Shown here piece by piece: positions 1 through 40,255 of a DNA stretch of 40,255 bases. Source of the DNA: Oscillatoriales cyanobacterium. GTDB taxonomy: Bacteria; Cyanobacteriota; Cyanobacteriia; CACIAM-69d. A program made the translations under genes and the position numbers. Each line of letters starts with the position of its first letter. Position 1 is the first letter of the stretch. The notes under the pieces were generated by a model. The model did not search any database, was not told where the DNA came from, and saw nothing but the letters and a program-made list of their open reading frames with translations. The stretch spans positions 1 to 40,255 of the forward strand of contig RDXB01000084.1 in the NCBI GenBank assembly GCA_004292515.1. The letters run 5' to 3'.

Positions 1-99
1 GAGCGGATGAAGCCGACTTCGCCGCGATGAAGCAGGAAGCTTCCTGATTGCTGCATTTGCTAGTCAATTGCAGCAATTGTTAGTGAATTAGTGACGGTT
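1..99. repeat. Left copy of 99-bp terminal inverted repeat, probable insertion-sequence end
   Basis: Bases 1-99 are the exact reverse complement of 40157-40255, and identity stops at base 100. The copy carries the last codons of a reading frame (3-47) and an inverted repeat of 8-bp arms, TTGCTGCA and TGCAGCAA, at 48-76. It abuts a dps gene that is cut in mid-codon. Together these suggest the outer end of a mobile element whose tip is at base 99. A subterminal hairpin beyond the 3' end of an outward-reading gene recalls IS200/IS605-type right ends, but I cannot assign the family. The exact length of 99 also fits a k-mer overlap in a de Bruijn graph assembly. Confidence 0.75.
3..47 (+). CDS. 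C-terminal tail of an ORF running in from outside the window (possibly transposon-encoded)
   Basis: The open frame enters from the left edge and ends ADEADFAAMKQEAS followed by TGA at 45-47. It lies entirely inside the terminal repeat, so the same tail is present in inverted orientation at 40209-40253. It reads outward toward the repeat tip 52 bp away, as a transposase or TnpB-like gene near an element's right end would. Fourteen residues are too few to identify the family, and that assignment is inference. Confidence 0.4.
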   Translation, partial: ADEADFAAMKQEAS

Positions 100-209
100 T
101 TTAGATACAGGGTGTAGGTGTCGGCCAGGACGCGCGCGAGACCGTCGGCAATATTGGCGCGATCGGCTTCAGGAATCCCAATATTGATGATTGGAGCAGC
201 AGGGGCCAT
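60..209 (-). pseudogene. dps: Dps-family ferritin, 5' fragment interrupted by the terminal repeat
   Basis: On the minus strand an ATG at 207-209, with GAGG about 10 bases upstream, opens a frame whose first 37 codons match the start of Dps mini-ferritins. They include [16 protein letters not shown] and then [10 protein letters not shown]. In the family this is normally followed by the HNFHWN segment that carries ferroxidase ligands. Here homology stops exactly at base 99, where the repeat begins, and the frame runs about 12 nonsense codons into the repeat to a TAG at 60-62. Intact Dps is usually 150-190 residues, stores iron and protects DNA from peroxide. This copy lacks its ferroxidase site and four-helix bundle. 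The rest of the gene would lie beyond the inserted element. Confidence 0.8.
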
Positions 210-468
210 GGTGAACTACCTCAGAAGTAAAACGACGTTTGACCAGGAATGAGCGAGACGGAAGCGCGATCGAGTTCCCTTAATCATAGTCGTATTGATT
301 TTGAGTTGTAATCGATCAGCCCAGTCAACGCCTTAAAACCACGCCTTAAAACCCAAGATGATGACGGGTAGGTAGCCCCAGCGTCCACAGATCGCTAGGC
401 TAAAGATCGCTAGGCTCGGTTCAGCAATCCATGCGATCGCCTCTAGCTTCCACCGATCAACTTGTCCT
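210..468. other. Intergenic region between dps fragment and restriction-modification gene
   Basis: No gene was found. Two short direct duplications are visible: ACGCCTTAAAACC twice near 328-353, and GATCGCTAGGCT twice near 391-418. The dps promoter must lie on the minus strand here, but I do not see a convincing -10/-35 pair. Confidence 0.5.
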
Positions 469-3162
469 ATGGCCGCTACCCCAGCATCTTTGCAACAGTT
501 CGTGCAATTTTGTCAAACTTTGAAAGGTGACGAAAAAGGCGAGTCACAAATTTTTTTGGATCGCTGGTTTCGCGCGTTTGGCTATGAAGGGGCGATCGAG
601 GCGGGAGCAACCTATGAAGCCAGGGTAAAACAGGGTAGCCAACAGGGCAAAACCGGCTTTGCAGATTTGGTTTGGAAACCGCGCGTTTTGATTGAAATGA
701 AAAAACGCGGCACAAACCTGAGGAAGCACTATCCCCAAGCCTTTGACTACTGGACAAGGCTAGTGCCCAATCGCCCTCGATACGTCATTCTGTGCAACTT
801 TGATGAATTTTGGATCTTCGATTTTGATCTGCAACTCGACACGCCCGTAGATATCGTGCCCCTGGCGCAATTGCCCGAACGCATCAGCGCCTTTGGGTTC
901 ATGGAAAAGACCAACCGCACCCCCGTGTTTCGCAACAATCAAGTTCAAATCACAGAGCGCGCGGCCCGTCGCCTAGGGGAATTATTAGTTGAACTTAAAA
1001 ATCGCGGTATTGATCCCTTTGAAGCCCAACGATTTATCCTGCAATGCGTCTTGGCCATGTTTGCAGAGGATCGAGGATTATTACCCGATCATCTCTTCAT
1101 TTCCTGCATTCAAGATTGCTTGCGAGGACAAAGTTCTTATGATGTCTTGAGTGGTCTATTCCATGCCATGAACACCCCCGGCATCACGCCTGCGGGCCGG
1201 TTCAAAGGGCTGGGCTACTTCAATGGCGGTCTGTTTTCGACCATTCAGCCGATCGAGCTCAGTCCTGAGGAATTAAAGTTCCTAGAAGTTTGTGCATTGG
1301 AAGATTGGAGTAAGGTACGGCCAGCCATTTTTGGCAACTTATTTGAATCGGCGATCGATGCCCAAGAACGTCACACCCACGGGATTCATTTCACTTCGGA
1401 AGCGGACATTATGAAAATTGTCCGGCCGACCATCTCTCGCTATTGGGAAGACAAAATTGCCAATGCCATCACCATGCAGGAACTGACTACCTTGCAATTA
1501 GAACTGCAATCCTATAAGGTACTTGACCCAGCTTGTGGCTCTGGCAACTTTCTCTATATTGCTTATCAGGAATTAAAACGAATTGAGCAACTCTTACTGG
1601 ACAAAATTGCTCAACATCCGGATCTGACCAGCTCGATCGATCAGGTTGCGATCGGCTTTGTCACGCCCCAGCAGTTTTATGGCATGGATATCAATCCTTT
1701 TGCGGTAGAACTGGCCCGAGTGACCATGATGATTGCGCGCAAGATTGCTATTGATACATTGGGTTTGATTGAACCAGCCTTACCCCTAGATACCTTGGAT
1801 CAAAATATTGAACGCAAAAATGCACTCTTTCGACACTGGGTAAAAGCTGATGCGATTATCGGAAATCCACCATTTTTGGGTGGAAAGCAGATGCGAAAAG
1901 CACTGGGAAATCAATATATTGAACGTCTTTTTAAAAAATTTCCCGATGTGAAAGATTCAGTGGACTTTTGTACCTACTGGTTTCGATTGACCCATGATGT
2001 GATTTGTGAAACTAAGGGTCGAGCTGGATTGGTGGGCACCAATTCCATTAGTCAGGGTAAAAGCCGAGTGGCATCCCTCGACTACATTACCCAAAACGGT
2101 GGGTATATTCACGAAGCAGTTGCTTCTCAAGTGTGGCCAGGCGAGGCAAATGTTCATGTCAGTATTGCTAATTGGAGCCTAGAACAGCCGAAACAATGCT
2201 CTCTGAACGGTCAACCAGTAAGTCAAATTAACTCTTCCTTGAAAGATGTCCTTGATGTGACCCAAGCGATTCGACTGACTGCTAATTTACATTGGTGTTT
2301 TACGGGTGTTACGCCGGTTGGTCAAGGATTTTTGGTGTCGCCCGAGCAGGTGGTAACCTGGCAAGCAATTGATCCCAAAAATGCGGAGGTGCTCTACCCC
2401 TTCCTAGAAGGGAACGAATTGGCAGCAGGTCTGAGAAAACAACCCAATCACTGGATTATTGATTTTGGAGATTCGACATTGGAGGCAGCTAGCGACTATC
2501 AGCAGCCTTTTCAATGGGTTAAGAAAATGGTGAAGCCAGAGCGCGAGCAAAACCGGCGGCTAGTTTATCAAAAATATTGGTGGCGTTTGGGTGAGCGTCG
2601 GCCGGCGATGCGGGTAGCATTGAAGTCGATCGCTCAGTATTTTGCAGTGCCTCAAACCTCGAAGTGGGCAATTTTTGTGCCTTGTCCGGCGACATGGCTG
2701 CCCAATGCCAGAACGCGGGTTGTGGCCTCTGAGGATTTTTATCTCCTCGGCATTTTGACGGCTCAGGTACATCGGGTCTGGATGAAAGCGCAGATGTCTA
2801 CGCTGAAGGCTGATATTTCCTATACGCACAACACCTGTTTTGAAACATTTCCTTTTCCGCAGACGGCAAATCAGCTATTAATTAATCAGATTCGGGCTAC
2901 TGCCTGGGAATTGCATCAGTATCGCAGCCAACAAATGGAGCAAAAACAGTGGGGAATCACTCAACTTTATAATGAGTATTTTGATGAGCCTGCTAGTCAG
3001 TTGGCTCAACTGCATCGTCAACTGGATCAGTTGGTGATGCGGTTATATGAATTTCAGGTGGGTGATGATCTTTTGGCACGATTGCTGACTTTAAATCGGG
3101 AGCTGGCAGCAAAAGAACAACGGGGCGAGCGGGTGATTGGCCCTTGGGATCCAACTCAATGA
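469..3162 (+). CDS. Single-chain restriction-modification enzyme (type IIL / MmeI-like DNA methyltransferase with nuclease domain)
   Basis: This 897-residue protein has the layout of MmeI-type enzymes, which combine DNA cleavage, adenine methylation and target recognition in one chain. The N-terminus contains a PD-(D/E)XK-like nuclease site, with D66 and then E76-M77-K78. The methyltransferase has SAM motif I, VLDPACGSGNF, near residue 350, and the catalytic N6-adenine motif NPPF at 466-469. The last 300 residues should be the target-recognition region. The length fits the family (about 850-1000). The ATG at 469 has no clear ribosome binding site, so the start is provisional. No separate S or R subunit lies beside it, as expected for a self-contained system. 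The gene looks more AT-rich and poorer in HIP1 sites than its neighbours, which suggests horizontal acquisition. Specificity cannot be read from sequence. Confidence 0.85.
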   Translation: MAATPASLQQFVQFCQTLKGDEKGESQIFLDRWFRAFGYEGAIEAGATYEARVKQGSQQGKTGFADLVWKPRVLIEMKKRGTNLRKHYPQAFDYWTRLVPNRPRYVILCNFDEFWIFDFDLQLDTPVDIVPLAQLPERISAFGFMEKTNRTPVFRNNQVQITERAARRLGELLVELKNRGIDPFEAQRFILQCVLAMFAEDRGLLPDHLFISCIQDCLRGQSSYDVLSGLFHAMNTPGITPAGRFKGLGYFNGGLFSTIQPIELSPEELKFLEVCALEDWSKVRPAIFGNLFESAIDAQERHTHGIHFTSEADIMKIVRPTISRYWEDKIANAITMQELTTLQLELQSYKVLDPACGSGNFLYIAYQELKRIEQLLLDKIAQHPDLTSSIDQVAIGFVTPQQFYGMDINPFAVELARVTMMIARKIAIDTLGLIEPALPLDTLDQNIERKNALFRHWVKADAIIGNPPFLGGKQMRKALGNQYIERLFKKFPDVKDSVDFCTYWFRLTHDVICETKGRAGLVGTNSISQGKSRVASLDYITQNGGYIHEAVASQVWPGEANVHVSIANWSLEQPKQCSLNGQPVSQINSSLKDVLDVTQAIRLTANLHWCFTGVTPVGQGFLVSPEQVVTWQAIDPKNAEVLYPFLEGNELAAGLRKQPNHWIIDFGDSTLEAASDYQQPFQWVKKMVKPEREQNRRLVYQKYWWRLGERRPAMRVALKSIAQYFAVPQTSKWAIFVPCPATWLPNARTRVVASEDFYLLGILTAQVHRVWMKAQMSTLKADISYTHNTCFETFPFPQTANQLLINQIRATAWELHQYRSQQMEQKQWGITQLYNEYFDEPASQLAQLHRQLDQLVMRLYEFQVGDDLLARLLTLNRELAAKEQRGERVIGPWDPTQ

Positions 3163-3317
3163 TGCGGTCTCGATCATGTTTTCTCCATGACGTTTCCTCA
3201 ATCACGGGTTGGACTGCTGGATGGGGGCTGTTGCCCAAAAAGCGGCCCAAGTGCTTGACCGGTGGTGAAACGCTCTCGATACAATCACCTAAGGCCGGTC
3301 AGTCTTGGGGGGAAGTT

Positions 3318-4886
3318 ATGCGGCAGGTGTTGTGGGCGGGGGTGTGGTTGCTGGCGACGATGCCGGGGGCGATCGCGGCGACGAATCCGGTGGTGCAGGT
3401 GGGGATTGTGCAGCGGTTTGGTGAGCGACCCGACCCGCTGGAGTTGAAGGCGCAACTGGGCGATCGGCTGACGGTGCAGGTGAACCTGCCGGATCGCACC
3501 CAGACCTTGACGGGCGATCGCTTGGTGTTGCGACCGATCGCCCAGCCCCTGCCGGAACCGGTGGTGGATGAGCGGGTGGTGCTGGGGACTTACCGCAGCT
3601 TTGAAACGGCGGAGGCGGCGGCTAACCAGTGGCGATCGCGCGGAATTCCGGTGGAGTTGGCGCAACCGTCCGAACGGTGGCAGGTGTGGGCCAAGCGCGA
3701 TCGCTACAATGACCCGATGTTGCGGCGGCTGTTGCTCGACAGCATTCGTGCCAAACCGCCTGCCACAACCGGCGGCCAACCTAGCTTGTTCAGTCAGCGG
3801 CGCGATCGCAACCTGTTAGTGAGCGGGACAATTGGGGGCCAATCCTTTGCTGGTGAGCGATTAACCATTACGGCCAGCAAGGGGCCGATCGAGGTGGGGC
3901 GCGATCGATTTGCCGGATCGCTGAAGCTCCAGCGCAACGCCTATGGCAGCTACACGATCGTTAACGATGTGCCCACGGAAACCTATTTGCGCGGCGTGGT
4001 TCCCTACGAAATCGGGGCCGGCGCACCGGAATCGGCCCTGCAAGCCCAGGCTATTTTGGCGCGCACCTATGCCCTGCGGAATTTGCGGCGATTTGCGATC
4101 GATGGCTACCAGCTCTGCGCCGACACCCATTGCCAGGTCTATCGCGGCCTGAAGGCGGCCACGGCCCGGGTCGATCGGGCGATCGCCGCCACCAACGGCC
4201 AGGTGCTCACCTACCAAAACGAGCTGATCGACGCGCTCTACTATTCCACCTCCGGCGGCGTGACGGCCCGCTTTACGGATGTGTGGGACGGGCCCGATCA
4301 CCCCTACCTGCGGCCCGTCGTCGATGCCCATCAACCGATTTGGGACTTGGCAGCGCGCCCCCTGGCCGATGAGCGCAATTTGCGGCAATTCCTGGCGATC
4401 GCCCAGGGCTGGAACGAGCTGGGTTGGCGCGATTTCCGCTGGCGACGCAGCAGCACCCTGCCGGAAATTGCCCAGGGTTTGCAGCGCTATTGCCGGGCCC
4501 AAAATAGCGATTGCGCCAGCCTGAGAACTGTTCAGAGCCTGATGGTGACGGAGCGATCGCCCGGTGGTCGAGTGCAAAAGTTGACCGTAGCAACCGATCG
4601 CGGGCCGATCGTCCTAGAAAAAGATGCCGTTCGCAGCGCCTTCATGGCTCCGCGCAGCACCCTGTTTTACCTGGAGCCGATCGGGGGCGGCGCGCAACCG
4701 TTGCGAGGCTACACCTTCGTGGGTGGCGGCTGGGGCCACGGCGCGGGCCTAAGTCAAGCCGGATCGCAAAAGCTGGCCAAACTGGGTTGGAACACCAGCC
4801 GAATTTTGCAGTTTTATTATCCCGGAACCCAACTGCAACCGATGGGCGATCGACTCACCCTCTGGCGCGATCCACAACCGCAATAG
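3318..4886 (+). CDS. SpoIID/LytB-domain protein, exported
   Basis: The 522-residue product starts with a likely signal peptide (MRQVLWAGVWLLATMPGAIA). The ATG at 3318 is preceded by a strong GGGGGGAAG ribosome binding site; an in-frame ATG at 3144 lies inside the upstream gene's end and has no such site. The C-terminal two thirds is a SpoIID domain. It has the segment RGVVPYEIGAGAPESALQAQ near residue 225, which carries the acidic residue equivalent to the SpoIID catalytic Glu, and the terminal motif GGGWGHGAGLSQAG near 470. SpoIID proteins are lytic transglycosylases acting on denuded glycan strands. In non-sporulating cyanobacteria a role in cell-wall remodelling is inferred. A SPOR-like stretch near residues 95-130 (YRSFETAEAAANQWRSRGIP) may bind peptidoglycan. 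The CAAGGGGTTTAAACCCCTTG palindrome 20 bases downstream could end transcription. Confidence 0.85.
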   Translation: MRQVLWAGVWLLATMPGAIAATNPVVQVGIVQRFGERPDPLELKAQLGDRLTVQVNLPDRTQTLTGDRLVLRPIAQPLPEPVVDERVVLGTYRSFETAEAAANQWRSRGIPVELAQPSERWQVWAKRDRYNDPMLRRLLLDSIRAKPPATTGGQPSLFSQRRDRNLLVSGTIGGQSFAGERLTITASKGPIEVGRDRFAGSLKLQRNAYGSYTIVNDVPTETYLRGVVPYEIGAGAPESALQAQAILARTYALRNLRRFAIDGYQLCADTHCQVYRGLKAATARVDRAIAATNGQVLTYQNELIDALYYSTSGGVTARFTDVWDGPDHPYLRPVVDAHQPIWDLAARPLADERNLRQFLAIAQGWNELGWRDFRWRRSSTLPEIAQGLQRYCRAQNSDCASLRTVQSLMVTERSPGGRVQKLTVATDRGPIVLEKDAVRSAFMAPRSTLFYLEPIGGGAQPLRGYTFVGGGWGHGAGLSQAGSQKLAKLGWNTSRILQFYYPGTQLQPMGDRLTLWRDPQPQ

Positions 4887-4905
4887 CCACCCTCAACAAC
4901 CCAGA

Positions 4906-4925
4906 CAAGGGGTTTAAACCCCTTG
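4906..4925. repeat. Interspersed palindrome, copy 1 (variant)
   Basis: Perfect 20-bp palindrome CAAGGGGTTTAAACCCCTTG, 19 bases after the SpoIID gene. It differs from the other four copies in the window only in the central TTTAAA in place of CTTAAG. It may act as a terminator, though no T-run follows. Confidence 0.8.
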
Positions 4926-5025
4926 CCCCCTCACGAAGCAACAGATGGTGAATCATGAAGAATCATCAGAACAGTTGTGACCGCTATGAATTCAGCAATT
5001 GAAACCTAAATTCACGAGCAAAAGA

Positions 5026-5157
5026 GTAGGGTGGGTAATGCCTACCACTATCTAGCCCAGACGGTATCCATTCTCGAAAACGATCGCCTCTTCCCTCAGT
5101 GTGATTGGATTGCTTTAGCGATGGTCTATAGGTTTAGGTGGGCATTGCCCACCCTAC
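5026..5157. mobile_element. MITE-like element with GTAGGGTGGG terminal inverted repeats
   Basis: GTAGGGTGGGTAATGCC at 5026-5042 faces its near-exact complement GGCATTGCCCACCCTAC at 5141-5157, enclosing about 98 bp with no coding potential. A related half-element (TTACCCACCCACCCTAC) lies near 28570. The 132-bp length, matched ends and lack of an ORF fit a non-autonomous miniature element or a large structured intergenic repeat. I saw no clear target-site duplication. Confidence 0.6.
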
Positions 5158-5216
5158 AGGCTCTATGATTTTAAATATCGTATTGGCCACGATCGCGACT
5201 GCTGGAAAGTAAACAC

Positions 5217-5507
5217 ATGAGAAAGTTAGATGCGCTCAAACTAGTGCAATCTCGCCAAGAAGAGCTACAACAGCTAGGTATTAAGTCGCTTAATCTTTTT
5301 AGCTCCGTTGCCCGCGATCAAGCCAACCCTCAAAGTGATATCGATATCTTAGTAGAGCTTGATGAATCTATTGGCTTTTTTGGGTTTTTCTGCCTCAAAC
5401 ATTATCTAGAAGATCTGTTCCAGTGCCCTGTTGATTTGGGGACAGTGGATGCCCTGAAAGAACATCTCAGGCAATCCATTTTAGAGGAGGCAGTTCATGT
5501 CTTCTAG
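5217..5507 (+). CDS. MntA-type minimal nucleotidyltransferase antitoxin
   Basis: A 96-residue protein of the minimal nucleotidyltransferase family. The active-site signature is FSSVARDQANPQSDIDILVE (residues 28-47), with catalytic aspartates D41 and D43 and a likely third in CPVDLG. The family usually has GS at the start of the motif; here it is SS, which may weaken catalysis. MntA antitoxins work by AMPylating a tyrosine in the partner HepT RNase. The partner gene normally follows with a short overlap. Here a start codon does overlap (5497) behind a GAGGAGG site, but that gene is gutted. This antitoxin is therefore an orphan. Confidence 0.85.
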   Translation: MRKLDALKLVQSRQEELQQLGIKSLNLFSSVARDQANPQSDIDILVELDESIGFFGFFCLKHYLEDLFQCPVDLGTVDALKEHLRQSILEEAVHVF

Positions 5508-5617
5508 ATCTGCATATGAGAAATATTATGGCTCATGAATATTTTCAAGTGAGTCTACAAATTACATGGTCAACAATGCACAATAATCTACCAATCCTCA
5601 TCGCTCCCCAACAGTAA
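5497..5617 (+). pseudogene. HepT-like RNase toxin (DUF86), internally deleted and frameshifted
   Basis: An ATG at 5497, overlapping the mntA stop by 11 bases and preceded by GAGGAGG, starts MSSRSA, a typical HepT N-terminus. That frame stops after 13 codons. In another frame, 5516-5617 encodes MRNIMAHEYFQVSLQITW and then 15 more residues. This is the C-terminal part of HepT proteins and contains the complete R-x4-H-x-Y motif (RNIMAHEY) that forms the RNase active site and carries the tyrosine AMPylated by MntA. About 70-80 residues of the helical N-terminal region are missing, and the two remnants are out of frame. The toxin is almost certainly inactive. Confidence 0.8.
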
Positions 5618-5843
5618 CTCCCAGCAAATCTGTGAATCCCTGTCGCAGCTCGATCGCCCATTGGCCTGGGTCTCATTCATCGATCGCATAGCTACATTCA
5701 ATGCGGCAATCGGAAGCGGCTGCGATGGAAGCGGTCGCGATTGTTATTGGGCAAACATCAGCGATCGACTAGCCCGAAGGCGCTGAGATCTTACGGGCGG
5801 CTGGGTCCAAGTGATTTGCCGAACTGAATCGATCGCCCCTCGC

Positions 5844-6893
5844 CTAGGTCTGCTCGCGCAAAAACTCCGCCAAAATGTCTGTGCAACGGGCGATCGCCCC
5901 GAGATGAGCAATCTCGTAGCCGTGGGTGTTTTGGGTCGGAAAGGCCAAGCAAGCCGCCCGAGGCACATGGCCAAATTTCATGGCGATTGACCCGTCGCTG
6001 CCAAAGCCGCTGATGGCCGCAAACTGCACATCGAGATTCAGCCGATCGGCTGCGGCCTGGAGCGATCGATTCAGGTCGTCGTCATAGATCCCGTAGGCAT
6101 CCTGGGCCAGCAACACGGGCGTGGGCCCCATGGCGATCGGGTATTCCGGGGCGATCGGGGCAATTTCCAACGCAATCAAGGCCGCGAGGCGATGTTGCTG
6201 CGTAAAAAACATGGCCCCCAAGGCTCCAACTTCCTCCTTGGCGGAAGCGACTAGGTAAACATCCTGGGCAGGTGGCTCCGACTCCTGTAAACGACCAGCC
6301 AAGTCCAGCAAAATTGCCACCGACGCTTTGTTATCAAGCGTGTAGCTAGCAATTTTTGAGGGGCCGAGGCGGATGGGTTCCTTGCGGTGCTTGCTGATTA
6401 CGGCGCGAGTGCCGGGGCGAATCCCAGCGGCGGCCAGGTTGCCGATCGATTGGCCCGTTTCTACCCAAGCCCGCTCCCAGGTGAGGGGCTGGGTTTCTTG
6501 CAGATTTTTTTGGGGCGACTCGTGGGACACGTGCCGCGAGCCAAAGCTGAGAATCCCCGTCACGGTCATCCGATCGCCCAACAGGTCGATCGCCCCTTCG
6601 CCATAAACCCAAGGAAACGAGCCTCCCAGCTTCCGCAGTTGCACCCGGCCATCGGTTTCGATCCCTTTGACGATCGCCCCGATTTCGTCCTTGTGGGCCG
6701 TAATGGCGATCGGTTTGGCCTGGCGATCGTGCCCGGGGATGCAAAAAATCAGGTTGCCCGCCTCGTCTTGGCTCCAGTCCAGCCCCATCGTCTGGGCCCG
6801 ATCGATCAGCCAGCGATCGACCTCTTGCTCGGCCCCGCTGGGCGAGTGACACATCACCAAGTCGCGAATCGTTTCAAAGAGTTGCTCATGCAT
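5844..6893 (-). CDS. M42-family metallo-aminopeptidase
   Basis: A 349-residue protein matching M42 (glutamyl aminopeptidase / endoglucanase-like) enzymes in length and in metal and catalytic residues. These are H67 and D69 in AHKDEIG, D187 in YTLDNKAS, the catalytic pair E220-E221 in AKEEVG, E243 in ALEIAP, and H324 in NTHGYE. M42 enzymes form large tetrahedral complexes that trim peptides after the proteasome or other proteases. There is no signal peptide, so it is cytoplasmic. It follows larC on the same strand after about 157 bases filled mostly by a 9-bp tandem repeat, so the two could be cotranscribed, though a functional link is not evident. Confidence 0.88.
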   Translation of the reverse strand: MHEQLFETIRDLVMCHSPSGAEQEVDRWLIDRAQTMGLDWSQDEAGNLIFCIPGHDRQAKPIAITAHKDEIGAIVKGIETDGRVQLRKLGGSFPWVYGEGAIDLLGDRMTVTGILSFGSRHVSHESPQKNLQETQPLTWERAWVETGQSIGNLAAAGIRPGTRAVISKHRKEPIRLGPSKIASYTLDNKASVAILLDLAGRLQESEPPAQDVYLVASAKEEVGALGAMFFTQQHRLAALIALEIAPIAPEYPIAMGPTPVLLAQDAYGIYDDDLNRSLQAAADRLNLDVQFAAISGFGSDGSIAMKFGHVPRAACLAFPTQNTHGYEIAHLGAIARCTDILAEFLREQT

Positions 6894-6925
6894 AGGTCGG
6901 AGGGGCGAGGGAGGGGCAAGGAATG

Positions 6926-7051
6926 TAGCGGGACTAGCGCGATTAACGGAACTAGCGGGACTAACGGGATTAGCGGGATTAGCGCGATTAGCGGGACTAG
7001 CGGGACTAGCGGGACTAGCGGGATTAGCGCGATTAGCGCGATTAACGGAAC
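6926..7051. repeat. 9-bp minisatellite, 14 units
   Basis: Fourteen head-to-tail 9-mers of consensus TAGCGSGAY (variants TAGCGGGAC, TAGCGGGAT, TAGCGCGAT, TAACGGGAT, TAACGGAAC) fill 6926-7051. Array slippage would change length by multiples of three bases. The larC stop codon (7051-7053, minus strand) touches the last unit, and the M42 gene starts 32 bases past the other end. The array is therefore a non-coding spacer between two co-oriented genes. Confidence 0.9.
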
Positions 7052-8844
7052 TATGCCTGCAAATGGCTCACGGATTTGGCCGCTTGATCCCAGGCAATCA
7101 AGGCCGCTCGGTGCACATCGAGCCAGGAAATGGAGCGATCGCGCGCCAAGCTAGCCACGTCTTCAAACTCGGGGTGAATGTTTTGGATAGTTTGCCGGGT
7201 GGCATCGCGCCAAGCCACCTTGACTCGCACGGGGCCGTAGGCCGTTTGGACAGTTTCGATTTGCCGGGGGAGGGCGCGCCGCTGTTGAAACGATCGCCGA
7301 ATCCCGATCGTGGTGGTTTCTTGAAACAGCACTTCCTCACAAACCGCCAAGTGATCGAGCGTGCAAATCACCGTCATGGCAATGCCCGGCCGTGATTTTT
7401 TCATGGTGGCCGGTTGGGCAAAGGCATCCAGCGCGCCGATCCGCAACAACTGCTCGATCGCGTAGGCCACGGCCTGGGGGCTGCAATCGTCAATTTGGGT
7501 TTCTAGTACAACGATCGTTTCTAACCCATGGCCTTCAACGGTGGGCAGCGGGGGCATGTCGCTCGGGTGGGGTGACACCGGAGCGCTGGGGTTTGGCAAC
7601 GCGATCGGGAACGGTGCGATCGATTCTGGCTGGAGGGATGCGGTTGGCTGCTCAGGGCGATCGGTGGAGCGGCGATTGGTTGCAGGAGGGTGATCGACGG
7701 CCGGGTGATCGACGGCCGGGTGCTCGGTGGAGCGGCGATCGGTTACGGGAGGGGGATCGATGGCGGGAGGGGGATCGATTTCGGCAGGCGGATCAGTTGA
7801 ATCATGCTCCACCACAGCGGTGCGATCGGCCCGTGCTGATTGGGTTCCCAGCTTGCCCACCCACAGCCGCACCATGTTGGGCAAAGACAGGGCGATCGTT
7901 CCGGCTCCCAACCCCACCTGCTCGATCGTCATCGCAGGCGGCGGCCCAAAGGCATCGGCCAGCCCCACCGCGATCGCCGCTCCCGTCGGAGTCACCAATT
8001 CCCGATCGATCCCATTGGCATAGACCGGCACCGACCCCATCGCCAACAACTGCAACACCGCTGGCACAGGCACCGGCAGCCGACCATGGGCCGCCCAAAC
8101 CGTGCCGCCCCCCGTGGGCAAAGCTGAAAACACAATGCGATCGACCCCTAACCAATCCAACCCCAAGCAAGTGCCCACCACATCGACGATCGCATCGATC
8201 GCCCCCACCTCGTGGAACTGTACCTGCTCCGGCGGAATCCCATGCACCGTGCCCTCCGCCTCAGCCAGTAATCGAAAGATCGATCGGCTCCAAGTCCGCA
8301 CCCGCTCAGGCAATTCTGCCCTCAGCAACAGGGCCTCAATGTCCGGCCATCGTCGGCCGTGGGTATGTGTGTGATGCTCCTGGTGATGCTCGTGATGCTC
8401 GTGATGCTCCTGGTGATGGTGGGCTTGATGCGCGTGATGCTCGTGATGGTGCGTGTGATGCTCCTGGTGATGGTGGGCTTGATGCGCGTGATGGTGGGCT
8501 TGATGCGTGTGATGCTCGTGATGGTGCGTGTGATGCTCGTGATGGTGCGCGTGATGCTCCTTGGGCGGCGTAGGGCGATCGCTCGCCGACTCCTCATGCA
8601 AATGTCCCCCCGGCCCCTCCACCCGAAACCCCGCATCCCCCGATCGCAACTCCACCACCGCCTTCAAAGCCCGCTGACCGTTGTGCATCATCGATCGGCT
8701 GCTGAGGCGGTATTCCCCAGCAATGCCCAAGCGATCGAGCTGCTGCCGCACATAGTCGATCGGTACGCCCAAGTCCAGCAGCGCCCCCAAGCACATATCC
8801 CCTGCAATCCCCGTCGGGCAGTCAAAATAGGCAACCTTGGTCAC
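7051..8844 (-). CDS. larC: LarC, nickel-pincer cofactor nickel insertase, with His-rich insert
   Basis: LarC inserts nickel into the pyridinium-dithiocarboxylate mononucleotide made by LarB and LarE, giving the NPN cofactor of lactate racemase and related enzymes. The product (597 residues) opens with VAYFDCPTGIAGDM, typical of LarC. The GTG at 8844 is preferred because AAGGAG lies 7 bases before it; upstream ATGs have no such site. A His-rich insert at about residues 97-162 has roughly 41 histidines in 66 residues and probably binds or stores nickel. The LarC1-like part ends near NMVRLWVGKLG. A low-complexity linker rich in Asp and Pro follows, and then the LarC2-like part begins (ETIVVLETQIDDCSPQ). 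In Lactiplantibacillus plantarum these two parts are joined by programmed frameshifting; here they are in one continuous frame. No larB, larE or larA lies in the window. Confidence 0.9.
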   Translation of the reverse strand: MTKVAYFDCPTGIAGDMCLGALLDLGVPIDYVRQQLDRLGIAGEYRLSSRSMMHNGQRALKAVVELRSGDAGFRVEGPGGHLHEESASDRPTPPKEHHAHHHEHHTHHHEHHTHQAHHHAHQAHHHQEHHTHHHEHHAHQAHHHQEHHEHHEHHQEHHTHTHGRRWPDIEALLLRAELPERVRTWSRSIFRLLAEAEGTVHGIPPEQVQFHEVGAIDAIVDVVGTCLGLDWLGVDRIVFSALPTGGGTVWAAHGRLPVPVPAVLQLLAMGSVPVYANGIDRELVTPTGAAIAVGLADAFGPPPAMTIEQVGLGAGTIALSLPNMVRLWVGKLGTQSARADRTAVVEHDSTDPPAEIDPPPAIDPPPVTDRRSTEHPAVDHPAVDHPPATNRRSTDRPEQPTASLQPESIAPFPIALPNPSAPVSPHPSDMPPLPTVEGHGLETIVVLETQIDDCSPQAVAYAIEQLLRIGALDAFAQPATMKKSRPGIAMTVICTLDHLAVCEEVLFQETTTIGIRRSFQQRRALPRQIETVQTAYGPVRVKVAWRDATRQTIQNIHPEFEDVASLARDRSISWLDVHRAALIAWDQAAKSVSHLQA

Positions 8845-9410
8845 GATCGACTCCTTAACACCGTTCAATTCACCCCGCATCTCAACCTTGCCCAGGCCAA
8901 ACCGCACATTGGCCGAGTAGTCGCCTGTGGATCGAGCAACTGGCGCACCTGTGGATGGCGATCACACTATTCCCCGTACAAATACGGAGAAGAATTTGAG
9001 ATAGGGCGATCGACCACTCACAGCCAAACCAGTCGCGCCAATCCAGGCCCCATCAGCCCCAGCCGCCTTGCCTCACCTTGGGCGATCGGCCTTCAACCCC
9101 CAGCATCCCCCAACGTCCATCGCCGACATGAGACACAATTGAGCCACAATAAACTGAGCGAAACTAGACAATCGGCAACGCGCCATCCCCGGCCACTGAA
9201 ACTGACCGCCAGTTCACCCCAGGACACTCCATCCGCAGCGGTGCTCCGGTTGAGCAAATGAGCCGGTTAGCAGGCAGTTCGGCGATCGCTGCGGCCTTAG
9301 TCGCCAGTCCATCGCGATCGGCCCGCCACCCGCATTATCAACCCCTCTCTACCCGGTTGCACCCCGCTCGGTAAGTTCATTTACCCGAGGAATTGACGAG
9401 GACCCGCCCA
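8845..9410. other. Divergent intergenic region larC / pilT
   Basis: About 565 bases without a convincing gene. A short inverted repeat CCGTA-CAAA-TACGG lies at 8974-8987, and CCTGTGGAT occurs twice at about 8929-8956. Open frames here are low-complexity and lack family features. Promoters of larC (minus) and pilT (plus) should be here, but I could not define them. Confidence 0.5.
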
Positions 9411-10808
9411 ATGACCCCCAACTCCCGTCCACCCGTCCCGCCGCCACCGCCACCGCCACCCCGCATTGCAGCGCCGCCGCCCCCACCCCCCATCACCAGC
9501 CGGCCCGCACCACCCCCCATCATCAGCGACGACGAAAAAACCATGCCCCTGTCGGCCCCACCCGCCGCCAGAGTCGTGCCGCCGCCGATCGCCGCGCCGC
9601 CGCCGCCCAACAGCAACCACATCAACACCACCCTCAACACCGTCACCGCACCGGCCACACCAGCCACCGTCGTGCAGGGGAACATTGCCCCCACCCCGGT
9701 TGTTAAGCAAGCAGCAGCCCCCGCCGCCAAGCGCCAGCCCTCCGCCGGCCAGCCCACCCTCCTAGACATCGTGAGGCGCGCCGACAACGAGGGATGTTCC
9801 GACGTGCACTTGGGCGTGAACGAAGTCCCCCGATTCCGTAAGCGCGGCGACATCGTACCCCTGGAATACCCCACCACCGACCTAGACAGCTTCCTGAGTT
9901 GGTTGGGGGAAATCATGAGCGAGGACGAAATCCAGTTCTTCCAGGAGAACCTCGATTTCGACGGTGCAGCCGACCTGGGCTTTGTGCGAATTCGGATTAG
10001 CTGCTTTGACACCCTCGCCGGCCCAGCCATGGTGCTGCGACTGATCGGAGCCACCATCCTGAGCATGGAGCAACTCAACCTGCCCCCCGTGTTCAAAGAT
10101 GTGTGCCACTACCACAAGGGACTCATCCTAGTGACCGGCCCCACCGGCTCCGGGAAGTCCACCACCATGGCCGCCATGTTCGACTACATCAACAAGAACA
10201 TGGCCAAGCACATCATCACGATCGAAGACCCCGTGGAATTTGTCCACGTCAGCCAAAAATCGTTGATTAAACACCGGGAAGTGGGTCGCCACACCCTGAA
10301 GTTCTTCAACGCCCTGAAGGGAGCCTTGCGCCAAGATCCCGACATCATGCTGGTGGGGGAAATTCGGGACGCAGACACGATGAAAATCGCCCTGAAAGCC
10401 GCCGCCACGGGTCACTTGGTTTGCGGCACGCTACACACCAACAGCGCTATCAAGACGATCGAGCGGATCTTGGGCATGTTCCCGCCCAACGAACACGGCG
10501 CGCTGCGCGTCAGCATTGCCGAATCCTTGGTGGCGATCATTGCTCAGGGCTTGTGCAAAACCACTGATGGTAAACGGGCCGCCTATCACGACATCTTGAT
10601 CGCCACCGACGCAATCAAGGAATACATCATCAAGGGTGAGATGGAAGAGATCAACCAGGTGATGTTGAAGTCGGAATTTGACGGCATGATCACCATGAAC
10701 AAAGCGCTGCTGAATCTCTACCAAGAGGGACGAATTACCGAAGAAACGGCGCTGGAAAACTCGCCCACACCGAACGAGATGGCGCAGTTCCTGCGGGGTC
10801 GGGTGTAG
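9411..10808 (+). CDS. pilT: PilT-type type IV pilus retraction ATPase with long Pro-rich N-terminus
   Basis: A hexameric secretion-type ATPase that depolymerises the type IV pilus for twitching motility, phototaxis and DNA uptake. Walker A GPTGSGKST lies near residue 243, followed by HIITIEDPVEFVH, the ALRQDPDIMLVGEIRD Walker B region and the His box GHLVCGTLHTN. The absence of zinc-binding cysteines and the short N-terminal domain (DNEGCSDVHLGV) separate it from PilB. The first 110 residues are a Pro/Ala-rich, probably disordered extension (PPPPPPPP repeats) absent from standard PilT (about 350-370 residues). ATG 9411 with ACGAGG upstream is preferred over the TTG at 9393. Cyanobacteria often have pilT1 in a pilB-pilT-pilC cluster; this copy stands alone, so it may be the PilT2 type. 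Confidence 0.88.
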   Translation: MTPNSRPPVPPPPPPPPRIAAPPPPPPITSRPAPPPIISDDEKTMPLSAPPAARVVPPPIAAPPPPNSNHINTTLNTVTAPATPATVVQGNIAPTPVVKQAAAPAAKRQPSAGQPTLLDIVRRADNEGCSDVHLGVNEVPRFRKRGDIVPLEYPTTDLDSFLSWLGEIMSEDEIQFFQENLDFDGAADLGFVRIRISCFDTLAGPAMVLRLIGATILSMEQLNLPPVFKDVCHYHKGLILVTGPTGSGKSTTMAAMFDYINKNMAKHIITIEDPVEFVHVSQKSLIKHREVGRHTLKFFNALKGALRQDPDIMLVGEIRDADTMKIALKAAATGHLVCGTLHTNSAIKTIERILGMFPPNEHGALRVSIAESLVAIIAQGLCKTTDGKRAAYHDILIATDAIKEYIIKGEMEEINQVMLKSEFDGMITMNKALLNLYQEGRITEETALENSPTPNEMAQFLRGRV

Positions 10809-10855
10809 GCCAGAAAGGGCCGGGGGATAGCTATTGCTGCTGAGATTACCTAGCC

Positions 10856-10891
10856 AAAAGGGGGATGGCTCGATCGAGTCATCCCCCTTTT
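10856..10891. terminator. Bidirectional terminator between pilT and prk
   Basis: A 36-base hairpin: AAAAGGGGGATG at the left pairs with CATCCCCCTTTT at the right around a CTCGATCGAG core, with one G-T mismatch. It has a T-run when read from either strand and lies between two convergent genes. Confidence 0.85.
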
Positions 10892-10919
10892 GAGTATTGA
10901 GCTGAGTATTGAGCGAGTC

Positions 10920-10955
10920 TGGGTAGGAGCAAGGCTGAAACCTGCCCCTACGACA
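10920..10955. repeat. Degenerate AACCTGCCCCTAC repeat copy
   Basis: GGGTAGGAGCAAGGCTGAAA followed by CCTGCCCCTACGAC resembles the better palindrome at 31197-31217, which is also followed by CTACGA. It seems to be a decayed member of the same intergenic repeat family, at the 3' side of prk. Confidence 0.5.
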
Positions 10956-10960
10956 TCCGA

Positions 10961-11962
10961 CTAAACGCCTACGCCCACCAGCGTTTTTTGGGTCAGGCGC
11001 TCGTAAGCGGCGCGCATTTTCAGACCCGTCAGCACCTGGAACAAACCCGAGCCATTGTTGGAACCGGGGTAGTCGCGGTGCTTCAGCAGCAACTCAGTCA
11101 TTTCGCCGTAGTACTTGGCTGAGGTGTTGCTCAGGTGGCTTTCAACGTAGATCATCTCTTCGAGATTCTCAAACTGACCGTCCACTTCCAACACAGAAAC
11201 TGAGTTGCCATAGTAGGTGTCGGGGCCGTAGTAGAGCTTGATGCCGGGATACGAGCAGGTCAGCTTGCGACCGCAAGGAGTCCAGTGAATCGTTGAGCCT
11301 TCGTCGAACAGATACACCGGCTCAAACCCTTCAATACCTTCTTTTTGCATCATCCGCACGCGCAGAACTTTGCGTTCTTCGTCGTTGGCGATCAATTGAG
11401 TGGGCAGAATTTGCAGCACCACATCGGCATGGGTCTTTTGGGGGTCGATGTAGGCTTCAAAGTCGGGGCGGCGGGCTTCGATCGCGGCCAACACGTCTTC
11501 GTAGGTGTGACCACGCTCGGCCATGTCGCGTTGGATCTTCCAGGCGATTTTCACCTCATCGCTGATATCGAGGTAAACGCTAAAGTCCAGTAACCCACGC
11601 ACACGCTCGTCGTAGAGGGGGTGCAAGCCTTCGATCACCACAATGTGATTAGGGTCGATGCGCTCCGGCGGATCGATCAGGCCCGTTTCATGGTTGTAAA
11701 TGGGCTTATCGATCGACTGACCGCTTTTAAGCGCTTTGATCTGTTCGTACATCAGATCGAAGTTATTGGCTCTCGGATCGAGGGCCGTCACACCGGTTTC
11801 TTTGCGTTGCTTGCGATCTAGACTGTGATAATCGTCCAGACAGATCACGGTCATTAACTCTGCGCCGAACAAGTCTTCTAGGCGACGCAAAAAGGTCGAT
11901 TTACCGCACCCGGAATCACCGGCCACACCAATTAAGACAACGCGATCTGGCTTGCTGGTCAT
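10961..11962 (-). CDS. prk: Phosphoribulokinase
   Basis: Phosphorylates ribulose 5-phosphate to RuBP in the Calvin cycle, in the cytosol. The 333-residue product starts MTSKPDRVVLIGVAGDSGCG; ATG 11962 is preceded by AGGAACCCT, and the upstream in-frame extension has no family resemblance. Walker A is GVAGDSGCGKST (12-23). C19 inside it and C41 in VICLDDYHS are the redox pair whose disulfide inactivates the enzyme in the dark and favours binding to CP12-GAPDH. A CP12 gene is present at 26102-26335. The gene is transcribed divergently from petH and ends at a shared terminator with pilT. Confidence 0.97.
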   Translation of the reverse strand: MTSKPDRVVLIGVAGDSGCGKSTFLRRLEDLFGAELMTVICLDDYHSLDRKQRKETGVTALDPRANNFDLMYEQIKALKSGQSIDKPIYNHETGLIDPPERIDPNHIVVIEGLHPLYDERVRGLLDFSVYLDISDEVKIAWKIQRDMAERGHTYEDVLAAIEARRPDFEAYIDPQKTHADVVLQILPTQLIANDEERKVLRVRMMQKEGIEGFEPVYLFDEGSTIHWTPCGRKLTCSYPGIKLYYGPDTYYGNSVSVLEVDGQFENLEEMIYVESHLSNTSAKYYGEMTELLLKHRDYPGSNNGSGLFQVLTGLKMRAAYERLTQKTLVGVGV

Positions 11963-13941
<1,979 letters not shown>

Positions 13942-14233
13942 ATGCGCTGATTTTGCGTTCACGTATTTTGTGGGTGGGTCTCTGGGGCGGGGCTGTTGGG
14001 CCTTTGCCTTGGAGACCAAATGGGAGACGAGCGAAGATGAATCGATCGGGTCGTTGCAGTTTGCAGGGGCCCGATTGCTGTTGGTGGCTTAGGATTTGTC
14101 ATCAAATCCCTAAAACCCTGATTCTTACGTTGCTTGATCGTGAGGGGCAAGGGGCTTGAGCCAATTGTCTAGGGCGGTTTAGCTAGGAAAATCAACCCTT
14201 TCAACCCCCATCCCTGCAATTTGATGACACGCT

Positions 14234-17200
14234 CTAGGACTGGGTGCGGCGGGCCAAGCAGGTTTGGGTCAGCTCCTGAATTTGGGCAAAGGCGTAATTG
14301 TCATTGAGCTGGGTCAGGCTGCGGGATAGTTTGTGGGCGCTGAGGGGGATCTGGGCAATGAGCACTTGCACTTCGCGATCGGCACAGAGCCGGGCGGCGC
14401 GATCAAGCTCGGCGATCCAGTCGTTGGGCATGGTGGCCAAGTCGTCGGCGGTGATTGGCTCCACAATGGCGGCCGGCTGGGGGGCTGTGGGTGCTGATTC
14501 GGCGTAAAGATATTCCCAGCCCAACTGCTGGGCGAGGGTGTTGAACAGGGAGGCGGCGCGAAAGGGCTTGGTGATGTAGTCGTTGCAACCGGCTTCGATC
14601 GCTAACTGATGGTCGCGATCGGACACCTGAGCCGTGAGGGCCACAATGACCGTGGTGGGCCGGTGACGGCCTTGGCTAGGGGTGAGTTGTTGTTCGTGTT
14701 GGCGGATTTGGCGAGTGGTCGCATAGCCGCTGCAATCTGGCATTTGCACATCCATCAAGATGGCATGGGGCTGCCACTGTTTCCACTGGTCGATCGCCTC
14801 GGCTCCGTTGGTGGCTTCCCGGATCGACAGACCGAGGGGCATCAGCATTCGCCGCAACAACATCCGATTTTCAGGGCGATCGTCTGCAATCAACAGGCGA
14901 TAGTCCATGCCATTAGGGTTGACCAGCCCCACCACGGCGTATTCGGGGCGATCGGACATGATGGTTGGCTCGGCCAGGGGCGCAGCGATCGAAAACTGAA
15001 AGGTGCTGCCCATGTTCACTTGGCTCTGCACCGTCAGCTCTCCCCCCAAAAACTGCACCAGTTTGCGACTGATGGCTAGGCCAAGACCCGTGCCTTCACC
15101 CGATCGCCGCCCTGCCATTGCTTGTGTAAAAGTTTCAAAGATTTGGTTAAGCTCGGTCGGCTCCATGCCCACCCCCGTATCCGACACTGCAAAACTTAGT
15201 TGGGGGCCTGGGGTGTCGGTGACTGCTGCCCCCAGGCGATCGCGCCTGACCTCCAGGGTGACGCTGCCTTTGTCGGTAAATTTAATCGCATTACTTAGCA
15301 AGTTAATCAAAATTTGTTCGAGTTTTTGAGCATCACTCGTAATAAATTGCGGAGTGGCAGCATCGCAGTTGAACTGCAGGGATAAGCCTTTAGCAGCAGC
15401 CGGTTGGGTAAACATACTGCGCAAATTTTTGAGCAGGTTTGCAATGCTAATGGTTTGATTTTGGCGCTGTAGTTTGCCCGCTTCAATTTTGGAGAGTTCC
15501 AAAATGTCATTAATTAGCCCCAACAGATGTTCGCCGCTGTGGTGAATGATGTTTAAGTCGGCTTGGTGGTTGGGCGAAACGGATGCATCTTGAACCAGTA
15601 ATTCTGCAAAGCCCAAAATGGTATTGAGGGGTGTGCGAAGCTCATGGCTCATATTGGCTAAGAATGCACTTTTTGCTTGGCTTGCTACCTCAGCCGCTTC
15701 TTTAGCATGTTGGAGTTCCTGTTGAATCCGCTTGCGATCGCTAATATCTCGGCAAATACAGAAATTGACATAACTCCCATCCCAATCGAGCGGGGTTGAG
15801 CTAACTTCCACATGAAAAGTTGAACCATCTTTGCGGCGATGCAAGGTTTCAAAAAGTGTGCTTGTGGTTCTTTGGGGCAGATGACTGATTGCAGAATTGA
15901 GTTCTTCCGTTGTCCATTTGGCATCAAAGTCAAAGAGACTAATATTCAGAATTTCGGACTCACTATAGCCCAGCATCTGGCAAAAACTTTTGTTGGCTTC
16001 AATGATCTGTCCTCGATAATCAAGGACAACAATGCCATCGATCGATGCGTCCAGAAATGCTTGACGACGAATCACTTCGCGGGCACTTCTAATTTCTGCT
16101 TGTTTACGTTCAGTAATATCAATGGACATACCTACAATGTGAGTTGGCTGACCTGCACGATTCTTGAGCACCTGTCCGTGTAAGGATATCCATCGCCACT
16201 GCTCGGGATGATCAATATCTTGCATCCGGTGTTCTAGGCTGAATGACCCACATTCAGCGATCGCTTTTTGGTTGGCTGATTCCACTCGGTCTCGATCTGC
16301 GGGATGAATCAGAGATAGCCCGCTATAGTAATTCATTTGGATCGGATGGGGGCTATCCATTAAGATATTGGTGCATTGCAAAACATTCGACCGTAAGTCC
16401 CGCTGCCAGGCAGTTGCGTGGGATGCCTTGAGGGCTAGTTTGAGATGCCGCCGACTAGTTTGCAGTGCCAACTCTACTTTCTTGCGATCGGTAATATCGA
16501 TCGACATTCCAATCAGTTTCAGAGCCTGCCCCTTGGCATCCGTCACCACTTGGGCACGGACGGCTAGCCAACACCATTGGTCTGGATGGTCGGGATTTTG
16601 TACCCGATGTTCTGTGGTAAAAGCGCTTTTCTTTTTGATCGCCGCTTGGCTGATCTGATGCAGATGCTCCCGATCGTCAGGATGCACAATTTGCATCGCG
16701 ATTGAATAAGGTGTGCCGTGGGTTGCATGGGGATTCGCAAGCATACCCATTATTTCGACTTGATTGGTTTTTAGATCCCGTTCCCAAGCCGTAGCTCTCG
16801 ATATTTCTAAAGCTAGCTTGAGGCGAGCTTTACTAGCTGCCAAGGCTACTTGAATAGCTTTGTGATCAGTGATGTCACTCAACACACCGATTAAGTGATC
16901 TTGATCATTGAAATTTTCAATATGCATAGATATTAAGACGGTTCTTTGACCCTGAGTTCGGGTCTGTAGCACCACTTCATACCGATCCAAATGACCATGG
17001 CGCTTGAGGTGATTATGGTGGTGGTGGAAATCACTGGAATTAGCCCATAGCCCTAGCTCAAGACAGGTTCTGCCAATAATGTGTTGGATGGGTAAGCCAA
17101 TAAAATCGGCAAATCGTTGGTTGACTTCGAGGTAAACATTGCGATCGAGGGTGGCAATCCAAGTGGGCTGGGGACTGTGGTGAAAGATGGTGGAAAACTT

Positions 17201-18988
17201 GGTTTCAGAGGCCCGCAGGGCCAGGTCACTTCTTTGGCGATCGGTAATGTCTACGGTTGTTCCTACAAGCTTGAACACCTGACCAGCAGCATTACGCACG
17301 GCTTCACCACGACTGATCACACGACGGATAGTGCCATCGGGCCACAGGATGTCATGCTCAACTTGATAACAAGTGCCATGCCCGATCGCCGTGTGGATAA
17401 CGTTTTGCATCAGTTCCCGATCGGCTGGTGGAATCAGGTTGAAAATCTCGTCACCGGATGGCTCACCGGCCGCTTGATCAATTCCCATCACCCGAAAATG
17501 CTCGGCTGACCAGGTGCTTTTGCCCGTGGCAATCTCGAATTCCCAGCTCCCCACATGGGCGATCCGTTGGGCCTCGTTGAGGGCGGTTGTTTGCTCGGCC
17601 ACTTGGCGTTCGAGATCCTGGGCATAGGTTTGGCGCAGGCGATCGGCGGCTTTCAGGGACTCGGCCATATGTTGGAAGGCCCTAGATAGCTCCCCCAGTT
17701 CAGCAATGTGGGCGGTGGGTAAGGGTGCATCCCACTGACCCCTAGCGATCGCTTGAGTAGAACCAGTCAAAACTCGCAGGGCGTGCGTTAGGCGCTGGGC
17801 AATCCAAGCTCCCAAAACCAGCGAACTCACCAAAGCCAAGCTAGACAGGGCAATGGAGTAGTGAAAATTGGTCTGAGTCGCCCCCATAAAGTCTGACTCG
17901 GGCACCACCGTCACCAACAGCCAGTTCAACCCATAGGCATCGCGGTAGGGTGACACCTTCACAAACAAGGTCGTTTGCTCAAAGGGCACCCGTAGATCTA
18001 GGCGATCGGGAATAGCCTGCCAAGTGCCGTACTGCTTCAAAAGTTGCTGAACCACAGCGCGCGTGATTGGGTGGCGACTGTGAATCAGGTTTTGGCGCAC
18101 CCAATTCGCGGCTCCGTGGGTGATATAGGTCGGCTCCAGGGTTGAGCTGGCGACCAAATGGCCCGATCGCTCCACAATCAGCGTTTGACCGCGAGGAGAA
18201 ATATGAATCTGCTTGAGAAAGCTACCGAGGTTGGACAGCGAAAGGGCACAATTCGCCACTCCCTGAAACGTGGTGCCGGGCCCATAAAGGGGAGCCAACG
18301 CATCAAATCCCAAGATGGGAGCGACGCGGTAGATATAAATCGGTGACCACTGCTGTTGGCGAATTTGCTTGCCGACCAAGTACCAAGGCGTGGTGCGAAC
18401 ATCAATATTGGCTGCATAAATTTGCTCGATCGGTTGCCCAGAATGATCCAGGCGGTAATAGCGGCGCTGGGACGGATTGGTGGGCAGGGCTTCCAGCAGG
18501 ATGATGGTGCCCAGGGGGTAGGTTTTGCCGGTGGCGGCTTTGAGCTGTTGCTGAACTTCCTGACTCACCAGCCGAAAATAGGCGATGTGGAGACCCTGCT
18601 CAGAGGCGATCGTGGTGTTCATCAACTCGGGTAATGAGTCAAATTGAGTCCATAGGTAGCGTTTGAGGGCTGCGGGGTTGTTGAGATCAATGGCTTGGCT
18701 AGCCCATGCCCGCTGGTTCACTGTGGCGACGTGTTGGTGCAGGGTCAACACAGTCTTGAGCCGATCGCGAACGCGGTTTTCTACGGAACCCATGAGCTGA
18801 TTGGCGAGGGTTTCGACAGTGGCTTGACCGTTGCGATAGGACAAATAGGCCACAAGCACTACGAGGCCAATCACCTGCAATGCAAAGGGCACCGTCAACA
18901 CCCATTGCATACTGATTGGGGGCTGGCGCGCGTGCCAACGAGAGAGCCGCTGAAGGGAAATCTGCCGGAAGTTTGGCCGAAAGCTCAT
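14234..18988 (-). CDS. Hybrid sensor histidine kinase: dCache-like sensor, HAMP, five PAS, HisKA, HATPase, receiver
   Basis: A membrane-bound sensor of about 1584 residues. In order: TM1 ([20 protein letters not shown]); a periplasmic domain of some 300 residues, probably dCache; TM2 ([16 protein letters not shown]); HAMP; five PAS units, most followed by the PAC-type signature DITDRK/DITERK; HisKA with H in [11 protein letters not shown] near residue 1115; HATPase with [15 protein letters not shown] and [11 protein letters not shown]; and a receiver with phospho-acceptor D in [12 protein letters not shown] near 1411. A C-terminal tail of about 100 residues has no clear phosphotransfer motif. 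PAS units 3 and 4 are alike and look like an internal duplication. ATG 18988 is preferred because the extended frame begins only with TTG at 19111 and reads as non-conserved sequence. No response regulator gene is adjacent, and the ligand is unknown. Confidence 0.9.
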
Positions 18989-19546
18989 AGGGGTGGCGTT
19001 ATTGCACGGCACTTGGGCAGGTGAGAAGCGGCCGTGACGCGATCGAGCAGTGTGAGGTAGTAGCGATCGTCCTGAGAGGATGTCTGAAAAGTATCTTTCA
19101 GCACGAGCCAAGCACCAATAGTCGCAGGGGCCGGAGACTTCAGCCGCTTGTCTACTAGGGCTTACACAAAATCTGATTAACCCTCATCCCCCAACCCCTT
19201 ATCCCCCTTGAGAAAAAAGGAGCCAGCATTTTTATTGATCCCCTTTTCCCTTTTGGACGAGTGGAGGCGGGTGCGGGTGGGATGCATCCCTATTCATCAA
19301 AACGGCAATACCAACTAGTTTTTTAACCGATTGGATCATTTAAGTATCTGACTTGACTTTACGATACCTTGCGCTGGGGAGGCTTCCTGGGCTAGAGAGG
19401 CTGAATGTATGTTGAAGTGATCATGCAAACTGCTGCGCGCCGGGTCAAGGGCTGCGTCAGGGGGGAGCGAGCCGATCGCCCAGCCCGACCCACCGGGGCG
19501 ATCGGCTAGGATCAAGCTGTTCTGTTTTTGCCCTAACCCCATTGCT
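18989..19546. other. Divergent intergenic region kinase / PRC-barrel gene
   Basis: About 560 bases. It contains a C-rich stretch (CCCTCATCCCCCAACCCC, about 19182-19199) of a kind seen between many cyanobacterial genes, and a run of weak purine/pyrimidine tracts to 19260. No gene, tRNA or clear promoter was recognised. Confidence 0.45.
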
Positions 19547-20461
19547 ATGGCTGATCCTGCTGCGACAATCCGACAGAGCCAACTGCTGGGCCGCCTAGTG
19601 CTCGATCGCGCCACCACCGAAACGCTGGGCCGGGTCGCGTCCCTGTGGGTAGATCCCCGGGCGGCGCGGGTGCTGGGGCTGACGGTGCGATCGGGCCAAC
19701 TGCCGCTGGGGGGCGTGTTGCGCGCTTGCAGTTGGAGCCAAGTGGCGGCGATCGGTGACGATAGTGTGTTGATTGATGGTGCGGCGGGCGATCGGCTCCA
19801 GCAACCGGAAGGGGCCTTTGACCTGATTGGCCATGAAGTCTGGACCGATGCGGGGAACCGGATTGGCACAGTCGTGGATTTCGAGCTGGATGTGGTGGAA
19901 GGTCGGGTGCGGCGCTATGTGTTTCGGCGGGAGGCGGGCGCTGAGACGGGCTATGCGATCGATCCGGCGGCGGCCATTAGTGGCGGCCCCAAGCGGCTGC
20001 TGGTGCAGGCGGCGGCGGCCGAAGCGGCGGAACCCTTGTCCCTGGCGGCGGAATCTTGGGGCGTTGCTCTGTCTTCGATGCAAGCGTCGGTGCAAACCAC
20101 TCTGCGCCAAGTTCAGGAAAAAACGAAGCCGATCGCCGAAACGGCCCGCAGTCGGTTTGCGGATTTCGCCAAGGAAGCGCGCGATCGGGCGAGAAATTTG
20201 GCCGATACGGCTCGCAATCGGGCTACGGAACTGGCTGACACGGTGCGCGATCGAACTGATCGAATGGTGGCGGAGTCCCAGCAGCCCGTCGCGACTCGTC
20301 CTGCTGGCGATTTACCGGCGGCGCGGGATGGGGCGATCGATGATCCGAGTGGTGACCTGATCGATGACCCGATCGATGCCTGGGATGAGGAACCGCCCGC
20401 GATCGACACGGCGGCTCGGCCGGTGGATGGGGATGGGGATTCACAACCGGGCGATCGGTAG
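19547..20461 (+). CDS. PRC-barrel domain protein with amphipathic helical tail
   Basis: A 304-residue protein. Residues 5-80 (SQLLGRLVLDRATTETLGRV) and about 85-165 (LIGHEVWTDAGNRIGTVVDF) are two tandem PRC-barrel domains, a fold that binds partner proteins or RNA in photosynthetic reaction centre H subunits and RimM. Residues 190-250 are an apolipoprotein/LEA-like series with 11-residue periodicity (ARSRFADFAKEARDRARNLA), likely to form an amphipathic helix on a membrane. The last 50 residues are Asp/Pro-rich and disordered. There is no signal peptide or TM segment. The family is common in cyanobacteria and its function is unknown. Confidence 0.75.
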   Translation: MADPAATIRQSQLLGRLVLDRATTETLGRVASLWVDPRAARVLGLTVRSGQLPLGGVLRACSWSQVAAIGDDSVLIDGAAGDRLQQPEGAFDLIGHEVWTDAGNRIGTVVDFELDVVEGRVRRYVFRREAGAETGYAIDPAAAISGGPKRLLVQAAAAEAAEPLSLAAESWGVALSSMQASVQTTLRQVQEKTKPIAETARSRFADFAKEARDRARNLADTARNRATELADTVRDRTDRMVAESQQPVATRPAGDLPAARDGAIDDPSGDLIDDPIDAWDEEPPAIDTAARPVDGDGDSQPGDR

Positions 20462-20525
20462 GTATCGGTAGGTATCGGTAGGGGCAGGCCCTGGCGGAGG
20501 GCGTACAGCGGTACGCCCCTACGGA
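20456..20525. repeat. Short tandem CGGTAGGTAT repeat followed by palindromic GGCGTAC element
   Basis: CGGTAGGTAT occurs two and a half times at 20456-20480. It is followed by GTAGGGGCAGGC and an imperfect palindrome GGGCGTACAGCGGTACGCCC (20501-20520), related to the 28-bp palindrome at 33515-33542. It lies between convergent genes and overlaps the end of the DUF1823 gene. Confidence 0.55.
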
Positions 20526-20941
20526 GTTTGATCGGGTGGATTGGGGGGATTGGGAGGTAATAAACCCCGATCGTTGAGATGACCCAACAGCCAATTCACC
20601 GCTGTGGCCCGGCGCGTTTTGCGGGGGACAAGTTCGCCGACTTTGTAGCCCTTAAAGCCCAAGTAGTCCTTGAGTAATTGTTTGTTGGGTGGGGCGATCG
20701 AGCGGGTTAATTTGACGATCGCCGGGCGGCTTTCAATAAAGTCTGGTGGCTCAGGATAATCCGCTTGCCAATTGGTGGGCGCTGACCAAGTTTGGCTGGC
20801 TGCGTCCCATTGATAGCCCAATCCTTGCCACAGCAATTGATTAACCGTGGCATCATCGAGGCGATCGGTCAGGATATCCCATAACAACTCGATTGTGACT
20901 GTGGGAAGGCGATCAGGAAACCCTTCAAACACCATACTCAT
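20519..20941 (-). CDS. DUF1823 family protein
   Basis: A small conserved cyanobacterial protein of unknown function (about 140 residues). Recognisable conserved stretches are LDDATVNQLLWQGLGYQWD, the segment YPEPPDFIESRPAIVKLTRS, and KQLLKDYLGFKGYKVGELVP followed by RKTRRATAVNWLL. The ATG at 20941 has AGGA about 9 bases upstream and gives MSMVFEGF; the longer frame adds 14 residues without support. The product is soluble. Its 3' end runs into a Pro-rich tail (PPNPPNPPDQTP). Assignment rests on remembered family sequence. Confidence 0.75.
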   Translation of the reverse strand: MSMVFEGFPDRLPTVTIELLWDILTDRLDDATVNQLLWQGLGYQWDAASQTWSAPTNWQADYPEPPDFIESRPAIVKLTRSIAPPNKQLLKDYLGFKGYKVGELVPRKTRRATAVNWLLGHLNDRGLLPPNPPNPPDQTP

Positions 20942-21027
20942 CTTCAGAATCCTAAAAACTCCATCGATATCCAGTAGCAGCAAGGCGACTTTAATTCATT
21001 GGGTCAAAGTTGCGAATCAGTCGTCAT

Positions 21028-21051
21028 AACAAGGGGCTTAAGCCCCTTGTT
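21028..21051. repeat. Interspersed palindrome, copy 2
   Basis: A 24-bp perfect palindrome whose inner 20 bases are CAAGGGGCTTAAGCCCCTTG. It lies between the DUF1823 and cysA genes and is followed by TGCCTAACGATCTGGTGACGG, part of which recurs next to other copies. Confidence 0.85.
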
Positions 21052-21199
21052 GCCTAACGATCTGGTGACGGCAACAGATCCATACAGAACTTGCTGGTGT
21101 TGGGTTACCCTTCGGGAAGCAAGCTACGTGCCTCAACCCAACCTACAAAACTACAAAACTCAATCCAACCTATAAAACTACGGTTAGGATCAGGCAATG

Positions 21200-22219
21200 C
21201 TAAATCGAATAATGCAGGGGAAATGCCTTTGCGCCCTTGGGTTTGACGAACACTCGTTGCTGGGGTTCTAGGTTCAGTTCATCGAAGCGATCGCGCGTTA
21301 AGTGAGCCGTCATCACTTGCCCATCATCTAACACCAACTCCGCCTGAATTTCCCAACCCAAATGCACCAGCCGATTCACCCGGGCCGCCACCGTGGCCGT
21401 GTCCGGCGTGAGTTCCACCACCACATCATGGGGGCGCAGGAAAATCTCCGGTTCCGTGGTGTCGATCCCGTGGGCTTGGAAGAGTTGCGAGTCGCGCGAC
21501 AGGATGTTGACCGGGCCAATGAACTTCATCACAAACGGCGTGGCCGGGCGATCGTAAATTTCGGCGGGCGAGCCGACTTGCTCAATTTTGCCGTGGTTCA
21601 CAATTACAATTTCGTCAGCCACTTCCATTGCTTCTTCTTGGTCGTGGGTGACAAACACCGTTGTGACATGGACTTCATCATGCAGCCGTCGCAACCAAGC
21701 CCGCAAGTCCTTGCGCACCCGTGCATCCAGCGCCCCAAAGGGTTCATCTAGCAACAACACACGCGGCTCCACCGCCAAGGCCCGCGCCAGGGCCACCCGC
21801 TGCCGTTGCCCGCCGGATAGTTGCGAGGGGTAGCGATCGCCCAGACCCGACAACTGCACCAACTCCAGCAGCTCATCTACCCGATGTTGGACTTTGGCGC
21901 GATCGGCTTTCTTTTGCAGCTCCAAGCCAAAGGCAATATTTTGGCGCACGTTCATGTGTTTAAACAGCGCATAGTGCTGAAACACAAAACCAATTCGGCG
22001 CTCTTGCACCGTTTGTTGGGTGGCATCTTTGCCCGTCAGCCAAATCCGCCCGCTATCGGGTTTTTCGAGACCCGCAATCAGTCGCAGCAGCGTGGACTTG
22101 CCCGATCCTGAAGCGCCCAACAACGCCACCAGTGACCCGGACTCCAAGCTGAGGCTGACGTTATCGACGGCTAGGAAATCGCCAAAGCGTTTGGTGACGT
22201 TTTCTACGACGATGCCCAC
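21200..22219 (-). CDS. cysA: Sulfate/thiosulfate ABC transporter ATPase CysA
   Basis: ATP-binding subunit of the sulfate importer, about 339 residues. It has Walker [11 protein letters not shown]-loop FQHYALF, signature [15 protein letters not shown], Walker [13 protein letters not shown] and H-loop VFVTHD. A C-terminal TOBE-like regulatory region includes [10 protein letters not shown]. The opening [14 protein letters not shown] is typical of cyanobacterial CysA. The GTG at 22219 is preferred, with GGGAG 10 bases upstream; an ATG at 22255 has no ribosome binding site. The permease and binding-protein genes (cysT, cysW, sbpA) are not in the window, so this ATPase gene is separate. Related CUT1/molybdate ATPases are the main alternative. 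Confidence 0.85.
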
Positions 22220-22424
22220 GATGCCGCTGCTCCCGATGCGATAGGTTGCCCCCATTATGCCGGATTGGGTAGAGGATGCACGCTGAATCTCCGACTTGCC
22301 GGTCGTCTTACCGGGGTTTCGTTGGGTTAAGGGGCCGATTGCGGGGTCGATCGCGGGTCTGCACGATCGCCCTTTTGAACTATCGTTAGAGGTCTAATGA
22401 ACTGGGCCTAGCGATCGCTGGTTC

Positions 22425-22562
22425 TGGTTTACCAAATCCAGTGCGGTTCTGGTGGGGAGCAGCCACCAGAGGTAACGGGGAAAGTCCGGTGCGAATCCGG
22501 CGCTGTCCCGCAACTGTGACGGGCGATCGCCTCATGATCTCCCTAAGTCAGAATGCCCGCCG
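22425..22562 (+). promoter_or_regulatory. Cobalamin riboswitch
   Basis: The region has the conserved B12-riboswitch core. GGTAACGGGGAAAGTCCGGT is followed by GCGAATCCGGCGCTGTCCCG and then CAACTGTGACGGGCG (about 22470-22525). The 3' AAGTCAGAATGCCCGCC is equivalent to the usual AAGCCAGGAGACCTGCC. Edges are approximate. It lies 45 bases before the DUF1636 gene and should repress the downstream genes when adenosylcobalamin is abundant. Confidence 0.95.
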
Positions 22563-22607
22563 CGCTGAACTTGATCCTTATCCTTCCACTTCTGCGAGGT
22601 TCGGACT

Positions 22608-23081
22608 GTGGAGTCCTCCAACGTAATTTCGATGTCGGTGGCCGATCGCCCTTTGCCCACGAGCGACGCGCAACCCACCGCCGCTTCCATGTCGATTTTG
22701 GTTTGCACCACCTGCGCGAGCACTTGGCAAAACGGCCAGCGCGTTGGCACCAGCGGCGGCGAACAACTACTAAATCGCCTTGAAACCTACCTGGCCGAGC
22801 ATCCCACCGGGGCGATCGCCGTTGCACCCACCCAATGCATGAGCGCTTGTAGCCATGCCTGCGCCGTGGCCTTTGCGGCCGAGGGCAAACACAGCTATCT
22901 ATTTGGGGACTTGCCCCACGATCGGGCCGATCTGGATCAAACCGTGGAGGCGATCGCCACCTGTGCGGCCCTCTATGCCGATCGCCCCGATGGGTTGTTG
23001 GCTTGGGCGGAGCGGCCGGAACCCTTGAAAAATGGCGTGTTGGCGCGGATTCCGCCCGTCGGTTCCCTGGTGGTGCGCTAG
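22608..23081 (+). CDS. DUF1636 metal-binding protein under B12 riboswitch
   Basis: A 157-residue soluble protein of the DUF1636 family. The N-terminal motif is LVCTTCAST (C-x2-C), and a second cysteine cluster is APTQCMSACSHACAVAF, a layout that suggests a thioredoxin-like 2Fe-2S ferredoxin fold or a metal site. GTG 22608 has GCGAGG 8 bases upstream and is chosen; ATG 22632 or ATG 22689 (MSILVCTTC) are alternatives. The family is often found beside cobalamin genes. Here it sits directly after a cobalamin riboswitch and before a HupE transporter gene, so a role in cobalt handling or cobalamin synthesis is inferred. Confidence 0.8.
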   Translation: MESSNVISMSVADRPLPTSDAQPTAASMSILVCTTCASTWQNGQRVGTSGGEQLLNRLETYLAEHPTGAIAVAPTQCMSACSHACAVAFAAEGKHSYLFGDLPHDRADLDQTVEAIATCAALYADRPDGLLAWAERPEPLKNGVLARIPPVGSLVVR

Positions 23082-23125
23082 GGAGGCGATCGGGCTTAGG
23101 GCCGGTCGTCCAATCCCTTGAAACT

Positions 23126-23166
23126 CTGATTCCACCGCCAGAAGTCTGATTCCACCGCCAGCAGAT
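23126..23166. repeat. 21-bp direct duplication
   Basis: TCTGATTCCACCGCCAGAAG is followed directly by TCTGATTCCACCGCCAGCAG. The two units differ at one base and lie just before interspersed palindrome copy 3. Confidence 0.7.
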
Positions 23167-23176
23167 CGTTAGGCAG

Positions 23177-23196
23177 CAAGGGGCTTAAGCCCCTTG
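23177..23196. repeat. Interspersed palindrome, copy 3
   Basis: Perfect palindrome CAAGGGGCTTAAGCCCCTTG between the DUF1636 and hupE genes, 95 bases after the first stop. If the two genes share a transcript from the riboswitch, this hairpin is inside it and could protect or attenuate the mRNA. Confidence 0.85.
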
Positions 23197-23302
23197 TTAC
23201 GACGACTGGGCCAGGGCTGGGGTGGTTGCAATGGGGCGGCTGGTTCTGTCCAGACCGCCCCGTGCCAGTTTTGTATCGTTTCAATTTTTTGGAGAAGGAT
23301 TC

Positions 23303-23962
23303 ATGCAACGGACGCAACAATCAACCCAGCCCTCGGCGATTTCGGTGATTTCGGTAAGGTGGGGCGGGGCGATCGCCGGTTTGGCCCTGTTGTTGACGGC
23401 GCTGCCCGCTGCGGCGCACCACGCGATGGGCGGTCGGCTCCCCGGCAATGCCTTTGAAGGATTCATGTCGGGCTTGGCTCACCCGGTGATTGGGCTGGAT
23501 CACTTGGCCTTTGTGGCGGCTTCCGGCTTGGTGGCGATCGGGGTGCGGCGCGGTTGGATTGTGCCCGTGGTGTTTGCGATCGCGGCGCTAGCGGGCACGG
23601 CCTTGCACCTCCAAAGTTGGGATTTACCGTTCCCCGAGGTGATCGTTTCTGCTTCGGTGGTTTTGTTTGGGGCCTTGCTGGCCGGGGGGCGGCAGTGGTC
23701 TTTGCTGGGGTTGGGGGCGATCGCCCTGGTGGCCGGCATTTTCCACGGCTATGCCTACGGTGAATCGATCGTTGGGGCGGGCATGGTTCCCCTAACGGCC
23801 TACCTCGTGGGCTTCACGGCGATTCAACTGGCGATCGCCCTCGGGGTGCGAGTCGCGTTGGTAAAAGTCACCCAAGGGTCGATCGGGCAACCCTTGCGCT
23901 ACAGCGGCTTTGCGATCGCGGGGGCCGGGGCCGCATTCTTGGCAGCAGCCTTGGGGGCATAG
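23303..23962 (+). CDS. hupE: HupE/UreJ-family transporter, probable cobalt uptake
   Basis: A 219-residue integral membrane protein with an N-terminal signal-like segment, then AAAHHAMGGRLPGNAFEGFM and GLAHPVIGLDHLAFVAASG, the His/Asp motif of HupE/UreJ metal permeases. About six TM helices follow, including a later AGIFHGYAYGESIVGAGM motif. ATG 23303 has GGAGAAGG 6 bases upstream; the longer frame has no such site. HupE proteins carry nickel or cobalt. Comparative genomics has linked cyanobacterial hupE genes with B12 riboswitches to cobalt uptake, and here the riboswitch lies about 740 bases upstream with only the DUF1636 gene between. Confidence 0.88.
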   Translation: MQRTQQSTQPSAISVISVRWGGAIAGLALLLTALPAAAHHAMGGRLPGNAFEGFMSGLAHPVIGLDHLAFVAASGLVAIGVRRGWIVPVVFAIAALAGTALHLQSWDLPFPEVIVSASVVLFGALLAGGRQWSLLGLGAIALVAGIFHGYAYGESIVGAGMVPLTAYLVGFTAIQLAIALGVRVALVKVTQGSIGQPLRYSGFAIAGAGAAFLAAALGA

Positions 23963-24269
23963 GCGAGATCCTGGGGCTAAACCGCTCGATCGGCTCCCGG
24001 CCCATTCAGGATGAGGGTGAATCAGATGAAGGGTTAATCAACGGTAACTGAGGAGAAGCCGCCTCCCCGCACAATCTGGGACTTGCCTATGCGTCCCTCG
24101 GGCAGTACCAGCCATCTGCTTCTACGAGCAATCCCCAGCGATCACGCCCATGATTGACGATCGCCATTGAGCAACCCCCTCCCTGGGCAATCTGGGCTAG
24201 GAACTCCGCGATCGCCCAGCGACTCGATCGCCTATCTTGGCCATGACCCTGGTGTTTTTCCCAACTCCC
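23963..24269. other. Intergenic region hupE / mtnP
   Basis: About 300 bases with no gene recognised. GC content and HIP1 content are like the neighbours. No terminator hairpin with a T-run was seen after hupE. Confidence 0.4.
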
Positions 24270-25157
24270 ATGACTCAACCGATCGCCCTGGGTATTCTTG
24301 GCGGCAGCGGCCTCTACCAGATGGATGCCCTGCAAAATCCCCAAGAATGCCGGATTGAAACCCCCTTTGGCCCCACCTCAGACGCAATTATCACCGGCTT
24401 GATCGAGGGTGTGCCCGTGGCTTTCCTGGCTCGCCACGGCCGTCACCACCACCTGCTGCCCACGGAAGTGCCCTACCGCGCGAATATTTGGGCCCTAAAG
24501 AGCCTGGGTGTGCGCTATCTGCTGTCGGTGTCGGCGGTGGGGTCGTTGCAACCGGCGGCGAAACCCCTCGATATCGTGCTGCCAGATCAGTTCATCGATC
24601 GCACCCGCAACCGGATGTCCACCTTTTTTGGCGAGGGGCTGGTGGCGCATATTGCCTTTGGCGATCCGATTTGTGGCAACTTGTCGGCGCTGGTGGCCGA
24701 GGCGATCGGCTCGCTGAATTTACCCAATGTGACCCTGCATCGCGGTGGTACGTACCTATGTATGGAAGGGCCGGCCTTTTCGACGCGGGCCGAGTCGCAG
24801 CTCTACCAAAGCTGGGGCGCAACGGTGATCGGCATGACCAACTTGCCGGAAGCAAAGCTGGCCCGTGAGGCGGAGATCGCCTACTGCACGATCGCCCTAG
24901 TGACAGACTACGACTGCTGGCATCCCGACCACGACAGCGTCACCACCGAGATGGTAATTGGCAATCTGCACCGCAACGCCGACAACGCCCGATCGATTAT
25001 TTGCGAAACCATCCGCCGCCTGGGGGCCAACCCGCCGGAGTCGGCAGCGCACCGGGCCTTGGCCAATGCCCTGCTGACCCCGCTGGACAAAGTACCTGCT
25101 GCCACGCTCGATCGCCTAGCCCCGTTGCTGGCTCCCGACCGATCGCCCCAGACCTAG
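24270..25157 (+). CDS. mtnP: S-methyl-5'-thioadenosine phosphorylase
   Basis: Cleaves methylthioadenosine to adenine and 5-methylthioribose-1-phosphate in methionine salvage. The 295-residue product starts [19 protein letters not shown], with the phosphate-binding GGSGLY. It continues with [35 protein letters not shown] and [13 protein letters not shown], a purine phosphorylase family 2 pattern. The Met-Thr-Asn variant of the substrate-site motif favours MTA over other nucleosides. An in-frame ATG at 24237 would add 11 residues that homologues lack. The final 20 residues are a divergent tail. It converges with pyrF, with a 14-base gap. Confidence 0.92.
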
Positions 25158-25171
25158 GACGCGATCAGGGA

Positions 25172-25885
25172 TTACGACTCCGCCAATTCCCCTTGCAGGC
25201 GCGCCCAAGCCGCCGCTGGATCATCGGCCGCCAACACCGGCCGACCCACCACCAAATAGGTTGCCCCCGCCGCGATCGCCTCCCGAGGAGTGAGGGTGCG
25301 TTGTTGGTCGCCCGCCGCCGCCCAAGTCGGCCGCACACCGGGACAAACCAGCACAAAGGACTCCCGACAGGCCAATCGCAAGCTCGCCGCCTCCTGGGGA
25401 GAACAAACCACCCCCGCCAGGCCCGCTGCTTGGCTCAGTTGGGCCAAATGGCGCGTGTAGTTGGCCACCGGCATCGACACCTGCACCTCATGGGCCAACT
25501 GGCCAGGATTAATGCTCGTCAGCAGGGTCACGGCGATCACCTTGGGCGGCGCAACACCGGCTTCAGTGGCCCCCGCGATCGCCCCCTGTTGAGCCGCCTG
25601 CAACGCCGGAAAACCCGCCGCCCCATGCACCGTCAGCAAATCCACCCCATAGCGCCCCGCCACCCGAGCCGCCCCAGCCATCGTGTTTGGGATATCGTGC
25701 AGCTTCAGATCCAAAAAGATTTTTTTGTGACGCTGTTTCAGGGCCTCCAGAATCGCTGGCCCCGCGCTGATGAAGAGTTCTAGGCCCACTTTCCAAAAGG
25801 ACACCTCCGGCAGTCGATCGACCAGGGCGATCGCCATCGCCATATCGGGCACATCCAAGGCCAAAATCACGCGATCGTTGCTCAT
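25172..25885 (-). CDS. pyrF: Orotidine 5'-phosphate decarboxylase
   Basis: Last step of UMP synthesis, cytoplasmic. 237 residues starting [14 protein letters not shown]. The catalytic D-x-K-x2-D motif is in [12 protein letters not shown] (D59, K61, D64). The phosphate-binding C-terminal part has LVCPGVRP and [17 protein letters not shown] 25885 matches the family start; the longer frame adds 23 hydrophobic residues without resemblance. It is monocistronic as far as can be seen. Confidence 0.95.
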
Positions 25886-26101
25886 GGGAAGTAACCAGCA
25901 GGACAGTAACCGGAACGCAAAATGCAGAAACAGGATACAGCTTGGGGGCCGCATCCTGTTTCATCAGTCGAGTTTGAGGGGTTAGCTCAACCCTAGTCTG
26001 CCTAGGCAAAGAGCTTGTGAAGACAAACCAGCTTGGAGCATCTGAGCATCGGCAATGAACCGTAGATCCAACCGTAGATCCAACCGCAGATTTAGTCGCA
26101 A

Positions 26102-26335
26102 CTAGTCGTCATAGAGACGGCATTCTGCGGCATCTGGGTTGTCATCACAGTACTTCTCAAAGGAGTTTTTGTCGGGATGACTTTCCTTTTGATGGGATGC
26201 TTCAGCTTGCAGTTCTTCCACAGCATCCCAGGCGGCGGCGCATTCGGGCGATGTCGCTCCGTTGACGCTGCACGCTTCGCGAGCTGCCTTCACTTCTTCT
26301 TCGATTTGGTCGTGGATGTTGGTGTTGTCAGACAC
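26102..26335 (-). CDS. cp12: CP12, Calvin-cycle redox switch protein
   Basis: A 77-residue intrinsically disordered protein that bridges GAPDH and phosphoribulokinase into an inactive complex in the dark. Both cysteine pairs are present: EACSVNGATSPEC and, at the end, KYCDDNPDAAECRLYDD, the GAPDH-binding tail. The conserved AAAWDAVEELQAEASHQ core lies between them. The start is taken as GTG at 26335 (giving SDNTNIHDQIEEEV) to match family length; an ATG at 26386 adds 17 residues with no resemblance. The ribosome binding site is weak. Its target prk lies 14 kb away. Confidence 0.93.
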   Translation of the reverse strand: MSDNTNIHDQIEEEVKAAREACSVNGATSPECAAAWDAVEELQAEASHQKESHPDKNSFEKYCDDNPDAAECRLYDD

Positions 26336-27034
26336 TGGACGATGGCCCTCCCAATAAAAGCCGAGTCTGTCCGAATAGTTTGGCAAAAAGCGGCCATGAT
26401 CGCGTCATGGGGCTGCCATCGGATGCAGTTGGCTTGTTTGTTGTTGTTGGAATGACTCGATCGAGTCTTCACAGAAAACCAAAAACGGGTTGTGGTTTTG
26501 GTGTGGGTGCAACAGGGGCCGGCGATCGACAGCGGCTGCGCTGTGGGGGCAAACCCGCAGGGCGGCCTGAGTTGGTTCGCGGTTTTGGCAACCCCCCGCT
26601 GATCAAGCACTGGGTTGGAGTGCTGAGTCGGTGGAGCTGCTTGCCACTGCTGTCGGAGCTACCCAGAACGATCGCTTCATCACAGTCTGAGCCTGCTTGG
26701 ACACAATCGCAAAGGCGCGTACCTGACAGGTTGCTGACCTGAGTCCACTGTAGCGCGACCTGTTCGGACAATCTAGCCAAGAAACGAGGGAAAACCGTAC
26801 CCAATCCAGCCAAAAACCAAGTCAGGGCAAGGCTTTGGCGAATCGACGCGCATTTGTCAGTGAGCGATCGCTCTTGGTGTTTTGCAATGAGTCGCAATCA
26901 ACCGCAATCCCCAAACCAGCAACATCCTCCCAACCCCCGACCCAGATTTCAGGCAGCAAGCATTTCAGGCAGAGATTTTATTTTGAAATTAACCTGTTTT
27001 GAAATTAACCTGTTTTGGAATTAACCCAACTAGC
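26336..27034. other. Intergenic region upstream of cp12
   Basis: Nearly 700 bases without a convincing gene. A 142-codon minus-strand frame (26469-26897) has no recognisable family or domain. A 16-bp tandem repeat at 26981-27028 is listed separately. The cp12 promoter is expected in the first 200 bases. Confidence 0.45.
26981..27028. repeat. Three 16-bp tandem units
   Basis: TTTTGAAATTAACCTG occurs twice exactly and a third time as TTTTGGAATTAACCCA. The array ends 6 bases before the stop codon of the minus-strand kinase gene, so it is in the kinase 3' untranslated region. Confidence 0.85.
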
Positions 27035-28270
27035 CTAACCATAAGTTGATTGTCGTACGGGAATTTGGATCATTAGCTCTGTACCTTGCCCCTCCTGAGA
27101 GGTACAGCTCAAAGTACCCTGATGGCGATCGGTCACAACTTGGTAACTAACCGACAAACCAATGCCCGTGCCCTTGCCGATCGGTTTAGTGGTGAAGAAA
27201 GGATCAAACACCCGTTGACAAATTGATTCGGGAATACCACACCCCGTATCGGCGATCGAAACTTTGACCCAGGGCGTGTCGGCAGCCGGTGGGTGGATTG
27301 ATTCTGTATGGATCACGATTTCGTAGGGCGGATTAGCCCCCATCATCAGGCGATCGCCCCGCTCATCCAGAGCATCCACCGCATTGATCAGAATATTCAA
27401 AAACACCTGATTCAGTTGACTGGGATAGCATTCAACATCAGGCAAAGAACCATAGTACTTGACCACTCGGATCGCAGGACGATTCGATTGCTCCTGGAAG
27501 CGATGGTGCAAAATCATCAACGCACTATCAATTCCATCATGCAAATTAACAGACTTCACCGCTGACTCATCCAACCGAGAAAAGGTTCTCAGGGACATCA
27601 CCAAATCCCGAATACGATTCGTGCCATACTCAATTGATTGCAGAATTTTAGATAAATCTGTTTCCAAGAAATCTAAGTCAGCCTCAATAGCTTGCAAGCG
27701 AGGATCAGTAATGATGCCAGCACCCACAGCACGGTGAGCCATCAACAAGTCCAACAGATCCCGTGTGTATTGCTGTAGAAATGATAAATTACCATGAATA
27801 AAGTTGACCGGATTATTCACCTCATGGGCAATTCCGGCCACCATTTTGCCCAAGCCAGACATCTTTTCAGATTGGATTAGCTGTAGTTGCGTTCTTTTTA
27901 ATTGATCAATAGTATCCGCCAACTTCTGATTGTCAGATTCTAATTGATCTTTAGAAGCCACAATTTGACTAATTTGACTCAGCAAATCGAAACTGCCATA
28001 GAAGCTGAGGAACCGGACAGCCACAATCACCGTTAGGAAATCTACAACGGTTTGCCAAGCCAGCATCGAGTCAATGCCTAACATGCCCAAGGCATGAAAT
28101 CCATGACCCAGGGAGCAACTAAAGAAAATACTAGCCATCGCTATTACTACCGAGCTAATGCCCTGTTGACGATTCCGCCAGATTCCCTGACTGATACCGT
28201 AGCCGACAATGATGTAGCAGATCGCAATGATGATATTTTCACTGATCATCAAGCTGGGAATCCAATTCAT
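27035..28270 (-). CDS. Membrane sensor histidine kinase with three-helix sensor resembling the ethylene-binding domain
   Basis: 411 residues. The N-terminal 95 residues form three hydrophobic helices: IIIAICYIIVGYGISQGI; SVVIAMASIFFSCSLGHGFH; and WQTVVDFLTVIVAVRFLSFY. Helix 2 has C52-x3-H56-x2-H59. Ethylene receptors coordinate copper with Cys-x3-His in the same helix, and the IAI-x-Y pattern of helix 1 also fits. The helix-1 Asp of ethylene receptors is Asn12 or Glu11 here. A coiled coil (about 105-135) leads to HisKA with H149 in AGIAHEVNNP. The HATPase domain has N-box NILINAVDAL, DTGCGIPE and GKGTGIGLSVS. The kinase part is of the HPK4 (NtrB-like) type. There is no receiver domain and no regulator gene nearby. 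Copper or ethylene binding is a hypothesis. Confidence 0.85.
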   Translation of the reverse strand: MNWIPSLMISENIIIAICYIIVGYGISQGIWRNRQQGISSVVIAMASIFFSCSLGHGFHALGMLGIDSMLAWQTVVDFLTVIVAVRFLSFYGSFDLLSQISQIVASKDQLESDNQKLADTIDQLKRTQLQLIQSEKMSGLGKMVAGIAHEVNNPVNFIHGNLSFLQQYTRDLLDLLMAHRAVGAGIITDPRLQAIEADLDFLETDLSKILQSIEYGTNRIRDLVMSLRTFSRLDESAVKSVNLHDGIDSALMILHHRFQEQSNRPAIRVVKYYGSLPDVECYPSQLNQVFLNILINAVDALDERGDRLMMGANPPYEIVIHTESIHPPAADTPWVKVSIADTGCGIPESICQRVFDPFFTTKPIGKGTGIGLSVSYQVVTDRHQGTLSCTSQEGQGTELMIQIPVRQSTYG

Positions 28271-28670
28271 TACGGTTGTGAAGGGTACTAAAAATTCAGG
28301 GTTCTAATTGCTTTTCTATCTGACTTTTGGGTTAAGGATTTAGTCCCAGCTATCAGCAGTCATTGTTAGTTCTAGCGTGTTTTTTATGATTGATCAAGGT
28401 TGGAAACTTTAGCCTACACAGCCCGTAAAGTTGAAATTGGTATCGATCGATTCTTGGAACATTTTGCCAACTGGTCTGCAGGCTAGCCTTTGCTCAGGAG
28501 ATACAGCCTTGACCTCAAACGATGGGTACGTTAGGTCACAGATGCGATGGAGCTGTTAGTCGGTGGTCATTACCCACCCACCCTACGGGCTGTCGTACTG
28601 ATTAAGCGAGGTAAAGGCTGTTGGTGCGGGCCGCAAGATACTTCTCAGACATCCTCTAAGCATTCGGTTC
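28271..28670. other. Intergenic region beyond the kinase start
   Basis: Four hundred bases with no gene I can support. It includes a half-copy of the GTAGGGTGGG repeat near 28568-28587, which resembles the right end of the element at 5026-5157. The kinase promoter (minus strand) should be close to 28280-28400, an AT-rich part. Confidence 0.45.
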
Positions 28671-28715
28671 AAAAAAAATACGCCGCGCCTGAGACTGAAA
28701 TCTCAAGCTGCGGCG
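28671..28715 (-). terminator. Intrinsic terminator on the minus strand, downstream of psaK
   Basis: Read on the minus strand, CGCCGCAGCTTGAGA pairs with TCTCAGGCGCGGCG around a TTTCAG loop and is followed by TATTTTTTTT. This is the clearest Rho-independent terminator in the window. It lies about 265 bases after the psaK stop, so psaK mRNA may have a long 3' end, or a short unrecognised RNA may lie at 28716-28978. Confidence 0.85.
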
Positions 28716-28978
28716 TGACGACCACTCGTTATCCATCAGTTCTTAGGCAAAGGTCGAGCCGGGAAGCTCAGAAACGATCGACTCTCGAAATGACTTTTAG
28801 ACGACGGTGGTGCGAGGAGTGGAAACTTTTTTTAGCATATTTCTTTAGGCCACAACGAGCCGATCGCTGGAAATGTGCTGGGGCGTGGTGGCCTCTGGTT
28901 CAAGGATCACACCCGATTGCGATCGCGCCGTCACCCGGGAGTCTGAGACTTAGCCCCCACGGTCGGCCGCCAAAGATT

Positions 28979-29245
28979 TTAGAGCGCGCCCATCGCGGAC
29001 AGGCCCAAGACAGCACCGAAGCCCAGGATATGGCCGAAGCTGGTCGTTGCCAGCAGCGCCGGCAGGCCCATGCCACCAAACAGGGCTGGCGAAGGCAGGG
29101 CAGGGCCCGCGCTGGGGTACTTGATCGAATATTTGCCGATCGCAATCGCCAACACATTGCACAACGTAATCACTGCGCCCACTTTCGGACTCCACTCAAG
29201 GGTGGTCGGGACGGCAGCCAGCAAGGATAAGGAAACGTTCAACAT
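28979..29245 (-). CDS. psaK: Photosystem I subunit PsaK
   Basis: A small PSI subunit of 88 residues at the edge of the trimer, with two TM helices. It binds chlorophyll and can connect the antenna. Recognisable stretches are EWSPKVGAVITLCNVLAIAI, then GKYSIKYPSAGPALPSPALF, and the C-terminal GGMGLPALLATTSFGHILGF. The ATG at 29245 starts MLNVSLSLLAAVPTT, as in the family. The longer frame adds unrelated residues. The ribosome binding site is weak. It is divergent from the DUF2079 gene. Confidence 0.95.
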   Translation of the reverse strand: MLNVSLSLLAAVPTTLEWSPKVGAVITLCNVLAIAIGKYSIKYPSAGPALPSPALFGGMGLPALLATTSFGHILGFGAVLGLSAMGAL

Positions 29246-29498
29246 AGCTTTGGAGTTGGAAAACGCCGGAAACACAGCAAGATTGTGGCTATCTTCGGTC
29301 GAAACCCCCAAAAGTGGCGGGGTTTATTTGCAAGATTTAACGTTTCGTCGCTGTTTGGAAACGATCGCCCAATTCCGGTGATCCCAGCGGCGATCGCCCC
29401 CACAACCGCCCGCCCAGATCGCAGGGCTGAAACGTCGCGTGGCACAATAGCCCCCGGATAACCATGACCCCCATTTCAAGATCGAGGCGCGATCGACC

Positions 29499-31163
29499 AT
29501 GCAAGCCCTCCAACACTGGTTCACGCTCGGGCGCAATGCCCTACGCGATCGCCCCAACCTGCGCCACGTTTGCCTCGTCGCCTTGATCTTCGGGGCGATC
29601 GCCCTTACCTTCAGCCTGCATCGCTATTTCACCCTCTACGCCTCCTACGACCAAGGCATCTTTAACCAAGTCTTTTGGAACAACCTGCACGGGCGCTTCT
29701 TTGAAAGCTCCCTCTCCTCCTCCCTCTCCAGCGCCGTTAAGCAAGACAGCCAAGCCGCCGAAGTCTTCTATCGCCGCCTGGGCCAACACTTCACCCCCGC
29801 CCTGCTGCTGTGGTTGCCGGTTTATGCGCTCCACGCCCAGGCCGTCACCCTCGTGTTTTTGCAGGTCGGCCTGATCACCGCCGCCGGGTTTGTGCTCTAC
29901 GCCCTGGCCCGCCACCACCTCAGCGGCCCGGTTTCCGCCTGGATCGTCACGGGCTACTACGCCGCCAACGCCGTGATTGGCCCCACCTTCTCCAATTTCC
30001 ATGATTTGTGTCAGATTCCCCTATTTTTCTTCACGCTGCTTTTGGCGATGGAAAAACGGGTCTGGTGGTTGTTTTGGTTAATGGCAACCTTTGCCCTATT
30101 GGTTCGCGAAGATCAGGGGATTGGCCTGTTTGGAATTGGCGTTTATATGGTGTTGAGTCGCCGGTTTCCTGCCCAAGGATTGGGACTTTGTACGCTTTCT
30201 TTCCTGTATGTGGTTGCTTGCACCAATATTTTTATGCCAATTTTTTCACCAGATATTTCCAAGCGATTCATGATCGAGCGCTTTGGGCAATATGTGGGCG
30301 AAGATGAGGCTTCCTCGATCGATATTTTAAAAGCCATGCTCACTCAGCCTTGGCTCTTAGTTTGGGAACTGATTAACCCGCCCTTTGCCACCTTGAAATA
30401 TCTAGCGGGGCACTGGCTCCCCTTTGCCTTTGTGCCGGCCCTTGCGCCGGCCAGTTGGGCGATTACGGGCTTTCCCTTGCTGAAGATTTTGTTGCAACAG
30501 GGAGAATCGGCCACCTCGATTAATATTCGCTACGCAATTACGATCGTCCCCGGTCTTTGTTATGGGGCCATTTTGTGGTGGAAACAGCAGGGTGATCGCT
30601 TTGCCAAGCCCCAATTTCGGCGGTTTTGGGCCGGTTGCATGGCGCTCTCGATCGTCTTTTCAATCACCTCTAATCCCCACCGGGTGTTCTATTTCCTGAT
30701 TCCCGACTCAGTGCAACCCTGGGTCTATGTTTCCCTGCCTGAGCAATGGTCACATACGGGTCATGTGCGCCATGTGTTGAGCCAAATTCCCGATGATGCC
30801 ACCATTTCTGCGACTACTTATCTCGTCCCCTCGTTGTCGAGTCGCCGCGCTATTATTCGCCTGCCTTGGATCGAAATTCGCGGGGACGATCGCCAAGTCA
30901 AACCTGCTGATTATTTGGTCGCTGATACCTGGCAATTAGCACGCTATCAGGTGGCCTTCAGCAAAGAACGGGGCGAATTGCGGGAGTTTGTGCCCCTCGT
31001 CGATCGCCTCTTGCAAGCCAATCGCTATGGGGTGCAAATGGTAGAAGATGGCGTGGTTTTGTTGCAATATAATGCGCCCTCTGATCCAGCCGCTTTGGCC
31101 GCTTGGACTCAACGGCGATCCGAACTCTTGCCCTTGATTCAAGCGGCTCCAGCCTCATCATAA
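29499..31163 (+). CDS. DUF2079 multi-spanning membrane protein
   Basis: 554 residues with roughly nine to eleven hydrophobic helices and a soluble C-terminal segment. Family landmarks are YASYDQGIFNQVFWN, RRLGQHFTPALLLWLPVYAL, FSNFHDLCQIPLFFFTLLLA and LLVREDQGIGLFGIGVYMVL. DUF2079 proteins belong to the GT-C-like clan of membrane glycosyltransferases. The acidic YDQG near the first loop would match a catalytic Asp position, but the substrate is unknown. The ATG follows GAGGCGCGATCGACC. Confidence 0.85.
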   Translation: MQALQHWFTLGRNALRDRPNLRHVCLVALIFGAIALTFSLHRYFTLYASYDQGIFNQVFWNNLHGRFFESSLSSSLSSAVKQDSQAAEVFYRRLGQHFTPALLLWLPVYALHAQAVTLVFLQVGLITAAGFVLYALARHHLSGPVSAWIVTGYYAANAVIGPTFSNFHDLCQIPLFFFTLLLAMEKRVWWLFWLMATFALLVREDQGIGLFGIGVYMVLSRRFPAQGLGLCTLSFLYVVACTNIFMPIFSPDISKRFMIERFGQYVGEDEASSIDILKAMLTQPWLLVWELINPPFATLKYLAGHWLPFAFVPALAPASWAITGFPLLKILLQQGESATSINIRYAITIVPGLCYGAILWWKQQGDRFAKPQFRRFWAGCMALSIVFSITSNPHRVFYFLIPDSVQPWVYVSLPEQWSHTGHVRHVLSQIPDDATISATTYLVPSLSSRRAIIRLPWIEIRGDDRQVKPADYLVADTWQLARYQVAFSKERGELREFVPLVDRLLQANRYGVQMVEDGVVLLQYNAPSDPAALAAWTQRRSELLPLIQAAPASS

Positions 31164-31196
31164 ATTAACGTTCAAAACGTCCCAAAATTCTGGTTA

Positions 31197-31217
31197 GGGC
31201 AGGTTTTAAACCTGCCC
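31197..31217. repeat. GGGCAGGTTT palindrome
   Basis: GGGCAGGTTT-T-AAACCTGCCC, a 21-base perfect inverted repeat followed by CTACGA, 33 bases after the DUF2079 gene and 42 before ispF. A decayed relative lies near 10920-10955. Confidence 0.75.
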
Positions 31218-31259
31218 CTACGATGACGGTCATCGCTGTATTTGTTTAGGAGAAAACCT

Positions 31260-31745
31260 GTGTCGATTCGGATTGGCAATGGCTACGATATTCACCGCTT
31301 AGGGCCTGATCGCGACCTGATTTTAGGCGGCATCAAAATCGACCATGAATTGGGATTAGAAGGCCATAGCGATGCGGATGTGCTGACCCACGCAATTATG
31401 GATGCGATGTTGGGGGCGCTCAGTTTGGGCGACATTGGCCACTATTTCCCACCCACCGATCCCCAGTGGAAAGGGGCCGATAGCCTGAAGCTGCTGGAGC
31501 AGGTGAACCAACTGCTGCGCGATCGCGGCTGGCAAGTCAGCAATATTGACTCGGTGGTGGTGGCAGAGCGGCCGAAGCTGAAACCCCACATCACCGCCAT
31601 GCGCGATCGCCTAGCCGGTGTGCTGGGCATTGCACCCGATCGCGTAGGTGTGAAGGCCACCACCAACGAAAAGCTGGGCCCCGCCGGTCGCGAAGAGGGG
31701 ATTTGCGCCTACGCCGTCGCCCTAATCGAACCAGTCAACCCTTGA
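31260..31745 (+). CDS. ispF: 2-C-methyl-D-erythritol 2,4-cyclodiphosphate synthase
   Basis: Fifth enzyme of the MEP isoprenoid pathway, a homotrimer with zinc. 161 residues. Metal ligands D10 and H12 are in [10 protein letters not shown] and H44 is in [15 protein letters not shown] carries the substrate-site His/Ser. Late motifs [20 protein letters not shown] are typical. The start is GTG at 31260 with AGGAG 7 bases upstream; the alternative TTG at 31242 would overlap that site. crtE, which uses the pathway's products, lies 2.4 kb further on but is on the other strand. Confidence 0.95.
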
Positions 31746-32053
31746 CCCTCGCCCATCCAAAAATCGGGACTGGATCACCAGCCCCGATCGCCAGTTTGCA
31801 AATTTTGGCTGCCCCAGCCGTCGTAACAAGGGGCTTAAGCCCCTTGTCCCCCACGATCTCGTCACGGTGGCATCAGGATTTCAGGTGATGTGACAACAGG
31901 CCTTCAGCCCCTTGCTGCCCAGCGATTTGCTAACGGTAAAAGCGGGAATTGGGGCGAGTGCCCCCCGGTATTCGATCGCTCACCAGCGAGCAGTTACGGG
32001 GCGAGCGCCGCTGAACTTCTGCACGAATGCACTAAAAATGCACTGAAAATGCA
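31746..32053. other. Convergent intergenic region ispF / purB
   Basis: About 300 bases with palindrome copy 4 (31826-31847). A decayed relative, AGGCCTTCAGCCCCTTGCTG, lies near 31900. ATGCACTGAAAATGCACTAA close to the purB end is a short direct repeat of AAATGCACT. No gene was seen. Confidence 0.6.
31826..31847. repeat. Interspersed palindrome, copy 4
   Basis: A 22-bp palindrome with core CAAGGGGCTTAAGCCCCTTG, followed by CCCCACGATCTCGTCACGG, which resembles the flank of copy 2. It lies 80 bases after ispF in a convergent region. Confidence 0.85.
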
Positions 32054-33349
32054 CTAAATACCTAAGCGTTGGTAAACCGTGTCCAGATTCCGCAAATGCT
32101 GTTGCGGATCGAAGCATTCCTCGATTTCCTCCGGCGACAAGTGCGACTTGACCGTGGCATCTTGGCAAATCAGCTTGTAGAAGTCGCCCGTTGGATTATT
32201 CCAAGCTTGGTGCGCGCAGGCCTGCACCGCTGCGTAGGCATCTTCGCGGGTCATGCCCTTCTTCACCAGCGCCAACAGCACCTTTTGGCTGAAAACCACG
32301 CCGCCGTAGCAGTTGAGGTTGCGCTTCATGTTTTCGGGATAGACCAGCAGGTTCTTCACCAGGTTGGTCATTTCCACCACCATAAAGTGCAGCAAAATCG
32401 ATGAGTCGGGCAGCACCGTCCGTTCCACGGAGCTGTGGGAAATGTCGCGCTCGTGCCAGAGGGCCACATTTTCCAGAGCCGCCACAGCATGGCCGCGAAC
32501 CACCCGCGCCATCCCGCTAATCCGTTCTGATCGCACCGGGTTGCGCTTGTGGGGCATGGCCGAGGAGCCTTTTTGACCCTTAGCGAAAAATTCTTCCACT
32601 TCCAGCACGTCGGTGCGTTGCAGGTTGCGGATTTCCACGGCGAACCGCTCCAGGGAAGCGGCCACCAGCGCAAAAGTTTGCACGTATTCCGCATGGCGAT
32701 CGCGCGAGATCACCTGGGTTGAGGCCGTGTCGGGTTCCAGGTTCAGCAATTGGCAGGCCAGGGCTTCCACGCGCGGGTCGATGTTGGCATAGGTTCCCAC
32801 CGCGCCGGAGATTTTGCCCACGGCCACTCGATCGCGCAGTTGCACCAGGCGATCGCGATTCCGCAGCATTTCCGCCAGCCAGCCCGCCAGCTTGAAGCCA
32901 AAGGTCATCGGCTCCGCGTGAATCCCGTGGCTGCGGCCAATACAAATCGTGTTGCGGTGTTCCTGAGCTTGGTAGCGCAGGGCTTGAATCAACGATTCCA
33001 CCCGCTTCAGCAGCGCATCGATGCTGGCCACCAATTGCAGGGCCAAGGCCGTGTCCAACACGTCGGAACTGGTCAAGCCCAAGTGAATGTAGCGACCTGC
33101 ATCGCCCACGTATTCATTCACGTTGGTCAGGAAAGCGATCATGTCATGATGCACTTCCGCTTCAATTTCCAGCACCCGTTGGGGGTCAAAGTTGGCTTTG
33201 GCTTTGATCTCTTCGACGGCTTCAGCGGGGATGTACCCCAGCTCGGCTTGGGCCTCGCAAACCGCAATTTCCACTTGCAGCCAGGTTTGCAGCTTGTATG
33301 CATCCGTCCAGAGATTGCCCATCTCAGGCAGCGTGTAGCGCTCGATCAT
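32054..33349 (-). CDS. purB: Adenylosuccinate lyase
   Basis: Acts twice in purine synthesis: it cleaves SAICAR and adenylosuccinate, releasing fumarate. 431 residues, the usual length. The superfamily signature GSSAMPHKRNP holds the mobile catalytic loop. The TSSDVLDTALALQL and GRSHGIHAEPMTFGFK segments carry the catalytic His regions. It starts MIERYTLPEMGNLW, as in the family. It is a cytoplasmic homotetramer and appears monocistronic. Confidence 0.97.
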   Translation of the reverse strand: MIERYTLPEMGNLWTDAYKLQTWLQVEIAVCEAQAELGYIPAEAVEEIKAKANFDPQRVLEIEAEVHHDMIAFLTNVNEYVGDAGRYIHLGLTSSDVLDTALALQLVASIDALLKRVESLIQALRYQAQEHRNTICIGRSHGIHAEPMTFGFKLAGWLAEMLRNRDRLVQLRDRVAVGKISGAVGTYANIDPRVEALACQLLNLEPDTASTQVISRDRHAEYVQTFALVAASLERFAVEIRNLQRTDVLEVEEFFAKGQKGSSAMPHKRNPVRSERISGMARVVRGHAVAALENVALWHERDISHSSVERTVLPDSSILLHFMVVEMTNLVKNLLVYPENMKRNLNCYGGVVFSQKVLLALVKKGMTREDAYAAVQACAHQAWNNPTGDFYKLICQDATVKSHLSPEEIEECFDPQQHLRNLDTVYQRLGI

Positions 33350-33514
33350 GCCCGTTGCGTCCCGTTATTGCGATGTCCCAAGACACCGTGAAGAGATTAA
33401 CCGAGCTATTGTACCGGGTTTTGGCGATCGCCCCGAGGCTCGGCGCTCGATTGATCCGGTGAGACAATCCGGTGGGACATGGCGTGGTGGATCAACTTCC
33501 CCCGAGCCAACCCT

Positions 33515-33542
33515 GTGGGGGCGTACGGCCGTACGCCCCCAC
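33515..33542. repeat. 28-bp perfect palindrome
   Basis: GTGGGGGCGTACGG followed directly by its exact complement CCGTACGCCCCCAC, with no loop. It lies 17 bases past the stop of the DUF212 gene on that gene's 3' side, and could end its transcript. A degenerate relative is at 20501-20520. Confidence 0.85.
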
Positions 33543-33558
33543 CCGAATCTGTCCTGAC

Positions 33559-34017
33559 TTAGGAAATGCTGGGCACCAGGGACAGGGAACAAAGAATCCC
33601 CAAGGCGCAACCCACAATTACCTGAAAGGGGGTGTGGCCCAACAGTTCCTTCAGGCGTTCTTCGCTCAGTTGGTGGTCGCCCTCAAAAAATTCATCAATG
33701 ATTTGGTTCAAGACGGCGGCTTGCTTGCCAGCGGCCCGGCGCACCCCGGCGGCATCGTACATGACGATGATCGCAAAGATGGTGGCCATGGCGAATTCGA
33801 TGCTGCTCCAGCCAACGGTTTGGCCAATGCCGGTGGCCAGGGCGGCCACCAGGGCCGAGTGGGCGCTGGGCATTCCGCCGGTCGTCACCAGGGTGCGCAC
33901 GTCGAATTTGCGCTGGCGGGCAAGTTCCACCACCAGCTTGATGGCCTGGGCCAGGATACAAGACCCCAAGGAGACCAGGAGAATGCGGTTATCGAGAATG
34001 TGGCTAAAGTCGTCCAT
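33559..34017 (-). CDS. Divergent PAP2-family membrane protein (DUF212)
   Basis: 152 residues with four predicted TM helices. The family landmarks are LAQAIKLVVELARQRKFDVR, TTGGMPSAHSALVAALATGI (the divergent phosphatase motif with Ser-Ala-His) and the C-terminal LKELLGHTPFQVIVGCALGI. PAP2 relatives remove phosphate from lipid phosphates. In this divergent branch the activity is unproven. It sits directly downstream of crtE on the same strand (137 bases), a pairing I recall from other cyanobacteria, so action on prenyl or lipid phosphates is a reasonable inference. Confidence 0.85.
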   Translation of the reverse strand: MDDFSHILDNRILLVSLGSCILAQAIKLVVELARQRKFDVRTLVTTGGMPSAHSALVAALATGIGQTVGWSSIEFAMATIFAIIVMYDAAGVRRAAGKQAAVLNQIIDEFFEGDHQLSEERLKELLGHTPFQVIVGCALGILCSLSLVPSIS

Positions 34018-34095
34018 GGGTCGAGCGGGGGGCGATCGAGTTGGGGACGGTGGGTGAGGCAGCGATCGCGAGGGACTGAATCCGGCAATGGTGGG

Positions 34096-34117
34096 ACAAG
34101 GGGCTTAAGCCCCTTGT
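34096..34117. repeat. Interspersed palindrome, copy 5
   Basis: A 22-bp palindrome with core CAAGGGGCTTAAGCCCCTTG between crtE and the DUF212 gene, both on the minus strand. If the genes are cotranscribed, it forms an intra-operon hairpin. Confidence 0.85.
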
Positions 34118-34154
34118 TTATCCGGGTTAGGACGGGAAACCGGAGCTGATCGCC

Positions 34155-35072
34155 CTAGTTCTTGCGGTTGACGATGTAATCAGCCAGGGCTTGCAGGGGT
34201 GCAGCGGCCGTGCCGAACTCGTTCAGGCTGGCCTTGGCGCGATCGATGAGTTCTGCGGCCATTTCGCGCGATCGCTCCAGGCCGTAGAGCTTCGGGAAGG
34301 TGGCTTTTTCCACGGCGGTGTCCTTGCCAGCGGTTTTGCCCAGCTCTTCGGTGGTGGCCGTCACATCGAGGATGTCATCGACGATTTGGAAGGCCAAACC
34401 GATGTCCTGGGCGTATTGGGCCAGCTTGCCGATCGTTGCGGCATCGGCCCCGGCGATCGTTGCGCCCGTGGTGACGCAGGCCTCCAGCAGGGCCGCCGTT
34501 TTGTGGCGATGGATGAAATGCAAGGTTTCGAGGGCAATATTCGGATTGCCTTCGCTGGCCAGGTCAACCACTTGGCCGCCGACCAAACCCGCCGCGCCGA
34601 CGGATTTGCCCAACAGGGCGATCGCCCGCACAATGCGATCGGCCGGGACACCCTGGGTTTGGGTCGCTACAAATTCAAAGGCATAGGCTAGCAACCCATC
34701 TCCCGCCAAAATCGCCACCGGCTCCCCATACACCTTGTGGTTGGTGGGCTTGCCGCGCCGGAAGTCGTCATTGTCCATCGACGGCAAATCGTCGTGGATT
34801 AGCGACATGGTGTGAATCATCTCCAGGGCGCAGGCCGTGGGCATGGCCGCCTCGATCGCCCCGCCCACCAGCTCACAGGCCGCCAAGCACAAAATGGGTC
34901 GCAGGCGCTTGCCCCCCGCCATCAGGGAGTAGCGCATCGACTCATACACGGTTTCAGGATAGACCACGGCGATCGAGCGATCGAGGGCGGCTTCTACCAA
35001 CCCCTGGCGTTCACGGAGATAGCGTTTGAGATCGAAGCTCGTCGAAGGAGCGGTGGGCGCGCTAGCGGTCAT
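34155..35072 (-). CDS. crtE: Geranylgeranyl diphosphate synthase
   Basis: Head-to-tail prenyl transferase making GGPP for carotenoids, chlorophyll phytyl tails and quinones. 305 residues, starting [19 protein letters not shown]. The first Asp-rich motif is [10 protein letters not shown] and the second is DDILD, with [16 protein letters not shown] before them. The ATG at 35072 gives the family start; the longer frame adds 43 Cys-rich unrelated residues. The short residue pattern upstream of the first motif fits C15-C20 synthases; product length is not certain from sequence. The MEP enzyme gene ispF is nearby but not in the same operon. Confidence 0.93.
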
Positions 35073-35509
35073 GGGACAAGCAACAAAACAGCAAGGGAAA
35101 CGTAGCGATCCAACCCGCGAGCCGAAGAAAACCCCCAGACCCGTGACGGCGCGCGTCGACCCGGTGCAGCAACCGTCTGTGCCACAACCGCTCGATCGCA
35201 ACCAACACCGTCAGAAGTTGGTTTGAGGGGCATTGTATCGCCTGAGGGGATCGACCCGAGATCGAAACCCCAATTCCTGGGGGATTTACCGCCAATCTCT
35301 GTAGTTTTGTGAACTTTCACGACTTCATCGATCGCTCGATCGCGCAACAGATTGCTCAAGATTGCTCAGGATTACCGATCGTTAGCTAATTTTCCCCCAA
35401 ACAGCCCCCCGAATTGGGCAGAGCCGGGGTGGATCGATCGCTGCTGGCCGCGATCGCTCTTTACACTAAAAACATAATTTTGGGAAGTGGGCTGAGACCT
35501 ACCACCCCC

Positions 35510-35733
35510 TGTGGAAAACTCGACGATCAGCCAAAAATCTGTGGAAAACCTGTGGAAAACTGCCCATTTTCTGTGGAAAACCTGTGGAAAACTATTTATT
35601 TCTGTGGAAAACTTTTCTAAGTATAAATACCCTGTGGAAAAACCCCCCCACTTTTTCCACAGGTTTTCCACAGGCTCCGATCCTTGAAAGGTGCATGAAA
35701 TAAGGATTTTTTTGAGTTTTCCACATTTCCACA
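35510..35733. other. oriC: oriC: DnaA-box cluster
   Basis: Ten perfect copies of the cyanobacterial DnaA box TTTTCCACA. Seven are in the TGTGGAAAA orientation (starts 35510, 35540, 35551, 35572, 35583, 35603, 35633) and three in the opposite orientation (35653, 35664, 35717). An eleventh box with one mismatch is at 35725. Spacings within the first group are 30, 11, 21, 11, 20 and 30 bases, close to whole helical turns, so DnaA would bind one face of the helix. It lies upstream of dnaN, as in Synechococcus elongatus. This is the probable chromosomal origin. Confidence 0.92.
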
Positions 35734-35830
35734 GGCCCTACTACTACTATTCTTTTAAAAATAAAGGGGGAGTAGAGATCGGATAGATAAGGGGCAAAAA
35801 ATTTTTTGAAATTGGGGCAGTTTTTTGAGG
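35717..35830. other. Probable DNA unwinding element with GC block and DnaA-trio motif
   Basis: Two overlapping boxes (35717-35733) are followed by GGCC (35734-35737). Four CTA triplets follow at 35738-35749; on the complementary strand read 3' to 5' they are GAT-GAT-GAT-GAT. AT-rich DNA then runs on with TTCTTTTAAAAATAAA, AAAAAATTTTTTGAAA and GTTTTTTGAGG. This order of box, GC cluster, trio repeat and AT-rich DNA is that of the basal unwinding system described in Bacillus subtilis. Confidence 0.75.
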
Positions 35831-36026
35831 CTGACCGGATCGCTTGACATCGCCTGACTCGGATCCGGATCGGTTGGCAAGCCTCAGACCGGATTCGTTG
35901 CCAAAGCGATCGGCTCCTGAATCCCAACTCTCGAACCGCAGGATCTCGGATCGCAAGATTGCCAACTCAGGATTTCGCAGCCAACGAGCTGGATCACCGC
36001 AGCCGGGTAACTCCGCGAACCGATCA

Positions 36027-36116
36027 AACCCGGAAGGGCGATCCAGCTCGGAAACGCGATCGAACCCGGAAGGGCGATCAAACCCGGAAGGGCGATCCAG
36101 CTCGGAAACGCGATCG
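36027..36116. repeat. 18-bp tandem repeats between oriC and dnaN
   Basis: Five 18-bp units alternate AACCCGGAAGGGCGATCM and AGCTCGGAAACGCGATCG, with degenerate units continuing to about 36155. Each carries a GCGATC core. As codons they read NPEGRS / SSETRS. Confidence 0.85.
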
Positions 36117-36364
36117 AACCCCAGAAACGCGACTCAACCCGGAAGCGTGATTGCCTTCCCACGAGCTGAATCGGCTAACCCGGATTGCCCCACGAGCCGA
36201 TCGAATCTGGAGAGGCGATCGAACCGGAAAACACAGCCGGTCAACCCGTTCAACCCTGGCAAGCCCCAATGGCTGGTTAGGCCCGTTGCATTTTCCCGAA
36301 GGCTTTTGGGTTAAACTCAAAACGCCAAATTTTTGACCCCTTTCGCCCCGCCGGTCTGCGCCGG

Positions 36365-36373
36365 TTTTCCACA
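36365..36373. promoter_or_regulatory. DnaA box immediately before dnaN
   Basis: TTTTCCACA lies 7 bases before the dnaN ATG and overlaps the place of the ribosome binding site (ACAGGAA). Bound DnaA could affect dnaN expression here. Confidence 0.75.
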
Positions 36374-36380
36374 GGAACCC

Positions 36381-37476
36381 ATGAAGCTGCTTTGCGCCCA
36401 AAGCGACCTGAGTGCCAACCTTTCGCTAGTCAGCCGCGCTGTGCCGTCGCGACCGACGCACCCGGTCTTGGGCAACGTGCTGCTGACTTGCGATGCGGGC
36501 ACTCAGCGCGTGAGTTTAACCGCCTTTGACCTGAGCTTGGGTATCCAAACCAGCTTCCCGGCGGAAGTCGAAGATTCGGGGGAAATTGCCCTGCCCGCCA
36601 AGCTGTTTTCGGACATCGTGGGCAAGCTGCCCAGCGGTTCCGTGTCGCTGGATGCCAACGAGGAGTTTTCCGCCGCGATCGCCGCCCAGTCGAGCCGCTA
36701 CCAGATTCAGGGCATGAGCGCCGAGGAATTTACAACCTTGCCGGTGGTGGAAACGGGCGAGGCGGTGTATCTGCCCGTGCGCTGTTTGCCGCCAGCAGCG
36801 ACGAAACCAAGCAAATCCTGACCGGGGTGCACCTGTCGGTGGAGGCAGATTCTCTGGAGTTTGCGGCAACCGACGGCCACCGGCTGGCGGTGGTGCGGGC
36901 GGCGATGGTGGAGGAGATTGAGGGCGAACCCGAGGCGATGGAACCCTTTGCGGTGACGGTTCCGGGGCGGACGTTGCGGGAACTAGAGCGGATTTTGGTG
37001 GCACAGCAATCGAGCGAGCCGGTGGCCCTGTATTGCGATCGCGGGCAATTGGCTCTGCAATGGGGCGATTACTACATCACCAGCCGCACCTTGGAAGGGC
37101 AGTACCCGGCTTACAACCAGCTCATTCCCCGCCAGTTCGATCGCCAAGTGACCGTGGAACGCAAGCTGCTGCTGGGGGCGCTCGATCGAATCTCGGTGAT
37201 TGCCGACCAAAAAAGCAACCACATCGTCAAGTTCTCGATCGATGCGGGCAACCAGTCCCTAGCGATTTCAGCCGATGCTCAGGATGCAGGCAGCGGGCGC
37301 GAAACGATCGAATCGGCCCAGATTTCCGGCGAGGACATCGACATCGCCTTCAACGTCAAGTACCTGATGGAATCGCTGAAAAACCTGACCACACGCCCAC
37401 CAGCCCGGTGGTGATTACGCCGCTGGGGGGTGCGAAGGCGACCCACTTGGTGATGCCGGTGCAGGTACGCAGCTAG
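36381..37476 (+). pseudogene. dnaN: DNA polymerase III beta clamp, broken by two small deletions
   Basis: The sliding clamp tethers DNA polymerase to the template. The gene starts MKLLCAQSDLSANLSLVSRA at 36381 and is recognisable to its end, VITPLGGAKATHLVMPVQVR. It is read in three successive frames. After VYLPV (codon 133, ends 36779) the frame is lost; homology resumes at 36782 with LFAASSDETKQILTGVHL, so about 28 bases (the usual EALxxGLRGx) are missing. After SLKNLT (ends 37390) it is lost again and resumes at 37393 with TPTSPVVITPL, so about 22-25 bases (the EIQLQLN part) are missing. Each junction leaves two stray bases. The sum, 365 codons plus about 18 lost, matches the family length. 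An essential gene next to oriC should be intact, so assembly error, strain mixture or a second copy elsewhere must be considered. Confidence 0.85.
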
Positions 37477-37576
37477 GCGAGTCGTGATCGGTTGTGATCG
37501 CAATTGCGATCACAATCCAACCTCAAATCAGCAATTTCCGGTCGCTAGCAGCCCCTAGAACCCCGTCCCTCCTGCC

Positions 37577-38644
37577 ATGACTAGGAATCTATCCCAAACG
37601 CCCGATCAACTGCCTTGGACGGCGTTTTTTGGGAGAGTCGGGGCGGTGGCCGGGGCGATCGCCTTACCCATCGTCCTGCTCCTGGGCCAGCCTGCGGTGG
37701 CTTGGGCGGAGTCAGGTCGATCGCCATCACTCCCCCCTCGCCCCCCGGTTCGTCTGGAGCGATCAGCTGAAATCTCGGGGGATCACTGGCGAGATTTGCT
37801 CGGATCGCAAGTGATTTATCTGGGTGAAATTCACGACCGATTCGCTGATGTGCCGATCAAATTGGAGGTTATCCACAGGGTTTTTCAACAGGTGGAAAAC
37901 TTTTCGCCCAGTGGCCCCCATGGCCAACGGATGATGGGTCAACGGACGATCGGCCAACAGACGACGGGCCGACTAACGATCGCCCTGGAGATGTTTCAAC
38001 AGCCCGCTCAGGCCCTGTTGGATGACTACATCGCCGGTCGAATTGACGAAGCCACCCTGCGCGATCGCACGGAGTATGCCGATCGCTGGGGCTACGACTG
38101 GGAAATCATCGCCCCGATTTTACGGTGGGCCCGAGCCAACGGCGTTGCGGTCAGGGCGTTGAATGTGCCCGCTGAGGTGACGCGACAAATTGCCCGAGGC
38201 GGTTGGGAGCAGTTAGATACCGAGGCGGCCCGCTGGTTGCCGCCCATCGCCGAGATGCAATTGGGGCCGCCAACCTACCGGGCTTGGCTGCGGGAAATTT
38301 ACGACACGATTCATCAACAACATGGGGCCAGTGCCCAAAATTCAACCCAAAATCCAACAGATCAAGAGGCGCGGTTTGGTGGGTTCTTTGCAGCCCAGGT
38401 GAGTTGGGACGAAACGATGGCGGCCGGTGTGGCTCGATCGCTCCAGGGGCCAGGCGATCGGGTGGTGGTGATTTTGGGGCGGGGGCACATGGTCTATGGC
38501 TGGGGCGTGCCCGATCGCGTGGCGCGGCGCAAACCGGGTGTGGTGCAGCGATCGATCCTGCTCGGGCCGCTAGATGAGTTAGCCCCCATCCGTGATGGAC
38601 GCGCCATCAGCGATTATTGGTGGTCAGAATCTAGAGGTTTCTGA
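37577..38644 (+). CDS. ChaN-family (DUF399) protein, exported
   Basis: 355 residues. An N-terminal hydrophobic stretch (AVAGAIALPIVLLLGQPAVAWA) looks like a signal peptide or anchor. The ChaN core follows: VIYLGEIHDRFADVPIKLEV; TIALEMFQQPAQALLDDYIAG; RDRTEYADRWGYDWEIIAPI; and near the C-terminus VVVILGRGHMVYGWGVPDRV. ChaN of Campylobacter jejuni is a haem-binding lipoprotein made under iron control; the Glu-Ile-His motif is shared with the EreA/ChaN superfamily. A lipobox Cys is not obvious. The gene also contains a perfect TTATCCACA DnaA box (37869-37877). The TPR gene follows after 2 bases, so the two are probably one operon. Confidence 0.82.
   Translation: MTRNLSQTPDQLPWTAFFGRVGAVAGAIALPIVLLLGQPAVAWAESGRSPSLPPRPPVRLERSAEISGDHWRDLLGSQVIYLGEIHDRFADVPIKLEVIHRVFQQVENFSPSGPHGQRMMGQRTIGQQTTGRLTIALEMFQQPAQALLDDYIAGRIDEATLRDRTEYADRWGYDWEIIAPILRWARANGVAVRALNVPAEVTRQIARGGWEQLDTEAARWLPPIAEMQLGPPTYRAWLREIYDTIHQQHGASAQNSTQNPTDQEARFGGFFAAQVSWDETMAAGVARSLQGPGDRVVVILGRGHMVYGWGVPDRVARRKPGVVQRSILLGPLDELAPIRDGRAISDYWWSESRGF
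37869..37877. promoter_or_regulatory. Isolated DnaA box inside the ChaN gene
   Basis: TTATCCACA, the Escherichia coli consensus rather than the TTTTCCACA used at oriC, with a one-mismatch GGTGGAAAA about 15 bases further on. It lies 2.2 kb from the main cluster. It could be chance or a DnaA-titrating site. Confidence 0.45.
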
Positions 38645-38646
38645 TT

Positions 38647-40158
38647 GTGAGTTCTAGTCCCCATGATGGTGCTGATGCCGAGACCGATCCCATTAGCTTT
38701 CAGGAGCGAGTAGCACAGCTCAACACACAGATTGATCAACTAACCGCAGCTAATCTTGATCCGATTACTCGCGATGAACTAGCCCTAGATATTTTGTGCG
38801 ATCGGGATGCGTTGCAAGCAATGCTCAAGGAATTAGCAAAGCTGCATCAACTAGAAGCCGCGATGGTTTCCCAAGTTGATCTCCTCGATCATCGTTTAGC
38901 AACCTGCGATTCCATCTTAATTACCATTGCGGCGCTCCCCCGTTGGCGAGAAACCTTTGATTCTAGCCCTAGTGCCTGGTGGTGGTTTCCCGAAGCAGAA
39001 GATGCTAAACCTCGGATTGCAATCCGTCGCCGGGAACTATTCTGGCGCGGTGTTTCGGTAGTGTCCCTGTTAGCCACTGCCAGCGCTGCCAGCACCATTT
39101 TGCCGGTCTTTTCGATTGGGGGGTTTGGGTTAGGAGAAGCCCTCGCGAGCGCCGGTCAAGTTACGGGTTTGGCAGTGTTGGGGCGCGGTGTGCTCACGCC
39201 GGAAGGAACGAAAGCTCTCAAGCGATTTTGCGCCAAATTCTCGATTCCGGGTAAGTGGTATAACGAGGCGATCGCCGCCTTTGCCGTGACCCTGGGTACC
39301 CTATCGATGTGGGCAGCCCAGGATGGTTTGCCCCGGTTCTTCAACTACGCCGCCGACCAGCATTATCAACGGGGAGAGCTATCCCAAGCCCGCATCAACT
39401 ATCAAAAAACCCTTTCGCTAATTCCCTCTAATGATGAAGCATCGTTGGGATTAGGATTGGTCTATGAATCCCTGGGGCAACTCAAAGAAGCTGGGGATTC
39501 GTATCGGCGCGTGGCTGACCAAGGTGATCCAGTAGCGCTGATTCGATTGGCGCGGGTGCAATTTTTCCTACTCCTGAAACTCAATCGATCGGAAAAATTG
39601 GTGCGAACCCCAGCAACTTCCGAAGTCGAAGCACTTTTAAAACTGGCGCTGCATCGTCTGGCAGGGGCTGATCTCTCGGTGACCGAAATGGCAAATCAGC
39701 GCTACCAAATCTATCGAAATTTAGGATGGTTGCGCTGGTGGCAACGGGATTATGGTGGTGCAGAATCCGTCTTGAAACGAGCGATCCAAGAAGATGAATC
39801 ATTTCCACAACAGCAATTAGGGACGGGTCTTTCCCATTGCTTATTAGCTCAAATCTATCGTGAAGAAAAACGCGAGGCGGAAGCAGCAACTGCCTACACT
39901 GCCTGCGTACAAAAGTCCCGGCCGGAGACTCTTGCGGAATATCAATGGTTCTTTCAAGTGGGTCAGGGCAGGATGGCAACTTGTATTGATACCAGTGCGG
40001 TGATGCGCGGCACTAGCCGAGATTTGATCCAAAAGTTGCCCCTTTGTCGTGATGCCGAGGCGGGGCAAAGTAATCCTGTGGCTCCCGATCCAACCCAATC
40101 GGTTATCCCATCGTCGCCTAGGCCGACGGCTGGCCCTGAGAAGCCATCTAGCCCTTAA
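38647..40158 (+). CDS. TPR-repeat membrane protein, 3' end meets the terminal repeat
   Basis: Family not recognised. 503 residues. It starts with GTG two bases after the ChaN gene, implying translational coupling. The N-terminus (18-90) is helical and probably coiled coil (SFQERVAQLNTQIDQLTAAN). Two or three hydrophobic segments follow (VVSLLATASAASTILPVF; EAIAAFAVTLGTLSMWAA). TPR units then run from about 235 to 440 (ADQHYQRGELSQARINYQKT; LGLGLVYESLGQLKEAGDSY; HCLLAQIYREEKREAEAATA). The last 30 residues are Pro/Ser-rich. The TAA at 40156-40158 is completed by the first two bases of the terminal repeat (40157), so the natural C-terminus may have been cut by the insertion. Confidence 0.7.
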   Translation: MSSSPHDGADAETDPISFQERVAQLNTQIDQLTAANLDPITRDELALDILCDRDALQAMLKELAKLHQLEAAMVSQVDLLDHRLATCDSILITIAALPRWRETFDSSPSAWWWFPEAEDAKPRIAIRRRELFWRGVSVVSLLATASAASTILPVFSIGGFGLGEALASAGQVTGLAVLGRGVLTPEGTKALKRFCAKFSIPGKWYNEAIAAFAVTLGTLSMWAAQDGLPRFFNYAADQHYQRGELSQARINYQKTLSLIPSNDEASLGLGLVYESLGQLKEAGDSYRRVADQGDPVALIRLARVQFFLLLKLNRSEKLVRTPATSEVEALLKLALHRLAGADLSVTEMANQRYQIYRNLGWLRWWQRDYGGAESVLKRAIQEDESFPQQQLGTGLSHCLLAQIYREEKREAEAATAYTACVQKSRPETLAEYQWFFQVGQGRMATCIDTSAVMRGTSRDLIQKLPLCRDAEAGQSNPVAPDPTQSVIPSSPRPTAGPEKPSSP

Positions 40159-40255
40159 CCGTCACTAATTCACTAACAATTGCTGCAATTGACTAGCAAA
40201 TGCAGCAATCAGGAAGCTTCCTGCTTCATCGCGGCGAAGTCGGCTTCATCCGCTC
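40157..40255. repeat. Right copy of 99-bp terminal inverted repeat, probable insertion-sequence end
   Basis: Exact reverse complement of bases 1-99. The tip AACCGTCACTAATTC meets the TPR gene at 40157; the TTGCTGCA/TGCAGCAA hairpin is at 40180-40208. The ADEADFAAMKQEAS reading-frame tail lies on the minus strand at 40209-40253, pointing into the window. Both window ends show the same end of the element, so two copies in opposite orientation flank the region. Confidence 0.75.

Follow-up and report, generated by a model that had tools for sequence, protein, structure and literature searches.

A cyanobacterial histidine kinase with an N-terminal sensor that is sister to the ethylene-binding domain

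The question raised by this locus is what kind of membrane sensor precedes the kinase encoded on the minus strand of the analyzed stretch of DNA (40,255 nucleotides from an Oscillatoriales cyanobacterium; further referred to as the window), and whether that sensor resembles those of ethylene receptors, as was proposed in a preliminary description that was based on the sequence alone. The ATG open reading frame represents a real cyanobacterial histidine kinase (Table 1), which is located between psaK and the gene encoding CP12. Within the window protein both HisKA (28.6 vs 26.9 bits) and HATPase_c (76.9 vs 26.4 bits) passed their Pfam cut-off, and neither a PAS nor an MCP part was recovered by Pfam, the protein being a compact kinase. 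The AlphaFold2 model, built with 49 sequences, contains three helices that are followed by a single long helix (mean pLDDT 88, pTM 0.68). The long helix is probably cytoplasmic, considering the attached kinase and the Arg-rich loop between TM1 and TM2.

Table 1. Position of the histidine kinase gene, its domains and the key residues of the sensor within the window
Feature	Position	Strand	Basis
Gene encoding the histidine kinase (411 aa; sensor with three TM helices, helical linker, HisKA, HATPase_c)	27035..28270	-	
Transmembrane helix 1, residues 4-32	28175..28261	-	AlphaFold2 model
Transmembrane helix 2, residues 40-63	28082..28153	-	AlphaFold2 model
Transmembrane helix 3, residues 69-88	28007..28066	-	AlphaFold2 model
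Long helix linking sensor to kinase, residues 91-129	27884..28000	-	AlphaFold2 model
HisKA match, residues 141-168	27767..27850	-	Pfam, E 1.4e-6
HATPase_c, residues 283-406	27053..27424	-	Pfam, E 2.1e-21
Asn12, site of ETR1 Asp25; Asn in 49/49	28235..28237	-	
Tyr19, site of ETR1 Tyr32; 49/49	28214..28216	-	
Cys52, site of ETR1 Cys65; 48/49	28115..28117	-	
His56, site of ETR1 His69; 49/49	28103..28105	-	
His59, additional His; family 49/49, EBDs 0/156	28094..28096	-	
Asp77, site of ETR1 Lys91; family 49/49, EBDs 1/156	28040..28042	-	

The first 100 residues show homology to the ethylene-binding domain (EBD). When the isolated domain of the window protein was compared with Pfam, ETR1_N (PF25487; E 7.5e-4, 20.2 bits) ranked first, the second match having an E-value of 0.23, and NCBIfam yielded nothing better than E 2.9 for the same domain. 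The gathering cut-off of ETR1_N (27 bits) was missed by the isolated domain and by the whole window protein (16.4 bits). All nine diverse family members matched ETR1_N at E ≤ 1, the best of them at 1.5e-7, which probably passes the cut-off, and other Pfam families touched one of these nine members each (best: DctQ, E 0.005). Among nine further domain-bearing proteins, seven had ETR1_N matches with E ≤ 0.01 that stayed under the cut-off; L104 and L105 matched below the cut-off and L100 and L247 were without a match at E ≤ 0.01. The own genome contained an ETR1_N match at E 0.0029 and no other at E ≤ 10, while the 14 control genomes had none at E ≤ 0.01, six with a match at ≤ 0.1 and eleven at ≤ 10.

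To this were added profile-profile comparisons with collected EBDs. ETR1_N matches above the cut-off were found in 87 of the 386 sampled cyanobacterial genomes. The EBD set was composed of those ETR1_N matches that were listed, being the best-scoring ones, and of weaker loci from two other searches: 172 loci were scanned, of which 165 gave a hit and 160 were distinct, and removal of four partial rows left 156 nearly complete EBDs; for the hhalign profile three more degraded rows were dropped, leaving 153. The alignment of the family with these 153 EBDs reached a probability of 96.0 and a score of 51.6 over 84 columns, with 30 column shuffles attaining at most a probability of 1.8 and a score of 16.6 and the reversed profile 0.12. 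The comparison could have shown an unrelated family and it placed the domain with the EBD, by which an unrelated three-TM family is ruled out. Asn12, Tyr19, Cys52, His56 and Asp77 were paired with ETR1 Asp25, Tyr32, Cys65, His69 and Lys91, respectively, where the number 32 is what we take to be the ETR1 position of the Tyr19 equivalent. For either family, a sequence search for a solved structure gave no convincing relative in the PDB, and Foldseek against the PDB gave no match better than E 0.54.

The searches for relatives delineated a family that is found in two phyla. A scan of genome contigs with the single window protein as query returned no match. A motif-free search with the single domain gave matches in nine of the 386 cyanobacterial genomes sampled, one of them the own genome, and a profile of eight rows recovered the same nine genomes at E < 1e-45, separated by a clean gap from the next best match at 1.1e-4. 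The profile matches at E ≤ 0.01 numbered 24 and consisted of nine family members, of four loci that are EBD-like by reading (L050, L051, L059, L064) and of a remainder that mostly had stops or short frames. Weak matches to PF25487 were seen for L113-L117 and L121-L123. Scanning genome contigs with a seed motif, IFx[ST]C[ASG][FL]GH[SG], yielded 41 loci, two of which are labelled actinobacterial. When 296 sampled actinobacterial genomes were searched with a profile, again without the motif as seed, nine were recovered at E ≤ 1e-4 (centre genome counted), the weakest three of which are distant. The family is present in Cyanobacteria and Actinobacteria.

The domain was encountered before different outputs. 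In the short form (L065-L079) it is followed in 15/15 loci by a kinase core like that of the window protein; two of these loci have frame breaks, the open frame of L065 stopping after 167 aa and L078 being broken at its start. In the long form (L080-L102), which occurs in Microcoleaceae and their relatives, the sensor domain stands at the start of a chemotaxis receptor rich in PAS domains, unlike the compact window kinase; a clear example is the 2063 aa protein of L100 (MCPsignal, E 6.7e-41). An MCP domain was found in 18 of the 23 long-form loci, the open reading frames of the other five running off the sequence end; cheW directly precedes the receptor gene in 22/23 loci and a cheA-like stretch follows it in 11/23, and receptor, cheW and cheA-like stretch together possibly constitute a taxis system for a membrane signal. 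The actinobacterial members include PAS kinases with a receiver (L104, L105, L246, L247), a PAS kinase truncated where the locus stops (L250), a kinase that has a receiver and lacks a PAS match (L253) and a protein matching HisKA_3 weakly (L252); for L249 and L251 no further domain was matched in the stretch scanned. Since it precedes histidine kinases, hybrid kinases and a chemotaxis receptor, the sensor is a portable input module.

We then compared the residues of the domain within the family. The preliminary description had read Cys52-x3-His56-x2-His59 in the second helix and an IAI-x-Y pattern in the first; the former is found at precisely these positions, all three residues being in helix 2 of the AlphaFold2 model, and the latter reads I15-A16-I17-C18-Y19. 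It had also considered the Asp of helix 1 to be replaced by Asn or Glu. The Asn part of this was borne out and the Glu part was not: Asn12, which is invariant and aligns with Asp25 in the profile-profile alignment, is the Asp25 equivalent, and residue 11 (Glu in the window protein) is often Ala. The residues that are invariant in the 49 aligned domains are Asn12, Tyr19, Ile48, Phe49, His56, His59, Asp77 and Leu97, and the expected conservation of the Cys and both His in relatives was observed (Table 1). A total of 40 rows originated from the scan that was seeded with the motif, so that the conservation of Cys52 and His56 in these rows is partly built in; Ile48, Phe49, Cys52 and His56 are biased by the seed motif, whereas Asn12, His59 and Asp77 lie outside of it. 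The nine rows from outside the seeded scan (the window itself, L004, L246, L247, L249-L253) have Asn12, His56, His59 and Asp77 in 9/9 and Cys52 in 8/9. The alignment omits L078 (broken start), L248, the distant L254-L256 and the duplicates L244 and L245. A chance motif is ruled out by the conservation across the 49 aligned relatives.

The exceptions concern two positions. L253 has Ser in place of Cys52 and keeps the two His and the Asp, and a Tyr takes the place of the second His in L254 and L256, both distant, where L255 keeps both His; therefore Cys52 and the second His are not strictly required in the wider group. The three distant actinobacterial loci retain the Asn, the Tyr, C-x3-H and a later Asp, and are possibly a third branch of the fold. 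Two actinobacterial members (L247:1408-1869, minus strand; L249:1480-1929, plus strand) display C-x2-H-H-x2-H, with an extra His before the conserved one.

The comparison with the 156 collected EBDs revealed where the two groups differ. At position 25 the EBDs have Asp (145) or Asn (11), versus Asn throughout the family. At position 72, the site of His59, they contain Glu (73), Asp (59), Ala (11), Gly (5), Asn (5) or Ser (3). Position 91, the site of Asp77, is Lys in 127, Arg in 22 and Gln in three EBDs, with Asp (L111), Asn, Ser and Gly occurring once each. The Pro at position 36 is found in 143/156 EBDs versus 0/49 family members, which have Ala, Gly or Ser and, once each, Thr, Met or Phe (Gly23 in the window protein), and position 62 is Ile in 152/156 EBDs versus Phe in 49/49 family members (Phe49 in the window protein). 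The Ile35 site remained Ile in 47/49 members and is Val22 in the window protein, a mild change. Both the Asp for Lys91 and the missing Pro of helix 1 (P36) were absent from the preliminary description. On the basis of these counts, the D25-H69-K91 set of the ethylene receptors is replaced by N12-H56/H59-D77. Compared with the EBD of ETR1, SynEtr1 and AzoEtr1, the family thus shares the three N-terminal helices on a histidine kinase, the Tyr in TM1, the C-x3-H in TM2 and a similar depth of the polar cluster, and differs by the change of D25 to Asn, the loss of P36, the change of I62 to Phe, an extra His three residues after H69 and the change of K91 to Asp. Two motifs in the consensus of 30 EBDs, HGxCYLW ahead of TM1 and WTLWxPxYW following TM2, are absent from the window protein.

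The depth of the cluster was derived from models. The EBD control model (30 EBDs) had a pLDDT of 83. Counted from the outer helix ends, Asp/His/Lys of the EBD are at 10/8/7 residues and Asn12/His56/Asp77 of the family at 8/7/8 (Asn12 8 into TM1, His56 7 before the end of TM2, Asp77 8 into TM3), and because of this similar residue depth the polar cluster should lie in a similar membrane layer.

A tree of 95 domains (49 of the family and 46 of the 153 EBDs, namely all 11 with Asn25 and 35 random ones; 106 columns) contained a single branch that splits the two sets with a support of 100/100, where it should be considered that the columns are few and that long branches meet at this split. The divergent, ethylene-receptor-like sensor that had been proposed is in this way supported as a sister clade of the EBDs. 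The 11 EBDs with Asn25 (L035, L050, L051, L059, L111, L197, L212, L222, L223, L224, L234) are scattered on the EBD side. They resemble the family in the Asn, and L111 also in Asp at 91, and are unlike it in that position 72 is Asp or Glu, never His, in 11/11. A coupling rule, by which Asn25 goes with an acid at 72, was discarded as not specific since the acid is also present in 121 of the 145 EBDs with Asp25. Genome G135 carries a family kinase (L066:5992-6396), a canonical EBD (L195) and a protein in which a divergent EBD precedes a putative GGDEF domain, the latter recognized by eye (L064).

What the replaced residues imply can be judged from published work on ethylene receptors. Predicted genes for EBD proteins are reported for many proteobacteria and cyanobacteria, with a wide range of outputs (PMC7700396), and ethylene receptors use Cu(I) (PMC12643061, PMC11819568, PMC6586836). 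In ETR1, D25 and C65 are reported as required for ethylene binding, mutation of D25 abolishing it, and D25 is predicted to position H69 and to bond K91 (PMC11819568). Residues I35, P36 and I62 were described as essential for ethylene binding, and in simulations the contact between copper and D25 was only infrequent (PMC6586836); elsewhere the copper site is counted as Asp25, Cys65 and His69 (PMC12643061). If Asp25 is a copper-site residue, the family, which lacks it, could bind copper less strongly unless its role is taken over by Asp77 or His59.

The family could nevertheless consist of true receptors of ethylene or another alkene, in which Cys52 and His56 would hold Cu(I), ethylene would be bound as in ETR1 and the other substitutions would be tolerated. 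The homology to the EBD and the C-x3-H core are in line with this, as are the equivalents of Tyr32, Ile35, Cys65 and His69, kept in 49, 47, 48 and 49 of the 49 members, and the Asn in place of Asp25 in 11 of 156 otherwise EBD-like domains, so that Asn at 25 alone does not exclude ethylene. Yet the TM3 Lys/Arg is Asp in all 49 members, and Asp25, Pro36 and Ile62 are replaced in all of them as well, where the D25 mutation is reported to eliminate ethylene binding by ETR1 (PMC11819568). Moreover, all six sampled genomes with the long form also have strong EBD matches, and therefore long form and EBD are not simple replacements of each other. We consider an alkene receptor very unlikely; with residues that are reported as needed for binding replaced in every aligned member, ethylene is unlikely as the main signal.

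Next to what was computed (the homology, the conserved residues, their similar depth, the separation from the EBDs and the reuse before different outputs), our preferred reading, to which we assign an even chance, is that the domain is an EBD sister family with a membrane metal site, probably of Cu(I), that is tuned to a signal other than ethylene. The three membrane helices would have the N terminus outside and enclose a buried polar cluster of Asn12 and Tyr19 (TM1), Cys52-x3-His56-x2-His59 (TM2) and Asp77 (TM3). Cys52 and His56 may hold the metal, for which Cu(I), the ion of ETR1, is the most likely candidate, and His59 and Asp77 may stand in for the D25-K91 pair, as extra ligands or in the second shell. 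The helices would then be shifted by a redox change at the site, or by the binding there of copper or of a small ligand that can cross the membrane, and the predicted direct helical connection from the sensor to the kinase or the chemotaxis signalling domain would switch the output.

Two readings depart from Cu(I). A set of Cys, His, His and Asp is typical for sites of Zn(II), Fe(II) or haem, and His56, His59, Asp77 (49/49) and Cys52 (48/49) could accordingly ligate one of these cofactors. The suggestion made earlier, that His59 might complete a different metal or haem site, fits the invariance of His59. Haem in particular found no support, and the 49-row alignment contains no further invariant His in another helix. 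The homologues with a known cofactor, the ethylene receptors, are reported to use Cu(I), and another cofactor seems quite unlikely to us. Clusters of Asp, His, Asn and Tyr can also function without a metal. The buried polar residues could thus act as a relay of protons or hydrogen bonds or as a thiol switch, and the domain could sense pH, quinones, or the redox state or properties of the membrane. The locus that has lost the Cys and keeps His, His and Asp (L253) agrees with such a cofactor-free sensor, as does the lack of a conserved neighbour gene pointing to a metal, but the C-x3-H pair, which holds copper in the homologous EBD, has been retained by 48/49 members (8/9 in the rows outside the motif scan), and we judge this alternative unlikely.

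The genetic context was inspected for partners. The adjacent open reading frames of the window that were scanned contained no response regulator. In the neighbourhoods of the short form no gene was common to more than 3/17 loci, and a copper partner thus did not emerge. The two congeners, G033 and G045, each contain a single canonical EBD and no representative of the family. They have kept psaK and a DUF2079 gene and show neither the histidine kinase nor CP12 within the 9.5 kb examined; as both are lacking nearby, no clean empty site was seen. Elsewhere in the window, an MmeI-type restriction-modification protein that matches four MmeI domain models is encoded at 469-3162 (plus strand), and a dnaN-like gene (domains of the DNA polymerase III beta subunit) at 36000-37420 (plus strand) spans more than one frame, pointing to a degraded copy or to errors in the assembly.

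We found no paper describing the sister family in the open-access collection that was searched, which does not establish its absence from print. Tentatively, and as a somewhat unlikely possibility, the family could represent a separate class of membrane metal sensors, in which a Cys-His-His(-Asp) copper site was obtained by rewiring D25-H69-K91 and a different gas or redox signal is passed on to kinases that regulate genes as well as to the machinery by which gliding cyanobacteria move. The ethylene receptors have a well-conserved buried network, and the sister family has a different invariant network that is maintained in two phyla. This suggests that the EBD fold serves membrane sensing more generally and that its specificity is open to rewiring. 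The family provides natural multiple variants (Asn at 25, His at 72, Asp at 91) for probing the selection of copper and ethylene by ETR1, and it calls for caution in annotation, as similarity to ETR1_N may label sensors of other signals as ethylene receptors.

Follow-up and report, generated by a model that had tools for sequence, protein, structure and literature searches.

A probable basal unwinding system with four exact DnaA-trios at a Limnothrix-type chromosomal origin

Features of the DnaA box cluster beside dnaN

The window, i.e., the whole stretch of 40,255 nucleotides that was analysed, is contig C43, one of 111 contigs that make up a 3.98-Mb genome. It carries a cluster of TTTTCCACA boxes adjoining dnaN, the arrangement of a dnaN-linked oriC. 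Seven leftward and four rightward DnaA boxes lie between 35510 and 35733, ten of them exact copies of TTTTCCACA and one mismatched, and a further box at 36365 brings the exact copies to 11. The features are listed here by coordinates and strand.

35510-18, 35540-48, 35551-59, 35572-80, 35583-91, 35603-11 and 35633-41, minus strand: seven leftward DnaA boxes, exact matches to TTTTCCACA
35618-35630, plus strand: TAAGTATAAATAC, a conserved element with the palindrome GTATWWATAC at 35621-35630
35653-61 and 35664-72, plus strand: distal rightward DnaA box pair, 11 bp apart, 20/20 identical in genus and family
35717-35725, plus strand: proximal DnaA box 1, the anchor box TTTTCCACA, kept in relatives
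35725-35733, plus strand: proximal DnaA box 2, (A)TTTCCACA = ATTTCCACA, with one mismatch and one base common to box 1
35734-35737, plus strand: GC spacer GGCC, identified by sequence and by its spacing in relatives
35738-35749, minus strand: four DnaA-trios, 3'-GAT-5' four times, reading CTACTACTACTA (four CTA) on the plus strand; identified by sequence, conservation and rarity
35750-35830, no strand: AT-rich flank on the dnaN side with low-stability 60-mers, putatively the first DNA to open
36365-36373, plus strand: isolated DnaA box right before the dnaN start, an exact TTTTCCACA match
36381-37476, plus strand: dnaN (sliding clamp), interrupted by two deletions, as seen by comparison with a congener

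The last two boxes of the cluster form a co-oriented tandem pair (35717-35733), behind which the short, GC-rich spacer GGCC (35734-35737) sets the four perfect triplets at a distance of 4 nt from box 2, where the published rule asks for at least three N-A-N within 16 nt of a box. Weaker N-A-N trios, TTC TTT, come after the four perfect ones, and the AT-rich stretch TTCTTTTAAAAATAAAG (35750-35766) gives way to a run of G and then, as far as about 35830, to mixed purine/AT-rich DNA. A preliminary description of this DNA had proposed the order of DnaA boxes, GC cluster, DnaA-trios and AT-rich DNA, which direct reading of the sequence confirms; it had also placed four GAT triplets (CTA at 35738-35749) right after GGCC, and all of its coordinates are correct. 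Between the origin and dnaN, a degenerate 18-bp tandem repeat (GATCGAACCCGGAAGGGC-like) occupies 36011-36220.

The dnaN gene in the window, the only copy in the genome, differs from that of the same-genus relative Limnothrix sp. CACIAM 69d, whose DnaN segment is 95% identical, by frameshifting deletions of 28 bp near 36779 and 25 bp near 37390. Because the only dnaN copy carries both, these deletions are probably assembly faults in the contig. The spacer in the window is 1 nt shorter than that of its congeners, and since the contig probably contains such faults, this difference may be either real or a fault of the same kind.

Exact copies of TTTTCCACA number 11 in the window against 0.38 expected, and CTACTACTACTA occurs once, where chance predicts 0.23 even with up to two mismatches; the whole 3.98-Mb genome holds it at three places. 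The window has 13 TTTCCACA-type boxes, and CTA repeats come after none of them but the last pair. With three N-A-N within 16 nt as its condition, the permissive published rule is satisfied by 14% of all window positions and so has little power by itself; the weight of evidence lies with the exact CTA run. Thermodynamic stability does not choose the trio side either: the 60-mers starting at 35740-35755 belong to the least stable 0.5% of the window, and a 60-mer from 35570, within the box array, is even less stable.

The genome encodes one DnaA, on a contig other than that of the window. The residues by which B. subtilis DnaA captures trio bases are N187, I190, I193, R202 and E228 (PMC10721633). 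In an alignment to PDB 8btg, all five are identical in the encoded protein, as is the arginine finger R264.

Conservation of the trio module in relatives

The preliminary description had called for an alignment of relatives for conserved triplets, and the result bears it out: the box-spacer-CTA arrangement is kept in 5/6 family genomes, and across the 28 sampled families the spacing is near-invariant while the flanks diverge. In an alignment of the window with two congeners and one same-family genome, the block 35717-35749 is identical at 32/33 positions in the genus and 28/33 in the family, compared with 82/230 and 79/230 (about 35-36%) for the DNA at 35831-36060. The trio module is thus the best-kept non-coding block in the family. 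Throughout the class Cyanobacteriia, the strict pattern TTTCCACA-N4-CTANTANTA was found in 173/390 genomes and 78/160 genera, whereas the reversed control yielded about 4. Strict CTA is a far sharper marker than the permissive published rule. More than half of the class genomes are without the strict pattern, partly through differing boxes (TTATCCACA-type in f17; families are numbered with the prefix f) and partly through true loss. In the sister-class family f28, the trio pattern was found in 1/40 genomes, equal to the control.

Spacing was scored across about 119 sites from 28 families, which are related by descent, so that the counts are not independent. With few exceptions, 22 bp separate the first proximal box from the trios; the window has 21, because it reads GGCC where its congeners have GGGCC. 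Proximal boxes are spaced by 9 bp in 105/107 scored sites and by 8 bp in the genus of the window, distal boxes stand 11-12 bp apart, and the last distal box precedes the first proximal box by 53-54 bp in 91/119 sites. The box-to-trio spacer measures 4 nt in 119/120 trio sites, a value which the search pattern favoured, and it is also 4 nt in the unbiased dnaN-anchored set, save for 5 nt in two congeners.

Taken together, the sequence, its spacing and its conservation, and a DnaA with the needed residues, all observed in this analysis, lead us to read 35717-35830 as very probably a basal unwinding system, the origin-opening module of a Limnothrix-type chromosomal origin. As such, it belongs to an already known class.

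The block lies upstream of dnaN and DnaA boxes are able to regulate genes, so it could instead be a transcriptional element, i.e., a dnaN promoter, a regulator site or a small RNA. However, about 630 bp separate it from dnaN in the window, a distance that varies in relatives, and some genomes (family f18, G089 and G179) have the pattern elsewhere than within 2 kb upstream of dnaN. The box polarity and the triplet repeat also fit an unwinding module rather than a promoter, and we regard transcription as an extremely unlikely explanation of the conserved block.

The DNA on the far side of the AT-rich stretch bears on a second alternative, symmetric opening, in which inverted top-strand trios would take a second DnaA filament. 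Plus-strand TAG repeats occur downstream in 35/119 sites, compared with 16.3 expected, with the strongest signal in f15, f8 and f26. Neither the window (p ~0.5) nor most families show this enrichment at a significant level, and beside the TAG repeats there are no boxes to seed a filament, making symmetric opening very unlikely here. As the overall enrichment rests on few lineages and is absent from the window, such mirror trios were set aside as a lead only. At L021, L165, L190-L192 and other f26, f15 and f8 loci, top-strand TAG repeats do face the trios across AT-rich DNA, a lineage-restricted feature.

Loss of trios and a palindrome upstream

Whether dnaA is present was scored by a PF08299 match among 336 good genomes, 13 of which have none. 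The trio pattern occurs in 0/13 genomes without dnaA and in 143/323 with it (Fisher p ~8e-4, ignoring relatedness). Five families (f6, f7, f11, f12 and f22) include a good genome lacking dnaA; together they contain the strict pattern in 1/44 genomes, the single match (G174) sitting away from the origin, compared with 172/346 in the remaining families. A looser pattern is found in 34/38 for f26, in 6/60 for f7 (reversed control 9/60) and in 5/49 for f6. At nine f7 loci (L013, L018, L022, L031, L040, L042, L044, L049 and L072) and three f10 loci (L011, L028 and L030), box clusters persist beside dnaN, but the trio position has eroded or the proximal pair has disappeared.

The preliminary description had named triplets lost while boxes are kept as the observation that would count against it. 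The relevant relatives do not count against it in this way. In the distant f7 and f10 such loss does occur, and we interpret it there not as a refutation but as a lineage-specific change that accompanies the dispensability of DnaA. The loss pattern fits published work in which DnaA is not required for replication in Nostoc, Synechocystis and Synechococcus PCC 7002 and the gene is missing from some relatives (PMC7198777). The absence of trios from dnaA-loss families, even where dnaA and boxes persist, looks new; the literature searched contained no paper linking DnaA-trio with Nostoc. Being absent from families that have lost dnaA, the strict CTA pattern is a candidate sequence signature of DnaA-dependent initiation across cyanobacteria.

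The same observations bear on a further alternative, that the triplets are fossil or incidental and that AT-rich DNA and box-bound DnaA suffice to open the origin, or that it opens independently of DnaA as in Synechocystis and Nostoc. That some cyanobacteria replicate without DnaA (PMC7198777), that dnaA was not found in 13/336 good genomes and that AT-rich segments occur inside the box array too are all in keeping with it. On the other hand, the triplets are retained at fixed spacing while the adjoining DNA is scrambled, and they are missing in DnaA-loss families just as use by DnaA predicts, which leaves this alternative quite unlikely. Degenerate trio-binding residues in trio-less families, as a correlate of trio loss, were rejected, all residues being identical in 41 proteins. 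Since they are equally conserved in those families, the residues do not by themselves prove trio use, and their conservation suggests that DnaA may keep another role in these families.

Further upstream, (T)AAGTATAAATAC at 35618-35630 is palindromic and stands at a fixed distance of 117-120 bp from the trios in many cyanobacterial families. In the window, where a gap of 2 nt separates TAAGTATAAATAC from the leftward box at 35633-35641, this is the only copy of the palindrome element, with 0.01 expected. Either GTATAAATAC or its reverse complement GTATTTATAC is present exactly in 42/119 sites and with at most one mismatch in 54/119, covering 16/28 families; relative to the trios, 53 sites have it at -116 to -119, and one more lies at -140. 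With one mismatch allowed, the control windows contained 0 and 1 matches, and scrambled cores about 1 on average, with an extreme of 18. Conservation extends to features that were not selected for, namely the T and A/G bases that flank the element and its spacing to the box. Among the non-box 10-mers that precede a leftward box in the unbiased dnaN-anchored set, GTATAAATAC and the variant GTATAATTAC occur most often, and scrambled versions were not found there. The variant GTATAATTAC persists in the trio-less f7 origins.

Two other readings of this element were tried. A second, leftward trio set beside box 35633 (GTA TTT ATA CTT) satisfies the permissive rule in the window, but f26 has the reverse-complement reading, which breaks the triplets, and a palindrome fits better. 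Also rejected was a promoter reading of TATAAATAC, whose f26 form, TATTTATAC, is unlike a -10 element. Literature searches for the palindrome string returned nothing relevant and no description was found, and a palindrome beside a leftward box at a fixed distance from trios appears to be new. Because of its symmetry, we propose that the element is bound by a dimeric protein, possibly a new origin-binding factor.

Proposed opening mechanism and comparison with known systems

By analogy with Bacillus and with in-vitro work on S. elongatus, we infer DnaA binding, strand choice, opening direction and helicase loading at the module. DnaA would bind the boxes, with the two proximal rightward boxes beside the GC spacer setting the polarity. 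From these, an oligomer would grow onto the bottom strand, each protomer capturing one 3'-GAT-5' triplet, and the duplex would be stretched and unpaired, starting at 35738 and progressing rightward into the AT-rich DNA that lies toward dnaN. Both the leftward array and the distal pair of boxes may raise the local DnaA concentration, possibly via a phased loop. A broader model, offered tentatively and with slightly less than even confidence, is that of a rigid origin machine spanning some 150 bp, whose trios stand at a fixed distance from a GTATWWATAC element bound by a dimeric protein that aids or times opening, and in which trios are lost before boxes or palindrome where DnaA is dispensable.

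Cyanobacterial origins are hard to find because their GC skew is often irregular, and the module provides base-resolution coordinates for putative origin opening in this phylum. What most deserves follow-up is the palindrome, together with the evolutionary loss of trios.

In Thermotoga maritima, both unwinding and single-strand binding require the TAG triplets of the oriC eTrio (PMC10316083). The window shares with it the TAG triplets, and differs in that in T. maritima a further module intervenes between the essential repeats and their nearest box.

In B. subtilis, a DnaA oligomer nucleated at a box pair captures two bases per trio on one strand (PMC10721633), and a distal box is required that is in helical phase and no closer than 44 bp (PMC6669920). 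The preliminary description had likened the window to Bacillus, which is supported, as both order and sequence match the B. subtilis module. Like the B. subtilis basal unwinding system at boxes 6/7 (PMC8287927, PMC10316083), that of the window combines a co-oriented box pair, a GC-rich spacer, bottom-strand TAG triplets and AT-rich DNA beyond, with a comparable distance to the distal box and the same DnaA contact residues. In contrast to B. subtilis, the window has the box consensus TTTTCCACA, four perfect triplets rather than six degenerate ones, and seven leftward boxes with a conserved palindrome upstream. Furthermore, its proximal boxes overlap by one base and its dnaA lies on another contig.

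S. elongatus belongs to the same phylum and likewise has a dnaN-linked oriC. The locus L211, which we take to be S. elongatus, reads TTTTCCACATTTTCCACAGCCC CTACTACTACTG. Its spacer is GCCC and its boxes stand 9 bp apart, whereas the window has GGCC and 8 bp; the GTATWWATAC element was not found in its family (f9). S. elongatus is the only cyanobacterium with reported strand separation dependent on DnaA, boxes and trios, its DnaA separating its own origin in vitro only with boxes and trios intact (PMC8287927), the two elements that the window also combines.
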